A stretch of 64,000 nucleotides of DNA from Terriglobales bacterium. GTDB taxonomy: Bacteria; Acidobacteriota; Terriglobia; Terriglobales; Acidobacteriaceae. Positions 1-64,000 of the stretch are shown here, piece by piece; position 1 is the stretch's first letter; each line of letters starts with the position of its first letter. The position numbers and the translations under genes are program-made. Where the stretch lies: positions 1 through 64,000 of the forward strand of contig JAICWP010000002.1 of NCBI GenBank assembly GCA_025934735.1. The letters run 5' to 3'. The notes under the pieces are model-generated. The model had not been told where the DNA came from, made no database searches, and saw nothing but the letters and a program-made list of their open reading frames with translations.

Positions 1-335
1 AGGAAGACGTGGAGCGCGGCATGGTTTTGGCCAAGACGGGCTCGATTACGCCGCACACCAAGTTCAAGGGCGAGGTGTACGTGCTGACCAAGGAAGAAGG
101 CGGGCGACACACGCCGTTCTTCAAGGGTTACCGGCCGCAGTTCTACTTCCGCACCACGGACGTGACCGGAGTGGCGGAGATGCCGGCGGGCACGGAGATG
201 GTGATGCCGGGCGACAACGTCAGCCTGCAGATCGAGCTGATCACGCCGGTGGCGCTGGAGAAGGGGCTCAGGTTCGCCATTCGCGAAGGCGGCCACACGG
301 TGGGCGCGGGCACCATTTCGGAGATTGTTCAGTAA
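1..335 (+). CDS. tuf: Elongation factor Tu, C-terminal part (cut by window edge)
   Basis: Elongation factor Tu delivers aminoacyl-tRNA to the ribosome as a GTP complex. Only the last 110 codons are visible; the frame is already open at base 3 (Glu-Asp-Val-Glu-Arg-Gly-Met) and the start lies left of the window. The visible part is the beta-barrel C-terminal region, with the typical [20 protein letters not shown] stretch, the MVMPGDN motif and the ending [16 protein letters not shown]. It precedes rpsJ, as in the usual str-S10 order. The GTG at base 9 is internal and not a real start. Confidence 0.97.
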
Positions 336-440
336 TTTGGAAATTGTGTAATTGGGTAATTGTGTAATTGGAAAAACCACAGCGGCAGCAAAGCGGGTTT
401 CAATTACCAAATTACAAATTACACAATTACTCAATCAATC
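336..440. repeat. Word-repeat hairpin element, GTAATTG type, copy 1
   Basis: Left arm 336-371 is made of degenerate copies of AATTGTGTAATTG. Right arm 401-440 carries the reverse-complement words (CAATTAC, AAATTACAC). The loop of about 30 bases is GC-richer. It is AT-rich against the surrounding coding DNA and fills much of the tuf-rpsJ gap. Related copies lie at 7055-7148, 7823-7906, 8113-8184, 9237-9320 and 47786-48030. Its function is unknown. Confidence 0.8.
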
Positions 441-514
441 AAGCGGCAGGAAGCATGCCGCAAGTTCTTTCCTTCGGTGGCCGGCGACGGCGGGACTGAA
501 GAAACAGAGGAAAC

Positions 515-844
515 GTGAACGGAAAAGAGAGAATTCGAATTCGCCTGAAGGCGTACGACTATCGGGTGCTGGACCAGTCCACCAGCGAAATCGTGCAAAC
601 GGTGAAGCGGACTGGCGCCAACGTGGCGGGACCGATCCCGCTGCCCACGATGAAGAACAAGTACTGCGTGCTGCGTTCGCCGCACGTGGATAAGAAGTCG
701 CGGGAGCAATTCGAGATCCGCACTCACAAGCGCTTGGTGGACATTCTGGAGCCCACGCCCCAGACGGTGGACGCGCTCATGAAGCTCGACCTGCCGGCGG
801 GGGTGGACGTGGAGATCAAGGCGTTCGGCAAAGAGCACAAGTAG
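515..844 (+). CDS. rpsJ: 30S ribosomal protein S10
   Basis: S10 (109 aa) binds the 3' major domain of 16S rRNA in the 30S head and, as NusE, also takes part in transcription antitermination. The whole protein matches the family: [14 protein letters not shown] near the start, GPIPLPT and the [19 protein letters not shown] loop in the middle, and an ending around VDVEIK. The start is GTG with a purine-rich AGAGGA just upstream. It heads the S10 operon, 179 bases after tuf, with a repeat hairpin between. Confidence 0.97.
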
Positions 845-862
845 CTGATTAGCGCCTGCTTC

Positions 863-901
863 TAGCCCATAGCTAGGAGCTAGTAGCTAGGAGCTGAATT
901 T
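863..901. repeat. Word-repeat leader, AGCTAGGAGCTGAA type, copy 1
   Basis: Tandem degenerate AGCTAG/GAGCTAG words fill nearly all of the rpsJ-rplC gap and end right before the rplC ATG. AGGAG at 889-893 lies 8 bases before that ATG and is the likely Shine-Dalgarno sequence, so the repeat doubles as the ribosome binding site. The same ending (GGCTGAAWTT before ATG) recurs before rplB and rplP. Confidence 0.7.
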
Positions 902-1633
902 ATGGCAGTCACAGGAATCTTAGGAAAAAAAGTCGGCATGACGCAGTTGTTCGACAACAACGGCGAGGTGCATCCCGCCACGGTGCTGAAGGCCGGGCCG
1001 TGCGTCATCACCCAGCGCAAGACGGCAACCAGGGACGGCTATGATGCGGCGCAGATCGGGCTGGTGGAGTTCGTCAAGCAGTCACGGCTGAGCAAGGCAG
1101 AACTGGGGCACCTGGGCAAGAACAATCTGCCTCCGGTGCGCCTGCTGCGCGAGGTGGATATCGAAGTGGAAGCGGCCACGGGCGACGGCGAAAAAAGCAA
1201 GGTCGGCGACCGCGTGCTGGTGGACATTTTCGAGGGCGAAAAGTTCGTGGACGTGATCGGCACCAGCAAAGGCCGCGGTTTTGCCGGCGTCGTCAAGCGG
1301 CACCACTTTGGCGGCGGTCCCAAGTCACATGGCTCTATGTTCCAGGTGACGGGTTCGATTGGTTCTTCTGCGTTCCCTTCGCGTGTGTTCAAGGGCATGC
1401 GCATGTCGGGGCACATGGGCACCGACCGGGTCACCATGCGCAACCTGCGGGTGCTGGGAATTGACAAGGAAGAGAATCTGCTGGTGGTGGAAGGCAGTGT
1501 TCCCGGTCCGAACGGCGGCTACGTGCTGATCCATAAGGCGAAGAAGCCGCCCAGAGAGCGGCGTGGATTCGCTGGCGCCGGCACGGTTGACCCGTTGAAA
1601 GCGTCGAAGCGGCAGGCCGGCAAGAAGAAATAA
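902..1633 (+). CDS. rplC: 50S ribosomal protein L3
   Basis: L3 nucleates 50S assembly, and a long loop reaches the peptidyl-transferase centre. At 243 aa it is longer than the usual 205-215. The start [17 protein letters not shown] and the central [12 protein letters not shown] region, where many bacteria methylate a Gln, are typical. The extra length is a basic C-terminal tail ([12 protein letters not shown] and onward, ending in KKK). The ATG start has AGGAG 8 bases upstream inside a repeat element. rplD follows after 18 bases. Confidence 0.96.
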
Positions 1634-1651
1634 CGTCGTGAGAGCTTAAAC

Positions 1652-2365
1652 ATGGCAACGATTGACGTTTTAAATTTGAGCGGCGATAAGGTGGGGAAGT
1701 TCACCCTGGCCGACGAGATTTTTGGCGCGGTGAACGAGGACCTGCTCTGGGAAGCGGTGAAGCAATTCCGCGCGGCCCAGCGGGCCGGCACCCACGCCAC
1801 AAAAAATCGCAAGCTGGTTTCCGGATCGGGAAAGAAGCTGTGGCGGCAAAAGGGCACGGGCCGCGCCCGCGTGGGCTCCATCCGGTCTCCTCTGTGGCGT
1901 CACGGCGGCACGGTTCATGGGCCGCAGCCGCGCTCGTATGAATACGACTTTCCCCGCAAGAAGCTGCTGGGTGCGCTGCGTTCGGCGCTGGCGGCCAAGC
2001 TGGCGGACGGCCAGCTGACGGTAGTGGAAAGCTTCGAGCTGAAGGAACCGAAGACCAAGGAATTCCGCAACGCCCTGGATGCGCTGAAGGTGGACGGAAC
2101 GGCGCTGGTGGTGGAAGCGGCCAAAGTGGACAACCGCAATCTGGAGCTAAGCTCGCGCAACCTGGAAGGGGTGGAGCTGGTGCGCGGCAATGAAGTGCAT
2201 CCCTATCACCTGCTGCGGTACCAGCGAGCGATCTTTTCCCAGCCGGCGCTGGAGAAATTGCAGAATTCGCTGGTGGCGTCGTTGCCCAAGCGGCAGCGCC
2301 AGGCAGCCAGCGAAGAGCCTGCTCCGAAAGCACGCAAGCGGCGGAAAGCGGCGGAGGTAGCGTAA
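1652..2365 (+). CDS. rplD: 50S ribosomal protein L4
   Basis: L4 (237 aa) lines the peptide exit tunnel and in some bacteria autoregulates the S10 operon. The tunnel loop is clear: NRKLVSGSGKKLWRQKGTGR followed by RVGSIRSPLWRHGG. The protein ends in a Lys/Arg-rich tail (about the last 25 residues) beyond the usual fold. Its TAA stop shares one base with the ATG of rplW (TAATG), which suggests translational coupling. No operon-control leader is recognisable. Confidence 0.96.
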   Translation: MATIDVLNLSGDKVGKFTLADEIFGAVNEDLLWEAVKQFRAAQRAGTHATKNRKLVSGSGKKLWRQKGTGRARVGSIRSPLWRHGGTVHGPQPRSYEYDFPRKKLLGALRSALAAKLADGQLTVVESFELKEPKTKEFRNALDALKVDGTALVVEAAKVDNRNLELSSRNLEGVELVRGNEVHPYHLLRYQRAIFSQPALEKLQNSLVASLPKRQRQAASEEPAPKARKRRKAAEVA

Positions 2366-2658
2366 TGAAGTCGGCATACCAGATCATCCGGCGCCCCATC
2401 ATCACGGAAAAGGGGTTGGGCATTAAGGAAACGCAGTCCACGCTGGTGTTCCAGGTGGCGCCCAACGCGACCAAGACCGAGATCAGGGAAGCGGTGCAGA
2501 CGATTTTCAAAGTGAAAGTGGATTCGGTGCGCACGTCCAACTTCGTGGGCAAGGAACGTCGGCGGGGTAAGTTTGCCGGCTTTCGCCCGGACTGGAAGAA
2601 GGCGTACGTGAAACTGAAGTCCGGCGAGAAGATGCCGGAGTACGCGCAGAATCTGTAG
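2365..2658 (+). CDS. rplW: 50S ribosomal protein L23
   Basis: L23 (97 aa) sits at the tunnel exit and docks signal recognition particle and trigger factor. It has the standard features: IIRRPIITEKG near the start, the TLVFQVAPNATKTEIREAVQ helix, and the KERRRGKFAGFRPDWKKAYV loop region. The start overlaps the rplD stop by one base. Length is normal. A repeat-rich 75-base gap separates it from rplB. Confidence 0.96.
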   Translation: MKSAYQIIRRPIITEKGLGIKETQSTLVFQVAPNATKTEIREAVQTIFKVKVDSVRTSNFVGKERRRGKFAGFRPDWKKAYVKLKSGEKMPEYAQNL

Positions 2659-2733
2659 AGCAGCACTCAGCATTCAGCATTCAGCCCTGGGGCGGATGGG
2701 GAAGCTAAGAGCTAAGAGTTAAAGGCTGAATTT
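2659..2733. repeat. Word-repeat element, CAGCATT / AGCTAAG type, copy 2
   Basis: Two word blocks fill the whole rplW-rplB gap: CAGCATTCAGCATTCAGCC at about 2668-2688, and AGCTAAGAGCTAAGAGTTAAAGG at about 2702-2725. The first ends in TTCAGCC, which can pair with GGCTGAA just before rplB. AAAGG at 2721-2725 is 8 bases from the rplB ATG and probably acts as its ribosome binding site. Confidence 0.7.
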
Positions 2734-3555
2734 ATGGCGATCAAGACTTATAGACCGATCACCTCGACGTTGCGGTTTCAGACCACGCTGGCGAACGAAG
2801 AGTTGACCAGCGCGCGTCCGCACAAGCCGTTGACCGAGCCCAAGCAGCGGACCAATGGGCGGCGGAACCACGGGGACATCACCATCTGGCGGCGCGGCGG
2901 CGGCCACAAGCGCAAACTGCGCCTGGTGGACTTCAAGCGCGAAAAAGTGGGCGTGCCGGCGACCGTAGTGTCCATTGAGTACGATCCCAACCGCTCCGCG
3001 CGTCTGGCCCTGCTTGCCTATGCCGATGGCGAAAAACGCTACATCCTGCATCCGCTGGGGCTCAATGTGGGACAGAAGATCGTGAGTGGGCCGGAAGCTG
3101 ACATTCTGGTAGGGAACGCGCTGCCGCTGCGCAACATCCCACCCGGCACCACGGTTCACAATATCGAGCTGCGGCCGGGCAAAGGCGCGCAGATGGTGCG
3201 CTCCGCCGGAGGATCTGCGCAGCTGGTGGCCAAGGAAGGCGACTACGCGCTGGTGAAGCTGCCCTCGGGCGAAACCCGCAAGGTGCTGCAGGACTGCATG
3301 GCAACCATCGGCCAGGTGGGCAATCTGGATCACGAGAACGTGACCATCGGCAAAGCGGGCCGGACGCGCTGGCTGGGCCGGCGCCCGACCAACCGCGGCG
3401 TCGCCATGAACCCAGTGGATCATCCCCATGGCGGCGGTGAAGGCAAGACCAGCGGAGGGCGGCACCCGGTAACTCCGTGGGGCCAGCCGACCCGCGGTTA
3501 CAAGACGCGCAATAACAAGCGGACAGACAAATTTATTGTCAATCGTCCCAAGTAG
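2734..3555 (+). CDS. rplB: 50S ribosomal protein L2
   Basis: L2 (273 aa, usual length) binds 23S rRNA near the peptidyl-transferase centre and helps join the subunits. The N-terminal OB-like part has [20 protein letters not shown]-type residues. The C-terminal part has the invariant [18 protein letters not shown] stretch with the histidine long implicated in activity, and the basic ending [13 protein letters not shown]. The ATG start has AAAGG 8 bases upstream. Confidence 0.97.
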
Positions 3556-3588
3556 AAAGCTGAGCAACTGAGAACCGAGAACTGACTT
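3556..3588. repeat. Word-repeat leader, GAACTGAG type, copy 1
   Basis: The rplB-rpsS gap is made of degenerate CTGAGAAC words (AACTGAGAACCGAGAACTGAC) running directly into the rpsS ATG at 3589. It is single-armed, with no facing reverse-complement block. The same words form a full hairpin at 35333-35416. Confidence 0.6.
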
Positions 3589-3942
3589 ATGCGTTCAACG
3601 AAAAAAGGACCCTTTGTAGACGGATACCTGCTGCGGCGCGTAGAAGAGATGAACGCGCGCAACGATAAGAAGGTGCTGCGCACCTGGTCGCGGCGCTCGA
3701 CTGTCGTCCCCGAGATGGTGGGCCACACCATTGCGGTGCACAACGGCAAGAAGTTTATCCCGGTCTACGTCACCGAGAACATGGTGGGGCACAAGCTGGG
3801 CGAGTTCAGCTTTACCCGCACCTTTAAGGGACACTCAATGAAAGCGGCGGCGGAAGTGTCAGCCCGGCCGGCAGGCGTTCCCGGCGGACCGGGAGCACCG
3901 GTTCCGGCAGCTCCGGCCGCTCCGGCGGCGCCGAAGGCGTAA
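3589..3942 (+). CDS. rpsS: 30S ribosomal protein S19 with Ala/Pro tail
   Basis: S19 sits in the 30S head next to S13 and contacts 16S rRNA and intersubunit bridges. Residues 1 to about 88 are the normal protein ([55 protein letters not shown]). From there a low-complexity tail of Pro, Gly and Ala extends it to 117 aa against the usual 90-95. The tail is in frame and looks genuine. rplV follows after 12 bases. Confidence 0.95.
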
Positions 3943-3954
3943 AGAGAATACGAC

Positions 3955-4461
3955 ATGGAATTCAGAGCAGAAGCACGGTACATGCGGGTTTCGCCACAGA
4001 AAGCGCGCCTGGTGCTGGACCTGATCAAAGGGCGCCGGGTGGAAGACGCGCTCAATACGCTGGCCTTCACCAAGAAGCGGGTGGCAAACACGGTGGAGAA
4101 GCTGGTGCGCTCGGCGCTGGAAAATGCCAACTACCTCAGCACGGAAAAAGGCCTGGATGTGGACGTGGACAAGCTTTACGTGCTGCGCGCTGTAGCCAAT
4201 GACGGGCCGCGCATGAAGCGCATCCGTCCGGCGCCGATGGGCCGCGCTTACCGCTACCAGCGACGCATGGCGCACATCGAAGTGGCGCTGGCGGAGCGCC
4301 GCCGGGCGGGCGAGGAGAGTGCCGCCACTGTGGTCGGCGAAGAAGGAGAACGGGCGCCGGCTAAGGCCGCCAAGGGCAAGACCGCGGGCAAGCCCCGCAA
4401 GAAGGCGGTCGCCAGGAAGGCAGCGGGCAAGAAGAAGAAGACCGCGAAGGCAAAAGGTTAA
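3955..4461 (+). CDS. rplV: 50S ribosomal protein L22 with Lys-rich tail
   Basis: L22 contacts all domains of 23S rRNA, and its beta hairpin lines the exit tunnel, where macrolide resistance mutations arise. Residues 1 to about 112 match the family ([19 protein letters not shown]; hairpin with [17 protein letters not shown]). A further 55 or so residues form a Lys/Ala-rich tail that is nearly all basic at the end, giving 168 aa instead of about 110. rpsC starts 8 bases later. Confidence 0.95.
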
Positions 4462-4469
4462 GGAGCATT

Positions 4470-5138
4470 ATGGGACAAAAAGTCCATCCCTATGGTTTTC
4501 GTCTGGGCTATACGAAGCCCTGGAAATCGCGCTGGTTCATGGAGCGCGACTACGACAAAATGCTGCAGGAAGACGTCAAGCTAAAGGAAGAGCTCAAGGA
4601 GAAGCTGAAGTCGGCGGGCGTGAGCTCGATCGAAATTGAGCGTCCCGGCAACAAGCTGCGCATCATCATCCGCACCGCGCGGCCGGGCATCATCATCGGC
4701 CGCAAGGGCGCGGAAATTGACAAGCTGAAGCTGGACGTGCAGAAGCGCACCAATCGCGATGTCTACATTGACATCCAGGAAGTGCACAAGCCGGAACTGG
4801 ACGCGCAACTGGTGGGCGAATCCATCGCGCTGCAGCTGGAAAAGCGCGTGGGCTTCCGCCGCGCCATGCGCAAGGCAGTGGACTCGGCGCTGCGCTTCGG
4901 ATGCAAGGGAATCAAGGTGCGGGTGAGCGGGCGATTGAACGGAAATGAAATCGCGCGGTCGGAGTGGTACCTGCAGGGCCGGCTGCCGCTGCACACGCTG
5001 CGCGCCGACATTGATTACGGTTTTGCCGAGGCCAAGACCACCTACGGCGTGATCGGCGTGAAGTGCTGGATTTATCGTGGCGAGATTCTGAAAGAGAAGC
5101 GCCGCGAACAGCAGGCTGCCGCGCCAGGCACGTTTTAG
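4470..5138 (+). CDS. rpsC: 30S ribosomal protein S3
   Basis: S3 (222 aa) lines the mRNA entry tunnel and contributes to helicase activity. The first residues [13 protein letters not shown] are characteristic. The KH domain contains [15 protein letters not shown] with its GxxG-type loop, and the C-terminal domain has [20 protein letters not shown] and the [14 protein letters not shown] motif. AAGGAG lies just upstream of the ATG start. Length and start are normal. Confidence 0.97.
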
Positions 5139-5187
5139 CGGCCGGTGGACAGATAGAGTTAACGGCTAAAAGCTAAGGGCTGAAATT
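5139..5187. repeat. Word-repeat leader, AGCTAAGGGCTGAA type, copy 3
   Basis: The rpsC-rplP gap ends in ACGGCTAAAAGCTAAGGGCT followed by GAAATT and the rplP ATG. AAGGG at 5175-5179 is 8 bases from the ATG and is the likely ribosome binding site. Sequence and spacing match the leaders of rplC and rplB closely. Confidence 0.65.
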
Positions 5188-5607
5188 ATGTTGATGCCGA
5201 AAAAAGTTAAGTACCGCAAGCAGCAGCGCGGGCGCATGACGGGCAAGGCGTGGCGCGGCTCCGAGCTGGCTTTCGGGGATTACGGGCTGAAGGTGCTGGA
5301 GCCGGGTTGGATTACCGACCGGCAGATCGAGGCCAGCCGGGTGGCCATGACCCGCTTTATCAAACGAGGCGGCAAGATTTGGATTCGCTTGTTTCCCGAT
5401 AAGCCGGTGACCAAAAAGCCCGCTGAAACCCGTATGGGAAAGGGCAAAGGCGCGCCCGATCATTGGGTGGCAGTGGTGCGGCCGGGGCGAATCCTGTTCG
5501 AAATGGAAGGCGTAACCCCGCAGGACGCGGCCGAGGCCATGCGCCTGGCTTCGCATAAGCTGCCTTTGCGCACGACTTTGGTGTCGCGTGCCATGGCGGG
5601 TCATTAA
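5188..5607 (+). CDS. rplP: 50S ribosomal protein L16
   Basis: L16 (139 aa) organises the tRNA A-site region of the 50S subunit. It begins [19 protein letters not shown], so the first ATG (5188) is right; the second at 5194 would remove two conserved residues. The core [21 protein letters not shown] and [20 protein letters not shown] is complete. The conserved Arg that may be hydroxylated lies in the RMGKGKG loop. Confidence 0.97.
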
Positions 5608-5672
5608 AGCAGGTCTTAGCGCTCAGCCCTTGATGGCTGAGACCTGAGGACCGAGAACAGAGAACCGATTTT
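5608..5672. repeat. Word-repeat leader, GCTCAGCCC / GAGGACCGAGAAC type, copy 2
   Basis: The rplP-rpmC gap carries GCGCTCAGCCCTTGATGGCT, then GAGACC, GAGGACCGAGAAC and AGAGAACC words, ending 4 bases before the rpmC ATG. CTCAGCC and GGCTGAG form a short stem around TTGAT. It belongs to the GAACTGAG word family. No strong ribosome binding site is visible for rpmC. Confidence 0.55.
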
Positions 5673-5882
5673 ATGAAGGCAGAAAAGATTCGCAACCTTA
5701 CCGATGTGGAGCTGAAGCACCAGGAGCGGGAGCTGACCGACCAGCTTTTCCGGCTTCGGTTCCAGTTGCAGATGGGCCAGACAGAGAGCCTGAAGAAAAT
5801 TCGCGCCCTGCGGCGGGATATCGCGCGGGTGAAGACAATTCTGCGCCAGCAGGAGTTGGCGGCGCAGGCGGAGACTAAGTAG
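5673..5882 (+). CDS. rpmC: 50S ribosomal protein L29
   Basis: L29 is a small two-helix protein near the tunnel exit, next to L23. At 69 aa it has the normal length: MKAEKIRNLTDVELKHQERE in helix 1, then the family signature LFRLRFQLQMGQTES and KIRALRRDIARVKTIL. Its TAG stop is followed immediately by the rpsQ ATG with no spacer, so the two are likely translationally coupled. Confidence 0.96.
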   Translation: MKAEKIRNLTDVELKHQERELTDQLFRLRFQLQMGQTESLKKIRALRRDIARVKTILRQQELAAQAETK

Positions 5883-6200
5883 ATGCCGGAAAGCACAACA
5901 AAAGCAGGTACCGCTTCGCGGCGCAAGACCGTGATCGGAAAAGTGGTTTCCACCAAGATGAACAAGACCATCGTGGTGGAGGTCACGCGCAAGTATCCCC
6001 ACCGCTTGTATCGGCGGGTGATGTCGCGTTCCAAAAAGTTCTACGCCCATGACGAGCAGAACACGGTGCATGTGGGCGATTTCGTGGAAATCGAGGAGAC
6101 GCGGCCGCTCTCGAAGCTGAAGCGCTGGCGCCTGAAGGAAGTGGTGCGCCGGGCGGCGCTGGTGGCCGAGACCAAGGAGCCAGAAACGCAGGCGAGCTGA
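5883..6200 (+). CDS. rpsQ: 30S ribosomal protein S17
   Basis: S17 binds the 5' domain of 16S rRNA early in 30S assembly. The OB-fold core runs from about residue 18 ([20 protein letters not shown]) through [20 protein letters not shown] and [12 protein letters not shown]. Short extensions at both ends bring it to 105 aa against the usual 80-90. The N-terminal extension ([13 protein letters not shown]) follows directly from the ATG that abuts the rpmC stop, so coupled translation is expected. Confidence 0.96.
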
Positions 6201-6242
6201 CATTCGCCGGCATTCCGGCAGGAGCAGCAAGGAGCTTCGACT

Positions 6243-6614
6243 ATGGCAGTGATGATGAGGACCATGCTCGACGTCGCCGACAACTCCGGCGCGCGCAAGC
6301 TGCAGATGATTCTACCTCTGGGCGGCGGCACGGGATTGCGGGCGCACCTGGGCGATGTGGTGACCGCCAGCGTGAAGGAAGCCTCGCCCGACGGGCAGGT
6401 AAAGAAAGGCACGGTCGTCAAGGCGGTGATCGTGCGCACGCGTAAGGAGCACCGGCGGCGCGACGGCACCTACATACGGTTCGACCAGAACGCGGCGGTG
6501 CTAATCAATGATGCCGGCGAGCCGGTGGGCACGCGCGTCTTCGGACCGGTGGCGCGCGAACTGCGCGAGAAGCGGTTTTTGAAGATTGTTTCGCTCGCGC
6601 CGGAAGTGTTGTAG
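6243..6614 (+). CDS. rplN: 50S ribosomal protein L14
   Basis: L14 (123 aa) forms part of intersubunit bridges and is where the RsfS silencing factor docks in other bacteria. The sequence is canonical: [16 protein letters not shown] at the start, the [20 protein letters not shown] loop, [19 protein letters not shown], and the ending [28 protein letters not shown] precedes the ATG. Confidence 0.97.
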
Positions 6615-6620
6615 GAGCAG

Positions 6621-6682
6621 GTTTCAGAGTTTCAAGATTCAGAGTTTCGGGAACGGGATCATGAACCTTGTAAACCTTGAAA
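6621..6682. repeat. Word-repeat element, TTTCAGAG type
   Basis: The rplN-rplX gap holds degenerate TTTCAGAG/TTTCAAGATTCAGAG words at 6621-6650. These face ACCTTGTAAACCTTGAAAG at 6664-6682, and TTTCAAG can pair with CTTGAAA. It follows the architecture of the other word-repeat elements with a different word. No function is evident. Confidence 0.55.
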
Positions 6683-6710
6683 GATAAGGCTCGGGATCAA
6701 GGAATTAGCA

Positions 6711-7055
6711 ATGAAGCAAACGACAACGACGGCACATAAGAGAGTTGATATCCGCCACAACGACACCGTGAAGGTGATCAAAGGGCGCGACCGGGGCAAG
6801 CAGGGACGGGTTCTGCGCGTTCTGCCGGACGAGGGCAAGATCCTGGTGGAGCACGTAATGATGATGAAGAAGCACGTGCGCCCCAACCCGCAGGCCAACA
6901 TCCAGGGCGGGATTGCCGACCAGGAAGCGCCGATTTCGATTTCCAACGTGATGCTGGTGTGCGCCAGCTGCGGCCCGGTGCGCGTGGGACACGAAATGCG
7001 CGGCGACCGCAAGGCGCGCATCTGCAAGAAATGCGGCACCACGCTGGAGAAATGA
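6711..7055 (+). CDS. rplX: 50S ribosomal protein L24
   Basis: L24 (114 aa) is one of the first proteins to bind 23S rRNA. The KOW motif is at about residues 18-48 (DTVKVIKGRDRGKQGRVLRV). The C-terminal part has four cysteines in two CxxC pairs (CASC and CKKC, about 23 residues apart), the zinc-binding-like arrangement seen in many L24 proteins. Basic residues surround the second pair. Confidence 0.96.
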   Translation: MKQTTTTAHKRVDIRHNDTVKVIKGRDRGKQGRVLRVLPDEGKILVEHVMMMKKHVRPNPQANIQGGIADQEAPISISNVMLVCASCGPVRVGHEMRGDRKARICKKCGTTLEK

Positions 7056-7148
7056 ATTGTGTAATTGAGAATCGGGTAATTGAGTGATTTAAGTGCTCAA
7101 AGTCCCGATCGGCTGTTAATTACTCAATTACAAATTACACAATTACCC
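7055..7148. repeat. Word-repeat hairpin element, GTAATTG type, copy 2
   Basis: Left arm 7055-7090 has GAATTGTGTAATTGAG and GGGTAATTGAG words. Right arm 7116-7148 has TTAATTACTCAATTAC and ACACAATTACCC, their reverse complement. It starts on the last base of the rplX stop codon and occupies most of the rplX-rplE gap. Its right arm closely resembles those at 401-440 and 9291-9320. Confidence 0.8.
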
Positions 7149-7202
7149 AACTCTCACGAACCGGTAACCACTCCGAAACCGTGAGAGAAACGAAGCAGGG
7201 AT

Positions 7203-7820
7203 ATGGCGAAACCAAAAAAGACGGAAGCGGCGGAAGCCAAGCCGGAGCAGCGGCAGGAAGCGAAATCGCGGGGCAAGGAACCGGCGCGCCTGCGGGTGCG
7301 CTTCGAAAAGGAAATCAGGCCAGCCCTGATGAAGGAATTTGAGCTGAAGAATCCCATGGCCGTACCCCGCCTGCACAAAGTGGTGGTGAACATGGGACTG
7401 GGCGAGGCCACCCAGAACGCCAAGCTGCTCGATCCGGCCTCCAATGACCTGGCGCAGATTACGGGACAGAAGCCGGTGGTGACGAAGGCGAAGAAGTCCA
7501 TTGCCGCCTTCAAGGTGCGTGCCGGCATGCCCATTGGAGCCATGGTCACGTTGCGCGGCGACCGCATGTACGAGTTTCTGGACCGCCTCATCAATGTGGC
7601 CCTGCCGCGCGTGCGCGATTTCCGCGGAGTTTCTACCAAATCGTTTGACGGCCGGGGAAACTACACCTTGGGGCTGCGTGACCAGCTGATATTCCCGGAA
7701 ATTGACTACTCCAAGGTGGACAAGCTGAAGGGGATGAACGTCACCATTGTGACCACGGCTGGCTCGGATGACCAGGCGAGAGCTCTGCTTCGGCACATGG
7801 GAATGCCGTTCCGGGCCTAG
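7203..7820 (+). CDS. rplE: 50S ribosomal protein L5
   Basis: L5 is part of the 5S rRNA complex in the central protuberance. The first 27 or so residues are a charged Lys/Glu/Ala extension ([15 protein letters not shown]) not found in most L5 proteins, giving 205 aa instead of about 180. The core is complete: [19 protein letters not shown], the [19 protein letters not shown] segment, [20 protein letters not shown], and a C-terminal [23 protein letters not shown] lies upstream of the ATG. Confidence 0.96.
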
Positions 7821-7822
7821 GA

Positions 7823-7906
7823 GATTATGTAATTGAGTAAATGAAAATCAGGCGCTGAGTGGTTGGCCAAGTACCCGATTACACAATTGCTCAATTGCCA
7901 AATTAA
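7823..7906. repeat. Word-repeat hairpin element, GTAATTG type, copy 3
   Basis: Left arm about 7824-7845 (ATTATGTAATTGAGTAAATG) faces right arm 7874-7906 (CGATTACACAATTGCTCAAT). It fills almost the whole gap between rplE and the S14 gene. The S14 ribosome binding site AAAAGGGG follows directly, at about 7906-7912. Confidence 0.75.
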
Positions 7907-7915
7907 AAGGGGTTT

Positions 7916-8104
7916 ATGGCGACTACCGCAAAGTACGTCAAAGATGTGAAGAAGAAGGCGAAGTTTTCTTCGCGCCGGCACAACCGCTGTAAGTTATGCG
8001 GTCGGCCGCGCGCCTACCTGCGCAAGTTCGGCCTCTGCCGCTTGTGTTTCCGCGGGCTGGCGCTGCGGGGCGAGATTCCCGGCGTGTCGAAGTCTTCGTG
8101 GTAG
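7916..8104 (+). CDS. rpsZ: 30S ribosomal protein S14, zinc type (S14Z)
   Basis: Short zinc-binding form of S14 (62 aa), which binds the 30S head next to S10 and S19. The four zinc ligands are Cys25, Cys28, Cys41 and Cys44 (CKLC and CRLC). The family ending [13 protein letters not shown] is present. The C+ form depends on zinc, and no paralogous zinc-independent S14 is seen in the window. A strong AAGGGG stretch precedes the ATG. Confidence 0.96.
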
Positions 8105-8112
8105 GTGGAGTG

Positions 8113-8184
8113 AGTAATCGGGGAATCGGGTAATCGCAGCAATTTCAATTTTCAATTACCCGATTATGCATTGTCCGATTGAAC
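8113..8184. repeat. Word-repeat hairpin element, GTAATCGGG type, copy 4
   Basis: The left arm has GAGTAATCGGGGAATCGGGT followed by AATCG. The right arm has TTTTCAATTACCCGATTATG and GTCCGATTG, which pair with it. It is a variant of the GTAATTG family in which TTG has become TCGGG. It lies between the S14 gene and rpsH. Confidence 0.7.
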
Positions 8185-8252
8185 AGAGTCCGTCGCCGCA
8201 GGTTCTCCGCTGAGCGGAGCTAACGAGCGACGATTTAAGGAGAAGCAACGAG

Positions 8253-8651
8253 ATGAGGTTGACCGACCCGGTCGCGGATTTACTCACGCGGATTCGCAAC
8301 GCCATCCGCTCGCGGCACCAGAAAGTGGACGTGCCCGCCTCCAAGCTGAAGCTGGAGATCGCCCGCATCCTCAAGGAAGAGGGCTACATCGCCAACTTCA
8401 AGCCGGTAGAGGAAGAGGGCCACAAGGTTCTGCGGATTTATTTGAAGTACAGCAACAGTGACGAAGCCGCCATCTCCAACCTGGCGCGCGTGTCGAAGCC
8501 GGGGTGCCGGGTGTACGTGCGGCGCAGCGAGATTCCGCGCGTGCTCGGCGGCATGGGCATCAACATCCTGACCACCCCGCGCGGGGTCATGACTGGACGC
8601 CAGGCGCGCAAGGAAGGCCTGGGCGGGGAAATCCTGTGCGAGGTTTGGTAG
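8253..8651 (+). CDS. rpsH: 30S ribosomal protein S8
   Basis: S8 (132 aa) is a primary 16S rRNA binder of the central domain and, in enterobacteria, the translational repressor of the spc operon. Normal length: DPVADLLTRIRNAIRS at the start, SKLKLEIARILKEEGYI, and the C-terminal signature RVSKPGCRVYVRRSEIPRVL followed by GINILTTPRGVMTGRQAR. AAGGAGAAG precedes the ATG at good spacing. Confidence 0.97.
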   Translation: MRLTDPVADLLTRIRNAIRSRHQKVDVPASKLKLEIARILKEEGYIANFKPVEEEGHKVLRIYLKYSNSDEAAISNLARVSKPGCRVYVRRSEIPRVLGGMGINILTTPRGVMTGRQARKEGLGGEILCEVW

Positions 8652-8692
8652 GGCAACTGAAAGCCATTAGCTAAAGGCTAGAGAGCTTAATT
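8652..8692. repeat. Word-repeat leader, AGCTAAAGGCTAGAGAGC type, copy 4
   Basis: The rpsH-rplF gap consists of CTGAAAGCCATTAGCTAAAG, GCTAGAGAGC and TTAATT, then the rplF ATG. AAAGCC and GGCT words can pair. AGAGAG at about 8680-8685, within the repeat, is 7-8 bases from the ATG and is the probable ribosome binding site. Confidence 0.6.
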
Positions 8693-9232
8693 ATGTCGAG
8701 AATTGGGAAAAAGCCGATTGCCATCCCCAAGGAAGTGAAGGTGAACATCCAGGGGAATGTGGTGGCCGTTCAGGGTCCGAAAGGCAAACTGGAGACAGAG
8801 TTGCCACGCGGCATCAAGATGGAACAGAAAGATGGGCACCTGGTCGCCGAACGCGAGAGCGACAATTATGCGGCGCTGCACGGGTTGGCGCGCGCCCTGG
8901 TGAACAACGCAGTGGAGGGCGTGACCAAGGGCTGGAACCGGGAATTGGAAATCGTGGGCATTGGCTATCGCGCCGAACTGAAGGGCAAAGAGACGGTGGT
9001 GTTCAGCCTGGGCTACTCCCATCCCATCGAATATCCCTTGCCCTCGGGCGTAACCGTAGCCGTTGATCCCAAGCAGACGCGCCTTACCGTCAGCGGCATT
9101 GATCGCCAGAAGGTCGGCCAGGTGGCGGCTGAAATGCGCAGCCTGCGTCCGCCCGATCCGTACAAGAACAAGGGCGTGCGTTACGTGGGCGAGCGCCTGA
9201 AGAAGAAGGTCGGCAAGACAGGAGCGAAATGA
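8693..9232 (+). CDS. rplF: 50S ribosomal protein L6
   Basis: L6 (179 aa) lies near the factor-binding stalk of the 50S subunit. It has two tandem copies of the L6 fold. The first begins [19 protein letters not shown] with [13 protein letters not shown]. The second contains [21 protein letters not shown] and ends with the signature [16 protein letters not shown]. Length and ends are standard. Confidence 0.97.
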
Positions 9233-9236
9233 TTTG

Positions 9237-9320
9237 GTTGAGTAGTTTGGTAATCGGGCAATTTGCCGGCGGGTATCGCCGGTTTCAATTGCTCAATTAC
9301 AAATTACACAATTACTCGAT
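9237..9320. repeat. Word-repeat hairpin element, GTAATTG type, copy 5
   Basis: The left arm has GGTTGAGTAGTTTGGTAATC and GGGCAATTTG. The right arm 9284-9320 has TTTCAATTGCTCAATTAC, AAATTACAC and AATTACTCG. A GCCGGCGGGTATCGCCGG hairpin sits in the loop. The right arm is nearly the same as in copies 1 and 2, while the left arm has diverged. Confidence 0.75.
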
Positions 9321-9358
9321 CTTCGATAAGGCTCGAGGACTGAGGAGAGGTTGAGACG

Positions 9359-9724
9359 ATGCTGACGCAAGGATCCAAAAACCAAACACGGCAAAGGGTA
9401 CACACCCGCATCCGCAAGAAGATGATGGGCACGCCGGAGCGGCCGCGCCTGAACGTGTACCGCTCGCTCAACCACATCTACGTGCAAGTGGTGGATGACC
9501 TGGCGGGCAAAACCCTGGTTTTTGCCAGCTCCGCCGAGGGCAAGAAAGGCGAGCGCAAGACCGGAGGTAACCTGTCCTCGGCCAAGGAAGTGGGCAAGAA
9601 GGTGGCCCAGCGGGCGCAGGAAAAGGGCATCAAGCAGGTGGTGTTTGACCGCGGCGGCTACCTGTATCACGGCCGCATCAAGGCCCTGGCCGATGCCGCG
9701 CGCGAAGCGGGCCTGCAGTTCTAA
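9359..9724 (+). CDS. rplR: 50S ribosomal protein L18
   Basis: L18 (121 aa) binds 5S rRNA with L5 and L25. The basic N-terminus ([20 protein letters not shown]) leads into [20 protein letters not shown], and the C-terminal half has [20 protein letters not shown] and the ending [17 protein letters not shown]. The ATG start follows GGAGAGG. Length is normal for the family. Confidence 0.97.
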
Positions 9725-9753
9725 CGGAGATTTGCAAGTGAATCGAGTCCAGA

Positions 9754-10263
9754 ATGCCAACAGTCATTAAAAAGCTCGACGCAGGGCACTATCAACTGAA
9801 GGACCAGGTGGTCTCCATCAACCGCGTCACTAAAGTGGTGAAGGGCGGCAAGAATCTTTCCTTCGCCGCGCTGGTAGTGGTGGGCGACCCCACAGCAGCG
9901 GTGGTCGGCTATGGTTCCGGCAAGGCGAAGGAAGTTCCCCAGGCGATCCGCAAGGGAATTGAAGCCGCCAAGAAGAACCTGATGCGGGTGAACCTGCGGC
10001 AGACCACGATTCCCCACAGCGTGCTGGGCCGCTTTGGTTCGGGCATGGTGCTGCTCAAGCCCGCCCCGGAAGGCACGGGAGTGATCGCGGGCGGAGCGGT
10101 GCGCGCGGTGATGACCTCGGCGGGGGTGCAGAACGTGCTCACAAAATCCATCGGCACGACCAATCCCCACAATGTGGTCAAAGCGACCTTTGACGCGCTG
10201 CGCAAGTTGAAGAGCCGCGATGCCGTGGCGGCGCTGCGTGGCAAGGCTGTGGAGGAACTGTAG
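9754..10263 (+). CDS. rpsE: 30S ribosomal protein S5
   Basis: S5 (169 aa) borders the mRNA entry and decoding regions; mutations in this family affect fidelity and spectinomycin sensitivity. The double-stranded RNA-binding-like domain has [20 protein letters not shown] and [20 protein letters not shown]. The second domain contains [20 protein letters not shown] and [17 protein letters not shown]. The ATG start is 29 bases after rplR. rpmD follows after only 4 bases. Confidence 0.97.
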
Positions 10264-10267
10264 GCTT

Positions 10268-10468
10268 ATGTCGGCACAGAAAAAGAACGCGGCAGGGATG
10301 ATCCAGTTGAAGTGGGTGCGGTCGGCGATTGCCGCGCCCCAGAAGCACAAGAGGGTAGTTCGTGGTCTCGGCTTCACCCGGCTCAATCAGGTGATTGAGA
10401 GGGAAGACACGCCGTCTATCCGCGGCATGGTAGCCAAGGTCCCGCACCTGGTCAAAGTGGTTCAGTAA
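10268..10468 (+). CDS. rpmD: 50S ribosomal protein L30
   Basis: L30 (66 aa) is a small 50S protein that binds 23S rRNA near 5S rRNA. The frame is open further upstream inside rpsE, but the family fold begins at about MIQLKWVRSAIAAPQKHKRV, so the ATG at 10268, 4 bases after the rpsE stop, is preferred. The conserved RGLGFTRLNQVIEREDTPSI segment and the ending VPHLVKVV are present. It starts with a short MSAQKKNAAG extension. Confidence 0.93.
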   Translation: MSAQKKNAAGMIQLKWVRSAIAAPQKHKRVVRGLGFTRLNQVIEREDTPSIRGMVAKVPHLVKVVQ

Positions 10469-10490
10469 ACCGATTTGAGAGAATAAGAAT

Positions 10491-10937
10491 ATGGCAACCA
10501 ATCTTTCCACCATCAGGGCTCCGCGCAAGGCCAGTGAGAAGCGCAAGCGCGTGGGCCGCGGCATGGGCTCGGGCATGGGCAAAACTTCCACCCGCGGCCA
10601 CAAAGGCCAGGGATCGCGTTCCGGCTCGCGCTTGTTGCGCGGCTTTGAGGGCGGCCAGATGCCGCTGCACCGCCGCCTGCCCAAGCGCGGGTTTACCAAC
10701 ATTTTCCGCGAAGAGTACGCGGTGGTGAATGTGGAGCGCCTGGCCAGCCTGGGGGAGAGCACCATCACCCCGGAGGTGCTGAAGAAGGCGGGCATCATCA
10801 AACGGGCGGAGCAACTCGTTAAGGTCCTGGGCGACGGCGAACTCAGCGCGGCCCTCACCGTGCACGCGCACAAGTTTTCCAAGTCGGCGCAGGAAAAGAT
10901 CACCAAGGCCGGCGGGAAGGTAGAGGTTCTTCAGTAA
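10491..10937 (+). CDS. rplO: 50S ribosomal protein L15
   Basis: L15 (148 aa) is a late-assembling 50S protein with a long basic N-terminal arm. The arm is typical: KRVGRGMGSGMGKTSTRGHK, then GQGSRSG. The globular half has FEGGQMPLHRRLPKRGFTN and the C-terminal ALTVHAHKFSKSAQEKITKA. The stop TAA is followed directly by the secY ATG, so the two genes abut. Confidence 0.97.
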   Translation: MATNLSTIRAPRKASEKRKRVGRGMGSGMGKTSTRGHKGQGSRSGSRLLRGFEGGQMPLHRRLPKRGFTNIFREEYAVVNVERLASLGESTITPEVLKKAGIIKRAEQLVKVLGDGELSAALTVHAHKFSKSAQEKITKAGGKVEVLQ

Positions 10938-12338
10938 ATGTTCGAGAAGTTTGCCAACGTCTTTCGCATTCCTGATCTGCGCAGGCGGATCATCTTCACT
11001 TTGGCCATGCTGGCGGTGTACCGCCTGGGCGGGCACATTCCCACGCCCGGCATCAACGCCGACCTGCTGCAACAATTCTTCCAGCAGAACCAGGGCACGT
11101 TCCTGGGATTCGTGGACCTGTTCAGCGGCGGCCAGTTGCGCCGCCTGACGGTGTTTGCTCTGGGCATCATGCCCTACATCACCGCGTCCATCATTCTGCA
11201 GTTGTTGACGGTGGTGTATGAGCCGCTCGCCAAGCTGCAAAAAGAAGGCGAACTCGGGCGCAAGAAGATTACGCAGTGGACCCGCTACATGACCCTGGGC
11301 CTGAGCGCGGTGCAGTCGTTGGGCATCGCCATCACCCTGGAGCGCTCGACCGTTTCGGGCGGCACCGCTTTTGTAACCAATCCCGGGCCGGGCTTCATTC
11401 TGATGACCATGCTGACCCTGACCGCGGGCAGCGTCTTCGTGATGTGGCTGGGCGAGCAGATTTCCGAGCGCGGCATCGGCAACGGCATGTCCATCCTGAT
11501 TTTTGCCGGCATCGTTGTGGGCTTGCCGCGCGGCGTAGTGGACCTGATTGATAAGGCCCGCACCGACGCCTGGGGTAACTTTACGGCTCCGGCCATGGTG
11601 CTGCTGGTGGCGCTCATGCTGGCGGTGGTGGGCTTCATCGTGTTCGTGGAGCGCTCCGAGCGCCGCATCCCGGTGCAGTATGCCAAGCGCGTGGTTGGCC
11701 GCAAGATCATGGGCGGCCAATCCACCCACCTGCCGCTGCGGGTGAATGCCGGCGGCGTGATGCCGGTGATTTTTGCCTCTTCGATTCTGACGTTGCCGCA
11801 GACGGCCGGGTTCGCCTTCCGCGACAACCGCTATTTCGGCGGCTTGATCCGGGCTTTGGGATGGGGCGAGCCGCTCTACACCCTGCTCTATGCCGTAGGT
11901 ATTATTTTCTTCGCCTACTTCTATGTGTCCATTGTCTTCAATCCCAACGAGGTTGCCGACAACATGCGTAAGTATGGCGGATTTATCCCCGGCATCCGGC
12001 CAGGTCGGCGCACCGCGGATTACATCAACGAGAGCCTTACTCGCATTACCCTGGTGGGTGCCCTCTATCTGATCATCATTTCGTTTTTGCCGGAGTGGAT
12101 GATCGCTGGTATTCACCTGAACCATTTGCCGGGCGTGTTGGGCGCGTTTTTTGAACGATTACCCACGTGGGTAACCAACGGCCTGGGCGTGCAGTTCTAC
12201 TTCGGCGGGACCTCGCTGCTGATCGTGGTGGGTGTGGCCATGGACACGGTGACGCAGATTGAAGCGCAACTCGTGATGCGCCACTACGAGGGTTTCAGCC
12301 CGCGCAGCCGCATACGCGGCCGGCGCACCTGGGCCTAG
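10938..12338 (+). CDS. secY: Protein translocase subunit SecY
   Basis: SecY (466 aa) is the channel subunit of the SecYEG translocon in the inner membrane, moving unfolded proteins to the periplasm or into the membrane with SecA or the ribosome. About ten hydrophobic segments are visible. Signatures include the plug-region GGHIPTPGINADLL, FALGIMPYITASIILQLLTV in TM2, the cytoplasmic loop VERSERRIPVQYAKRVVG, and NPNEVADNMRKYGGFIPGIR. It abuts rplO with no spacer. The length is slightly above E. coli SecY because of insertions in the loops. Confidence 0.97.
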   Translation: MFEKFANVFRIPDLRRRIIFTLAMLAVYRLGGHIPTPGINADLLQQFFQQNQGTFLGFVDLFSGGQLRRLTVFALGIMPYITASIILQLLTVVYEPLAKLQKEGELGRKKITQWTRYMTLGLSAVQSLGIAITLERSTVSGGTAFVTNPGPGFILMTMLTLTAGSVFVMWLGEQISERGIGNGMSILIFAGIVVGLPRGVVDLIDKARTDAWGNFTAPAMVLLVALMLAVVGFIVFVERSERRIPVQYAKRVVGRKIMGGQSTHLPLRVNAGGVMPVIFASSILTLPQTAGFAFRDNRYFGGLIRALGWGEPLYTLLYAVGIIFFAYFYVSIVFNPNEVADNMRKYGGFIPGIRPGRRTADYINESLTRITLVGALYLIIISFLPEWMIAGIHLNHLPGVLGAFFERLPTWVTNGLGVQFYFGGTSLLIVVGVAMDTVTQIEAQLVMRHYEGFSPRSRIRGRRTWA

Positions 12339-12438
12339 CAGATGGTGCGTGTGACTAATTTGTAACGTAGATGGGCGCGAACTAACTTTTCGGCCGCGGC
12401 GGGCAGAGCGGCCGCAAGATAAGGTACGAACCACGTCG

Positions 12439-13167
12439 ATGGCGGACGCAACGGCGCGTAATGTGGGCCCAATGATTCTGCTTGGTCCGCCGGGCGCGGG
12501 CAAGGGTACGCAGGCGAAGCGGATCGTGGAGCGTTATGATATTCCACAGATCTCCACCGGCGACCTCCTGCGAGATAACGTAGCCCGGGGCACGGAATTG
12601 GGCCGCAAAGCCAAGGAAATGATGGCCCGCGGCGAACTGGTTCCCGATGACCTGGTCAATCGAATGGTGGGCGAGCGGCTGGTCCAGGCGGATTGCGCCC
12701 GGGGCTTCATCCTGGATGGGTTCCCGCGCACGGTGGTGCAGGCGCAGTGGCTGGACCGCTTCCTTGCGGGCAAGATCTTTGAAAACCAGAAGCCCTGCGA
12801 CCCCCCGGTTGTGGTGCAGTTCGACGTAGATTACAATAGTCTTTTGGAAAGGCTCACGGGACGTCGTTCTTGCCCCACCTGTGGTCGCATCTACAACATC
12901 CATACCCAACCCACCCGGGTGCCGGACGTGTGCGATGTGGATGGCTCCAAGCTGGTCATGCGCAATGATGATCGCAGGGAAGTGATCGCCGAGCGCCTGA
13001 AGGCCTATGAATTACAAACCCGTCCTCTGGCCGCCTACTATCGGCGCCGGGGGCGACTGGTGCACGTGGATGGCGATTTGGACGTGGATAGCGTCACTGT
13101 TCAGATCGTGGAAGCAATTGAACGTTTTCGTAATGCCCCGGTGGGCACGGAGTCCGGGGGCGCTTAG
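12439..13167 (+). CDS. adk: Adenylate kinase, zinc-LID type
   Basis: Adenylate kinase (242 aa) interconverts ATP and AMP with two ADP in the cytoplasm. The P-loop GPPGAGKGT is residues 16-24, the AMP-binding part has STGDLLRDNVA and LDGFPRT, and the LID is the long form carrying Cys145, Cys148, Cys165 and Asp168, the CCCD zinc pattern. The N-terminus is about 11 residues longer than most. It lies 100 bases after secY and 2 bases before map, as in many spc operons. Confidence 0.95.
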   Translation: MADATARNVGPMILLGPPGAGKGTQAKRIVERYDIPQISTGDLLRDNVARGTELGRKAKEMMARGELVPDDLVNRMVGERLVQADCARGFILDGFPRTVVQAQWLDRFLAGKIFENQKPCDPPVVVQFDVDYNSLLERLTGRRSCPTCGRIYNIHTQPTRVPDVCDVDGSKLVMRNDDRREVIAERLKAYELQTRPLAAYYRRRGRLVHVDGDLDVDSVTVQIVEAIERFRNAPVGTESGGA

Positions 13168-13169
13168 GA

Positions 13170-13922
13170 ATGGCAATCGTGTGCAAGTCACAGGCTGAAA
13201 TTGAAAAAATGCGGCACAGCGGGCGCATTCTTCGCCAGGTGCTCAACATGGTGCGGGAATTGGCCGTGGCCGGCGCCAGCACCATGGATCTGGAGCACGC
13301 GGCGGAAGAGAAGATCAAGGAATTAGGCGCGCGGCCTGCGTTTAAGGGATACCACGATTACCCGTGCGTACTTTGCACTTCGGTGAATCAGGAAATTGTG
13401 CATGGCATACCGTCGCAGCGCCGGGTGCTCAAGGCGGGCGACATTGTTTCCATTGACTGCGGCGTGGTGGTGGATGGCTACTACGCGGATGCCGCTATTA
13501 CGGTTCCGGTGGGCGGTGCAACCACACCCGAGCTGCAGCGCCTGCTGGATGTGACCCGCGAATCGTTGTACCGCGGCATTGAGGCGGCCCGGCTGGGCAA
13601 TTCGGTGGGTGACGTGGGCGCCGCGGTGCAGGAGTACGTTGAAGCCAACGGGTTTAGCATCGTGCGCGAATTTGTGGGCCATGGCATCGGGCGGCAACTC
13701 CACGAGGAACCGCAAGTGCCCAACTTCGGCGTGCGGGGGCATGGCGCCCGCCTGGAAGAAGGCATGGTGCTGGCCATTGAGCCCATGGTCAACGCCGGCA
13801 GGCCGGGAGCCCGCCTGCTCAGCGACAAGTGGACGGCAGTAACCGAAGATGGCAGCTACAGCGCTCATTTCGAGCACTGCGTGGCCGTCACCAGGAACGG
13901 GCCCATGATTTTGACCGAGTAA
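13170..13922 (+). CDS. map: Methionine aminopeptidase, type I
   Basis: It removes the initiator methionine from nascent proteins. The 250-aa protein has the pita-bread fold with five metal ligands visible: the Asp of SIDCGVVVDG, the Asp of GYYADAAITV, the His of VGHGIGRQLHEEP, the Glu of AIEPMVN and the Glu of TAVTEDGSYSAHFEH. No N-terminal zinc-finger extension is present. It follows adk by 2 bases and shares its transcript. Confidence 0.96.
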   Translation: MAIVCKSQAEIEKMRHSGRILRQVLNMVRELAVAGASTMDLEHAAEEKIKELGARPAFKGYHDYPCVLCTSVNQEIVHGIPSQRRVLKAGDIVSIDCGVVVDGYYADAAITVPVGGATTPELQRLLDVTRESLYRGIEAARLGNSVGDVGAAVQEYVEANGFSIVREFVGHGIGRQLHEEPQVPNFGVRGHGARLEEGMVLAIEPMVNAGRPGARLLSDKWTAVTEDGSYSAHFEHCVAVTRNGPMILTE

Positions 13923-13950
13923 GCGCAGCGAGTGCATGCGGGCGAAAACA

Positions 13951-13989
13951 ATCGGTACTGGGTACTGGCAAGTGGGTACTGGGTACTTA
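13951..13989. repeat. Word-repeat block, GGTACTG type, copy 1
   Basis: Four degenerate copies of the word GGTACTG (TCGGTACTGGGTACTGGCAA then GTGGGTACTGGGTACT) lie between map and infA. It is single-armed. Related GTACT words occur at 38978-39090 and in the reverse sense at 50744-50804. Confidence 0.65.
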
Positions 13990-14001
13990 TGACGAGTGTG
14001 A

Positions 14002-14220
14002 ATGAGTAAGGAAGATGCTATTGAGGTGATGGCGACGGTGATCGAGCCGCTGCCCAACGCGATGTTTCGGGTCGAACTGGAAAACAAGCACCAGGTGCTG
14101 GCGCATGTTTCAGGCAAGATGCGGAAGAATTTTATCCGCATTCTTCCGGGCGACAAGGTGGCGGTGGAGCTTTCTCCTTACGACCTGACGCGCGGCCGCA
14201 TTGTTTATCGCTATAAGTGA
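14002..14220 (+). CDS. infA: Translation initiation factor IF-1
   Basis: IF-1 (72 aa) occupies the 30S A site during initiation. The single S1/OB domain is complete: [59 protein letters not shown] and the ending GRIVYRYK. The length is exactly the family norm. It lies in the alpha part of the superoperon, before rpmJ and rpsM, the usual place in many bacteria. Confidence 0.97.
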
Positions 14221-14250
14221 GGGTTCTGCCCACCGTCTGAGTCTCGCGCC

Positions 14251-14263
14251 CTCATCCTGAGCG
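14251..14263 (+). repeat. CTCATCCTGAGCG motif, copy 1
   Basis: The 13-base motif lies in the 94-base infA-rpmJ gap and is followed by a small AGCGCTGCGGCGCT palindrome. The reverse complement recurs at 47914-47926, and a one-mismatch version at 42121-42133, all in gaps. It looks like the core of a dispersed repeat. Confidence 0.5.
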
Positions 14264-14314
14264 CAGGATCAGCGCTGCGGCGCTACGGTAAAGGTTTAAC
14301 TGGGAACTGATTCT

Positions 14315-14428
14315 ATGAAGGTACGCGCATCGGTAAAGAAAATTTGCGATAAGTGCAAGGTCATCCGCCGCAAAGGCGTGGTGCGGGTGATCTGCGAGAA
14401 CTCGAAGCATAAACAGAGGCAGGGATAG
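14315..14428 (+). CDS. rpmJ: 50S ribosomal protein L36
   Basis: L36 is the smallest 50S protein: 37 aa read from the ATG at 14315 to the TAG at 14426-14428. It begins [15 protein letters not shown] and has the zinc ligands Cys11, Cys14, Cys27 and His32, the C+ form. The upstream TTTAACTGGGAACTGATTCT is one of the GAACTG words. Its position between infA and rpsM is the standard one. Confidence 0.96.
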
Positions 14429-14499
14429 CAGTTGTTGGAGGTTCGTCGTTGGTTCTGAGCCAACGGCCGACGGCTGGCAGCTAAACACCAGGAGTATTC

Positions 14500-14886
14500 A
14501 TGGCACGCATAGCAGGCGTTGATTTACCGCGCAACAAGCACACGGCGATTGCGCTGACCTACATCTACGGAATCGGCCACTCCCGCGCGCAGAGCATCGT
14601 GGAGCAGGCCAAGGTAGAGGGAGCGAAGAAGGTGCAGGACCTGAACGAAGACGAGGTCAACCGCATTCGCCAGGTGATCGAGGGCGAGGGCGGCGTCGAG
14701 GGCGACTTGCGCAAAGACACCTCCATGCACATCAAGCGGCTGATCGAAATCGGCTCGTATCGCGGTTACCGCCATCGCCGCAACCTGCCGGTTCGGGGCC
14801 AGCGCACCCACACCAATGCGCGCACCCGCAAAGGGCCGCGCAAGGGCACGGTGGCACAGAAGAAAAAATCCGCAGCGAAGACATAA
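14500..14886 (+). CDS. rpsM: 30S ribosomal protein S13
   Basis: S13 (128 aa) sits at the top of the 30S head and contacts the P-site tRNA and the 50S subunit. Typical features are [20 protein letters not shown], the helix-turn-helix-like [31 protein letters not shown] and the basic tail [12 protein letters not shown] good AGGAG lies upstream of the ATG. rpsK starts 3 bases after its stop. Confidence 0.97.
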
Positions 14887-14889
14887 ATT

Positions 14890-15324
14890 ATGGCAAAACC
14901 GACTACACCCGCAGGCGGCGCCGCGGCGCCGGAGAAAAAAGGCAAGAAGAAGCAGTTCAAGCGCAAGGAGCGCAAGCACGTCCCGCATGGGGTGGCGCAT
15001 ATCCAGGCGTCCTTCAACAACACCATCGTGACCATCTCCGACATGCAGGGCAACGTGCTCTCCTGGAAGAGTTCTGGGTCGCTGGGTTTCCGCGGGTCGC
15101 GCAAGGGGACGCCCTTTGCGGCGCAGCAGGCGGCCATGAACGCCGCCAATCTGGCGCGCGATCACGGCGTGCGCAGCGTGGAAGTGCGGGTCAGCGGGCC
15201 GGGTTCGGGCCGCGAGTCGGCCATCCGCGCCCTGGCTGCCGCCGGCATCGAGGTTCGCCAGATCCGCGACGTCACGCCCATTCCGCATAACGGCTGCCGT
15301 CCGCCGAAGAGAAGGCGCGTATAA
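14890..15324 (+). CDS. rpsK: 30S ribosomal protein S11
   Basis: S11 lies on the platform near the mRNA exit and the E site. The first 27 or so residues are an Ala/Pro/Lys-rich extension ([20 protein letters not shown]), giving 144 aa against about 129. The core has [39 protein letters not shown] and the ending [20 protein letters not shown]. It follows rpsM after 3 bases. Confidence 0.97.
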
Positions 15325-15434
15325 CAAGATTGCTGCCGGCTCGGCAAGGCAAGTTGCCGCCGGCCAACGGCTGAATTTTGTATCGGGAAGAAGGGCCGCC
15401 ATGCCTGTAAACCGATGAACAAAGGAGAAGAACA

Positions 15435-16064
15435 TTGGCTCGCTACAAAGGACCAGTATGTCGTCTGTGCCGCCGCGAGGGCATGAAGTTGTTCCTCAAG
15501 GGGGCAAAGTGCTTCAGTGAAAAGTGTGCGATAGAAAAGCGCAACTTCGCGCCCGGGCAGCACGGCAAGGACCGTAAGGCCAAAATCGTGGGCTACGGCC
15601 TGCAATTGCGCGAGAAGCAGAAGGCGAAGCGCATCTACTTCGTCCAGGAACAACAGTTTCGCAATTACTTCGAGTTTGCCGCGCGCAAGCCCGGCGTCAC
15701 CGGTGAATTGTTGCTGCAACAGCTGGAACGCCGGCTGGACAGCATCGTTTACCGCATGGGATTTGCGGTGGCCCGCCGGCAGGCGCGACAATTCGTGCGC
15801 CACGGTCACGTCGAAGTGAATGGCCGGAAGGTTAACATCCCTTCCTTTGAAGTGAAGCCGGGGGATGAAATTGCTATTCGCGAGAAGAGCCGCACGCTGC
15901 CCATCGTCCAGCAGGCTATGGAGTACACGGCGCATCAGGCCGCTCCGGGCTGGCTGGAAGTGAATCGCGAGACGCTGAAGGGCAAGGTGATCAACCTGCC
16001 CAAGCGCGAAGACATCAACCTGCCCATCAATGAGCAGCTGATTGTGGAACTGTATTCGAAGTAG
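15435..16064 (+). CDS. rpsD: 30S ribosomal protein S4, zinc-type N-terminus
   Basis: S4 (209 aa) initiates 30S assembly at the 5' domain and is linked to decoding fidelity. The start is TTG at 15435, 7 bases after AAAGGAG and giving the family N-terminus [11 protein letters not shown]. Four cysteines (9, 12, 26, 31) form the C+ zinc site. The S4 RNA-binding domain is at about residues 100-160 ([37 protein letters not shown]). In this family S4 often autoregulates the alpha operon; no leader pseudoknot was recognised here. Confidence 0.96.
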
Positions 16065-16200
16065 TCGGCGGTCGCTGACTGCTGATTACGGTTTTTGGCC
16101 CAAGAAACATTTCGTGCCAGATCCGCCTTTTTCGGCGCTGGAGCCGGCTGCGGGCCAGCCGGCAAGCCGAAATTGAGCAGCATGGCCGAAGAGGAGAAAA

Positions 16201-17247
16201 ATGCAAATGCTTTGGAAAGGTTTTCAGAAACCAAAACGGCTGGCGGTTGATACCGAAGGCCTCACTGACAAGTACGGCATGTTCTGGGCGCAGCCCTTCG
16301 AACGCGGCTTCGGAACCACTATCGGCAACGCGCTGCGCCGCGTGCTGCTGTCCTCGATTGAGGGCGCGGCTGTCACCGCCGTCAAAATCGAAGGCGTGCT
16401 GCACGAGTTCCAGTCCATTCCGGGCGTGGTGGAAGATGCCACTGACATCATCCTCAACCTCAAGCAGGTGCCGTTTAAGCTCAACGGCGAAGGTCCCAAA
16501 GCCATCTACCTGCGCGCCGACCAGCCCGGGGTGGTCACTTCCGGCATGATCGAAGCTGACGCCGATGTCGAAGTGCTGGACAAGGATATCTATCTTGCCA
16601 CCATCAGCGAAGGCGGCAAGCTGGACATGGAAATGCGGTTGAAGCGCGGCCGTGGTTACGTGGCCGCTGACAAAAATTTCGATGAAGACCTGGGCATTGG
16701 CTTCATCCCCATTGACTCTGTGCACTCGCCGGTGCGCAAGGTCAACTACACGGTGGAGGCTGCCCGCCTGGGCCAGATCACCGATTACGACAAGCTCACC
16801 CTCGAAGTGTGGACCAACGGCTCCGTGCTGCCCGCCGATGCCATTGGGCTGGCGGCCAAGCTGCTCAAGGACCACATGAACATCTTCATCAACTTTGAGG
16901 AAGAGCTGGAGACCATGGCCAGCTCCGAAGAGCGCAAGCCGGAGATCCGCAACGAGAACCTGAACCGCTCCGTCGAGGAGTTGGAGCTTTCGGTGCGCAG
17001 CTACAACTGCCTGAAGAACGCCAATATCCAGACCATCGGCGAGCTGGTTCAGAAGACCGAGGCGGAGATGCTGAAGACCAAGAATTTTGGCCGCAAGTCG
17101 CTCAACGAGATCAAGGAAATCCTGGCCTCGATGGGCTTGGGCCTGGGCATGAAGATTGATGAGCACGGCAATGCTGTGGCTGTCGCTCCTCCGCCGCAGG
17201 CGGCCGCATTGGGCTCGCCGATGTACGGAGAAGGGCAAAATTACTAG
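16201..17247 (+). CDS. rpoA: RNA polymerase subunit alpha
   Basis: Alpha (348 aa) dimerises to scaffold RNA polymerase, and its C-terminal domain reads UP elements and activators. The N-terminal domain (about 1-235) contains [20 protein letters not shown] and the [16 protein letters not shown] segment. The linker is acidic, and the C-terminal domain (about 260-325) has two helix-hairpin-helix-like motifs around [20 protein letters not shown] and [16 protein letters not shown] short Pro/Ala tail ends the protein. Confidence 0.97.
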
Positions 17248-17331
17248 GAATTGACGATTCAGAACCTGAAGATTGACGATTGCGGCGGCTGCGAGCTGTC
17301 GTCAATCGCAAATCGTCAATCACCAATTGAA
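17248..17331. repeat. Word-repeat hairpin element, TTGACGATT type, copy 1
   Basis: It starts right after the rpoA stop. Left arm 17248-17282 holds GAATTGACGATTCAG and GAAGATTGACGATTG. Right arm 17298-17330 holds TGTCGTCAATCGCAAATCGT and CAATCACCAATTG, the reverse-complement words. It fills nearly the whole rpoA-rplQ gap; GAAGGAATTC with the rplQ ribosome binding site follows. Copies of the same words lie at 45393-45421 and 56514-56611. Confidence 0.8.
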
Positions 17332-17340
17332 GGAATTCTT

Positions 17341-17841
17341 ATGCGTCATCTCAAAGCAGGATGGAAACTGGGCAGGAACACCAGCCACCGTCGCGCCTTG
17401 CTGCGCAACCTGGTGACTTCGCTCATCATGGAAGAGCGGATTGAGACCACGGTGGTCAAGGCAAAAGCCATGCGCCCGCACGTGGAGAAGATGATCACGC
17501 TGGGCAAGCGTGGCGATCTGGCGGCACGCCGCCAGGCCGGCGCCTACCTGATGACTCGCGCGGCCGTGGACAAGCTGTTCGAGCTTTCACCGCGTTTCGG
17601 CGATCGCGAAGGCGGCTATCTGCGCATCGTTCGCACCGGGTGGCAAAAAGGCGACGGCGCCGAAAAGGCATTCATCGAACTTCTGGGAGCCGAGCGCGTG
17701 GTCGAGGAAAAGCGCCAGAAACGCGCCGAACTGCGCGCCAAACGCGCTGCCGAGGCCAAGAAGGCGATGGAAGAAGCGCAGGCCCAGCAACAAGCCGAGG
17801 GCGGCGGCGAACCACCGGCCGGAGGGGAAGAGAAGGAATAG
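17341..17841 (+). CDS. rplQ: 50S ribosomal protein L17
   Basis: L17 borders the peptide exit site. The start at 17341 is chosen because the family begins MRHLKAGWKLGRNTSHRRAL and GAAGGA lies just upstream; the open frame further left is repeat DNA. The core ends at about residue 120 (GYLRIVRTGWQKGDGAEKAF). The rest, to 166 aa, is an Ala/Glu/Lys-rich coiled-coil-like tail ending in acidic GGEEKE. Last gene of the superoperon. Confidence 0.95.
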   Translation: MRHLKAGWKLGRNTSHRRALLRNLVTSLIMEERIETTVVKAKAMRPHVEKMITLGKRGDLAARRQAGAYLMTRAAVDKLFELSPRFGDREGGYLRIVRTGWQKGDGAEKAFIELLGAERVVEEKRQKRAELRAKRAAEAKKAMEEAQAQQQAEGGGEPPAGGEEKE

Positions 17842-17883
17842 CGAGTACCGAGAGAATCCTTCTGCCAAGAGATAGTTTCCTGC

Positions 17884-17914
17884 GAACGCACCCGACCCGG
17901 GTGCGTTCTTTTTT
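17884..17914 (+). terminator. Intrinsic terminator of the ribosomal superoperon
   Basis: A perfect 10-bp stem, GAACGCACCC (17884-17893) with GGGTGCGTTC (17899-17908), closes a 5-base loop and is followed by six T residues. It lies 42 bases after the rplQ stop and just before the opposite-strand DinB-like gene. It is the clearest rho-independent terminator in the window. Confidence 0.92.
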
Positions 17915-17944
17915 GCTGAACGTCGATCCGGGCGAGGGAAGGCT

Positions 17945-18487
17945 CTAAGGAGAGCTGTGGCCGGTGCACTGCAGTACGCCAAGATAGGCGCTCCAAGGCC
18001 CCACCGCCTCGCGGTACTGGTGGGCCATAATCCTCGAAATCTGGTGAAGATGAGTCAGGTCATGAGCCGCCCAGGTGGCCAGCAGCTCTGAAAGAGTCAC
18101 CACACCCAGGGCAGGATGTTTTCCACGCCGCTCCAGGTCCTGCGGCCGCAGGTTCAACGCCCGAAGCTCGCCCAGATTCTCTGATCGCAATCGGGTAAAT
18201 TCATCCAAGAGCTGGCTTAGCGACTTACCCTGGCTCTCCCGAAGTTGAGCGAGCCGGTCAAACGGCACAAACATCTTTGCCTCGCCAAATTGCAGGATCA
18301 TTCGCGCGCGCGGCATCCAGTCCGTACGTTCGCCGTGGATCAGATGGCCAATCACATCGAATGCGGTCCAGGTGTTGTCCCCCTCATTTCGCGAGGTCCA
18401 GGCCTCGGGCAGATCACGCAAAAGCGCATTGAGAGCGGCCGGGGTGCGGGTGAGAAGCGAGAGCGTGTCTTGCAGGTCATGTCTCAT
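17945..18487 (-). CDS. DinB-like four-helix protein
   Basis: This 180-aa protein matches the DinB/DUF664-like superfamily of metal-binding four-helix bundles, whose members include thiol-dependent transferases and uncharacterised damage-induced proteins. The metal-ligand pattern is visible: His48 or His51 in VIGHLIHGERTDW, and His142, His146 and His148 in WAAHDLTHLHQI. It stands alone on the minus strand, convergent with the ribosomal operon. The substrate cannot be told from sequence. Confidence 0.8.
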   Translation of the reverse strand: MRHDLQDTLSLLTRTPAALNALLRDLPEAWTSRNEGDNTWTAFDVIGHLIHGERTDWMPRARMILQFGEAKMFVPFDRLAQLRESQGKSLSQLLDEFTRLRSENLGELRALNLRPQDLERRGKHPALGVVTLSELLATWAAHDLTHLHQISRIMAHQYREAVGPWSAYLGVLQCTGHSSP

Positions 18488-18683
18488 ACTGCTCCGTTTC
18501 CGAAATAGGGAGGTTTTAAAGCTCTGATGTGCGAACAGCCGAGGTGGTTTCGGATGTTTATGCAGCGGTTACATGTCGTTAACAACCAGCAAGAAAGGTA
18601 TTTAGCGAGCCGAGCACCAACGTACCTGTACCTTTCGCATCAACCCCTTCTCCTCTCATTGGCGCTAAACTTCGCCTAGAAGT

Positions 18684-19160
18684 ATGGCCGTTCAGAAAAA
18701 ATGGATCGGATTGGGCGTGGGCGGTCTACTCGTGCTCTATGCTCTGGGCACGCTGATCTGGCTCGCCAATCAGCCGCCAATTCTGTCGCGATCCGAACAG
18801 AAAGACCCGCTCTCCGGCTACCCCTTGGAGGTGCGCTTCAACCCCATTCGCGACCGTTCTCCGGAAAAGCCTGGCGACGAGATGATCACGGCTATGCAGC
18901 AAGGCAAGTGTCCGCAAGAACTCGCGGACTGGTTCAAAGATTACCGCCGGCAGTATGCCGTCTTCATCTGCAAGTCGGAAGAGCAGCACCCGCTGGTTTC
19001 TTGGTCGCTATTTGATCGCGAAGACGAACCGCCGCTCATCATTCTGCACTACCACGTGACCCGCCGCGATGGCCAAAGCACCTATCCTGAGGACCTCTGG
19101 GTCACCACCATGCAGAAAGACGGCCGATGGGTTGCTACCAAGTACGGCGCGTTGTACTAA
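18684..19160 (+). CDS. Small membrane-anchored protein of unknown function
   Basis: I do not recognise the family. The 158-aa protein starts with a single hydrophobic segment (about residues 7-28, IGLGVGGLLVLYALGTLIWL), followed by a soluble domain of mixed character (KYGALY at the end), presumably outside the membrane. The soluble part has two Cys residues about 20 apart (GKCPQELADW and FICKSEE) that could form a disulfide. Codon use looks like its neighbours. No partner is evident nearby. Confidence 0.6.
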   Translation: MAVQKKWIGLGVGGLLVLYALGTLIWLANQPPILSRSEQKDPLSGYPLEVRFNPIRDRSPEKPGDEMITAMQQGKCPQELADWFKDYRRQYAVFICKSEEQHPLVSWSLFDREDEPPLIILHYHVTRRDGQSTYPEDLWVTTMQKDGRWVATKYGALY

Positions 19161-19316
19161 GCGGGTTTCTAGCTCCGGCATCCCGCGTTGTCCTGAGGCC
19201 GTCCCAGCTCCAGTTTCATAAGCCAGCTTAAGCGGGTTGTGCACACGCCTTGTTGACTGCAGACGTGCTCGCCTGTGCAGTGAGCGCAACTCGCCTCGGG
19301 CGTGGTAAAAAGGCGC

Positions 19317-20603
19317 ATGGCTCCTCGCCCCAGTGAAGCCGGCTCTTCTGAAACCTCCCGCAACCTGTACGTTTTTGGCGCCACTTCCTTTTTTAATGAC
19401 ACCGCCAGCGAGATGGCCTATTGGATCGTGCCCGCCTTTCTGCTGAGCCTGGGCGCCGGGCCGGCCAAGCTGGGGCTGATCGAGGGCGTGGCGGAGAGTG
19501 TCTCCTCTTTCGCCAAGCTCTTTTCCGGGCTGCTTACGGATCGCGTGCGGCAGCGCAAGCCGCTGGTGGTCTTCGGCTATACAGTGGCCAACGTCCTCAA
19601 ACCGGTGCTGGCGGTAACCACCGCGTGGTGGCAGGTGCTGCTGGTCCGCTTTGGCGACCGGCTGGCCAAGGGGGTGCGCGGCGCGCCCCGGGACGTGATG
19701 CTGGCTGAATCGGTGCCGCGGGAGAAGATTGGCTCCGCCTTCGGGCTGTTGCAGGCCATGGACTCGGCGGGCGCCATTGCTGGCCCGCTGTTGGCGCTGT
19801 GGCTCCTGGTGCATTTTAGCTTTCGCGGCGTCTTCTGGACGGCCGCTGTGCCCGGCGCACTGGCGATTCTGGTGGCGGTTTTCGGCATTCGCGAGACCGG
19901 AACACCGCAGCCACGGCATGGCTCCGAAGTTGCTCCGGAGGCAAATGATCCTCGGACCGCAAGTCCGTCAGCGGAAGCAATTGCCACTGAGCCTCCGTCC
20001 CTGCAGGGACTCGCGCGGCAACAAGCCGCGGTTCACCTGCCTGCGAGCTTTTACTACCTGCTGTTTGCGGTAGGGCTGTTCTCTTTAGGAAACTCCAGCG
20101 ACATGTTTCTGGTGCTGCGTGCGCATGACGCCGGCATCCCTACCCGGCACGCGCCGTTGTTGGGCCTGGTATTCAATGTGACTTATACCGCGCTGTCGTG
20201 GCCTGCGGGCCGGCTGGCGGATCGTCTTTCCAAGCGGGCCATTGCCGGCGCGGGATACCTGGTGTTTGCCGCCGTCTATTTTGTCTTTGCGCTGGCGCCT
20301 TCGCGGGCAGCGTTGTGGGCCGCCATGGCCTGCTACGGGCTGTTCTACGCACTCACCAATCCGGTGTTGCGTGCCCTGGTGGCAGACACAGCCGGAGCGA
20401 AAGTGCGCGGCCGCGCCTTCGGTATCTTCTTTTTCGTCACCAGCGTGGCCGCTCTGCTCTCCAGCATAATGACTGGAGAGTTATGGAAACACTACGGCGC
20501 ACAATTGCCATTTTATTTCTCAGCCGGTCTGGCGACGCTGGCCGCGGGAATGTTGCTGACGGTGGGATTATTTCAGCGGCAGGATGCTGAAAGAAGCAAT
20601 TAG
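19317..20603 (+). CDS. MFS transporter
   Basis: Major facilitator superfamily permease with twelve predicted membrane segments. The first loop has FFNDTASEMAYWIVPAFLLS and the 2-3 loop GLLTDRVRQRKPLV. KGVRGAPRDVMLAESV lies between TM4 and TM5. This subgroup is often annotated as a drug or sugar exporter; the substrate is unknown. ATG 19317 is preferred over GTG 19302. The central cytoplasmic loop (about residues 200-240) is encoded by DNA with three perfect small hairpins. The 3' end overlaps the convergent VanZ-like gene by 4 bases. Confidence 0.85.
   Translation: MAPRPSEAGSSETSRNLYVFGATSFFNDTASEMAYWIVPAFLLSLGAGPAKLGLIEGVAESVSSFAKLFSGLLTDRVRQRKPLVVFGYTVANVLKPVLAVTTAWWQVLLVRFGDRLAKGVRGAPRDVMLAESVPREKIGSAFGLLQAMDSAGAIAGPLLALWLLVHFSFRGVFWTAAVPGALAILVAVFGIRETGTPQPRHGSEVAPEANDPRTASPSAEAIATEPPSLQGLARQQAAVHLPASFYYLLFAVGLFSLGNSSDMFLVLRAHDAGIPTRHAPLLGLVFNVTYTALSWPAGRLADRLSKRAIAGAGYLVFAAVYFVFALAPSRAALWAAMACYGLFYALTNPVLRALVADTAGAKVRGRAFGIFFFVTSVAALLSSIMTGELWKHYGAQLPFYFSAGLATLAAGMLLTVGLFQRQDAERSN
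19953..20030. repeat. Three small palindromes inside the MFS gene
   Basis: CGGAC-CGCAA-GTCCG (19953-19967), the perfect 14-base palindrome GTCCCTGCAGGGAC (19997-20010) and CGCGGC-AACAA-GCCGCG (20014-20030) follow one another within the loop linking the two halves of the transporter. GTCCCTGCAGGGAC resembles the GTCCCTCCGGGAC core of the element at 58468-58638. They may be a repeat that entered the reading frame without breaking it. Confidence 0.5.
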
Positions 20604-21133
20604 CTTCCGCCGACGGTTACCGTGGATTTCTCTCCAAGTTGTCCGGCTCGCCGTTTCCGCAGCACGACGAACAGGAACAACTGCACCAGCAGCGCCGCGC
20701 TGCTGTCCAGGTACACGTCATGAATGCTCCCGGTGCGGGAAGGCAGGAACGTCTGGTGCCATTCGTCCAGACTGGCCACCGCGGCGGTCATGAAGAACGC
20801 TATGACGGCCCAGGAAAACGCCCACGCCTCGGCGCCAGAACGCAGCGTAGCCCGCCACGCGCGGAACAAGAGCCAACTCAGCACCGCATACCCAGTAAAG
20901 TGCCCCACTTCGCGCAGCGCGGTGTTCACCCAGCTTACGCCCGACGAACTGACTGCTCCCAGTAACCAGCCTACAACCTGGTACAACACGTGCCCTGTGT
21001 TCTGGAAAGACAACCAGGGAGTGGACTCGATCGCAATCAGGATCATCCACACGATGGCCGGGGTCCACTCACGCCAGGGAAACTTGGTCTGCTGGGAAAC
21101 AGGCTTCACGGAACTGATGGGAAGTTGCTGCAC
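20600..21133 (-). CDS. VanZ-like membrane protein
   Basis: A 177-aa protein with about four to five hydrophobic segments that resembles the VanZ-like family, small membrane proteins often found near cell-wall or polysaccharide genes and linked in one case to teicoplanin resistance. Family-like features are the REVGHFTGYAVLSWLLFRAW segment and DEWHQTFLPSRTGSIHDVYL with its conserved E, H, R and D positions. The stop overlaps the end of the convergent MFS gene. Function here is unknown. Confidence 0.75.
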   Translation of the reverse strand: MQQLPISSVKPVSQQTKFPWREWTPAIVWMILIAIESTPWLSFQNTGHVLYQVVGWLLGAVSSSGVSWVNTALREVGHFTGYAVLSWLLFRAWRATLRSGAEAWAFSWAVIAFFMTAAVASLDEWHQTFLPSRTGSIHDVYLDSSAALLVQLFLFVVLRKRRAGQLGEKSTVTVGGS

Positions 21134-21182
21134 GTTTCAGGATAGCATTTGGCAAATGCTAAACGGCTCAGTGCTGCCTTGC

Positions 21183-22759
<1,577 letters not shown>

Positions 22760-22847
22760 ATCGCGGCTGGAGCGCGCCAAAACCTTGCCGCTGCTGCTGT
22801 TTACTCGTCTATCCCGATCAGCGGCAGCGCCGAACGCTGGTATCACT

Positions 22848-25253
22848 TCATGCCAGCGGTGGCCGGTTTTGGTGGGTATAAAGCTGCTGGCGCCGAATCG
22901 AGGTTACGCACACTCCCGCCAAGATTCCCCAGCTCAACATCAACAGCCAGGGGTAGCCCGCTGGACGATAGGAAAACTGCACCGTATTTTTTCCGGCTGC
23001 GACCCGCAGCGCGCGGAAAATGAAATCGCCACCGAATACTTCCGCGGGCCGGCCGTTGACCCGTGCTTTCCATCCTCGCGCCCAGCGGTCCGTAACCAGT
23101 AGCCAGCCGTCACCAGGGGAGTTCACCTGGAAATCCAGGTGGTTGGGTGTGTAGCGGAGCAGGTTCACCTGGACGCGCTCTGCCGCTGGCAGGCGCAGGA
23201 TGTCGCGAACGCCTTCGCCGTCTTGGGACGTTTGCAGGTTGTGTTCGCGAATCTTCGGCATGTCCTCGGGACGGTGGACCAGCGCCACCGGTGCTCCCAA
23301 CTCCTCGCTTCGCCGCACAAAGGCCGCGTAAAACGTGTCGGTGGGCGGAAGCAGAGCCGCGTCCCGCGCAAACCAGATGCGCTCGCTTCCGGTGCTCATG
23401 CCCAGCAGTACAGGATGACTGGGAAAGTCATCCTTAAACCGATTAGTCATTACATCGTAGCCGGTCAGGGTGGCAACCCGCATAGGGATATTGTGGTTGT
23501 TGTGGTAATTGTCAATCCACCGGGTAAATTCCAGGTCGCGGTGCAAGCCTTTCGGCGTCTGATCCAGCTTGCCGTCATGGGCGGCATTGATGTTATCCCA
23601 CACCGCGCGGGCCCGAATGTTGCCGGAAACGGTTGCCCGGCTCGCCAGGCTGAAGCTGGTCAATCCATCCACGACCGCAAGCGCAACCAGCATGACCGGC
23701 AGAACGCGCCGCGCTCTCGGAATGCAAAGCGCGAGAAGTGCAATCGCGATCGTTCCCAGCCAAGAAACAGCGAAGAACGCGGTTGCTCTCTGAAACAGCG
23801 GTCCCCGGTTGGAGATATTCAGGACCACGTGAGCGTAAGCCGCGCCCGCTGCGGCTGTGGTAATCAGCGCGGCTGCCAGCAAGCGCCGGAAAGTGCGCTT
23901 CGACCCGCCGTTCAGCGCTGCCTGAACGTGCTGCATGCCAAGCATCGCGAGCACAACTACACACATCATGGCATAGGCGCGAAATTCTCCCGGATGGCGG
24001 AAATAGCGAGTGGGCGGAACATGATCATAGAGCCAGCCCCGGACCGGCGTCTGGCCACCAGCGGCGCAGAGCACGGCAAACATGCTGATGCCCAGCAGCC
24101 ACCAGCGCCAGGCCGAAACCGGACGTTCTAAAAACGCGAACAAGGCCAGCACGGGAATGAGCGCGCCTAGGTAAATGTTGGTGAACGCTCCGTCCGTGGT
24201 AGGCCAGAGGCGGGTGTAATAAATGTTTATGTTGTCCAGGTAGGTGCTGCTGAAAGTGGCGAGCGCCCCTGGCGGCATGGGCATGGAATTGATGGCGTCC
24301 TCGCGCGCCCGCGGTCCAACCCGGTTGCTGTAGCCGTATCCTTCGGAGAAGAAGGCCACGTAGGACGGGGCCAGAATGGCGGTGCCAACCAACGCCACCA
24401 ATACCAAGGACGCCAGGCACAGTGCCAGTCGCCGCAGCGTGCTGGCTGAATTTTCGGCAGCTTCCGCCGGAACCCGATCGGCACACGCAAATCTGCCCGC
24501 TGCCCACAGGAACAGGAAGCCGGCCGTCAGGATAGTCAATTCCGGATAGCCCCCCAGCGCGGACACTCCCCACAATGCGCCGGCTTCCACTGCCGCCCAT
24601 AAGCGGCCAGTCCTGAGCGCAACATCAAAACGCCAGAGGATCCAGGGAATCCAAGCAAAGGAGTAAATATGGGACGTGTGTCCAGCATGTCCGGTGTAAA
24701 AGCCGCAGAACATGACCCCCAGCGCGATGGCGAGAGCCGCCCAAGGCCGCAGGTCGAAAGAACGCGCTAGGAGAAAAACGCCCACTCCGCCCAGATACCA
24801 GAACAGAAGCACGTAGGCGCTGAAGGCGGTCTCGGTTCCGCCCCCGATGGCTCCTACAAATATCGCCAGCGGAGAGGTAGCCCCGAATTCGGGCTCTGCA
24901 TAGTCGGGACTTCCCGCGCTGGACCAGAGGTTCCAGCGGAGGATTTTTCCGGCGCGAGCGTGATCAGCCACCAGCGTGAACGCGGGAGCGAAGAATCCTT
25001 CCGCGTCCCAGACCAGAGTGTTCTCTCCGGTAACCAATTTTATGTTGCCAACCAGAAGTACTGCTGCCAGGGCACACAATGCCAACACGGATGAAACGAG
25101 CAAACTGCCGGCAAACTTCCGATCAGCAACGCCGGCGCTCTCCATCACATCCGCACCTGCCTGTGCCGCCGACTTTACGTCCAAAGAAGCCCCCGAACCG
25201 CACCGCATTGCAACGAGTTGTACGCCAGCCCGTGCGCCCCGGTCAATCTGCAT
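22848..25253 (-). CDS. YfhO-like large membrane protein
   Basis: This 801-aa protein has about a dozen membrane segments and a C-terminal soluble domain, the layout of the YfhO family (GT-C-like membrane proteins thought to act in sugar transfer to wall or lipid polymers). An early loop has WDAEGFFAPAFTLVADHARA and RWNLWSSAGSPDY. A further loop has YSNRVGPRAREDAINS. The C-terminal domain ends in a VNSPGDGWLLVTDRWARGW beta fold typical of YfhO ends. The ATG at 25145 (10 residues before TM1) is a good alternative start. It diverges from the GT-C gene at 25329. Confidence 0.75.
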   Translation of the reverse strand: MQIDRGARAGVQLVAMRCGSGASLDVKSAAQAGADVMESAGVADRKFAGSLLVSSVLALCALAAVLLVGNIKLVTGENTLVWDAEGFFAPAFTLVADHARAGKILRWNLWSSAGSPDYAEPEFGATSPLAIFVGAIGGGTETAFSAYVLLFWYLGGVGVFLLARSFDLRPWAALAIALGVMFCGFYTGHAGHTSHIYSFAWIPWILWRFDVALRTGRLWAAVEAGALWGVSALGGYPELTILTAGFLFLWAAGRFACADRVPAEAAENSASTLRRLALCLASLVLVALVGTAILAPSYVAFFSEGYGYSNRVGPRAREDAINSMPMPPGALATFSSTYLDNINIYYTRLWPTTDGAFTNIYLGALIPVLALFAFLERPVSAWRWWLLGISMFAVLCAAGGQTPVRGWLYDHVPPTRYFRHPGEFRAYAMMCVVVLAMLGMQHVQAALNGGSKRTFRRLLAAALITTAAAGAAYAHVVLNISNRGPLFQRATAFFAVSWLGTIAIALLALCIPRARRVLPVMLVALAVVDGLTSFSLASRATVSGNIRARAVWDNINAAHDGKLDQTPKGLHRDLEFTRWIDNYHNNHNIPMRVATLTGYDVMTNRFKDDFPSHPVLLGMSTGSERIWFARDAALLPPTDTFYAAFVRRSEELGAPVALVHRPEDMPKIREHNLQTSQDGEGVRDILRLPAAERVQVNLLRYTPNHLDFQVNSPGDGWLLVTDRWARGWKARVNGRPAEVFGGDFIFRALRVAAGKNTVQFSYRPAGYPWLLMLSWGILAGVCVTSIRRQQLYTHQNRPPLA

Positions 25254-25328
25254 TCCGCCCGCGGCCCGGGAAAGCAGTAGCTCCTGCCTTGACGGCGCAA
25301 GCGCGCTCCGTCACAATGCAGATTCTCC

Positions 25329-27020
25329 GTGACAGACTTGTCGTCTACCAAGCCAGCAGCTTCGCCCTGGAAATGGCTGGTCCCCGGCGCCATTGCTGCC
25401 TTCCTGGTAGCCTATTGCGTCCTCGTTTCTCCTAAAAAGCCGGTGTGGTTCGATGAGGTAATTACCTGGATCATCGCGACTGACCCCTCGCTGCGACACA
25501 GCATTTCGAACCCGATCGATGTAGCCCCCACCTATTACATTCTGGTCCAACTCTGGCGTCACATATTCGGCAGCAGCCTATTGGCGCTGCGGCTGCTGTC
25601 GTGTTTCGGTTTTTCCGTAGCCGTATTTGCGTCATGGACGGCGCTGCGACGGAGCTTCAGCGTGGCCGCGACCGCGTTCGCGCATGTGGCGGTCTTTTGC
25701 ACCTCGACTGTCGTGTTATACGAAAATGTGGAACTCCGGTTTTATGGCGTCCTGACCAGTCTGGTGGCGCTTGCCGTTCTCCTGTACGCTCGCCTGGCGG
25801 CGCCGGCGAAGCCCTCCACGAAACTGCTTGTCACAACCGGACTGTGTCACGCGGCGCTCGTGCTCTGCCACATCTATGGCCTGCTGTACAGCGGAACGAT
25901 ATTAGCTGCCCTCGTGATGTTCGACCTATTCTGCGGTAAGTTGCGCATACGGACCTATGCTGCGATCATGGCCGGCTGGCTCCCGTTCTTGTTCCGAATA
26001 ATTCCGCTGTTTCACCTCATCCGGATAGGCCGGACTCACAGCTGGCGGCATGCTCCTCGTGTTGGTGATTTGCTCTCGGTATATGCCTGGCCGGCCCTAC
26101 CGTTCTTGGTTGGCGTAGTCTGTTTGGTCCTGCTGCTATTCAATAACGGAGGCAAGCAGTCACGGCGGCCGGCAATCCGGATGCTGTTTTTGGCTCTTGG
26201 CGCGCTCTCGCTTGCCGCAGTTGTTCTGGGTGGCAGTGACACCCACTGGAATGCGGCCACTCTCATTGTGCTCGCCATTACGGCGGTGCTGGCGTGGCAG
26301 CTGCCGACGGGCGGTCAGCCCGGAAGGAACCCATTGTTGTACCTCGCGGGAGCATTACTTAGCTTCCCGCTCCTAGTCTTCCTGTGTGCCCAATTTATCC
26401 CTCCTATGTTCGAGGCACGGTATTTTCTCCCCACCATCTTCGCGATGGTCATTTTGCTGGCAGCCTTCTTTGAGAATGCCATTACCTGGTTTGAGGCCGG
26501 AACACGTATGCACCGGGTCGCGTTTACCGCTGGGTTCATTAGCCTTCTGATAGCTCCCCTTTATGGCGCGGTCCGCCTCTCGGCCAAAGATGCGCCTGCC
26601 GACAGTGTTAGCCCTTCCAAACTACATCAATTAGCTCCTGACGGATTGCCAATTGCAGTGGAGGACGGCTTTACGTTTCTGCCTTTATATCTCCAGGAAC
26701 GTGGTAGCGCACGAAGATATGTGTATGTTCTCAATCGCAAAGCGACGGAGGCGACCCGCTCCAATGTCGCCGTAATCAACTATGACCAGTTGGAACGTCT
26801 TCAGGCCTATGGCTATCTTAGAGATCACGTCGTAGCCCAGCAGGCGTTTCTGGCGGATAACCCCAATTTCCTCGTGCTGCACAAGCCCGGGTATGCCTGG
26901 TTTGACTCGGTCCTGGCCAATAACCCTGTCTATAAATGGCGAAAGCTCGGGGACGTGAACGGCTCCGAACTCATAATTGTAGGGCGAACAAAAGAATCCG
27001 TCGCCAAGTCCATTCAGTAA
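25329..27020 (+). CDS. GT-C type glycosyltransferase, multi-pass membrane protein
   Basis: A 563-aa membrane protein with about 11-13 hydrophobic segments. Its first loop has KKPVWFDEVITWIIATDPSL, with the acidic Asp-Glu pair that GT-C transferases of the dolichyl- or undecaprenyl-phosphate sugar type carry at this position, and it resembles the GT39-like group. The C-terminal 150 residues are soluble (from about SAKDAPADS). The start is GTG at 25329. It faces the YfhO-like gene, and both presumably work on an envelope or exported glycan; donor and acceptor are unknown. Confidence 0.7.
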   Translation: MTDLSSTKPAASPWKWLVPGAIAAFLVAYCVLVSPKKPVWFDEVITWIIATDPSLRHSISNPIDVAPTYYILVQLWRHIFGSSLLALRLLSCFGFSVAVFASWTALRRSFSVAATAFAHVAVFCTSTVVLYENVELRFYGVLTSLVALAVLLYARLAAPAKPSTKLLVTTGLCHAALVLCHIYGLLYSGTILAALVMFDLFCGKLRIRTYAAIMAGWLPFLFRIIPLFHLIRIGRTHSWRHAPRVGDLLSVYAWPALPFLVGVVCLVLLLFNNGGKQSRRPAIRMLFLALGALSLAAVVLGGSDTHWNAATLIVLAITAVLAWQLPTGGQPGRNPLLYLAGALLSFPLLVFLCAQFIPPMFEARYFLPTIFAMVILLAAFFENAITWFEAGTRMHRVAFTAGFISLLIAPLYGAVRLSAKDAPADSVSPSKLHQLAPDGLPIAVEDGFTFLPLYLQERGSARRYVYVLNRKATEATRSNVAVINYDQLERLQAYGYLRDHVVAQQAFLADNPNFLVLHKPGYAWFDSVLANNPVYKWRKLGDVNGSELIIVGRTKESVAKSIQ

Positions 27021-27546
27021 GACGAAGGAGCCTTGCACCTGGGGTCAAGTAAAATCGGGCACCCTGGCAGTAGAGCTGGGAGAACCAGGTACGCAATAGC
27101 GCCCAACCCGATGAACCTATCCGAACCGCAGTTCTTATTCTCGGCACTCCGAGATTGTCCGCCTACTTGCACTTGCTCCTCCATGGCCAAATCGAACTGG
27201 GATATTCGCATTCCCCCGAAGATGCTGAACATCTAAGCGTACCCGTAAACTTCGGCATTGGCTCGGAAGGACTGAACGCAGTTCTCGCAGGTATCGTTGT
27301 AGGGCTCGCAGTATCCAGGTTATGGTCTGCGCCTTCATGGCGAGCCCTCTGCATAGCTTCCGCAGGTTCGCTCCTGATTTCGCCTCCACCCTTCAGTTTT
27401 TCTACCAGGCTGCAGGAGCCGAAGCGGTATCGGATTGCGTGTCGCATGAGTCTACGGGGTCACCGTTTGGCGGATGGAGCCCCAGTCGTCCTCAGCTTCG
27501 AACTGACGCAGCTTCAGTTACTTGCGCCACGTGATATTTTTGGTGG
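27021..27546. other. 526-base gap with no convincing gene
   Basis: The stretch between the two membrane transferases has several short open frames on both strands (for example a 143-residue one at 27155-27586). None shows a recognisable domain, membrane pattern or ribosome binding site, and codon use is irregular. GC looks lower than in the ribosomal region. It may be eroded remains of a lost gene; I cannot name a parent. Confidence 0.4.
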
Positions 27547-28785
27547 GTGCGAGTGTGGAACTGTGGCGCGCAACTTTGGCTTTTGACGGCACTGCTGCTG
27601 ACTGCTGCCATGCTGCTCGGGCGCACCGGACCGGGTACCTACAGTCCAGCTGCCTTGGTGTTGGTGGCCATTTCCGTTTTAACGTCGATAGCTGCGGTGC
27701 GTGCTCCAGTCGCGCACTCCATTTTGCCCGTTTCTGTCACGGCCAAACAACCTCGGATCGCCCTGGGTTTCATCTTTCTCCTAGGTATCGGCTTAGGCAT
27801 TGCTACGCTGCTCTGGATACCCCCAGAACGTATCGACGTTTACTTGTTCCAGCGAGACGCAGCCGCAGCCCTGCTGCAGGGAAACAATCCTTACAGCATC
27901 ACGCATCAGAATCTCTACATAAAGAACCCTTCCTTTTTTTATGGTCCGGGTGTCGTCAGCAATGGGCGCATTAACTTCGGCTTTCAATATCCGCCCCTCA
28001 GTCTGCTTGCCATTCTGCCCGCATACCTGTTGGGAGACCTGCGGTACACTTACGTGGCGGCACTGGTGTTATCGGCGGCACTCCTGGCGCGAATGTGCCC
28101 ATCTCGAATCACTCTGCTTGCTGTCATTCTGCTGCTCCTCAGCCCGGTAACATTCTACGTGCTGTCCCGCTCATGGACTGAACCGCTGGTTCTGCTCGCG
28201 CTCTGCTGTACGTGCGCAGCGGCGGCCCGGCGCAGCCGCTGGCTTCCCGTTGCCCTGGGACTGTTTTTCGCGTCCAAACAGTATTCGGTTCTAGCTCTGC
28301 CTCTGGTTGGGCTCCTGCTGCCTCGCTTCAACTGGAAGGCTTATCTGCGATTAGTAGCGGAAACGGCGGCGATTGCTCTTCTCGTGACGACTCCGTTTGC
28401 TGTTTGGAACTTGCATCTTTTCTGGCGGGATGTGGTGGTATGGCAAATCATTCAGCCATTTCGGCCGGATGCCTTGAGCTTTTCGGTGCTGGCGGTAAGG
28501 CTGGGCTTGCCGCAGATTCCACAACTGCTGGTCATTATCGCGGTGTTTGCAACCATCATGTGGAGCTTGCGCGCAACGCGGCCCCGCCCGGCGGCGTTCC
28601 CCGGCTGTTTTGCCCTGGTACTGTTGGTGTTCTTCTGCCTCAATAAGCAGGCGTTTGTGAACTATTATTTCCTGGTGATCGGCGCGGCGCTGCTGGCGGC
28701 CGTCATGGCGGATCCTCCTCCGGCTCCCATTTCAGTTCCCAATAGCAACAGGGAAGTATCAGATCTGGATGTCACAGTCAGCTGA
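27547..28785 (+). CDS. GT87-like (DUF2029) membrane glycosyltransferase
   Basis: A 412-aa polytopic protein with about ten hydrophobic segments. The first large loop has RIDVYLFQRDAAAALLQGNN followed by PYS, and then FGFQYPPLSLLAILPAYLLG. This is the acidic-Asp loop plus YPP pattern of the GT87/DUF2029 family of polyprenol-phosphate mannosyl- or arabinosyl-type transferases. A cytoplasmic loop has FFASKQYSVLALPL. The GTG or a nearby codon at 27547 is the likely start, but translation could begin elsewhere in the first 20 codons. The end overlaps the next frame. Confidence 0.7.
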   Translation: MRVWNCGAQLWLLTALLLTAAMLLGRTGPGTYSPAALVLVAISVLTSIAAVRAPVAHSILPVSVTAKQPRIALGFIFLLGIGLGIATLLWIPPERIDVYLFQRDAAAALLQGNNPYSITHQNLYIKNPSFFYGPGVVSNGRINFGFQYPPLSLLAILPAYLLGDLRYTYVAALVLSAALLARMCPSRITLLAVILLLLSPVTFYVLSRSWTEPLVLLALCCTCAAAARRSRWLPVALGLFFASKQYSVLALPLVGLLLPRFNWKAYLRLVAETAAIALLVTTPFAVWNLHLFWRDVVVWQIIQPFRPDALSFSVLAVRLGLPQIPQLLVIIAVFATIMWSLRATRPRPAAFPGCFALVLLVFFCLNKQAFVNYYFLVIGAALLAAVMADPPPAPISVPNSNREVSDLDVTVS

Positions 28786-29126
28786 CAAGTTTCGTGGCAA
28801 GCGCCTGATCAACAGCGTTCTGCTGATCGTCGTGGCCGTGTTTTTGCTGGTGATCGTGGCGCGAACCCGCACTGCTCCTCTGCACAACGATTTTGTGGAG
28901 TATTGGGCGGCTCCAGGCTCCTGCTTTGGCAGCTTATGCGGGTGTGAATGCACTGATGATGCTGTTTGTCTTCTGGAAAATGACCGGCACAGCCTACACT
29001 TGGACGGCGCCAGCGTGGCTGCTGATCTATCTCGGCATTCGATGGGGAACCGTTCGAGGAAAACGACACCACGGGACGGCAGTAGGCTTGGCTGGGGTGG
29101 CGGCAAGAACCGATACGGAATTTTAA
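28769..29126 (+). pseudogene. Decayed GT87-like membrane protein (internal deletion and frame change)
   Basis: Frame 1 from ATG 28769 gives an intact N-terminus with one membrane segment (LINSVLLIVVAVFLLVIVAR) and HNDFVEYWAA, the start of the first loop of a GT87-like protein. At about 28905 the sense shifts to another frame (28893-29126), reading LAAYAGVNALMMLFVFWKMT and APAWLLIYLGIRWG, which looks like the last membrane segments of such a protein. About 300 residues of the middle would be missing. The start overlaps the end of the preceding gene by 17 bases. Confidence 0.6.
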
Positions 29127-29136
29127 AGAGATCATA

Positions 29137-29910
29137 ATGACCAACCCACTCCCGCGATTTGATCTGGCCGGCGAAGTCGCCCTGGTGACCGGCGCCGGGC
29201 GTGGTCTGGGCCGCGCCATCTCTCTCGCGCTGGCACAAGCCGGGGCGGATGTCGCCCTGGGCCTGCGTGATGTGGCTTCAGGCGGCGAACTGGTCCGCCA
29301 GATCGAAGCCCTCGGCCGGCGCGCGTTGGCCCTGCAAATGGAGATGGCTAGCCTGAGCCAGGTCACGGCTGCGGTGAACGCGACGGCAGAGCATTTCGGG
29401 CGCCTCGACATCCTGGTCAACAATGCCGGCATTGCCCCTGAGAATCCGGCCGAGAACGTGCGCGAGCAGGATTTCGACCTGACCCTGACGGTGAATTTAA
29501 AAGGCACGTTCTTCGCCTCGCAGGCAGCGGGCCGCATCATGATTCAGCAGCGTCGTGGGTGCATCATCAACATGAGTTCCCAGGCAGGCTTTGCTGCTCT
29601 GCCAACCGAATCCGTTTACTGCATGACCAAGGCGGCCATCGCCCACCTCACTAAATGCTTGGCCGTGGAATGGGGCAAGCACAATATCCGGGTGAACGCC
29701 GTAGCGCCTACTTTCATCCACACGCCCGGAACCGAGGGGGCGCTCGCCGATCCCTCTTTTCGCGCCGATGTGATTGAGCGTATTGCCGCCCTGCACCGCA
29801 TTGGCGAACCCATGGAGGTGGCGGGAGCAGTCGTGTTCCTGGCCTCCCCGGCTGCCTCCCTGATTACCGGCCATACCCTGCTGATCGATGGCGGCTGGAC
29901 GGCGCGGTAA
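29137..29910 (+). CDS. Short-chain dehydrogenase/reductase (SDR)
   Basis: A 257-aa classical SDR, an NAD(P)-dependent oxidoreductase. The nucleotide-binding TGAGRGLG motif is residues 18-25, NNAG is at 95-98, and the catalytic set is Ser147 or Ser148, Tyr161 and Lys165 (YCMTK). It ends with ITGHTLLIDGGWTAR, like FabG and related 3-oxoacyl-ACP or sugar reductases. It is probably a metabolic SDR rather than the housekeeping FabG, since no fatty-acid genes are near. The substrate is unknown. Confidence 0.85.
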   Translation: MTNPLPRFDLAGEVALVTGAGRGLGRAISLALAQAGADVALGLRDVASGGELVRQIEALGRRALALQMEMASLSQVTAAVNATAEHFGRLDILVNNAGIAPENPAENVREQDFDLTLTVNLKGTFFASQAAGRIMIQQRRGCIINMSSQAGFAALPTESVYCMTKAAIAHLTKCLAVEWGKHNIRVNAVAPTFIHTPGTEGALADPSFRADVIERIAALHRIGEPMEVAGAVVFLASPAASLITGHTLLIDGGWTAR

Positions 29911-30065
29911 TTCAACGTTCATCGTAGCGGCCTAAGCCAAGGCTGTTAGCCAAAAGGCAGCAGCTGCCAAGCTCGAGTGCTGTTCGGCAGTTTGTCTTTT
30001 GTCAGTTTCGGGCGTATTATTTACATCAGAACTGTTGTGTAACACCGGTTTTGACGAAGCACACC

Positions 30066-30090
30066 AGTGGGCGCAAGCCCACTTTTTGTT
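30066..30090 (+). promoter_or_regulatory. Terminator-like hairpin in the rimP leader
   Basis: A 7-bp stem, AGTGGGC (30066-30072) with GCCCACT (30077-30083), closes a GCAA GNRA-type loop and is followed by TTTTGTT. It lies 46 bases before the rimP ATG. The shape is that of an attenuator or premature terminator, which fits an operon encoding NusA, a factor acting on hairpin pausing and termination. That regulation is inference. Confidence 0.55.
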
Positions 30091-30135
30091 TGAGCCAGTC
30101 GCCGGTGCCTGCGACAAGCTAAGTCGCCTATTTTC

Positions 30136-30642
30136 ATGGCATTGGATATTGAGCACGTACGCGGGATTGTGGCCCGCGTGGCCGCTTCTCGAGACTTAGA
30201 AGTGGTGGAAGTGGAGTTCCGCGGCGGGGGCAAATCCCGCATGTTGCGAGTGTTTATCGATAAGCCGGGCGGCGTAAGCCACGAGGATTGCGCCAATGTA
30301 AGTCATGAGGTTGGCACTATCCTGGACGTTGAAGATGCAGTACCGGGAGGTTCGTACCTGTTGGAGGTTTCCTCCCCCGGGTTGGACCGCAAGCTGGTGG
30401 GGCCGGCGGATTACCAGCGTTTTACGGGCAGCGTGGTCAAGGTGATGACTCGTGAGCCGATAGATGGCGGCCGGCATTTTCAGGGCCGGTTGGAAGCTTT
30501 CCAGGACGGGCGCTTGACCCTGGATTTGAGCGCGAATCGGAAAAATAGCAAGAAAGGCTCACGGCCGGCGCCACCCACGCCCCAGCGAATAGACATAGAA
30601 TTAGGGAACATAGAACGGGCCAATCTGGTGCCGGAAATCTAG
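30136..30642 (+). CDS. rimP: Ribosome maturation factor RimP
   Basis: RimP (168 aa) helps 30S subunit maturation. Its N-terminal domain contains ASRDLEVVEVEFRGGGKSRM and IDKPGGVSHEDCANVSHEVG, followed by the family motif YLLEVSSPGLDRKL. The C-terminal Sm-like barrel follows (FTGSVVKVMTREPIDGGRHF) and ends with IELGNIERANLVPEI. It heads the rimP-nusA-infB operon, as in most bacteria. Confidence 0.95.
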   Translation: MALDIEHVRGIVARVAASRDLEVVEVEFRGGGKSRMLRVFIDKPGGVSHEDCANVSHEVGTILDVEDAVPGGSYLLEVSSPGLDRKLVGPADYQRFTGSVVKVMTREPIDGGRHFQGRLEAFQDGRLTLDLSANRKNSKKGSRPAPPTPQRIDIELGNIERANLVPEI

Positions 30643-30685
30643 GCCACCGGGTGGTCGGGCAAGTACGGTAGGAAACCAAGAAGCC

Positions 30686-32278
30686 ATGCCGAGCGAGCTG
30701 TACAACACGATTGACGCCCTGAGCCGCGAGAAGGGAATTGATGCCCAGATCGTGGTCAGCGCGGTCGAGGACGCAATCTCGATCGCTACCCGCAAGTCTT
30801 TGAAGACCCAGGAAAACTTGCGCGCCGAACTGGACAAAGACAGCGGCAACATCCGCGTATACGCGGTGCACACCGTGGTGGAAGCGCCGGAGCAGGTGGA
30901 AGATCCCAACCTGCAGATCGCGCTGGAACAAGCGCGCAAAATTGATGGCAACGTCGAAGTGGGCGGCGAAATTCGCGAGCTGCGCGCCACGCACCAGATG
31001 TCGAATCCCACCGGCCTGGGGCGCATTTCCGCGCAATTGGCCAAGCAGGTCATTTTCCAGAAGGTGCGCGAGGCGGAGCGCGACACGGTTTACAACGAAT
31101 ACATCGGCCGCGTGGGCGAAATCGTGAACGCCACCGTGAAGCGCGTGGAAGGGCCAGACATTATTTTCGATTTGGGCAAGGCGGAAGCGCGCATGCCGCG
31201 CAAGGAGCAGTCGCGGCTGGAGTCGTTCGCCATAGGCGAGCGCGTGCGGGTGGTGATTGCCCGCCTGGAGCGTGCCGCCAAGGGCCCGCAGGTAGTGGTT
31301 TCACGCGCTGCGCCGGAGCTGGTGCAGCACCTGTTCCAGACCGAGGTGCCGGAGATCTATGACGGCACAGTGCAGATTCGCGCCACGGCCCGTGAAGCTG
31401 GCGAACGCACCAAGATCGCGGTCATGTCCAAGGACAAGGATGTGGACCCGGTGGGCGCCTGCGTAGGCATGAAGGGTATGAGGGTGCAGTCCATCATCCG
31501 CGAGCTGCGCGGGGAGAAGATTGACATCATCGAGTATCAGGAAGACCCAGTGTCGTTTGCTGAGCGTGCGCTGCAGCCCGCCAAGGTGAGCCGCGTCACC
31601 GTGCTGGACGCGTCCGATAAGCACCTGGAAGTGATCGTGGACGACAGCCAGTTGTCGCTGGCCATTGGGAAGAAAGGGCAGAACGTCCGCCTGGCCGCCA
31701 AGCTCCTGGGCTGGAAGATTGACATCAAGAGCGAAGAGGAGAAGCGGCAGGAAGTGGAACAGCAGATGTCGGCGCTGGTAAACCAGGCAGCCACGCCGCT
31801 GGAGCGCGTGCCCGACCTGGGCGAGGGCGTGATTGAGAAGCTGACCGCCGCCGGCGTCACCACAGTGGAAGCCCTTGCCGATATGACTCCGGAACAACTG
31901 GAGGCCATCCCCGGCATCGGGCCCAAGACGGTGGAAAAAATCAGCCTGGCGGTCAATAATTACTTCTCCAGCCTGGAAGTGGGGGAAACTGCAGCGGCCG
32001 AAGCGACGGCAGAAGAGCAGCCAGCCGTTGATGCGGAACATGCCGGCGAACTGGGACCGGACTCGGCGGGGCAGTCCGGCGACATCCAGGGCCTGTCCGA
32101 TAGCGCGGAGATGGCGCCAGAAAGCGTGGAAGAGCTCGTGGAAACCGAACAAACGCTGGAGGCGGAAGCGGTCAGCGGTGTGGAGAACGCCCCTCCGGCC
32201 GACGTGGATGAGGTACGCACCCACGCCGAGCATCCGGACGAAAAAGATATTCCCGAGGAAGAGAAGGGAAGCTCGTAG
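30686..32278 (+). CDS. nusA: Transcription termination/antitermination factor NusA
   Basis: NusA (530 aa) binds RNA polymerase and nascent RNA to modulate pausing, termination and antitermination. Order: N-terminal domain (about 1-130), S1 domain (GRVGEIVNATVKRVEGPDII), two KH domains (KDVDPVGACVGMKGMRVQSI; LSLAIGKKGQNVRLAAKLLG), then a helix-hairpin-helix segment near residue 405 (MTPEQLEAIPGIGPKTVEKI) and an acidic tail of about 100 residues. The tail is long for the family. rimP lies 43 bases upstream. Confidence 0.96.
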   Translation: MPSELYNTIDALSREKGIDAQIVVSAVEDAISIATRKSLKTQENLRAELDKDSGNIRVYAVHTVVEAPEQVEDPNLQIALEQARKIDGNVEVGGEIRELRATHQMSNPTGLGRISAQLAKQVIFQKVREAERDTVYNEYIGRVGEIVNATVKRVEGPDIIFDLGKAEARMPRKEQSRLESFAIGERVRVVIARLERAAKGPQVVVSRAAPELVQHLFQTEVPEIYDGTVQIRATAREAGERTKIAVMSKDKDVDPVGACVGMKGMRVQSIIRELRGEKIDIIEYQEDPVSFAERALQPAKVSRVTVLDASDKHLEVIVDDSQLSLAIGKKGQNVRLAAKLLGWKIDIKSEEEKRQEVEQQMSALVNQAATPLERVPDLGEGVIEKLTAAGVTTVEALADMTPEQLEAIPGIGPKTVEKISLAVNNYFSSLEVGETAAAEATAEEQPAVDAEHAGELGPDSAGQSGDIQGLSDSAEMAPESVEELVETEQTLEAEAVSGVENAPPADVDEVRTHAEHPDEKDIPEEEKGSS

Positions 32279-32413
32279 ACGAGCGGCGGCGTGGCGCCTC
32301 GCCAGCAGTGGGGCGCTGACGGACTGCCGCTGGGCAGGGATCGCAGGAAGAATCAAACCGTGAGGTTGATATGAAGACTTAGCGGAAAGATCAACGGAGG
32401 AAATAGAAGGCGG

Positions 32414-35332
32414 ATGAAGATTCGTATTAACGACCTTGCCAGGGAACTGGAGGTCAAAAGCAAAGCTATTCTCGACGCCCTGCCGGTGGTGGGCGTTACC
32501 GAAAAGAAGACCCATTCCAGCTCAATTGAGGCGGACGAAGCGGAGCGGGTGCGGGCCCATTTTCAGGCCCAGTCCGAAGCGCAAGGGACGGGGTCTGCCC
32601 GGTCCTCACGCGCACGCGGGGAAGAGCCCGACGCCATCAAGACCAAGATTGACCTGTCGCACATCTCCAAGCCAGGCGATGTGCTAAAGCTGATCACGCA
32701 GAAGCAGCAGGCCGCCAGCGCGCCGCCGGTGAAGCATCCCGCGCCGCCTCCGCCCGCCTCGCCGTTGGCAGTGGAAAGCAAGCCCGCGGCTGCGCCGCCC
32801 GCCGCAGCTCAGCCCCCGGTCGTTCCCGCAAAACCAGTAGCGCCGCCGCCTTCGGCTGTGCCTCCGAGCCCGCCAGCGGCGCAAGCACCCGCTGCGCAGC
32901 CGCCGAAGCCGGCAGTAGCTCCGCCGCCAGTGCGTCCAGCCGCGCCAGTTGCTCCCGCGCAAGCCGCTCCGCCCGCGGTCACGCCGGCTCCTCCGCCGGC
33001 GCAACCGCCCACGCAAGCGCAGCCCACGGCGGTCGCGCCCCCGGCGCAGCCTGTGCGTCCGGCAGCACCGGCAGTTCCGCCACGTCGCATGATAGTGCCG
33101 CAAACCGGCCCCCGTCCGGTGTACAAGGCTCCGACGCCTCCGCCGCGAGCGGAAAGCCCCGCGGCGAGCGCCAATACGCAGGCTCGTCCCGTTCCTGGCC
33201 GTCCCATTGCCGGTCGTCCCATTGCCAGCCGTCCGGCGCCCGGCCGTCCTGTGCCTGGCCAGCCGATTTTCCAGCGCCCTCGTCCCTCTGGACCGGGAGC
33301 TCGTCCTCCGCTTCGTCCCGGCGAGCGCCGGCCCATGCATCCCACGCGCCAGGCCCCAGGCGGGCCACGGCCCATGGGAGTAGGCCCGGGAGCGCCTGCC
33401 ACTCCCCGTCCGGGAAGCCGTCCGGGCGGCCCGGCCCGGCGTCCCGGGCAGCGTTATGTTCCACGCGGCGTGAAGGAAGGCCCGATGAAGGGGTTCGTCC
33501 CGCCGCCGCGGCTGCCCGTCAACAACGAGCCGCTGCCCATCACGCGCGCCATTACCATTGCTGAAGGCATCAGCGTGAAGGACTTGGCGGAAAAGCTGGG
33601 CGTGCGCGCCAAGGACCTGATCGCGCGCTTGCTGGGGAAGGGTGTCTTCGCCACTATCAACCAGACCCTGGATGCGGAACTGGCTTCCGAGATGGCGCGC
33701 TTCTTCGGCGCCGAGACCTCGGTCATCAGTTTCGAACAGCAGGCAGCACAGGAAGCCACTGCCGCGGAGAGCGCCACGGATGAGGCGGTGGGCGCAATCT
33801 CGCGGCCTCCCGTGGTGACCATCATGGGCCATGTGGATCACGGCAAGACCACGCTGCTCGACTCCATCCGTTCCACCAACGTGGCGGGAGGCGAGGCGGG
33901 CGGAATCACGCAGCACATCGGCGCCTACAAGGTGAAGGTGCAGGATGCCCAGTCGCCCGCTTACGGGCGCGAAATCGTGTTTCTGGATACGCCCGGCCAC
34001 GAAGCTTTCACCCGCATGCGCTCCCGCGGCGCCAAAGCTACCGATATTGTGGTGCTGGTGGTGGCCGCCGATGACGGTGTCATGCCCCAGACTCTGGAGG
34101 CGATTGACCACGCCCGCGCGGCGGAAGTGCCGATTGTTGTGGCGGTCAACAAGATTGACAAGCCGGATGCCCTGCCTGACCGGGTGAAGAAACAGCTCGC
34201 CGATCGCGGGCTCATGCCGGAAGACTGGGGCGGTACTACCGTATTCGTGGACGTTTCCGCCAAGCAGAAGACCAACCTCAACCTGCTGATGGAAATGATT
34301 TGCCTTGTTGCGGACCTGCAGGAGCTGAAGGCGAACCCGGAACGTCCGGCCAGCGGCGTGGTCCTGGAAGCTAAGCTGGACCGGGGCCGCGGTCCCGTGG
34401 CTACCGTGCTGGTACAGAACGGCACGCTGCGCGTAAGCGACAACTTCGTGGTGGGAAATGTTTACGGCAAGGTGCGCGCCATGTTTGACGATCGCGGCAA
34501 CGCGCTCGACCAAGCGCCGCCTTCCACGCCCGTGGAAATCCTGGGACTGGAGAGCCTGCCCCAGGCCGGCGACCAGTTCGTGGTAGTGGCCGATCGCGAC
34601 CGCGCCCGCGACATCTCCGAATATCGCGAGCAGAAGGCGCGTGAGGCGGAGCTGGCCAAGAGCTCGCGCATGTCGCTGGAAGGGCTGGCGCAGCAGATGA
34701 AGGCGGGCGGCACCAAGGAGCTCTCCATCATCCTCAAAGGCGATGTGCAGGGCTCAGTGGAAGTGCTCAGCGACCTGCTCACCAAGATGTCGGGCGAAAA
34801 GGTGCGCATCAACCTCTTGCGCATCGGCGTGGGCGCCATCACCGAAAGCGATGTGCTGCTGGCTTCCGCTTCGAACGCCATCATCATCGGCTTCAACGTG
34901 CGTCCGGAGCGCAAGGCGCAGGAACTGGCGGAACAGGAGAAGGTGGATATCCGCCTGCACTCCATCATTTACGAGCTGCAGGATGAGATCAAGAAGGCCA
35001 TGAGCGGCCTGCTCGAGCCCACCATCAAGGAGACTTACCAGGGGCGCGCGGAAGTGCGCGAAACCTTCCGCATTCCGAAGGTGGGCACGGTGGCCGGCTG
35101 CTACGTGCAGGACGGCAACATCAAGCGCGATTCCGAAGTGCGCCTGTTGCGCGACAACGTGGTGGTGTTCAAAGGTAAGATCAGCTCGCTCCGGCGCTTC
35201 AAGGAAGACGTCAGCGAGGTGCGCAACGGCATGGAATGCGGCATCGCCATCACCAATTACGGCGACATCAAGGTGGGTGATGTCATCGAAGCCTTCGCCA
35301 CCGAGCGCGTGGCCGCGGAAGCGCTTGCCTGA
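32414..35332 (+). CDS. infB: Translation initiation factor IF-2
   Basis: IF-2 (972 aa) is the GTPase that places initiator tRNA on the 30S subunit and promotes joining. Two IF2_N modules flank a very long linker: residues 1-50 ([20 protein letters not shown]) and about 385-435 ([20 protein letters not shown]). The linker (about 85-380) is Pro/Ala-rich with GRP repeats near 257-285. The G domain has GHVDHGKT at 472-479, DTPGHEAF and NKID, and domains II-IV follow. ATG at 32414 with GGAGG upstream. The usual ylxR and L7Ae-like genes before infB are missing. Confidence 0.97.
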
Positions 35333-35416
35333 AGCTCTCAGTTCCCGGTTCTCAGTTCTCAGTTCAACCCGCTTCGGAACTAACGGAGAACTGGGAACTG
35401 AGAAACTGAGAGCTGA
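35333..35416. repeat. Word-repeat hairpin element filling the infB-ylxP gap, GAACTGAG type, copy 3
   Basis: It begins on the base after the infB stop and ends at the base before the ATG at 35417, so the gap is nothing but this element. Left arm 35333-35365 is AGCTCTCAGTTCCC, GGTTCTCAGTTCTCAGTTC. Right arm 35388-35414 is GAACTGGGAACTGAGAAACT, GAGAGCT. The arms are near-perfect reverse complements differing by one word insertion. The loop is 22 bases. Confidence 0.85.
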
Positions 35417-35704
35417 ATGATCGCCTTCCTCACCCTCGAGCTGCGCATCGAAGGTGCGCATTCGCTGAAGGATAAGCGACAAGTGCTGCGCAGCTTGAAG
35501 GACCGCCTGCGGGGCCAATTCAACGTGGCGGTCGCGGAACTGGATCACACTGATCTGTGGCAGCGCGCCACTCTCGGCGTAGTTAGCATCTCCGATTCAC
35601 GTGACTACCTCCAGGGCCTGATGCACAGCGTGGAGCGGCAATCCACGCGCATCGCCAATAACGCCGGCGCGGAAGTCGCGGATTCGTTTCTGGAGTTCCT
35701 CTGA
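35417..35704 (+). CDS. ylxP: YlxP-like DUF503 protein
   Basis: A 95-aa protein of the DUF503 family, which is normally coded between infB and rbfA and has a ferredoxin-like fold; its role in ribosome biogenesis is suspected but not settled. Typical residues: LTLELRIEGAHSLKDKRQVL, RSLKDRLRGQFNVAVAELDH and LWQRATLGVVSISDSRDYL. Its ATG directly abuts the preceding repeat element, so no ordinary ribosome binding site exists; GAGAGC within the repeat may serve. Confidence 0.85.
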   Translation: MIAFLTLELRIEGAHSLKDKRQVLRSLKDRLRGQFNVAVAELDHTDLWQRATLGVVSISDSRDYLQGLMHSVERQSTRIANNAGAEVADSFLEFL

Positions 35705-35835
35705 TTCGCGGGAACCTGCCCGAGCTCTCTTACTGTAAGCAGTCGCTACACCCTGTAATCACCTGCTAGCGGAGTTGCGGGAGAGGCATTGTGGTTCCCA
35801 AATTGGGAATCGGCGGGGATGTGCCACTTAAGTGT

Positions 35836-35858
35836 GGGCGTCGCGTCGCCCGATTTTT
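35836..35858 (+). terminator. Weak terminator-like hairpin before rbfA
   Basis: GGGCG (35836-35840) and CGCCC (35847-35851) close a 6-base loop, followed by GATTTTT. It lies 37 bases before the preferred rbfA start. TTCCCAAATTGGGAA, a 15-base palindrome, is at 35795-35809 just upstream. It could be a real attenuator or chance. Confidence 0.3.
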
Positions 35859-35894
35859 GGTATGCTCTAGCGTTCTTTTTGGAGTTTGCGGGTC

Positions 35895-36260
35895 ATGCCG
35901 GAGCAGCGCAACCTGAGATATCGCCGCGAGAGGCTGAGCCAAGCCCTGCGCGAGGAGATCGAAACCATCCTGGAAGGCGAATTGGGCGATCCCCGCATTG
36001 GCCTGGTCAATGTAACCGAGGTCCAGCTGGTTCCTGATGGCAAATCTGCCCACGTCCTGGTGGCGGTGCAGGGTGGAGAGAAGGAAGCCGAGGAAACCCT
36101 GGCCGGACTGGCCGCGGCCCGGGGCTTTATCCGCCACGAGCTGGCGGAGCGGCTGCAATTGCGTCATGCACCCGAGCTATTTTTTGCGCTGGACAAGTTC
36201 CAGCAGTATGAGGCTAGAATTGATCAACTTCTGAGCCGCATCAAGCAGAATAAAAAATAA
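35895..36260 (+). CDS. rbfA: Ribosome-binding factor A
   Basis: RbfA (121 aa) binds the 30S subunit late in maturation, near 16S rRNA helix 1. The KH-like fold has RYRRERLSQALREEIETILE, DPRIGLVNVTEVQLVPDGKS and RGFIRHELAERLQLRHAPEL. The ATG at 35895 is chosen since GGAG at 35881-35884 is about 10 bases upstream; the TTG at 35886 is too close to it. Position after ylxP is standard. Confidence 0.94.
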   Translation: MPEQRNLRYRRERLSQALREEIETILEGELGDPRIGLVNVTEVQLVPDGKSAHVLVAVQGGEKEAEETLAGLAAARGFIRHELAERLQLRHAPELFFALDKFQQYEARIDQLLSRIKQNKK

Positions 36261-36309
36261 GCTTCGCACCCCGCGGTCCAAACCCTGCGGGTGGCGGTAC
36301 GTGTAAGTC

Positions 36310-37257
36310 ATGTTGAAAGAAGTCCTGAACGAGATCGGAAGGCGGGACCGGTTCCTGCTGACCTCGCATGCGCGGCCCGATGGCGATGCCGTGGGTTCAG
36401 TGCTGGCCTGCTGGCAAATTCTGCGCCAGCTGGGGAAAGAGGCGCAGGTAGTCATGGCCGACCCGGTGCCCGTTATCTACCGGCCCTTGCCCTTTGCCGA
36501 TTCCATTGTGCAGGCGAGCGAGATCACCAACGGTTTCGACGCCGCCATCATCCTGGAATGCGACAGCGTGCAGCGCACGCGCCTGGAAGGACTGGACGGC
36601 CGGTTCCTTATCAACATTGACCATCACAGCTCGGCGCGGCCTTTCGCCCATGTCAACTGGATTGACCCCCACGCCTGCGCCACCGCGGAAATGGTTTACC
36701 GGCTGGCGCGGCAGGCAGGCGTACCCATCTCGCCGGAAATTGCCACCTGCCTCTACACCGCGGTCCTGACCGACACCGGCTCCTTCAGTTTTGTAGGCAC
36801 GAGCGAGCACACTTTCTCTTTAGCCCGCGAGTTGGTGCTGTGCGGCGCCGATCCGGCGCGCATCGCGCAGGGCGTGTACTTTTCCCACCCCACTTCCAAG
36901 ATGCGCCTGCTGGGGGCGGCGCTCTCTAATCTGCACCGCGAAGGGAAGGTCACCTGGATGTGGGTGACGCGCGAGCACATGGAGCGCTGCGAGGCCAGCG
37001 ACGAGGATTGTGAAGGCCTGGTCAATTACGCTTTGGCCATCGAAGGCGTTGAGGTTTCCATCTTCTTCCGCGAGCTTTCCGACCACCGCTACCGCGTGAG
37101 CCTGCGCAGCAAGGGCGAGGTGAACGTGGCCAAGGTCGCAGAACATTTTGGCGGCGGGGGCCACGATTGCGCCAGCGGTTGCTCCATTGATGGCCCCCTC
37201 TCCGTCGCCGTGGGCCGCATTATGGCGCAACTCGGCTTATCTCCCACCGTACAGTAA
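36310..37257 (+). CDS. nrnA: Bifunctional oligoribonuclease/PAP phosphatase (NrnA-like DHH protein)
   Basis: A 315-aa DHH/DHHA1 phosphoesterase. NrnA-type enzymes degrade nano-RNA and/or dephosphorylate pAp. Catalytic motifs are visible: SHARPDGDAVGS near residue 20, DHHSSARPFAHVNWIDP at about residue 105, and the DHHA1 motif FGGGGHDCASGCSI near the end. It follows rbfA by 49 bases, where many bacteria have nrnA before truB; truB is absent here. Substrate preference cannot be told. Confidence 0.9.
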   Translation: MLKEVLNEIGRRDRFLLTSHARPDGDAVGSVLACWQILRQLGKEAQVVMADPVPVIYRPLPFADSIVQASEITNGFDAAIILECDSVQRTRLEGLDGRFLINIDHHSSARPFAHVNWIDPHACATAEMVYRLARQAGVPISPEIATCLYTAVLTDTGSFSFVGTSEHTFSLARELVLCGADPARIAQGVYFSHPTSKMRLLGAALSNLHREGKVTWMWVTREHMERCEASDEDCEGLVNYALAIEGVEVSIFFRELSDHRYRVSLRSKGEVNVAKVAEHFGGGGHDCASGCSIDGPLSVAVGRIMAQLGLSPTVQ

Positions 37258-37384
37258 ACTTCCGAAAGAGCAGAAGGCCAGTGGTGCCGTCGGCGCCGCA
37301 CCTGAAGCTGCTCACAATTGAGAGCTGGCATCTGAGAACTGACGCCTGACAACCGAATCTGACAACCGGGAGCTGAGGACCAGC
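37258..37384. repeat. Word-repeat element upstream of the ArnT-like gene, GAACTGAG type, copy 4
   Basis: AGCTGCTCACAATTGAGAGC, CATCTGAGAACTGACGCCTG and CTGACAACCGGGAGCTGAGG run up to the next gene. Words GAGAACTGA, CTGACAACCG and GAGCTGAGG are tandem and degenerate. GAGGA (37375-37379) within it sits 5 bases before the candidate CTG start of the next gene. Confidence 0.6.
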
Positions 37385-38977
37385 CTGGAGTGGCTCACTC
37401 TGGCCGGCTTCTGCGCTTTTCTTTTTTACTTCGGCCTGGGCGCCTTCGGCCTGGTGGGCGCCGACGAACCCCGCTACGCCCAGGTAGCGCGGGAAATGCT
37501 CGAGCGCCACAACTGGGTCACACCCTTTCTGTACGGCCATCCCTGGCTGGAGAAGCCCGTCCTGTACTACTGGCAGGCGATGCTCTGCTACAAAATTTTC
37601 GGCGTGAGTGACTGGGTGGCGCGCCTGCCATCGGCGCTGGATGCCACTGCCCTGGTGGTGGCCATCTATCTTTTCTTCCGCCAGTTTCGCCGTGGATTCC
37701 AGCTGGATGCGGCGCTGATCACCGCTTCCACCGCGGGAATCATCGGTCTTTCGCGCAGCGCCTCGACCGACATGCCTCTGGCCGCGACCTTCACCATCGC
37801 GCTAGTTGCATGGCTGGCCTGGTACGAAGGCGGAAGACGCCGCTGGCTGCTGGTGTTCTATTTCTTCCTTGCGATGGCAACATTGGCTAAGGGGCCGGTG
37901 GCGGTCACGCTGGCGGGCATCATCATTCTGCTGTTTGCCATCGCCTGGCGGAATTTGCCACTGGTCGCGCAAACCTTGTGGTGGCCGGGCGTGCTGCTGT
38001 TCTTTGCCGCCGCGCTGCCCTGGTACATCGCGGTACAGCGCCAGAACCCCACATTCTTCCACAGCTTTATTTTTGAGCAGAACATTGCCCGCTTCAGCAG
38101 CAACTTGTATCACCACGTTCAGCCCTGGTGGTATTTCGTGCCCGTGCTGCTGCTGGCTGTCGTACCTTGGACTTTTTTGGTCATTGCCGCCTTCGCCGGG
38201 GCGGTGCGTCGCTGGAAACGCGAGCCCGACGGCGAAGATTCGACCATTCCCGCCGACAGCTTCTTCCTGACCTGGATCACGGTTGTTCTGGTGTTCTTCT
38301 CCGCTTCGCACTCCAAGCTGCCGGCCTACATTCTGCCGGCGGTGCCGGCTTGCGCCATGCTACTGGCGGATTATCTGCAGCGTGTGATCGTGGCCGGCAA
38401 ACGTCCACACATGGCCTGGCTGGTTCTGCACGCGGCCATGGCGGCGGGGGTAATGGGACCGGCGCTGCTGGTGGCCTACATCGCCGTGGGGCGCCCCGCC
38501 ACCGGGCAGGCGCTGGCAATCGCCATCGTGGTCTGCGCGGTCGTCTTTGTTGCCCTCCTGATCACCCTGGCCCGACGCGGAGTGCGTGTGCTGCGCTTTG
38601 TGACCCTGGTGCCCATCATTCTGGGAGTTGGGTTTATTCTTCAGCGCGGTGCCACCTACGTGGACCGCACGCAGTCGGCGCGGCCCGTGGCCCAGGATCT
38701 AGCGGCCATGGAAACCACTCCGCTGCCCATTGCTGTCTTCAATGCCACCCGGGACACGGAATACGGCCTGGCCTTCTACCGCAACCAAATGGTTTCTAAT
38801 TACAACCGCGGTGAGATTCCCGCAGGTCAGCATTTGCTGGTGGCGCGCGAGGGCTCGGACGAGCAGCTGAAAACCCTCCTGCCGGAGCGGCGCATTTCTC
38901 ATCTCGGTGGCCTGGCCACCGAGCACCTGGAATACTTTTGGGTGAGCGCGCCAGGCATGCAGATGAAACATCGGTAG
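37385..38977 (+). CDS. ArnT/PMT-like glycosyltransferase with probable CTG start
   Basis: This GT-C membrane transferase moves a polyprenyl-phosphate-linked sugar onto an acceptor such as lipid A or protein. Its first loop has LVGADEPRYAQVAREMLERH and WLEKPVLYYWQAML, the ArnT/PMT signature with the catalytic Asp-Glu. About 11 membrane segments follow, and the C-terminal domain is soluble. No ATG, GTG or TTG precedes the first membrane segment in frame (37343 to 37454), so CTG 37385, with GAGGA upstream, is proposed. Annotation from GTG 37454 would delete that segment. The sugar is unknown. Confidence 0.7.
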   Translation: MEWLTLAGFCAFLFYFGLGAFGLVGADEPRYAQVAREMLERHNWVTPFLYGHPWLEKPVLYYWQAMLCYKIFGVSDWVARLPSALDATALVVAIYLFFRQFRRGFQLDAALITASTAGIIGLSRSASTDMPLAATFTIALVAWLAWYEGGRRRWLLVFYFFLAMATLAKGPVAVTLAGIIILLFAIAWRNLPLVAQTLWWPGVLLFFAAALPWYIAVQRQNPTFFHSFIFEQNIARFSSNLYHHVQPWWYFVPVLLLAVVPWTFLVIAAFAGAVRRWKREPDGEDSTIPADSFFLTWITVVLVFFSASHSKLPAYILPAVPACAMLLADYLQRVIVAGKRPHMAWLVLHAAMAAGVMGPALLVAYIAVGRPATGQALAIAIVVCAVVFVALLITLARRGVRVLRFVTLVPIILGVGFILQRGATYVDRTQSARPVAQDLAAMETTPLPIAVFNATRDTEYGLAFYRNQMVSNYNRGEIPAGQHLLVAREGSDEQLKTLLPERRISHLGGLATEHLEYFWVSAPGMQMKHR

Positions 38978-39090
38978 TCGGTATTGGGAGTTAGTAGTTT
39001 GGGGGTCAGTAGCGGGCATTTTAGTGACCCGCTAAAAGCTACGAGCCACCAATTACCAGCTGCCAATTTCTCGGTACTCGGTACTGTTTT
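38978..39090. repeat. Word-repeat element, GTACT / AGTAG type, copy 2
   Basis: Between the ArnT-like gene and the GNAT gene lie TCGGTATTGGGAGTTAGTAG, then the inner hairpin GGGTCAGTAGCGGG-CATTTTA-GTGACCCGCT, and CAATTACCAGCTGCCAATTT, CTCGGTACTCGGTACTG. AGCGGG and CCCGCT pair across CATTTTAGTGA. It is a mosaic of several of the words seen elsewhere. Confidence 0.55.
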
Positions 39091-39224
39091 TGTTCCCCGA
39101 GTTTGCCCTCAGCCGACGGAAGCACTAGACTTCCCCTTTCGCTTGGCGTGCGAATGCGGGCGGAGTGTTGCCGCTCCAGGGAGATTCTGTGGCCCTTCTG
39201 GCACATCCATTCAGGTTGGGCGCG

Positions 39225-40172
39225 ATGGAGATCCTCGACCTCAGGCACTTTTCGTCGGCAGACCTGCGCCCCTTGCTGGAAGGGGAGGCGCAGGTGTGGT
39301 CGCGCCTGCTTTCCTGGGACTACCGCGGCTCGGCGGAGATGATTCTGCGTTACGTGGATGCCAAAATCCTGCCGGGCTATGCTGCCATCGAGCGCGGGCG
39401 CATTTTCGGCTATTCGTTCTTTGTTTACGAAGGCAGCAAGGGCGTGATTGGCGATTTGTTCGTGGGCGGCAATGGCAGCGGGGCGGAGAGCGAACACGCC
39501 ATCGAGGTTCGCCTGCTCACCCACGTAATCGAGACTTTGCAACGCTCACCCGGCATTCACCGCGTGGAGGCGCAGCTGCTGGTGCACGAGACGGGAGGTG
39601 TGGCGCAGCCCTTTCTCGACCAGGGTTTCCGCCGCCATCCCCGGCTGTTCATGGTATTGCCGCTGCGCTCGGCCGCCCTGGCAGCCCCGAAGCTGCCGGC
39701 GGACATCGAAATTCGCCCCTGGACCGAGCATGACTATCAGGCGGCTGCCGCCGTGATCACCGCCGCCTATCGCGGGCATATTGATTCCGAAATCAACGAC
39801 CAGTACCGCAGCCTGAGCGGTTCCGTGCGCTTCCTCAACAATATTGTGCGTTTTCCCGGATGCGGTATATTCGACGCGGAGGCCTCGTTCGCAGCGGTGC
39901 ACAAGGCCACGCGCTCGGTCATCGGGGTAATCCTGTGCTCGCGCGTTAAGAATGACGTGGGCCACGTTACCCAGGTGTGCGTCATGCCAGAACTGCGTGG
40001 CCAGGGTATTGGGGAAGCTCTGCTGGCCGCCAGCACGCACGCCCTTCAGCAGCGCGGCTTCAATCTGCTTTCCCTCACCGTCACCCAGGCGAACGACCGT
40101 GCCGTCGCCCTCTATGAGCGCCTGGGCTTTTCGATCACCCGCGTGTTCGATGCGTTTGTGTGGGAAGGGTAG
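39225..40172 (+). CDS. GNAT family N-acetyltransferase
   Basis: A protein of 315 aa from the preferred ATG at 39225 (the frame is open from GTG 39165). The C-terminal half carries the acetyl-CoA-binding motif A (QVCVMPELRGQGIGEALLAA, with the RGQGIG loop), and ALYERLGFSITRVFDAFVW ends it. The N-terminal half (MEILDLRHFSSADLRPLLEG) looks like a second, diverged GNAT domain. The substrate is unknown. The context does not help. Confidence 0.8.
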   Translation: MEILDLRHFSSADLRPLLEGEAQVWSRLLSWDYRGSAEMILRYVDAKILPGYAAIERGRIFGYSFFVYEGSKGVIGDLFVGGNGSGAESEHAIEVRLLTHVIETLQRSPGIHRVEAQLLVHETGGVAQPFLDQGFRRHPRLFMVLPLRSAALAAPKLPADIEIRPWTEHDYQAAAAVITAAYRGHIDSEINDQYRSLSGSVRFLNNIVRFPGCGIFDAEASFAAVHKATRSVIGVILCSRVKNDVGHVTQVCVMPELRGQGIGEALLAASTHALQQRGFNLLSLTVTQANDRAVALYERLGFSITRVFDAFVWEG

Positions 40173-40178
40173 CTGCCG

Positions 40179-40364
40179 TTAGTGCCTGATCACCCACATG
40201 ATCCAGCCGGCGGCAATCACGCCGCCGATGAACATGGCGAAGCAGTAGGCGCCATACCGTACCTGGTCGCGCGTGCCTTCGCGCTGGGTAATGCCGAAGA
40301 CCACGGAAGCAAACACCGCGAACAATAACGCGGAAGTGAAATGGGAGAGAGCCAGGCCGGTCAT
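40179..40364 (-). CDS. Small two-helix membrane protein
   Basis: A 61-aa protein with two hydrophobic segments (SALLFAVFASVVFGI and CFAMFIGGVIAAGWIMWVI) joined by a charged loop (TQREGTRDQVRYG). Its ATG overlaps the stop of the preceding gene (ATGA), so it is translated as part of that operon. The family is not recognised. Its tight linkage suggests it works with the upstream membrane protein. Confidence 0.65.
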   Translation of the reverse strand: MTGLALSHFTSALLFAVFASVVFGITQREGTRDQVRYGAYCFAMFIGGVIAAGWIMWVIRH

Positions 40365-40780
40365 TTCTTTTTCCCTATGGCGATGTGATAGGCATCCACC
40401 GCGCTGATAAAGTTGAGCAGCCCGGCCACAATGATGAACTTGGTGCCGTAATCGGCGGTGGCGTGCTGGATCATGCCCTGGCCGTAATCCAGGGCGCGGC
40501 TCACAATGTAAAGCCCGCCGGCCCCCACGTCGCCAATAAAGCCGAGGATATCGAGCACCTCGCCGCTATTGGGCTGGTACACGTGGCCGCTCATGGCCAG
40601 GCCCAGGATGTACATGCTGATGATGCAGCCCATCAGCAGGAGGCCGCGAATCCAGCGTTTCTGCGCCAGGTGACCGGCGCCGGGAATAAGCCAGCCCAGG
40701 GCGGGCGCCACCACTGCCATCATGGTCAAGGGCGGCGCGGCGATTTCCGCGGTTGCCGATTTCGATCGGGAATTTGCCAT
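40361..40780 (-). CDS. Small membrane protein, DUF6677-like
   Basis: A 139-aa protein with about four hydrophobic segments and the motif LGWLIPGAGHLAQKRWIRGL that I associate with the DUF6677 family; that name is from memory and unchecked. The ATG at 40780 overlaps the stop of the M24 peptidase gene by one base (TGATG), and its own stop overlaps the next ATG by 4, so all three are translationally coupled. Role unknown. Confidence 0.65.
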   Translation of the reverse strand: MANSRSKSATAEIAAPPLTMMAVVAPALGWLIPGAGHLAQKRWIRGLLLMGCIISMYILGLAMSGHVYQPNSGEVLDILGFIGDVGAGGLYIVSRALDYGQGMIQHATADYGTKFIIVAGLLNFISAVDAYHIAIGKKK

Positions 40781-41946
40781 CAGATAATCACAATCTCGTT
40801 TTGGATTTTTCCTGTCACTTCCGACGAGCGCTCGCGCACCAGCATGTTGATTTCGCTGCGCACCCCCCACTCGGGGAAGTAAATGCCGGGTTCGATAGAA
40901 AAACAGCTATTGGGCAGAACCTGGCGCTCGTCGTGAACTTCCAGGTTATCCATGTTGGCGCCATTGGCATGAACTTCGGTGCCGATGGAGTGCCCGGTGC
41001 GGTGAATGAAGTACTGGCCGTAACCGTGCGAGGCGATGTGGTCGCGCGTGGCCTTGTCCACTTCCCATCCCTGCAGCTTGCGGCCGGAGGACACAGCTGA
41101 CTTCACTGTGCTGATGCCAGCATCACGCGCCCCTCGCACGATGTCAAAAATCTCGCGCTGCCGCTCCGAAGCCGCGGGCCCGATCACGCCCGTCCAGGTG
41201 ATGTCGTAATAGACAGCGTTAGGCCGGTTCTTTTTGCCCCAGATATCAAGCAGGATGAAATCGCCCGCATGGATGTCAGACGAGCGCTCGGCTGCGGGCT
41301 CGTAGTGCGGGTCTCCGCTGTTCGCGCCCACGGAAACATTGGGCGGATCATCGGTGACAATGTTCTCCCGCCGGAACGCCTCCATCAGCCATTGCTGCAT
41401 TTCGTACTCGCTGGTGCCGCTCTGGCGAGCCCGCCGTCCCAGTTCGGGCCAGAAAGCTGTCACGATGCCATCGATCGCGTCCCGCGCCTCGAAGTGGCTG
41501 CGGATCTGGTCTTCCGTCCATGTGGCCTCAAAGCGCGCAACCAGGTCGCCTGAGCTGACTACATTCTTGCCAAAGCTGCGCACCAGGTCCACCGTGCCCG
41601 CGTCCACGAGCGAAACGTAGAACACCAGGTTGTCGGGCGAGTACTGCATGGCCACGTTCTTGTAGGGCGCGAGCATGGCCTTCAGCTTGTCAAACAGTTC
41701 CTGCCAGGCGGAGTACTTTTCTTCCTTGCCGGGCAGCGAGGTCAGGTGGTGCGGCTCGATGCGGTGCGTGAGCTTGGCCGGCTCGCCCTTCGCTGGGATC
41801 ACGTAATACCAGCGCCGCGTCACCATGGTGCCGTCGGGCAGGCCCAGCACCCGGTAGGCAATGGGGTCGCGGTGGTGGTGGTCGTAGAAGAGCCACGCGT
41901 CAATGCCTTGCTGGCGCAGCGCCTCCTGGATCGCAGGCAGGTTCAT
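40780..41946 (-). CDS. M24 family metallopeptidase (Xaa-Pro type)
   Basis: A 388-aa protein with the creatinase-like N-terminal domain (about 1-170) and a C-terminal pita-bread catalytic domain. The metal ligands are visible: Asp in FILLDIWG, Asp in YYDITWTG, His in RTGHSIGTEVH, Glu in FSIEPGIYF and Glu in RSEINMLV. Members are Xaa-Pro aminopeptidases or close relatives; the exact substrate is uncertain. It is first of the three-gene minus-strand set with two small membrane proteins. Confidence 0.85.
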   Translation of the reverse strand: MNLPAIQEALRQQGIDAWLFYDHHHRDPIAYRVLGLPDGTMVTRRWYYVIPAKGEPAKLTHRIEPHHLTSLPGKEEKYSAWQELFDKLKAMLAPYKNVAMQYSPDNLVFYVSLVDAGTVDLVRSFGKNVVSSGDLVARFEATWTEDQIRSHFEARDAIDGIVTAFWPELGRRARQSGTSEYEMQQWLMEAFRRENIVTDDPPNVSVGANSGDPHYEPAAERSSDIHAGDFILLDIWGKKNRPNAVYYDITWTGVIGPAASERQREIFDIVRGARDAGISTVKSAVSSGRKLQGWEVDKATRDHIASHGYGQYFIHRTGHSIGTEVHANGANMDNLEVHDERQVLPNSCFSIEPGIYFPEWGVRSEINMLVRERSSEVTGKIQNEIVII

Positions 41947-42120
41947 GGGGCTAAGAATCTATTCTAAACAACCGTGCCGGGTTTGGGCGAATCCGAGCAG
42001 GGTTTATCCTCGTTTGTCATAATTTTGCGACCGTGATCGGCGAACTCCCTGGATCATCATCAGCAGCGTGAAACAGCTCGGGGTGTTTCGACTCGGCGCG
42101 GGATTGGTTCGCCAGTGTCT

Positions 42121-42133
42121 CGCTCAAGATGAG
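42121..42133 (-). repeat. CTCATCCTGAGCG-like motif, copy 2
   Basis: CGCTCAAGATGAG, the reverse complement of the motif at 14251 with one mismatch. It lies in the 211-base gap between the M24 peptidase gene and holB. Otherwise this gap shows nothing recognisable. Confidence 0.4.
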
Positions 42134-42158
42134 ATTAGCTGAGGGCTCGATCCTCGCT

Positions 42159-43259
42159 TCAGCCCTTTTCTATCGCCGTTGCAAATGCATCCAGGGAGAG
42201 AGAACGCAACAAATTGCGGCGCATGCCGCTTTCCACTTCGCCCAGGCGTTCGCTGGCGGCCGCCAGCCAGGAGAAATCCACGGCTGATGCCAGAGATTTC
42301 AGTTCCGCGCTAATGTCCGTGTTGCGCACCAGGTCGGGCGTGCGGCTGGTCAGGAACATCATGTCCTGCAGCAGGGAATAGGCTGCGCGAATCAGGCGCT
42401 GCGTCTTCTCTTGACCCTCCGCTCCGGCCCTGTAAGTCTCGGTGACTTTGAACAGCGCGCTGTGGTCGCCTCCGGAAATCGCGGATCGCAGCAGTACCAG
42501 CGCGTCGGCGCGTGCGGCGCTATAGGTTTCCACATCGAAGCTGCGCGCCCGTCCGATGGCGCCTTCCGCCAGGCGGGCCGCCAGGGCGCGCTGCTTGGGC
42601 GACCATTGCGGCCGCTGCGCCGCCAGGTCGCGTTCAATCTCTTCCGAGGGCAGCGCCGCCAGCGTCAGCGTGATGCAGCGCGAGCGGATAGTGGCCAGCA
42701 GTTGTCCGGGGTTTTCGGTCAGCAGCAACAGCGTGGCAAATTCCGGTGGTTCCTCCAGCACCTTGAGCAGGGAATTGGCCGCCTCCTTCATGAAAGCCGA
42801 CTGGGTGAAGATGTACACCCTGTGGTGGCCCTCGCCCGGCCGGTAGTAGATAGTTGCAATTACCCGCCGTATCTGGTCCACCTTGATCAGCATCTGCGGC
42901 GGATCCGGCGGGATAATCAGCACATCCGGATGGGTCTGGACCAGGATGCGAGTTTCTTTCTTGTCGGTGTCGCGCAAGCCTTCGCGCGCCTCGACCGCTT
43001 CGGCACATCGCGCTTCCAGATCGTCGGCTTGGGCAATGCGGATGCAGTTGGCGCAGCGGCCGCAGAAATCGGGCAGGCCCTCGGCGTCCCGAGGTTTCTC
43101 CAGGCAGTTCATGGCCTTGGCCACCATCTGCGCCAGCGTGTACTTGCCCGCGCCCCGTGGGCCAGAGAGGATCAGGGCATGAGGGAAGCGGTCGCGCCCC
43201 AGCATTTCGCGCAGGCGGCGGACGGATTCGGCATTGCCGTAAAAGTCAGAGAAACCCAT
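42159..43259 (-). CDS. holB: DNA polymerase III subunit delta'
   Basis: Delta' (366 aa from ATG 43259) is a clamp-loader AAA+ subunit that helps load the beta sliding clamp. The P-loop-like GPRGAGKYT starts at residue 33. Four zinc ligands lie in the CGRCANCIRIAQADDLEARC stretch (typical of clamp-loader DnaX/delta' domains). SKXX-type sensor residues follow in LLKVLEEPPEFATLLLLTEN and RSRCITLTL. The frame opens further left at GTG 43268, but that lies in a repeat. It stands alone without tmk. Confidence 0.9.
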   Translation of the reverse strand: MGFSDFYGNAESVRRLREMLGRDRFPHALILSGPRGAGKYTLAQMVAKAMNCLEKPRDAEGLPDFCGRCANCIRIAQADDLEARCAEAVEAREGLRDTDKKETRILVQTHPDVLIIPPDPPQMLIKVDQIRRVIATIYYRPGEGHHRVYIFTQSAFMKEAANSLLKVLEEPPEFATLLLLTENPGQLLATIRSRCITLTLAALPSEEIERDLAAQRPQWSPKQRALAARLAEGAIGRARSFDVETYSAARADALVLLRSAISGGDHSALFKVTETYRAGAEGQEKTQRLIRAAYSLLQDMMFLTSRTPDLVRNTDISAELKSLASAVDFSWLAAASERLGEVESGMRRNLLRSLSLDAFATAIEKG

Positions 43260-43262
43260 ATT

Positions 43263-43340
43263 CACCACAGAGGCACGGAGACAGAGAGGAATCCAATTTT
43301 GATTCTAGATTGGACCGTGCCTCCGTGTCTCCGTGGTGAG
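43263..43340. repeat. Word-repeat hairpin element, CACGGAG type
   Basis: Left arm CACCACAGAGGCACGGAGAC, AGAGAGG (43263-43290) faces right arm CCGTGCCTCCGTGTCTCCGT, GGTGAG (43315-43340). The reverse complement of the right arm carries the same words CACCAC, GGAG, ACACGGAG in another order. An inner AATCCAA/TTGGA pair tightens the stem. It separates the S9 peptidase gene from holB and could act as a terminator-like barrier. Confidence 0.75.
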
Positions 43341-43344
43341 ATTC

Positions 43345-45369
43345 CTACGGAATTGCCGGCGTGGGTTTGGGCTGGGGTGCGGCGAAGTGCCGGTCGTACC
43401 AGGCGAAAGCGCGCTCCATGTTGTCCACCTGGTGCTTGGGCTCCCGCATGCCGTGGCCTTCGCGCGGGTAGCGCACAAACACCGTCTCCACGCCTACATC
43501 CTTCAGCGCAACATACATTTGCTCCGCCTCGGCGATGGGCACGTCGGGATCGTTTTCCCCGTGCATGAACATGGTGGGCGTGCTCACATTGGCCACATGC
43601 TTAAGCGGCGAACGTTCCCACAGGATGTCCATCAGGTGGTCCTGGTGCGGGTAGGCGCCCCACTCCATGGCCTCGTACTGGTTGTAATAGGTCATGTAGT
43701 TGTAGGAAATGAAATTGGTGATGCCAGCAATGGGAATGGCCGCTTTGAAGATGTTGGTTTGGGTAATCAACCAATCGGTGAGCTGGCCGCCATAGCTGAC
43801 GCCTTCGATGCCCATGCGATCGCGGTCAATCCAGGGGTAGCGGCGCAGCGCGGCATTCACGGCGTAGAGCACGTCCATGGCTTCGTGGCCGTCCTGGTCG
43901 GCGAAAACTGCGTCGGCGAACTTCTGCCCGTAGCCGGTAGAGCCCCGATAGTTCACGTTCAGCACCGCGTAACCATGGGCGGCATAAACCTGGTTGCGGA
44001 AATTCAGCTCTGGACCCTGTTGTCCGTGTGGTCCGCCATGAATGTTCAGGATGAGCGGGTACTTGCGTCCGGCCGTAAAGCCGATGGGCTTGGTCAGAAA
44101 GGCTTCGACGTTCCACTTGAAGTCGTCGCTCAGGTACGAGAACGCTTCCACCGGGGCCAGTTGTTTGCCGCCCAGCACCTGCCGGTTCAGGTCGGTCAAT
44201 GGGCGAGCCGCACCGCCAGCGGCCGAGCGCAGGAGCAGTTCGGCAAAATCCGAGGGGCTGGCGACGGTGTAGGCGATAGCGCCATCTCTTGCCACTGAGA
44301 AAGCGCCTACCCAGCCGGTTTCGCCGACGATCAGCTGGGGCGAGCCGTTGAGGGGAAGCCGATAGAGGCGGTCATTGCCGCGGTCCTGCACGGTAAAGTA
44401 CACGGCCGAGCCGTCGGCGGCCCACTCGGGCGCGCCTTGGCGATCGTCAATTGCAGCTCCGATTTCGCGGCGATCGCTGCCGTCGGAATTCATCACCCAG
44501 ACGTGGGTGTCTTCCATGTTGGTCTCGCGGTCCGTGAGGCCTCGCTTAGTGGCGGCAAAAGCGATCCTGAGGCCATCGGGCGACCAGCGGGGGTAATACT
44601 CCACACCTTCAGTAGCGGTCAGTTGATGGATGGCGCCGTCGGAAGGCCGCACGGTGAACAGGTCGTAGTTGAAGAAGCGGTCGGCGTCGGGGCCGTGCTC
44701 GGCGGCGTAGATAATTTCTTTGCCATCCGGCGACCAGTCAATCGAGTGCTCGTAACCGGTGCCCTTGGTCAATTGGCGCACCTTTGCGGAGGCGAGATCC
44801 ACCACAAAGATGTGCAGCCGGCGGTTGTCGTTGAAATGGCTGTTACCTTCCCAGTAATCGGGCTTGTAGAGGTAACGCGTGATCACCATGGGGTCGCCGG
44901 TGGCGTCCTTGGTTTCCGGCCCGGGCTGTGCGGAAACAAACGCGATCTGCCTGCTGTCAGGCGACCAGGCGACGGTGCGGCCGATGTGTGGTTCGGGGCT
45001 ATTGGTGGACTCCACGGGAGCGAGAAAGCGAATTCCGGAGCCGTCGGCACGTGCGATGAAAAGGCCGGATTTGCCGCTGGAATCGCCGTTATAGGCCAGC
45101 CATTCGCCGTTGGGCGACCACTCCGGATTTCCAGAACTGTCGGCCCCCGCACTTAATTGGAGGCTCTTGCCGCTGCGCAGGTCCAGGATCCAGATCTGCT
45201 CATATGGGCGGCCAGGGCCGTCGTTGCTCTGTACCACGTAGGCGATGTGGTTGCCGTTCGGAGAAAAGGCGGCATCAGTCACCGAGCGCAGGTGGTAAAG
45301 ATCGGTGGGCTGCAGTTGAGCGCAAAGGGGTAAAGCCACAAGGACGAGCCAAAGCGGGAAATGTCGCAA
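43345..45369 (-). CDS. S9 family serine peptidase (prolyl oligopeptidase-like), exported
   Basis: A 674-aa protein with a signal peptide (MRHFPLWLVLVALPLCAQ), a WD40/TolB-like beta-propeller (about 30-400, repeated SPDG and SPNG motifs) and a C-terminal alpha/beta hydrolase domain. The nucleophile is Ser525 in GVSYGGQ, followed by the acidic residue near ENDPDVPIAEAEQ and the His in REGHGMREPKH. It is the acyl-peptide hydrolase/dipeptidyl peptidase type. It probably acts in the periplasm on peptides. Confidence 0.9.
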   Translation of the reverse strand: MRHFPLWLVLVALPLCAQLQPTDLYHLRSVTDAAFSPNGNHIAYVVQSNDGPGRPYEQIWILDLRSGKSLQLSAGADSSGNPEWSPNGEWLAYNGDSSGKSGLFIARADGSGIRFLAPVESTNSPEPHIGRTVAWSPDSRQIAFVSAQPGPETKDATGDPMVITRYLYKPDYWEGNSHFNDNRRLHIFVVDLASAKVRQLTKGTGYEHSIDWSPDGKEIIYAAEHGPDADRFFNYDLFTVRPSDGAIHQLTATEGVEYYPRWSPDGLRIAFAATKRGLTDRETNMEDTHVWVMNSDGSDRREIGAAIDDRQGAPEWAADGSAVYFTVQDRGNDRLYRLPLNGSPQLIVGETGWVGAFSVARDGAIAYTVASPSDFAELLLRSAAGGAARPLTDLNRQVLGGKQLAPVEAFSYLSDDFKWNVEAFLTKPIGFTAGRKYPLILNIHGGPHGQQGPELNFRNQVYAAHGYAVLNVNYRGSTGYGQKFADAVFADQDGHEAMDVLYAVNAALRRYPWIDRDRMGIEGVSYGGQLTDWLITQTNIFKAAIPIAGITNFISYNYMTYYNQYEAMEWGAYPHQDHLMDILWERSPLKHVANVSTPTMFMHGENDPDVPIAEAEQMYVALKDVGVETVFVRYPREGHGMREPKHQVDNMERAFAWYDRHFAAPQPKPTPAIP

Positions 45370-45392
45370 GCATTGCTCCTGAATCGCCTGAC

Positions 45393-45421
45393 GATTGTAG
45401 ATTGACGAATGACGATTGCAA
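45393..45421. repeat. Word-repeat block, TTGACGATT type, copy 2
   Basis: GATTGTAGATTGACGAATGACGATTGCAAA lies just upstream of the S9 peptidase ATG. It carries three degenerate GATTGACGA words like the left arm at 17248. No facing arm is seen. Confidence 0.45.
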
Positions 45422-45506
45422 ACCTACAGTCGCCTGCCGGAGGGAAACCTTGAAATAAGAAAAGCTTGAGAACAAGCCCATCCGTCCTCCGCGTGCTCGG
45501 CGGTTT

Positions 45507-46130
45507 TCATTGGGCATCTTTGAGTTCCGCATAGCGCCACAGATACCAGCAGGCGATGGAGCAGTAAGGCTGCCAGGGACGGGCGATTTTTAGGATCTGT
45601 TTGGGCTTGGGCATCTGGCGCTTGCGGTATGCGCGTTTGATGGCGACATTGATGCCATAGTCCGCGGTGGGCATAACGTTAAGGCGGCGCAGCGCAAAAA
45701 TGAGGAACATCTGCGCCGACCATACGCCGATCCCTTTGACGCGGGTCAGGTGCTCGACCACATCCTCATCCGACATCTCGGGCAGGCGCGCGAAATCAAT
45801 TTCCCCGGCGGCGGTGCGCTGGGCCAGATCGCGCAAATAGCTCAGTTTCTGGCGAGAGAGGCCGCAGGCGCGCAGTTGCGCTTCGCTGAGCGCCAGGATG
45901 GAAGCGGGAGTGAGGGCATTGCCAAGCTGACCATCGCCATTCAGGCAGGCGCAGCGCACCCGCTCGAAGATGGTGGCGGCCGCTTTGCCGTGCAGTTGCT
46001 GGAAGACGATGGAGCGCGCCATGGCGTCAAAGCTGGGCTCGCGGTAATGCATCTTGAGCGGCCCGATGCGCTCGATAATGGCGGCCATGACGGGATCGGC
46101 CTGCTGCAGGTGGCGTAGGGCGCGTTTCAT
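45507..46130 (-). CDS. DNA-3-methyladenine glycosylase II (AlkA-type)
   Basis: A 207-aa HhH-GPD base-excision glycosylase, likely removing alkylated purines. The family helix-hairpin-helix (LTRVKGIGVWSAQMFLIFAL) precedes the catalytic Asp in MPTADYGINVAI. Helical parts with RSIVFQQLHGKAAATIFERV are typical. ATG 46130 is preferred because it overlaps the upstream stop (ATGA) and is where the family begins (LRHLQQADPVMAAIIERIGP). The short form lacks the AlkA N-terminal domain. Confidence 0.88.
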   Translation of the reverse strand: MKRALRHLQQADPVMAAIIERIGPLKMHYREPSFDAMARSIVFQQLHGKAAATIFERVRCACLNGDGQLGNALTPASILALSEAQLRACGLSRQKLSYLRDLAQRTAAGEIDFARLPEMSDEDVVEHLTRVKGIGVWSAQMFLIFALRRLNVMPTADYGINVAIKRAYRKRQMPKPKQILKIARPWQPYCSIACWYLWRYAELKDAQ

Positions 46131-46729
46131 TGACTTTTGTGCCTCTGGTAAAAGCGTTTGACTTTGGCGCGGTTGCCGCAGGAAGCCATGTTGCACCAGC
46201 GGCGGCTGCGGTTGCGGGTGGTGTCGAGAAACAACCAGCCACAGCCTTCGCCCTCGCATATCCGTAGACGCTGAAGCTCGCTGGAAGTCACCACGTCGGC
46301 GGCCGAGCGGACCACCGGCCACAGCACCCGGTCGAAACTGTTGTCAGTGTCCCACTCCAGGCGGAATGCGCCTTGGCTGCGGGCCAGGCGCAGGTGCGCT
46401 CCAGCCTCGCCCAGGGCGGAATTGAAGCGCTGCAGGTCGGCAGCAGGCGGCTGACGGCCTTCAACCGCCGCTCTTAATATGGACACCAGCGACTCGCGCA
46501 CCACGATCGCCTGGGCGAAGGCGGCCTGCGCGGCCGCGGGATGCCGGCTGGCTTCATGGGCCAGTTTGCCGGCGATGCTCTGCGGAATCACGCCGGCATC
46601 GCGCGCCCACCGCAGCAGATCGGAATAGCTCTTCAGGAGATCACTGCGGCGGACAGGGTCGTCGCGCCAGTCCACCGTGTTGAGGAAGCGCACGCACAAC
46701 GGGTCGGGTTGGACTTCAGGGTCAGCCAC
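46127..46729 (-). CDS. CGNR zinc-finger (ABATE-type) protein
   Basis: A 200-aa protein with an N-terminal helical ABATE-like domain (about 1-130) and a C-terminal zinc finger with the CGNR signature: CEGEGCGWLFLDTTRNRSRR and WCNMASCGNRAKVKRFYQRH. Members are suspected transcription regulators, also named ABATE/CGNR. The stop overlaps the AlkA-type gene by 4 bases, so the two are probably co-translated and this may be its regulator. Confidence 0.85.
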   Translation of the reverse strand: MADPEVQPDPLCVRFLNTVDWRDDPVRRSDLLKSYSDLLRWARDAGVIPQSIAGKLAHEASRHPAAAQAAFAQAIVVRESLVSILRAAVEGRQPPAADLQRFNSALGEAGAHLRLARSQGAFRLEWDTDNSFDRVLWPVVRSAADVVTSSELQRLRICEGEGCGWLFLDTTRNRSRRWCNMASCGNRAKVKRFYQRHKSQ

Positions 46730-46835
46730 TCCCTTCCATTATAACCCTCAAATCAAGTTTGACAGGTTAGGCCAACCGGCGATATGATACTAACCATCAA
46801 AAGCAATGTAGGTAGTTAAAGAAAGCAGCGATGCC

Positions 46836-47756
46836 ATGGGGCAAACGTCTTCCAACGCGACTACTTTTAAGCTGCTGGCGGCGTTTTTTGCCATTTACGT
46901 CATCTGGGGCTCGACTTATCTGGCCATCCGCTTTGCGGTGGAGGGACTGCCGCCGCTGCTGATGATGGGGGCCCGTCACCTGACCGCGGGCGCGCTGCTG
47001 CTGGGTTTGCTGTTCCTGCGCGGAGAGAAGGCGCCGGGACGCGGGGCCTGGAGCGCTGCCCTGATTGGCGGCGGCCTGCAGTTCCTGGGTGGACATGGAC
47101 TGCTGGCCTGGGCGGAGGTGCGGGTCAGTTCCGGCCTGGCGGCCTTGCTGGTGGCCTCCGAACCGCTGCTGATGGTGGTGCTGGCGCGATTGGCCGGCCA
47201 GGAGCGGCTTTCGTTGCGAACTGCGGGCGCGCTGGCGCTGGGCATGGTTGGGGTGGCGGTGCTGTTCGAAACCGGAGCACGGCAGGGAAGCGCGCTGGCA
47301 GCGGCGGCCGTGCTGGCAGCGGGAGTGTTCTGGTCGGTAGGCGCAATTTACGCGCGGGGGGTGCGTAGCGCGACCTCGACCGCCATGTTTGCCGCCATGC
47401 AGATGCTGGTGGGCGGGGCGTTACTCGTTCTGGTGGGCGGGGCTGCGGGAGAGCGCGTGCACGTGGCCGAAGTCTCTCTGCGCTCCCTCGGGGCGCTGAT
47501 TTACCTGATCATTTTCGGCTCGCTGGTAGCCTTCAGCGCCTATACCTGGCTGATGAAAGTGACGACCGCGGCTCGGGTCACGACCCACTGCTATGTCAAT
47601 CCCATTGTTGCCGTGTTCCTGGGCTGGGCCCTGGCCGGCGAGCGGGTTACTACCAACATGCTGGTGGGAACTGCCATCGTAATTGCCAGCGTTGTGTTGG
47701 TGACGTTGAGCAAGAAGGATGAACGGTACGTGGGGGCGGAGATGGCGTCGGACTGA
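46836..47756 (+). CDS. EamA family (DMT) transporter
   Basis: A 306-aa protein with ten predicted membrane segments, made of two EamA halves. The first starts FKLLAAFFAIYVIWGSTYLA followed by IRFAVEGLPPLLM, and the second contains ALIYLIIFGSLVAFSAYTWL and a final VNPIVAVFLGWALAGE motif. This matches metabolite or drug exporters of the YedA type. The substrate is unknown. It is divergent from the CGNR/AlkA pair. Confidence 0.85.
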   Translation: MGQTSSNATTFKLLAAFFAIYVIWGSTYLAIRFAVEGLPPLLMMGARHLTAGALLLGLLFLRGEKAPGRGAWSAALIGGGLQFLGGHGLLAWAEVRVSSGLAALLVASEPLLMVVLARLAGQERLSLRTAGALALGMVGVAVLFETGARQGSALAAAAVLAAGVFWSVGAIYARGVRSATSTAMFAAMQMLVGGALLVLVGGAAGERVHVAEVSLRSLGALIYLIIFGSLVAFSAYTWLMKVTTAARVTTHCYVNPIVAVFLGWALAGERVTTNMLVGTAIVIASVVLVTLSKKDERYVGAEMASD

Positions 47757-47785
47757 AGAAGCGCGGTTGTGGGCTCTCGGTTCGG

Positions 47786-48030
47786 TTGGTGATTTGTAAT
47801 TTGAGTAATTTGCAATTGGTAATTTCAATCGCCGCCGCTTAGAAGGTCAGACCTCGACCCCGGAAATGCAGATCTTCGACTCGCGGTCGTTTTGTCGCGC
47901 TCCAGTTCGTGCTCGCTCAGGATGAGAGTGGGAGGTTTACAATTGCAAATTACAAATTGCCAATTACAAATTCACTAAACCTTCGCGATTTCCAATTACG
48001 CAATTCCCCGATTGCTCAATTATCCAATTA
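47786..48030. repeat. Word-repeat hairpin element, GTAATTG type, copy 6 (long)
   Basis: Left arm 47786-47829 has GATTTGTAATTTGAGTAATT and TGCAATTGGTAATTT. Right arm 47937-48030 has ACAATTGCAAATTACAAATT, GCCAATTAC and further CAATTAC words. The central 107 bases hold CGCTCAGGATGAG (47914-47926). The right arm runs into the stop codon of the mutase gene. It is the longest copy in the window. Confidence 0.8.
47914..47926 (-). repeat. CTCATCCTGAGCG motif, copy 3
   Basis: CGCTCAGGATGAG, the exact reverse complement of the motif at 14251, sits in the loop of the long GTAATTG element at 47786-48030. Upstream words TCGCGCTCCAGTTCGTGCTC are not recognised. Confidence 0.5.
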
Positions 48031-49827
48031 CGTGATGCTCACCTCAGTGTAGGTGCCGTACACCTCGCGGAGGGCGTCGCAAATTTCGCCGACGGTGGCA
48101 TAGGCGCGTACCGCGTCTACGATATAAGGCATGGTATTGGCTTCGGAGACGCCGCCATTGGCAGGCAGCCTCGGCTCCTGGGCGGCAGCACGCTTCAGCG
48201 CGTCCAGCCGGCGGCGCACTTCTTCGTTGGAGCGGCGCTCGCGCAAGACCTTCAGCTTGGCGGTCTGCTGGCGGGCCACGGACTCGCCAATGTAGAGAAT
48301 ATTCGGCGGCGGCTCCTCGATGGCGAATTCGTTCGCCCCAACAATGACTTTTTCTTTGGCTTCCACCGCACGCTGGTATTGATAAGAAGACTCGGCGATT
48401 TCCTTCTGCGGGTAGCCACGCTCGATGGCATTGACCATGCCGCCCATGGCGTCCAGCTTCTGGAAATAGTCGAAGGCGCCGTTCTCCATGTCCAGGGTCA
48501 TGCGTTCCAGGAAGTATGAGCCGCCCAGCGGGTCCACCGTCTGGGCCACGCCCGACTCGTACGCGATGATCTGCTGCGTGCGCAGGGCGATGCGCGCCGC
48601 CTCCTCGGTGGGCAGGGCCAGCGCTTCATCATAAGAATCGGTGTGCAGCGACTGGGTACCGCCCAGCACGGCGGCCAGCGCCTGCAGGGCCACACGGGCG
48701 ATGTTGTTCATGGGTTGCTGCGCCGGCAGCGACACCCCCGCGGTCTGGGTGTGGAAGCGCATCAGCCAGGTGCGCTGGTTGGAGGCATGGAAGCGTTCCT
48801 TCATCACCTGATGCCAGATCTTGCGCGCGGCGCGGTACTTGGCAATTTCTTCAAAGAAGTCGTTGTGTGCGTTGAAAAAGAAGCTCAGGCGCGGGCCGAA
48901 TTCATCCACGTCCAAACCGCGGCGCAGCGCCCATTCCACGTACTCCACGCCGTCGTAGAGGGTGAACGCCAGCTCCTGCAGGGCAGTGGAACCCGCCTCG
49001 CGAATGTGGTAGCCGCTGATGGAAATCGTGTTGAAGCGGGGCGTGAAGCGAGAGCCGAATTCGAACGTATCCACCACCAGGCGCATGCTGGGCGCGGGCG
49101 GGTAGATGTACTCCTTCTGCGCGATGTATTCCTTGAGAATATCGTTCTGAATGGTGCCGGAAATCTTTTTCCAGTCGGCGCCCTGCTTTTCCGCCACTAC
49201 CAGGTACATGGCCCACAGTACCGAGGCGGGCGAGTTGATGGTCATGGAAACGGTGGTCTTTTCCAGGTCAATGCCGGAGAAGAGCGTCTCCATATCTTCG
49301 AGCGAATCAATGGCCACGCCGCACTTGCCAACCTCACCTTCGCTGCAAGCGTGGTCGGAGTCGTAGCCCATCAGCGTGGGCAGGTCAAAGGCCACCGAGA
49401 GCCCGCTGCCGCCGTGCTCCAGCAGGTACTTGTAGCGGAGGTTGGTCTCTTCCGGCGAAGCGAAGCCGGAGAACTGGCGCATGGTCCACAGCTTGCCGCG
49501 GTACCCGGAAGCATGGATGCCGCGGGTGAAGGGCTCCTGGCCAGGATAGCCAAGATACTTTTCGTAAGACCAGTCTTCCGGCAGGTCGGCACGGGTGTAG
49601 AGGCGGCGCACGGGAACGCCGGAGACAGTGGTGAAGCGGGCATGGCCGTGCTCGTCCACGTTGGTACCTGTGGGCGCGCCAATCGGCTTTTCGGGAGCTT
49701 TCTCCAGCGCGGGAGTCAAAGTCTTCTCCGCCCACTCCTTCTCGCCTCCTGAAGGCCGGCGGCCATCAAAAACATCCTGCGCGGGAGACTCGGCTACAGT
49801 CTTTGACTTGTCGTTTTCAGGTGCCAT
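48028..49827 (-). CDS. Acyl-CoA mutase large subunit, methylmalonyl-CoA mutase type, without B12 domain
   Basis: A 599-aa protein matching the catalytic TIM-barrel part of methylmalonyl-CoA mutase and related acyl-CoA mutases, which rearrange carbon skeletons using adenosylcobalamin. Family stretches: [40 protein letters not shown] and [20 protein letters not shown]. It ends near residue 599 with no C-terminal B12-binding domain, so a separate small subunit must exist outside the window. AGGAG lies 7 bases upstream of the ATG. A Glu/Lys/Pro-rich N-terminus precedes the domain. Substrate is uncertain. Confidence 0.88.
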
Positions 49828-49905
49828 CTGCGCTCCTAGATGATAGAGATGCGCGGGACGGGGAACAAGGCTATAAAACCGGTGTCAGGGGACGGATGTC
49901 ATGAG

Positions 49906-50745
49906 TCAGCCGTTCTTTAGCCCCCACGCCTTGGCGTACTTCCACGAGACGTACGCGGCGTGATAAAGGTGCAGCAGCAGGCCCTCGCGGCCGTCGAGAA
50001 AGCCGAGGCGGAAAACGTAGTTGTAAAGGAATGTGGCGGCGGGGCGCAGGACGATATCAATCAGGCTGAAGCCGCGCGGGCCGGCCATCTCCGCCCCCAG
50101 CGACGAGTAGCGGTTCATGTGCTCGATGTAATCGGTGAGGGTGGGGTAGGAGTGGTGGAGGAGGGAGCCGGCGCTTATGGTGCCCGTCTGGCCGGTGGTT
50201 CGCGCATCTTCATGGACTGCTCGGTTTTCGAATTGTGCAGCGCCGCGCAAAAATAAGCGGAGTTTGGGATCAGGCCAGAAGCCTCCATGCTTGATCCACC
50301 GGCCAAGAAAGAAATTCTTGCGGTCGATCCAGAACGCTGCCGGTTGACGGGACTGACCCTCCAGCTTGTTAGTCAAACACCAACCCCCGAATGATGACTG
50401 AGGGGTTAGGTCAGGGCTCGGCGATTGGCAAATCTCAGCAATTTCTTGGACCAGCTTTGGTTCCACTTCCTCGTCCGCATCCAGGCTCAAAATCCAATCC
50501 CCGCTGGCCTTCTCGATTGCGGAATTCTTTTGCGCGGCGTAGCCCTTCCAGGGCTCGATGAACACCTTGGCGCCGTGCTGGCGGGCGATCTCCAGAGTTC
50601 GGTCAGTGGAACCGGAATCCACCACGATGATTTCGCCTAAGCCGTCCCGTACCAGGGGCGCCACGCTGGCCAGCGTGCGCCCGATGTTGGCTTCCTCGTT
50701 ATACGTGATGATGACGACCGAGAGCTGCACGGGGGAAGGATACAA
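49906..50745 (-). CDS. GT2 family glycosyltransferase (LPS core type)
   Basis: A 279-aa enzyme resembling glycosyltransferase family 2, WaaE/KdtX-like. Motifs: SVVIITYNEEANIGRTLASV at the start, VDSGSTDRT, LDADEEVEP (DxD-like), and a C-terminal part with FENRAVHEDARTTGQTGTI and an amphipathic end (YVSWKYAKAWGL). Start is TTG 50745 or GTG 50730, both without a clear ribosome binding site. It stands alone, and the acceptor is unknown. Confidence 0.85.
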   Translation of the reverse strand: MYPSPVQLSVVIITYNEEANIGRTLASVAPLVRDGLGEIIVVDSGSTDRTLEIARQHGAKVFIEPWKGYAAQKNSAIEKASGDWILSLDADEEVEPKLVQEIAEICQSPSPDLTPQSSFGGWCLTNKLEGQSRQPAAFWIDRKNFFLGRWIKHGGFWPDPKLRLFLRGAAQFENRAVHEDARTTGQTGTISAGSLLHHSYPTLTDYIEHMNRYSSLGAEMAGPRGFSLIDIVLRPAATFLYNYVFRLGFLDGREGLLLHLYHAAYVSWKYAKAWGLKNG

Positions 50746-50804
50746 GTTGCGAGTACCCGGTACCTAGTACCTAGAAAAACCAGTACCGAGTAGCGAGTCC
50801 GAAC
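50744..50804. repeat. Word-repeat element, GTACC type, copy 3
   Basis: TTGCGAGTACCCGGTACCTA followed by GTACCTAG forms the left half; CCAGTACCGAGTAGCGAGTC the right half. The words GAGTACC, GGTACC and CAGTACC are degenerate copies of one another and partly palindromic. It adjoins the hairpin cluster at 50821-50916 and overlaps the start codon region of the GT2 gene. Confidence 0.6.
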
Positions 50805-50820
50805 CGGATGCCCAGGCCGC

Positions 50821-50916
50821 CCCCAACACGTGTGGGGGACGGGGCTTCGCCCCGTCCAACCGGGGTGTGAGACCCGGGCCCACGTTCGGGCCGGTATTGT
50901 ATTCTCCGGCCCGAAC
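50821..50916. repeat. Cluster of three perfect GC-rich hairpins
   Basis: CCCCAACACGTGTGGGGG (50821-50838), GGACGGGGC-TTC-GCCCCGTCC (50837-50857, 9-bp stem) and GTTCGGGCCGG (50884-50894) with CCGGCCCGAAC (50906-50916, 11-bp stem, 11-base loop) lie in the gap between the TolC-like gene and the GT2 gene. None has a T-run, so they are more like REP elements than intrinsic terminators. They end 21 bases past the TolC-like stop. Confidence 0.7.
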
Positions 50917-50936
50917 TCAGGACGACGACAGAAGGG

Positions 50937-53210
50937 CTACTGCTGTGGTTGGGGTGGTGTCTGGGGCTGATTCTGTGGCTGAGGAGTAGCCGGCTGCGGC
51001 AGTTGACCCCCCGAAGGCGGTACCGTGCCCGGCGCGGAAGTTTGCGGCTGAGCTTGCGGTTCGGGCGCGGTTTGCGTCTGGGGCTGCGGTTGGGGTTGCG
51101 CCTGCGGCTCTGGCGTGTTCTGCGGCTGCACAGTTTGGGGCTGCGTCCCTGCGGGAGGCTGCTGGGGCTGATTCTGCGGCTGCGGCATGCCTGACTGTGG
51201 CTCCTGCTCCATCTGCAGTTCCTGCGACGGCTGCCGCGGCACGATTCCTGGCACATGCGGCATGGTTTGCACCTTGCCGGTTTCGGCCTCGGCCACTTGA
51301 ATGCCATTGTGAGTCAGCGTCAGGCCGGTAGAGAGGTCGAGCTGGACTTTGGATTTCTCATAGTTGTCCAGCGCGGCCACGCTGTTGGCCTGAGCCTGGG
51401 CCAGGTCACGCTGTGCGGTCAGCACCAGGGTGGTGGTGGAAGCGCCCAAGGCGTATTTTTTCTGCTCCGCATCCAGCGACTGCCGGGCAAGTTCCTCCGC
51501 GCTCTGGGCGGCCAGCACCTGGGCCCGGTTCTGCTGCACGGTGAATTGGGCGTTGCGCACCTCGATGGCAATCTGGTTTTGCAGCTGTTGCAGGCGCATC
51601 TGCGACTGGCGGTACTCCAGCTCGGAGCGCACCTGCGTGGCCTGGGCGGAACGATTGCGAATCGGAATATTGACGTTGAATCCAACCCCATAATCAGGAT
51701 TGTTGTACCCGAACATGGTGCTGTAGGCGTTGCTTAGGCCCGTCGAAGGCCGTACCTGGTTGGCGGGGATGCAAAACCGGTTGGTGCTTTGTCCAGGAGC
51801 GCAGATGGCCAGTTGATTGGTGTCCCCGGCCAGGGCGCTGCCGCCATACCAGCCCACCAAATCCACACTCGGCAAAAGAAGGTTGGATGTGGCTTTGCGG
51901 GTAATTTCGCGATTGGTGAGGTCAATGCGAGATTGCGACAGTTCCGGGCGATGCGAAAAGGCATCGTTGATCAGGTCCTGGATAGGCAACACCGGTTCGG
52001 TCGGGGGCAACGTCATGGTGTTCGTGGGCACCACGTGGGCCGCTGCCAGCACCGGGTCTGACATGTTCTTGGTGATGGCGTTCTTCATCAGCAGTTCCTG
52101 CAACTGCAGGTTGGTCTGGGCGACAATCAGAGTCTGGTTGGCTGAGGATACGGCACTCTCGGCACGCACGATTTCAATGGGCGCCAGGGTTCCGATCTCG
52201 ACCTGCTTTTTATTGTCGGCGAGGGTTTTCTGCGCCAGGGCCAACGAACTCTCCTGCACGCGCACATTCTCGTAGGCGCTGACCAGGTCCCAGTAGATGT
52301 TCTCAATCTGAGACACAGTCTGGATCACCTGGTTGCGGAAGGCGACATCGGAAATCTCGCGGTTATTCTTCGCGATTTTGATCAGCCGGCGGTTGGCGTT
52401 GAAGCTCAACCCCTGCAGCAGGTGCTGCGTAAGGGTGGCGCGGAAGCCGGTGTTGAGGACAGGGCTCAACTCGCTGAAGGTGCTGTTCGTGGTCTGGCGC
52501 TGGTTGTTGAAGCCGACGTTCAGAGCGGTGCCGGAGGCAAAGTATTGGTTGTAATTGAAATTTGCCAGGCCGGTATTCTGTTTCAAGGCGGTAGCGCCCT
52601 GGAACGGATTGGCGGTGGGCTGGGTGAGGTGTTCCAGACTGAGTCCGGCGGTCACCATGGGATCATAGGAGCCGATGGGTGGTCCCGAACCCTCGGTGGA
52701 TTGCACCAGGCCGGAGCTGCCGGTGCCGGCACCGCCGGCGGCGGTGGTAGTGCCGCCGGTGCCGCTACCGCTGGCGCCCGTGGTCGAGGTGCCCAAGCCG
52801 CCGGCAGTGGTGGAACCGGTTCCGCCGCCCGGCGTGCCCTGCACCAGGCCGGTATTAACGCCCAGAATCTGCTGTCCAGACTTGGCGCGCAGGATGTCGG
52901 TATCGGAGATGGGCAGGTTATAACGGGCAATGGCGATGTCCAGATTGTTTTCCAGGCCCATGGCGATGGCATCGTCCAACGAAAGCATGAGCTGCCCGTT
53001 ACGCATGAGCTGATCAATGCGGGAGCTGTTGGCGAAGTTAGGCGGCGGCACATGCTGCGGGCTATAAGGGGCAAGCGGGTTAGGAAGATAAGACCGGCCG
53101 TTCTGGTAATTCTGCTGCACCACCTGCTGGGCAGATGCCAGCGACGGCAGAAGCGCGATGACCAGCAATAAGGTTGTAGATTTGGCGATAACCAGACGCG
53201 AAAAACGCAT
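50937..53210 (-). CDS. TolC-family outer-membrane efflux protein with unusual inserts
   Basis: A 757-aa protein, much longer than TolC (about 470). Signal peptide MRFSRLVIAKSTTLLLVIAL ends at ASA before QQVV. ATG 53210 is chosen for its GGAG 6 bases upstream; ATG 53222 is possible. TolC-like repeats include NNLDIAIARYNLPISDTDIL and the later YSTMFGYNNPDYGVGFNVNI and LELQ/NQIAIEVRNAQFTVQQ helices. Inserts: a Gly/Thr/Ser-rich loop near residues 110-165, and a Pro/Gln-rich tail of about 100 residues. Likely part of an export system; partners are not nearby. Confidence 0.85.
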   Translation of the reverse strand: MRFSRLVIAKSTTLLLVIALLPSLASAQQVVQQNYQNGRSYLPNPLAPYSPQHVPPPNFANSSRIDQLMRNGQLMLSLDDAIAMGLENNLDIAIARYNLPISDTDILRAKSGQQILGVNTGLVQGTPGGGTGSTTAGGLGTSTTGASGSGTGGTTTAAGGAGTGSSGLVQSTEGSGPPIGSYDPMVTAGLSLEHLTQPTANPFQGATALKQNTGLANFNYNQYFASGTALNVGFNNQRQTTNSTFSELSPVLNTGFRATLTQHLLQGLSFNANRRLIKIAKNNREISDVAFRNQVIQTVSQIENIYWDLVSAYENVRVQESSLALAQKTLADNKKQVEIGTLAPIEIVRAESAVSSANQTLIVAQTNLQLQELLMKNAITKNMSDPVLAAAHVVPTNTMTLPPTEPVLPIQDLINDAFSHRPELSQSRIDLTNREITRKATSNLLLPSVDLVGWYGGSALAGDTNQLAICAPGQSTNRFCIPANQVRPSTGLSNAYSTMFGYNNPDYGVGFNVNIPIRNRSAQATQVRSELEYRQSQMRLQQLQNQIAIEVRNAQFTVQQNRAQVLAAQSAEELARQSLDAEQKKYALGASTTTLVLTAQRDLAQAQANSVAALDNYEKSKVQLDLSTGLTLTHNGIQVAEAETGKVQTMPHVPGIVPRQPSQELQMEQEPQSGMPQPQNQPQQPPAGTQPQTVQPQNTPEPQAQPQPQPQTQTAPEPQAQPQTSAPGTVPPSGGQLPQPATPQPQNQPQTPPQPQQ

Positions 53211-53468
53211 GCTTTTCTCCATCACAATGGCTGACCAGCTAAATGACTGGAAAAATTCACAAATGTCACCACGAGTGATACGTAAGCTGTCGCCAGGCGG
53301 TTCCTTGTTCGTTGCCGCTCGGCGGCCGGGCGCACCTGGGAATGCGACCCATTTTCCGGGAAGTCTCATAGTATAGCCGAGGCCGATGAGCGGAGGGTCT
53401 TGTGTTGTAAAGCTTTGTAAAGAATTGTAAGGCGCGGCGCGCTGCGCTAGCTTGGCGCAAATTTTGAA

Positions 53469-54221
53469 ATGCGCAACTTGAAAATCACGCTGGCGTATGA
53501 CGGATTTGACTTCCGCGGCTGGCAGGTGCAGCCGAGCCAGTCCACCGTGCAAGGGCTGCTCGGCGCGGCCGTTGAGCGCGTGACCGGCGAGCGCCTGCTG
53601 CCGCAGGGCTCAGGCCGAACCGATGCGGGAGTGCACGCCCTCGCCCAAGTTGCCTCTTGCGCCATCGAATCTCCCATTCCCGTTGCCAATCTCGTTGTTG
53701 CGCTGAACGATGTTCTGCCGCCAGCGGTGCGCGTGCTGGCGATTGAAGAAGCCAGCCCTGATTTTCATGCGCGCGCCTCCGCCAAGGCCAAGACCTACCG
53801 TTACCGCATATGGCGGGACGCCCTTTGCCCGCCGTTTTTGGCCCGATACGTTTATCACCATCCCTATCCGCTGGATGAAGGCGCTATGGCCGAAGCGGCG
53901 GGAGCCGTTGTGGGGGAGCACGACTTTACGTCGCTTGCGGCCGCGGATCCGGAGCGGGGGCGAGAGGCGCAGGAGGTTTCCAACGTGCGCACCATATTTT
54001 CTTCCGCCTGGCAGCGCGAGGGCGAAGAAATGCTGTACACGGTTCGCGGGAACGGTTTTCTCCACCATATGGTGCGCAACCTGGTCGGCACCTTCCTGCT
54101 GATGGGGAAGGGAAGCCTGCGTCCAGCAAATATGACGGGGATTTTGCAGGCCAAGAGCCGCTCCGCCGCAGGACCCACCGCGCCGGCGCACGGATTGTAT
54201 CTTGTAAGCGTCGAATATTGA
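53469..54221 (+). CDS. truA: tRNA pseudouridine synthase A
   Basis: TruA (250 aa) converts uridines 38-40 of tRNA anticodon stems to pseudouridine. It begins MRNLKITLAYDGFDFRGWQV, the catalytic Asp lies in GSGRTDAGVHALAQVAS, and the second half has YRYRIWRDALCPPF, HDFTSLAAADPERGRE and NGFLHHMVRNLVGTFLLMGK. Divergent from the TolC-like gene, 258 bases away; that spacer shows no clear promoter. Confidence 0.96.
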   Translation: MRNLKITLAYDGFDFRGWQVQPSQSTVQGLLGAAVERVTGERLLPQGSGRTDAGVHALAQVASCAIESPIPVANLVVALNDVLPPAVRVLAIEEASPDFHARASAKAKTYRYRIWRDALCPPFLARYVYHHPYPLDEGAMAEAAGAVVGEHDFTSLAAADPERGREAQEVSNVRTIFSSAWQREGEEMLYTVRGNGFLHHMVRNLVGTFLLMGKGSLRPANMTGILQAKSRSAAGPTAPAHGLYLVSVEY

Positions 54222-54359
54222 AAAACGGCTCTTAGCTGTTGGTTCTTAGCTGTCAGCTCCAAAAGTCAAAAGTCAAAAGTCAAAAGTCAAAAGCCAGGAG
54301 CCAGCCGCCGATAACCAAGTGTTAAGTGCTAACTGCTTGTTCTAGACTGTAGCTGACTT
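54222..54359. repeat. Word-repeat element with AAAAGTC tandem array
   Basis: The entire truA-aldehyde dehydrogenase gap. Left words CGGCTCTTAGCTGTTGGTTC, TTAGCTGTCAGC (54227-54260), then AAAAGTC repeated four times exactly (54261-54288) plus a variant AAAAGCC, then GCCGATAACCAAGTGTTAAG and TGCTAACTGC (54310-54338). The outer blocks (CTTAGCTGTTGG / CCAAGTGTTAAG) can pair. The array shows that words expand in exact tandem before they degenerate. Confidence 0.75.
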
Positions 54360-55928
54360 ATGTCCACCGTCACGCAGCCCGCGCCCGTAGTATCGGTGGA
54401 CCCTGCCACCGGCGAGGTGCTGCGCGAATTCGAGTGCACCGCCGAGGCAGAAGTGCGTGCTGCGGTCGAGCGCGCCCGCGCCGCGCAGCCAGCCTGGCAT
54501 GAACTGGGAATTAGCAAGCGCCTGCAGGTTTTGCGCCGGTTTCAAACGCTGCTGCACGAGCAGAAATCGGACGTTGCCCGCGTAATCACCCGGGAATCGG
54601 GGAAGCCGTACGTGGAAGCTCTGCTCACCGAAGTGGTTGTGGCGCTGGATGCGGCGCAGTTCTTGATCGCCAGCGCCCACAGCCTCCTGCGCGACCAGCG
54701 CATCGGCCATGCCAACCTGGTCATGAAGGCCAAGCGCGGCTGGGTGGTCCGCGAGCCTTATGGGGTCATCGGGATCATCTCGCCATGGAACTACCCTTTC
54801 AATATTCCGGCCACTGAAGGATTGGTGGCATTGGCTGCGGGTAATGCGGTGGTGATCAAGCCCTCGGAATTCACTACCCTGAGTGTGCTCGAACTGCAAT
54901 CGCTGCTGCGTTCCGCCGGATTGCCGGAAGCCCTTTTCCAAGTGGTGCCGGGAGCAGGCGCGACGGGGGCGGCGCTGGTTGACTCCAAAATTGACAAGCT
55001 GATCTTCACCGGCAGCGTGGCCAGCGGCAAGAGAGTGGCGCAGGCCGCAGCCGCCCGCCTCTTGCCGGTGGTCCTGGAACTCGGTGGCAAAGATCCTATG
55101 GTGGTGCTGGATGACTCCGATCTCGAGGTCGCCTCCAGCGCCGCCGTGTGGGGCGCCTTCGTCAATGCTGGGCAAACTTGTCTTTCGGTGGAGCGCTGCT
55201 ACGTGCACCAGAATCTGTATGAGCGTTTCCTCGCTGCGGTGGTGGAGAAGACAGGCAAGCTGCGCGTGGGCAATGGGCTGGACCCGCAAACCGAGGTAGG
55301 GCCGCTGATCCACCAGCGGCAATTGCAGATTGTGGAAGCTCAGGTGGAGGACGCCCGTGCCGGAGGTGCGAGGGTTCTGGCGGGTGGTGCGCGCCTGCCG
55401 CAACTGGGGGCAAACTTCTACGGGCCGACTGTGATTGCCGACGTGCACCACGGCATGCGCCTCATGCGGGAAGAGACCTTCGGGCCGGTGCTGCCGGTGA
55501 TGGCCTTCGGTTCCGAGGACGAGGCGGTGCATCTGGCCAACGATTCCGAGTTTGGATTGGCGGCCAGCGTGTGGACCAGCGACCGTAAGCGCGGGGAAGC
55601 CATGGCTGCGCGGCTGCAGGCGGGCACGGTGATGGTGAACGACGTGGTCTCCTGCTACGGCATCAGCGAAGCGCCCCATGGCGGGGTGAAATCCAGTGGC
55701 TTGGGTCGTACCCATGGCCGCTTCGGTCTGGAAGAGATGGTGCGGGTCAAATATATGGATTCCGACCTGCTGCCGCGCATGCGCAAGGTGTGGTGGTACG
55801 GCTACGGGCCGGAGTTCAGCCGGCAGATGGAAGGTTTCGTGGACTTCCTGTTCTCCCGCCACTGGGGCGCCCGGATAGGCGGCGGGTTGCGGGCACTGAA
55901 GGCATATTTCCGGCGAGGCTGGTTGTAA
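54360..55928 (+). CDS. Aldehyde dehydrogenase family protein
   Basis: A 522-aa NAD(P)-dependent aldehyde dehydrogenase. Catalytic Cys274 lies in NAGQTCLSVERCYV and the general base Glu240 in VVLELGGKDPMVVL. The nucleotide-binding part has IGIISPWNYPFNIPATEGLV and VVPGAGATGAALV; FTGSVASGKRVAQ follows. It resembles succinate-semialdehyde-type or broad aldehyde dehydrogenases; the C-terminal 30 residues extend beyond the usual end. The start codon ATG directly follows the repeat. Confidence 0.9.
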   Translation: MSTVTQPAPVVSVDPATGEVLREFECTAEAEVRAAVERARAAQPAWHELGISKRLQVLRRFQTLLHEQKSDVARVITRESGKPYVEALLTEVVVALDAAQFLIASAHSLLRDQRIGHANLVMKAKRGWVVREPYGVIGIISPWNYPFNIPATEGLVALAAGNAVVIKPSEFTTLSVLELQSLLRSAGLPEALFQVVPGAGATGAALVDSKIDKLIFTGSVASGKRVAQAAAARLLPVVLELGGKDPMVVLDDSDLEVASSAAVWGAFVNAGQTCLSVERCYVHQNLYERFLAAVVEKTGKLRVGNGLDPQTEVGPLIHQRQLQIVEAQVEDARAGGARVLAGGARLPQLGANFYGPTVIADVHHGMRLMREETFGPVLPVMAFGSEDEAVHLANDSEFGLAASVWTSDRKRGEAMAARLQAGTVMVNDVVSCYGISEAPHGGVKSSGLGRTHGRFGLEEMVRVKYMDSDLLPRMRKVWWYGYGPEFSRQMEGFVDFLFSRHWGARIGGGLRALKAYFRRGWL

Positions 55929-56091
55929 GAACAAGCATTTAGCATTTGGCAACTAGCACTCAGCCCTTGAGCTGTCCACGGCAAAACGGGCCTTCTTTCC
56001 AGGCCGAGCTAAAACGGTAGCTTCTGATCTTTTGATGGCGGCAGGAAACGTGTACGGACTAACTGCTAAATGCTAATTGCTGGTTGCGCTT
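55929..56091. repeat. Word-repeat hairpin element, AGCATTTAGCA type
   Basis: Left arm 55932-55964 (ACAAGCATTTAGCATTTGGC, AACTAGCACTCAGC) faces right arm 56057-56087 (GACTAACTGCTAAATGCTAA, TTGCTGGTTG). AGCATTTAGCA and TGCTAAATGCT are reverse complements. The 92-base loop holds GCCTTCTTTCCAGGC. It fills most of the gap before the 112-aa gene. Confidence 0.7.
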
Positions 56092-56174
56092 ACCGGTGGT
56101 TCGCTGGCGCCACTCGCGGTAGAATTAGCCTCCAGCGGCCCTGCCGCGCATCTTAGGAGTCAGAGGGTAGGTCC

Positions 56175-56513
56175 TTGGCCACACCGGGCACGCAGGCCGC
56201 CAATATGCAGTCAGCGCAGCAGCAACTCCCCAATCACAAAGTGAAGCTCAAGAAGCCGGGCCAGCGTTCCTGCAACGAGAAGGACGCCAAGGGCAAGTTC
56301 TGCGGCGGCCATCTGAAGCGCTGGTACTACCACGACGATGTGCTGGAGCGGGAATGCGGGGACGTGGAGCAGGCTTTCGGGCCGCAGGCGGAAATCTACC
56401 GTTGCGAGCATTGCAAGACCCTGTACTTGCCCAATCCCGAGGACCCGCGCGGCACCAACGTGGCCGGGCAGGGGCAGATTTCGACATTCGGGCTGACCAT
56501 ACCGCCCAAGTAA
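56175..56513 (+). CDS. Small zinc-ribbon-like protein of unknown function
   Basis: A 112-aa protein (from TTG 56175; ATG 56205 is the alternative) with five cysteines: SCNEKDAKGKFCGGHLKRWY, ERECGDVEQAF and YRCEHCKTLYL. Two CxxC-like pairs separated by about 35 residues suggest a zinc-binding fold. The rest is hydrophilic. It lies 98 bases before the HMGL-like gene, on the same strand. I recognise no family. Confidence 0.6.
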   Translation: MATPGTQAANMQSAQQQLPNHKVKLKKPGQRSCNEKDAKGKFCGGHLKRWYYHDDVLERECGDVEQAFGPQAEIYRCEHCKTLYLPNPEDPRGTNVAGQGQISTFGLTIPPK

Positions 56514-56611
56514 GTGATGATTCATGATTGTTGATTGATGAAATGAAAACTCTCAGCGGCGCTACATTCGTACGATTCTCACTCGTCAATCTTCAATCGT
56601 AAATCGTAAAT
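56514..56611. repeat. Word-repeat hairpin element, TTGATTGATG type, copy 3
   Basis: Left arm GTGATGATTCATGATTGTTG, ATTGATG (56514-56541) faces right arm ACTCGTCAATCTTCAATCGT, AAATCG (56581-56606). The whole gap between the 112-aa gene and the HMGL-like gene is this element; the GTG start at 56612 follows directly. Words relate to TTGACGATT at 17248-17331. Confidence 0.65.
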
Positions 56612-57853
56612 GTGTTCACCTTGCGCGCTTCCGAACTCATCTACGACTGGAACCAGTCCGCGCTGGCGCTGCGGCCCACCGGCCCGGTGCTGCTGAATGA
56701 CGAGAGCCTGCGGGATGGCCTGCAGTCTCCTTCCGTGCGCGATCCCTCGATCGCGGAAAAGATCCGCATCCTTCACCTGATGGACGATCTGGGCATCAAC
56801 ATGCTCGACCTGGGCCTGCCTGGGGCGGGGCCGCGCGCCTGCGAGCACGTGGAGGCGCTGGCGCGGGAGATTGCCCATTCCCGGCTGAAGATCAAACCCA
56901 ACTGCGCCGCGCGCACTCATCAGAACGATATTCGGCCCATTGCCGAGATTTCCCAGCGTGTCGGGCTGCCCATCGAAGCCGCCACTTTCATCGGCTCCAG
57001 CCCCATCCGCCGCTATACCGAAGGCTGGACCGACGACTTCCTGCTGCGCACCACGGAGGAGGCGGTGAAGTACGCGGTGTCGCTCGGCCTGGAAGTTATG
57101 TACGTCACGGAGGACACCAGCCGCTGCGAACCGGAAATGGTCAAGCGCCTGTACGCCACCGCCATCCGCAACGGCGCCCGCGCCATCGTGATTTGCGATA
57201 CTTGCGGGCACGCCACACCCATGGGAGTGTTCGCGCTGGTGAAGTTCGTGATGGATGAGGTGGTGAAACCCTCTGGGGAAAAGATTCGCGTGGACTGGCA
57301 CGGACACTGCGACCGCGGGCTGGGGGTGGCCAACTCGCTGGCGGCGCTGGTGGCGGGCGCGCACTGCGTGCACGCGTGCGCCCTGGGCATTGGCGAGCGT
57401 GTAGGCAATACGCAGATGGATCAGATGCTGGTCAACCTGAAGCTGATAGGCGTGCCGCCCTGGGACCGGCAGGACCTGACCAAGCTGCGCGAGTACTGTG
57501 TGGCGGTCTCGCAGGCCACCGGCGTGCCCATTCCCGCCAATTATCCCGTGATCGGCGAAGACGCTTTTCGCACCGCCACTGGAGTTCATGCCGCCGCTGT
57601 CATCAAGGCGTACAAGAAGAACGACACGGAGCTGGCCAACGCCATCTACTCCGGCGTGCCGGCGCATTATTTCGGCATGAAGCAGGTGATTGATGTTGGC
57701 CCGATGAGTGGCAAGTCCAACGTGCTCTTCTGGCTGGACCGCCACGGCATCGCCGCCAGCGACGAGATTGTGGACCGCATCTTCAAACGCGCCAAAGCTT
57801 CCGACCGCCTGCTCACCGAAGCGGAGATTCTGGAGTGCTGCCAGGCCACCTGA
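56612..57853 (+). CDS. HMGL-like enzyme (alpha-isopropylmalate synthase/HMG-CoA lyase superfamily)
   Basis: A 413-aa TIM-barrel protein of the HMGL-like superfamily (acyl-CoA lyases and aldol-type synthases using a divalent metal). Signatures: LLNDESLRDGLQSPSVRDPS with the catalytic Arg-Asp, VICDTCGHATPMGV and the metal-binding HGHCDRGLGVANSLAALV. No LeuA C-terminal regulatory domain is evident. It starts at GTG 56612, right after a repeat; an ATG two bases earlier is out of frame. The substrate is unknown. Confidence 0.8.
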   Translation: MFTLRASELIYDWNQSALALRPTGPVLLNDESLRDGLQSPSVRDPSIAEKIRILHLMDDLGINMLDLGLPGAGPRACEHVEALAREIAHSRLKIKPNCAARTHQNDIRPIAEISQRVGLPIEAATFIGSSPIRRYTEGWTDDFLLRTTEEAVKYAVSLGLEVMYVTEDTSRCEPEMVKRLYATAIRNGARAIVICDTCGHATPMGVFALVKFVMDEVVKPSGEKIRVDWHGHCDRGLGVANSLAALVAGAHCVHACALGIGERVGNTQMDQMLVNLKLIGVPPWDRQDLTKLREYCVAVSQATGVPIPANYPVIGEDAFRTATGVHAAAVIKAYKKNDTELANAIYSGVPAHYFGMKQVIDVGPMSGKSNVLFWLDRHGIAASDEIVDRIFKRAKASDRLLTEAEILECCQAT

Positions 57854-57912
57854 GCCGGGGTACCGCGAAGAGATAGCTCAATATCTTTTCAGGTACCAAA
57901 TGAGGTATCCAT

Positions 57913-58461
57913 ATGAGCGGCTTACAGAGCCCGTATTGTTTTTATCGTACCTGGTTATGCCTCGCCGCTTTAAATGGGATTGGAATTGTTCTTCTCGCGG
58001 CATGTTCATACTCTGGCGTTGACCAAAAGACCTCGGGCGTGCACTTTCCAAGCGCACGGACGGAGAAGGACGGAGATACTTGGCTCATATGGGACAAAGC
58101 TCAAAGATTAGCCTTCATTAAAGGATATATTCAGGGTAATCGCGACGGTCATCAGAAAGGATGCGGAACAGCTGAGCAACTCATTGCCGCGAATGGCAAA
58201 GCCAGCAAGGTAATCAACATATTCAAGCCTTGCCTTGACTCGATGGCGTCCTTCACAGATGCAACCGGCAACTATGAGGCAAGTATCACGAGCTTTTATC
58301 AGAAGTACCCTGTGGACAGGGAGGTTCCCATGCGCTTGGTTCTGCAATTCATGTCTGATGAGAGCAGGAAAACGCCTGAGCAGATACACGGGTGGTTTGT
58401 GGCGCGTTGGGGCCCATGCGCCACCGCAGTAACCCTTGGGTGCCGACGTCCCGTAGCATGA
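57913..58461 (+). CDS. Putative lipoprotein of unknown function
   Basis: A 182-aa protein with a hydrophobic segment at about 15-30 followed by LLAACSYSG, a lipobox-like LAAC motif, so Cys31 may be lipidated. The rest is soluble with five more cysteines. No family is recognised. Codon use is less biased than in its neighbours, possibly a recently acquired gene. Confidence 0.45.
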   Translation: MSGLQSPYCFYRTWLCLAALNGIGIVLLAACSYSGVDQKTSGVHFPSARTEKDGDTWLIWDKAQRLAFIKGYIQGNRDGHQKGCGTAEQLIAANGKASKVINIFKPCLDSMASFTDATGNYEASITSFYQKYPVDREVPMRLVLQFMSDESRKTPEQIHGWFVARWGPCATAVTLGCRRPVA

Positions 58462-58861
58462 ATTGAAAGTAGCCCGCCACTTCAGTGGCGGGTAAGCTGC
58501 ATTCCAGAAACCCAGTCCCGGCAGGGACGGCTGAAGTCGCCAGTGGACGAAATTCGCTCTTATACCAGACCCTCAGTCGTCCCTCCGGGACTCTGGCCGT
58601 AACCTGCCACTCTCCCGCCAGTGAACTGGCGGGCTACTCTCAGCCGGTCTCTACGAGGTTGGTGAACTTGCGATTGCTTGCCACCTCTACGAACGCCAGG
58701 GAAACTCCGAGACGCACATTTTTTTTCCGATGCCGGCATGTCCTGCCGAGGGCGCAGCATGGGCTCACTGCGAAAGCGCGACTCGCTTCCTTACAGAAGA
58801 GTTCTTGTGTAGCAGGCGGCGTGCCAGACGGCCGCCGTTGTAATATGACTACTTCGCTCGT
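58462..58861. other. 400-base gap with a nested palindromic element
   Basis: No gene is supported. The first 180 bases contain the nested inverted repeat described separately (58468-58638). The rest (58639-58861) has one short open frame on each strand without recognisable content. It precedes the M20 peptidase gene and may carry its promoter, though no clear -10/-35 pair was found. Confidence 0.6.
58468..58638. repeat. Nested palindromic element (REP/MITE-like), 171 bases
   Basis: Outer terminal inverted repeats of 25 bases (58468-58492 and 58614-58638) match at 23 of 25 positions when one is reverse-complemented; each is itself a hairpin with a CCCGCCA/TGGCGGG stem. An inner inverted pair lies at 58514-58534 and 58573-58592 (AGTCCCGGCAGGGACGGCTG against TCAGTCGTCCCTCCGGGACT). 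The element has no gene inside. It resembles a miniature inverted-repeat element or BIME, but I cannot assign a mobilising enzyme. Confidence 0.8.
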
Positions 58862-60103
58862 ATGGCACCCGGTTCCCGTCCCGAAACGGTAGAAGCGGCG
58901 CCCTCCATCCAGGAGATCGCGCGCCTGGCCAGCTTGCCGCCGGTGCAATCCGCCTTTCGCTGGTTTGTCTCCCAGGAGCCGCAAATCGCGGCCTGGCAGA
59001 TGCAACTGGCGGGGATTCCCGCGCCGCCCTTTGGCGAAAGCGAACGCGCCGCCTGGCTGGCGGAGCGCTTCCGCGAACTCGGCCTCGACAACGTTCACCT
59101 CGATGACGTGGGAAATGTTTTCGGCATTCGCCGCGGGTTAGAGCCCAGCAACAAATTCCTGGCGGTGACTGCCCACATGGATACCGTGTTTCCTGCAGGC
59201 ACGGCGCTGCGCCCGCGCCGCGAAGGGACTCGCCTTTACGGTCCCGGAATTTCCGACAACGGCGCTGGCGTGGCCGCCCTGCTGGCTGCCGCCGCCGCCC
59301 TGCAGGAGGCCGGCATCCGGCACCTCGGCCCGCTGGTCTTTATCGGCAACGTGGGCGAGGAGGGGGAAGGCGACCTGCGCGGCATGCGCCACATTTTTGC
59401 CGACCCGCACTGGTCGGAGGCCATCGCCAGCACGCTGGTGCTGGACGGCGCAGGCACGGATTCCGTTGTGGCCGAGGCCCTGGGCAGCCGCCGCTTCGAA
59501 GTGGTGGTGCGCGGCCCCGGCGGACACTCCTGGAGCGACTTTGGCGCTCCCAATCCCATCATCGTGCTGGCCCGTGCGATTGAGCGTTTCGCGCAGGTGC
59601 GGGTCGCGGCCGTGCCCAAGACTACCTTCAACGTCGGCGTGATCCGCGGAGGCACCTCGGTCAACTCGATTCCGGAGTCGGCCAGCATGCGGGTGGACCT
59701 GCGCTCCACCTCGGCAGCGGAAATTGATCGTCTGGAAATGGCGCTGCGGGGGGCGCTGGATCAGGCGGTGACGGTGGACGGCGGCAGGATGCGAAACGGC
59801 GCGCTGACTTATGAGGCCAGCGTAATCGGCAGCCGGCCGGCGGGCGAACTGGAGTCCAATGCCCGCATTCTGCGCGTGATTCGCGCCGTGGATTCGCACC
59901 TGGGAAACCCTTCGCAGGTGCAGCGCGCCTCCACCGACGCCAATATTCCCCTCTCGCTGGGCCGCGAGGCCGTGGCTATTGGCGGCGGCGGCGCAGGCGG
60001 CGGCGCGCATACGGTGCAGGAATGGTTCGACAGCGCCGGCCGTGAACTGGCGCTGAAACGCATTCTGCTGGCGGTGCTGGCTTTGACCGGAGTTGCGGCA
60101 TGA
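58862..60103 (+). CDS. M20-family metallopeptidase
   Basis: A 413-aa di-zinc amidohydrolase-like peptidase. Metal ligands: VTAHMDTVF (His, Asp), ISDNGAGVAAL (Asp), NVGEEGEGDLRGM (Glu pair). A dimerisation insert (about 215-330, GPGGHSWSDFGAPN) is present, and the late GGGGAGGGAHT supplies the last His. Members are di- or tripeptidases or N-acyl hydrolases. The stop overlaps the next ATG (ATGA), so it is coupled to the amidohydrolase. Confidence 0.88.
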   Translation: MAPGSRPETVEAAPSIQEIARLASLPPVQSAFRWFVSQEPQIAAWQMQLAGIPAPPFGESERAAWLAERFRELGLDNVHLDDVGNVFGIRRGLEPSNKFLAVTAHMDTVFPAGTALRPRREGTRLYGPGISDNGAGVAALLAAAAALQEAGIRHLGPLVFIGNVGEEGEGDLRGMRHIFADPHWSEAIASTLVLDGAGTDSVVAEALGSRRFEVVVRGPGGHSWSDFGAPNPIIVLARAIERFAQVRVAAVPKTTFNVGVIRGGTSVNSIPESASMRVDLRSTSAAEIDRLEMALRGALDQAVTVDGGRMRNGALTYEASVIGSRPAGELESNARILRVIRAVDSHLGNPSQVQRASTDANIPLSLGREAVAIGGGGAGGGAHTVQEWFDSAGRELALKRILLAVLALTGVAA

Positions 60104-61806
60104 AATCGGCGGTTCTGGTTGCGGCTTTGGGTACAGCCATGATGACGGCGCAAGCTCAATCCCCGGCTCCGGACGCGGTCTATCTCCACGGCAACATCTA
60201 CACCGGAGCGGTGCAGACGTTCTCGCCGCCCTACGTGGAAATCAAGCCGCGCGCCCAGGCTCTGGCGGTCCGCGACGGGCGAGTGGTGGCGGTTGGCTCG
60301 GACGCGGAAATCTCCAAGCTCAAAGGCAAGCGCACGCAGGTGGTGGACCTGGGAGGGCGCTTCGTGATGCCCGGCTTCAATGACGCGCACACTCACCTGG
60401 CATCCGCCGGCTTCGGCAAAATGAACGTGGACCTCACCGGCACGCGCTCGCTCCAGGAGATGCAGGCGCGCATTGCGGAGAGAGTGAAGACGGCGCAACC
60501 GGGCGAATGGATTCTTGGGCGCGGCTGGGATCACACTTTGTGGTCAGCGCAGAAGCTGCCTACGCGTCAGGATCTGGATGCCGTCACCGGCGATCACCCC
60601 GCGTTTTTTGGACGGGTGGACGGGCACATCGCAGTGGTTAACAGCGCCGCCCTGCGCGCCGCCGGCATCACGCGCGACACTCCCGATCCATCGGGAGGCA
60701 AGATTGACCGCGATGCTGCGGGCGAGCCCACCGGCATCTTGCGCGAGGATCCGGCGATGGAACTGGTCACCACCCGGGAGCCCAAGCCCGCGCCGGCGCA
60801 GCATTTGCGCGCCATGCAAATCGCGCTGCAGGATGCGGCCCAATCGGGCATCACTTCCGCTCAGGACTTTTCCGACTGGGACGACTTCCTGGTGGCTGAA
60901 GAGCTAGAGAACGAGGGCAAGCTCACCCTGCGGCTTTCCGAGTGGTTGCCCTTTGTGGACCCTCTCGAAATCCTGGAGAAGCACCGCGCCTACCATTCCC
61001 AGTCCGATCCCATGCTGCACACCGCCATGTTGAAAGGGTTCATGGATGGTTCCCTGGGTTCGCGCACGGCGGCGCTGCTGGCGCCCTACAGCGATGACCC
61101 GAAGAATTCCGGCTTGCCGCAGTTTGATCAGACCAAGCTCAATGCCATGATGGATGAGCGCGCTGCGGCGGGATTCCAGGTGGGTTTTCACGCCATCGGC
61201 GACCGCGGGGTGGAAATGGCTCTGCAGGCGTTTGCCGAGGCCAACCGCTACCTGCAGGAGCGCCAGCCCCAGGCCATGCAAAACCAGGACCACCGCTGGC
61301 GCGTGGAGCACGCCCAGGTGCTCGACGCCGGGCAGTTCGCTCGCTTCCGGGAGTTGGGAGTCATCGCCTCCATGCAGCCCAACCACCTGCTCACCGACAT
61401 GAACTGGGCGATGGACCGCCTGGGGCCGCAGCGCGCCCGCTATTCCTACGCGTGGAAGAGCTTTCTGGAAAACCGCGTGTGGCTGGCTTTTGGCACCGAT
61501 TATCCGGTGGAGCCCATCACCCCATTCCGTGGCTTGTACGCCGCGGTTACACGGAAGAATGAAGCGGGCACGAAGGAATATTTTCCGCAAGAGAAACTGA
61601 CCATAGATCAGGCCATTGCCGCCTATACCACTGGTTCCGCCTATGCCCAGTTTGCGGAACACGACAAAGGCATGTTGCAGCCGGGCATGTGGGCGGATTT
61701 TGTAATCCTGGACCGTGATATCACGCGTGTGTCCCCGCCCGAAATCCTCCGCACCCATGTGCTGAGCACGGTGGTGGCCGGCAAGGCAGTGTTCGAGGCC
61801 AAGTGA
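60100..61806 (+). CDS. YtcJ-like amidohydrolase (family 3), exported
   Basis: A 568-aa metal-dependent hydrolase with a signal peptide ([20 protein letters not shown]). The first metal motif is in [16 protein letters not shown], and later [16 protein letters not shown] and [14 protein letters not shown] carry further ligands, with [20 protein letters not shown] supplying the catalytic Asp. YtcJ-type proteins hydrolyse N-substituted formamides and similar. Its start overlaps the M20 gene and its stop overlaps the next start (GTGA). The true substrate is unknown. Confidence 0.85.
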
Positions 61807-62135
61807 CGTGGTTCCCGCCATTAACCTGGGAGCAGCGGGAGAAGCTTTTCTTTCGCGGGGCGGTCCTGGCTATCGGGCCGGCCTTTGCGTTTCTGCCCGC
61901 GGTCATGTTCCTGATTCTCACGCCGCGCCTGCCGCATTCTTACGCTGTGGCTGCGCTGTTGTTGCCGTTGCTGATGGTGCTGGAACTCTGGGGATTATTG
62001 AAGCTGGTGCGCTGCTGTGTGCAGCAGGTGTTTGATTTGCTCACGGTGCTGGCTTTTGGCGCCCTGGTGATAACCGGGGCGATTGCCGCCTATACAGGCA
62101 TTTTTCTGGCTGTAGTCGCGGGCAACATCGATTGA
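61803..62135 (+). CDS. Small membrane protein in the M20-amidohydrolase operon
   Basis: A 110-aa protein starting at GTG 61803, whose start overlaps the amidohydrolase stop by 4 bases. Three hydrophobic segments: RGAVLAIGPAFAFLPAVMFL; HSYAVAALLLPLLMVLELWG; and a C-terminal FDLLTVLAFGALVITGAIAA. No family is recognised. Tight coupling with two hydrolase genes suggests a shared function, such as uptake or anchoring, but this is inference. Confidence 0.65.
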   Translation: MTWFPPLTWEQREKLFFRGAVLAIGPAFAFLPAVMFLILTPRLPHSYAVAALLLPLLMVLELWGLLKLVRCCVQQVFDLLTVLAFGALVITGAIAAYTGIFLAVVAGNID

Positions 62136-62301
62136 CGCTATTTTGGCGCAAGTACAGGTTTTCGTGACTGCTCGGGCGTCCACAAAAGATCAGCTTTTAC
62201 GCAGGTTGGCGATAACGAATTTCCGCTTTTTTGCGTCTAATGCAATGGTGAGTTCCAGCTCCCCAAAAAACAGTGGTTTTTTTGCCGGCAACAGCGGCAG
62301 G

Positions 62302-62307
62302 TATAAT
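62302..62307 (+). promoter_or_regulatory. Candidate -10 element upstream of the HtrA gene
   Basis: A perfect TATAAT at 62302-62307 is 33 bases before the ATG. The best -35 candidates (TTGCCG at 62282, or TTTGCC at 62281) are only 14-15 bases away, shorter than the 17 optimum, so the -35 side is weak. GGAGG at 62329-62333 is the ribosome binding site, 6 bases before the ATG. Confidence 0.45.
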
Positions 62308-62339
62308 CTTGCTTTGCGCACTATTCCCGGAGGCAACGT

Positions 62340-63959
62340 ATGAATGCCCGCACGTTTTGGGCACGGCTGACGGCGCGCCGCCCAGCCTACGCTTTCACCA
62401 TTCTTATAACCCTGGCCGTCGGAATTCTGATCGGCACGGTGGTGTCCTACGGCGTACGCGGGCAGGAGAGCGGCAAGAGCTCTTCAGCTGATGCCACCCC
62501 GCTGCAGGTACCGTCGCCGCGGCAGATGTCGAACACGTTTACCACCATTGCTAAACAGCTGGAGCCCAGCGTGGTGAACATCAACACCGAGACCACCATC
62601 AAGAATCCGCATCGGCGCATTGGACCTCCGGGAGGCGGAGGCGGTGGGGAAGACGATCAAAATCCGTTCCAGGACTTCTTTGACCGCTTCTTTGGCGGCC
62701 AAGGCCAGGGCGGGCAGGGTGGCCAGCGCGGGCAAGGACCTGACATGTTCGGCGGTCCGGATATTCGCGAGCGCTCGCTAGGTTCGGGCGTACTTGTAGA
62801 TCCCAAAGGCTACATTGTGACCAACCGCCACGTAGTGGAGAAGGCGGATCGCATTCGCGTCAAGCTGAAGGACGATCCCCCGGGAGTGACGCACGACGCC
62901 AAGGTGATCGGCACTGATCAGGAAACGGATCTCGCGGTTATCAAGATTGACGCGCCTCGCCCCCTGCCCACGGCCAAGCTGGGCAATTCGGACAGCATGT
63001 CCCCTGGGGATTGGGTGCTGGCCATCGGCAGTCCGTTTGGCTTGCAGGAGACCGTGACCGCCGGCATCGTTTCCGCCACGGGGCGCAACATTGTGCCGGC
63101 GCGCCAGTTCCAGAATTTCATTCAGACGGATGCCGCCATCAACCCGGGTAATTCCGGCGGCCCGCTGGTCAACATGTCCGGCGAGGTGATCGGCATCAAT
63201 ACCGCCATTCTGACGGAGACCAACGCCTATGCTGGCGTAGGTTTTGCCCTACCCTCCAATACGGTTATTCATGTTTACAACGACCTGATTGGGCCCGAGC
63301 ACCGCGTCACCCGCGGCTCCATTGGCGTGGAGTTCAATGCCCAAGCCATTCCGGCCATTGCCCGGGTTTATGGGGTCAATACCGGAGTCACCATTTCCAA
63401 CGTGGTGCCCAATGGTCCGGCGGCCAAGGCGGGCGTGCAGGTGGGCGACACCATCACCTCGGTGGATGGCAAGCCGGTGAAGACCGGCGACGAACTGGTG
63501 GCCGACATTGCAGGCCGCAAGCCTGGCACCAAGGTGGATTTGGGCGTGGTTCGTAACGGAAAGAAGGTTGATATTCCGGTGACTATTGCCGACCGCCAGA
63601 AGTTGTTCGGCGCGCGTTTAGGCGAGGAAGAGGAAGGTGGCGGCCCGCCGCAGCCCACGCAGAGCAAGCTGGGTGTTACGGTGCAGGACATCACCAAGGA
63701 TATGCAGGACCGCCTCGGCCTGAACAATACCAACGGGGTGGTGGTTACAGACGTCAAGCCGGGCTCGTTCGCGGATGATACCGGGCTCAACCGTGGAGAC
63801 GTTATTCTTGAGGTCAATAAGCAGAAAGTTAACAATGAGGATGACTTCAACCGCATCGTTTCTGGACTTAAGAGTGGTCAGGATGTAGTGTTCCTGGTTC
63901 GTCCGCGAGGTGCAGGCGCCCAGGGTGGAACGATATTCATGGGCGGTACACTTCCGTAA
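62340..63959 (+). CDS. Periplasmic serine protease/chaperone, DegP/HtrA family
   Basis: A 539-aa HtrA-type protease that degrades or refolds misfolded periplasmic proteins. It has an N-terminal membrane anchor or signal segment (about 15-40), a Gly/Gln-rich linker (about 90-135), the trypsin-like domain with catalytic His164 (NRHVV), Asp197 (TDLAVIKID) and Ser272 (GNSGGPL), then two PDZ domains (about 315-410; 430-530). TATAAT and GGAGG lie upstream. It is probably envelope-stress regulated, which the sequence does not show. Confidence 0.94.
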   Translation: MNARTFWARLTARRPAYAFTILITLAVGILIGTVVSYGVRGQESGKSSSADATPLQVPSPRQMSNTFTTIAKQLEPSVVNINTETTIKNPHRRIGPPGGGGGGEDDQNPFQDFFDRFFGGQGQGGQGGQRGQGPDMFGGPDIRERSLGSGVLVDPKGYIVTNRHVVEKADRIRVKLKDDPPGVTHDAKVIGTDQETDLAVIKIDAPRPLPTAKLGNSDSMSPGDWVLAIGSPFGLQETVTAGIVSATGRNIVPARQFQNFIQTDAAINPGNSGGPLVNMSGEVIGINTAILTETNAYAGVGFALPSNTVIHVYNDLIGPEHRVTRGSIGVEFNAQAIPAIARVYGVNTGVTISNVVPNGPAAKAGVQVGDTITSVDGKPVKTGDELVADIAGRKPGTKVDLGVVRNGKKVDIPVTIADRQKLFGARLGEEEEGGGPPQPTQSKLGVTVQDITKDMQDRLGLNNTNGVVVTDVKPGSFADDTGLNRGDVILEVNKQKVNNEDDFNRIVSGLKSGQDVVFLVRPRGAGAQGGTIFMGGTLP

Positions 63960-64000
63960 CCTGCGGGTGTGCCGAAAGATTGCTGGCGTGTCAGCATCAA

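Follow-up and report, generated by a model that had tools for sequence, protein, structure and literature searches.

The window, by which we mean the whole stretch of 64,000 nucleotides analysed (contig JAICWP010000002.1 of a Terriglobales bacterium), carries at 58464–58642 a unit of about 76 nt in two inverted copies, each made up of a GTAG-hairpin 1, a spacer of about 22 nt and a hairpin 2. This copy is intergenic: it directly adjoins the end of the open reading frame 57913–58461, and the M20 peptidase gene follows after 218 bp, at 58862. The plus-strand reading frame encodes 182 amino acids with no Pfam match and has a lipoprotein-like start (LLAAC). It is flanked by an HMGL-like gene (56612–57853) and the M20 peptidase gene (58862–60103), and its last codons and stop fall within a decayed outer hairpin.

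An earlier note on this DNA had described outer terminal repeats of 25 bases with 23 matching, each a hairpin, around a second inverted pair. Indeed, 58468–58492 and 58614–58638 match inversely at 23 of 25 positions, each arm forms a hairpin of 8 bp with a 4-nt loop, and both are enclosed by a 38-nt inverted repeat (58464–58501 and 58605–58642, 82% complementary). The nested pair was found at 58518–58534 and 58573–58589 (17 nt, 82%), its arms each reading as a 5-bp hairpin. The anatomy is better described, however, as one two-hairpin unit present twice in inverted orientation than as an outer plus an inner repeat. The unit runs from TGAAA-GTAG through hairpin 1 (8 bp, 4-nt loop), a spacer of about 22 nt and hairpin 2 (5 bp) to GGCTGAA.

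The first copy of this terminal unit (58462–58538, plus strand) scores 79.8 bits against R1, the covariance model introduced below, and is one of its training sequences. Its GTAG (58469–58472) lies at the 5' foot of hairpin 1 (58473–58492, 8 bp, loop TTCA), and hairpin 2 (58515–58528, 5 bp, loop GGCA) is followed by GGCTGAA. After a 30-nt centre (58539–58568), where the transposase gene sits in gene-bearing relatives, comes the inverted second copy (58569–58644, minus strand; 78.6 bits, likewise a training sequence), with hairpin 2 at 58579–58591 (5 bp, 3-nt loop) and hairpin 1 at 58614–58633 (8 bp). The plus-strand CTAC at 58634–58637 reads as the GTAG at the foot of this hairpin. Both outermost hairpins (hp0) of the window copy are degenerate. 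That of the plus unit (58446–58461), which contains the end and stop codon of the reading frame, retains no stem of 5 bp or more, and that of the minus unit (58646–58660) has the form GGTCTC-TAC-GAGGTT, compared with the intact GGTCTC-GTA-GAGACC at locus L008.

Folded as single-stranded DNA, 58462–58644 reached −52.7 kcal/mol, compared with −26.3 ± 3.2 kcal/mol for 200 dinucleotide-preserving shuffles (z = −8.4), and none of the 200 shuffles reached this value, which bears out the earlier judgement that four stems are too regular for chance. A match to the microRNA family RF04159 (25.2 bits, 168 required) was rejected as an artefact of the long inverted repeat.

Dispersal and decay of the unit

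The genome from which the window comes (4.94 Mb, 99.8% complete) gave 23 matches in a plain DNA search, query included, some of them one place matched on both strands. From 15 aligned units of this genome (alignment A2) we built R1, a covariance model with both hairpins. Including the training units, R1 detected at least 23 places in the same genome at E ≤ 1e-4 and at least 34 at E ≤ 0.05, counts that are lower bounds as 150 of 1487 candidates were scored. Among relatives, counted together with the window's own genome, 25 of 61 genomes had matches, as did at least 42 of 299 genomes of the class (E ≤ 1e-4; stricter filters and 16 candidates scored per genome make the counts for this set lower bounds). 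The other copies that the earlier note proposed to look for thus exist both in this genome and in relatives. Rather than being single-copy, without relatives and without trace of movement, the unit is multi-copy and shared.

The GTAG is invariant in the 15 own-genome units, and its first base varies in other genomes. A plain alignment of the 15 units contains compensatory changes in both stems. Across 146 distinct units, which had been fitted to the model before the count, 99.0% of cells were paired and 331 cells had changed on both sides, compared with 84 after shuffling. On the GTAG strand, G-T mismatches outnumbered A-C mismatches 24 to 9 (p = 0.014). This weak excess would fit recognition of that strand, with the qualification that G-U pairs are permitted there by the model to which the alignment had been fitted.

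Units often occur in inverted pairs with the GTAG ends facing outward, as in the window; such pairs were seen in the window's genome and in G059, G043 and G039. In 11 inverted composites inspected in G059, 13–16 nt separate the two units. No target-site duplication, the mark of a MITE derived from a DDE transposon, was evident by eye in these 11 composites, the element ends being only approximately placed. Three of these composites have outer flanks in common and may represent duplicates of a longer stretch. Several G059 composites (L071, L073 and L081; L072, L074, L077 and L080) are enclosed in turn by longer inverted sequences, such as GGTACTTGCA...TGCAAGTACC, and look as if they had been inserted into another palindromic repeat. 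A different arrangement was seen in G006 (L085, L089), where units stand in direct tandem with a period of about 150–190 bp, not in inverted pairs.

The units of the window's genome look old: an outer stem of at least 5 bp was kept in 5 of the 15, whereas beside transposase genes the figure is 27 of 32, and random windows have such a stem in 11.6% of cases. The 32 were drawn from the 38 units of 19 bracketed loci; L101 and L110 contributed none, and L109 and L113 one each.

Comparison of syntenic regions yielded no base-precise empty site, either in G010 and G017 or in genus g54 (G124, G336, G337 and G094). In G010 and G017 both neighbour genes are present and the element and the 182-aa reading frame are absent; since the reading frame is missing too, these genomes do not date the insertion of the element alone. 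Within g54, some G124 units are absent at the orthologous places of G336 and G337, together with their flanking sequence, while one unit of the first G124 pair is common to G336 and a degenerate one to G094. G094 has an insert of about 70 nt that was at first taken for a possible unit but proved not to be one.

An IS200-like Y1 transposase between inverted units

A partner gene came to light in G022, where the two units of a pair lie about 450 bp apart and a 148-aa open reading frame fills the gap (locus L088). Its product scores 58.8 bits against the IS200-like transposase model NF033573 (cut-off 55) and 27.3 bits against the RAYT model, whose cut-off is 80. The partner in relatives is an IS200-like Y1 (HUH) transposase of about 147 aa with the signature Y...Q..HH, and the gene-bearing element of about 0.6 kb consists of this gene between two inverted terminal units, each running from an outermost hairpin through a GTAG-type tetranucleotide with hairpin 1 and a spacer to hairpin 2. 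A search of the 299 class genomes with the L088 protein found matches at E ≤ 1e-15 in 71 of them.

To assess the association we took the best locus of 30 of the 71 gene-bearing genomes and counted R1 units at E ≤ 0.05 within 200 bp; L088 was kept out of the 30 because units had led to that locus. Of the 30 loci, 26 have units beside the transposase gene, 18 of them on both sides in inverted orientation (L105, for instance, has a unit on one side only); the distance to the gene is mostly less than 30 bp. The remaining four, L100, L102, L111 and L117, have no R1 unit at this threshold; the best match at L102 has an E value of 0.2 and was not counted. One transposase locus is common to two species of one genus (L091 in G124, L093 in G094), and in G094 two further units adjoin L093.

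All 30 proteins of the alignment A3 match Pfam Y1_Tnp. In A3, H54, H56, Y112, Q116 and H120 do not vary, H119 hardly varies, and the nearest solved structures by profile are transposases, including that of ISHp608 (2xm3, 2a6m; E about 1e-14). The window's genome contains no match to the L088 protein at E ≤ 1e-15. With the A3 profile, a RAYT locus scored best in that genome (E = 2e-8), and no IS200-like gene was found. A transposase with matching ends, which the earlier note had suggested looking for, was found in relatives, in the form of an IS200-like Y1 gene bracketed by inverted units, and was not found in the window's own genome.

Presence of the gene and presence of units are associated across the class. 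Of 71 genomes with the gene at least 27 contain R1 units (E ≤ 1e-4), and of the 228 others at least 15. The odds ratio is 8.7 (p = 1e-9 by a one-sided Fisher test, a statistic that ignores kinship). The association is not circular, since the only genome used to build R1 lacks the gene. Among the candidates scored, 44 of the 71 gene-bearing genomes gave no R1 match at E ≤ 1e-4; R1 derives from a single genome and is narrow. For the at least 15 of 228 genomes that have units and lack the gene, gene loss or another helper must be assumed.

We extended the survey to named genomes, taking the best 80 of 584 confirmed stretches. Among the matches listed, these loci come from Acidobacteria, Planctomycetes, Verrucomicrobia, Calditrichaceae, Lentisphaera, Bacteroidetes and others. 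At E ≤ 0.0015, R1 units lie on both sides of the gene in 26 of these best 80 of 584 loci and on at least one side in 38, the other 42 having none at this threshold. Inverted flanks can also be recognised without any model, by asking whether the upstream flank matches the inverted downstream flank better than the 99th percentile of mismatched pairs. By this measure, 53 of 79 genes (the best 80 of 584 minus L222, whose flank was too short) have inverted flanks and 26 of the 79 do not.

Controls gave a different picture for RAYTs, which the earlier note had proposed as a possible partner. At E ≤ 0.05 the unit is missing from all 30 canonical RAYT loci taken from the 299 class genomes, where the best match reaches E = 0.15, and from all five Y1 loci that the window's genome possesses (best E = 0.14). 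Nor was a unit found at any of 11 M20 peptidase loci in relatives that are orthologous to the one in the window. On these loci the partner is not a canonical RAYT. Three of the own Y1 genes exceed the RAYT model cut-off. The own RAYTs L024 and L025 (G000:C37:66122 and C10:125924) are flanked by another palindromic repeat, of the GGCACGGCTTCAGCCGTGCC type and GGCTTTAGCC, which makes a second repeat system in this genome. Motifs similar to this flanking palindrome occur in L036. Two Y1 genes are broken or partial: L027 (G000:C40) matches the RAYT model in two frames, and L026 (G000:C34) lies at a contig start.

The unit is also related to a catalogued RNA family. In a cmscan, the Rfam family RF01687 (Acido-Lenti-1, type sRNA) matched both window units at 26.3 and 23.9 bits, below the 37-bit cut-off, and in the window's genome it exceeded the cut-off at 29 dispersed places. 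These represent a sister subfamily with the same layout, some members of which R1 reaches. We ran RF01687 on 20 of 31 class loci and on 20 of the 80 named loci (themselves the best 80 of 584), counting outward-facing matches over the cut-off within 200 bp of the gene. Such matches adjoin 17 of the 20 class transposase loci (4 on both sides) and 13 of the 20 named loci (7 on both sides). Of the four class loci that lack an R1 unit, the three covered here (L100, L102 and L111) each have an RF01687 match at an end. The Lentisphaera MAG locus L231 has inverted flanks, yet no RF01687 match over the cut-off stands beside its gene. The RF01687 motif comprises hairpin 1, CTA, about 10 nt and a second hairpin, and judged by this layout it appears to be the outer part of such ends (hairpin 1 and the outermost hairpin) on the opposite strand. 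Given this correspondence and its position at the ends of transposase genes, RF01687 is better read as a transposon end than as an sRNA gene.

Origin of the gene-less pair

We consider it highly probable that the feature in the window is a non-autonomous, gene-less, REPIN/MITE-like relic of an IS200-like Y1 transposon that spread in trans via single-stranded DNA. The reading as a miniature transposable element or BIME, already offered by the earlier note, gains support from the other copies and from the transposase with matching ends in relatives. The window copy keeps both ends, with 30 nt where the gene would be. We infer that such pairs were mobilised in trans by a transposase of the IS200-like Y1 family. 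The transposase would have attached to the units as these folded in single-stranded DNA, made cuts close to their feet, at positions that can be placed only approximately, and excised or copied the pair. Gene-less pairs would have moved in trans, as proposed for REPINs (PMC3116915). The published account of Y1 transposases and TnpAREP in PMC8266576 is that these enzymes cut and join single-stranded DNA and recognise hairpins, the choice of cut site is aided by a tetranucleotide at the 5' foot, and an inverted REP is neither bound nor cut. The window's genome may have lost the transposase or never kept it, in which case its copies would now be decaying relics.

The closest competitor is a classical REP/BIME pair mobilised by its own RAYT, a class 2 REP-associated tyrosine transposase. 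The GTAG, the inverted doublet and the several own Y1 genes, three of them over the RAYT cut-off, would fit this, as would the greater frequency of units in genomes with a RAYT (at least 39 of 198, against at least 3 of 101 without). Among genomes without an IS200-like gene, however, this correlation falls to at least 12 of 132 with a RAYT against at least 3 of 96 without (p = 0.06), which leaves room for a RAYT playing a minor role in trans. The absence of the unit at E ≤ 0.05 from all five own Y1 loci and all 30 class RAYT loci, and the different palindrome beside L024 and L025, make the explanation unlikely. Membership of the classical RAYT REPs, defined by a cognate RAYT flanked by the same repeat, was rejected on the same loci. 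Somewhat less likely still is a host use of the pair, for example as a transcription terminator or an mRNA-stabilising structure after the reading frame 57913–58461. The pair sits directly at the end of that frame, 218 bp before the M20 gene, and roles of this kind have been proposed for REPs (PMC3733652); against it, two syntenic relatives lack the pair and the outer hairpins have decayed. Host use is in any case compatible with a transposon origin, origin and later use being separate questions.

That the units are an Acido-Lenti-1 non-coding RNA gene seems to us quite improbable. RF01687 does match both of them, Rfam types the family as sRNA, and the stems show compensatory changes, but both window matches fall below 37 bits, the family is dispersed over 29 own-genome places above the cut-off and lies at the ends of transposase genes, and a hairpin that is recognised as single-stranded DNA would be expected to show compensatory change just as well. 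We attach next to no weight to chance, or to an intrinsic property of GC-rich intergenic DNA. Its one argument is that the loose outer-hairpin pattern is only mildly rare: allowing up to 3 mismatches, the window holds 3 matches (the two arms with 0 mismatches and a third place with 3) against 0.76 expected, and as 5 of 100 shuffles reach this count, the pattern test is weak on its own. The folding energy (z = −8.4) and the related copies in this and other genomes already refute it.

Returning to the gene-less relic of an IS200-like Y1 transposon, a broader picture seems probable, if held with a little less assurance than the origin of the window copy itself. The transposases would form a widespread IS200-like Y1 family in Acidobacteriota, Planctomycetota, Verrucomicrobiota and other phyla, with inverted multi-hairpin ends, REPtron-like and independent of RAYTs. 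Their ends would escape as gene-less inverted pairs and become genome-wide repeats; these ends would be what is catalogued as the Acido-Lenti-1 sRNA, and transposases with the signature of this family have been classed as without IS properties. The family may be a living intermediate between IS200/IS605 elements and REPs. It would offer a way to test how single-strand IS200/IS605 transposition is linked to REP/REPIN repeats. It also gives Y1 transposases, of a signature group described in PMC6006769 as lacking IS properties, their end sequences and dispersed copies of these. The same results suggest that the Rfam sRNA family RF01687 be re-examined as transposon DNA, upon which doubtful RNA annotations would go.

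Comparison with known systems

With IS200/IS605 elements such as IS608 and ISDra2 the family shares a Y1 HUH transposase, hairpins near both ends and a tetranucleotide at the 5' foot. IS200/IS605 elements insert 3' of a fixed short target without a target-site duplication, and we know of no classical member with terminal inverted repeats. In contrast, the ends described here are inverted copies of each other (53 of 79 genes, the best 80 of 584 minus L222).

By its signature the transposase resembles TnpA subclass 1.2, whose Y---Q--HH (PMC6006769) corresponds to the invariant Y112, Q116 and H120 and the nearly invariant H119. That subclass is characterised in the same source as low-copy, found mostly in Cyanobacteria and Bacteroidetes, and generally without typical end structures or IS properties, whereas the genes considered here, compared with it by description only, have inverted hairpin ends and dispersed copies. 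Class 3 TnpA genes, which the source places in Acidobacteria and Planctomycetes with atypical hairpin flanks in high copy (about 600 in Solibacter usitatus), are similar in occurring in the same phyla and in being flanked by high-copy hairpins. They differ in the Y motif, Y----Q (YV[VI][AENY]EQ), and in a CnGA foot in place of GTAG (PMC6006769). TIRYTs and TIRtrons, too, are Y1 transposases with terminal inverted repeats, some of them Acidobacterial and some with dispersed repeats (PMC3733652), and share with the present elements a Y1 transposase flanked by inverted terminal repeats. Their terminal repeats are described there as mostly unrelated to GTAG repeats, so that the two are set apart by description only; of 26 TIRYT proteins, 20 were later assigned to subclass 2.1 and the others to 2.2 and 2.5. 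Assignment of hairpin 2 to the CGTC REP superfamily, which has a CGTC foot, a stem of 8–9 bp with A-T first pairs and a CCA-like tail (PMC3733652), was rejected: CGTC does occur on the opposite strand, but the stem is G/C-rich and has 5 bp.

RF01687 shares with the units hairpin 1, CTA and an adjoining second hairpin, as well as the position at the ends of transposase loci. It differs in being filed as an sRNA and in representing, from the opposite strand, the outer part of an end, and the window copies remain below its cut-off. The 2010 paper carries a 'y' for Acido-Lenti-1 under 'RNA?' and an 'n' for cis-regulatory (PMC2864571). The literature searched, whose coverage excludes most subscription journals and bioRxiv preprints, yielded no link between Acido-Lenti-1 and a transposase.

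The likeness to REPINs and BIMEs with TnpAREP (RAYT) extends to the GTAG at the 5' foot of the hairpin, inverted doublets that form one long hairpin, dispersed gene-less copies and a Y1 transposase in the family. Here, however, two or three hairpins make up each unit, and the gene between the units is of IS200-like type with the signature Y...Q..HH. The element thus works like a REPIN but stands outside the classical RAYT REPs, as a gene-less derivative of an IS200-like Y1 transposon with unusual inverted ends.
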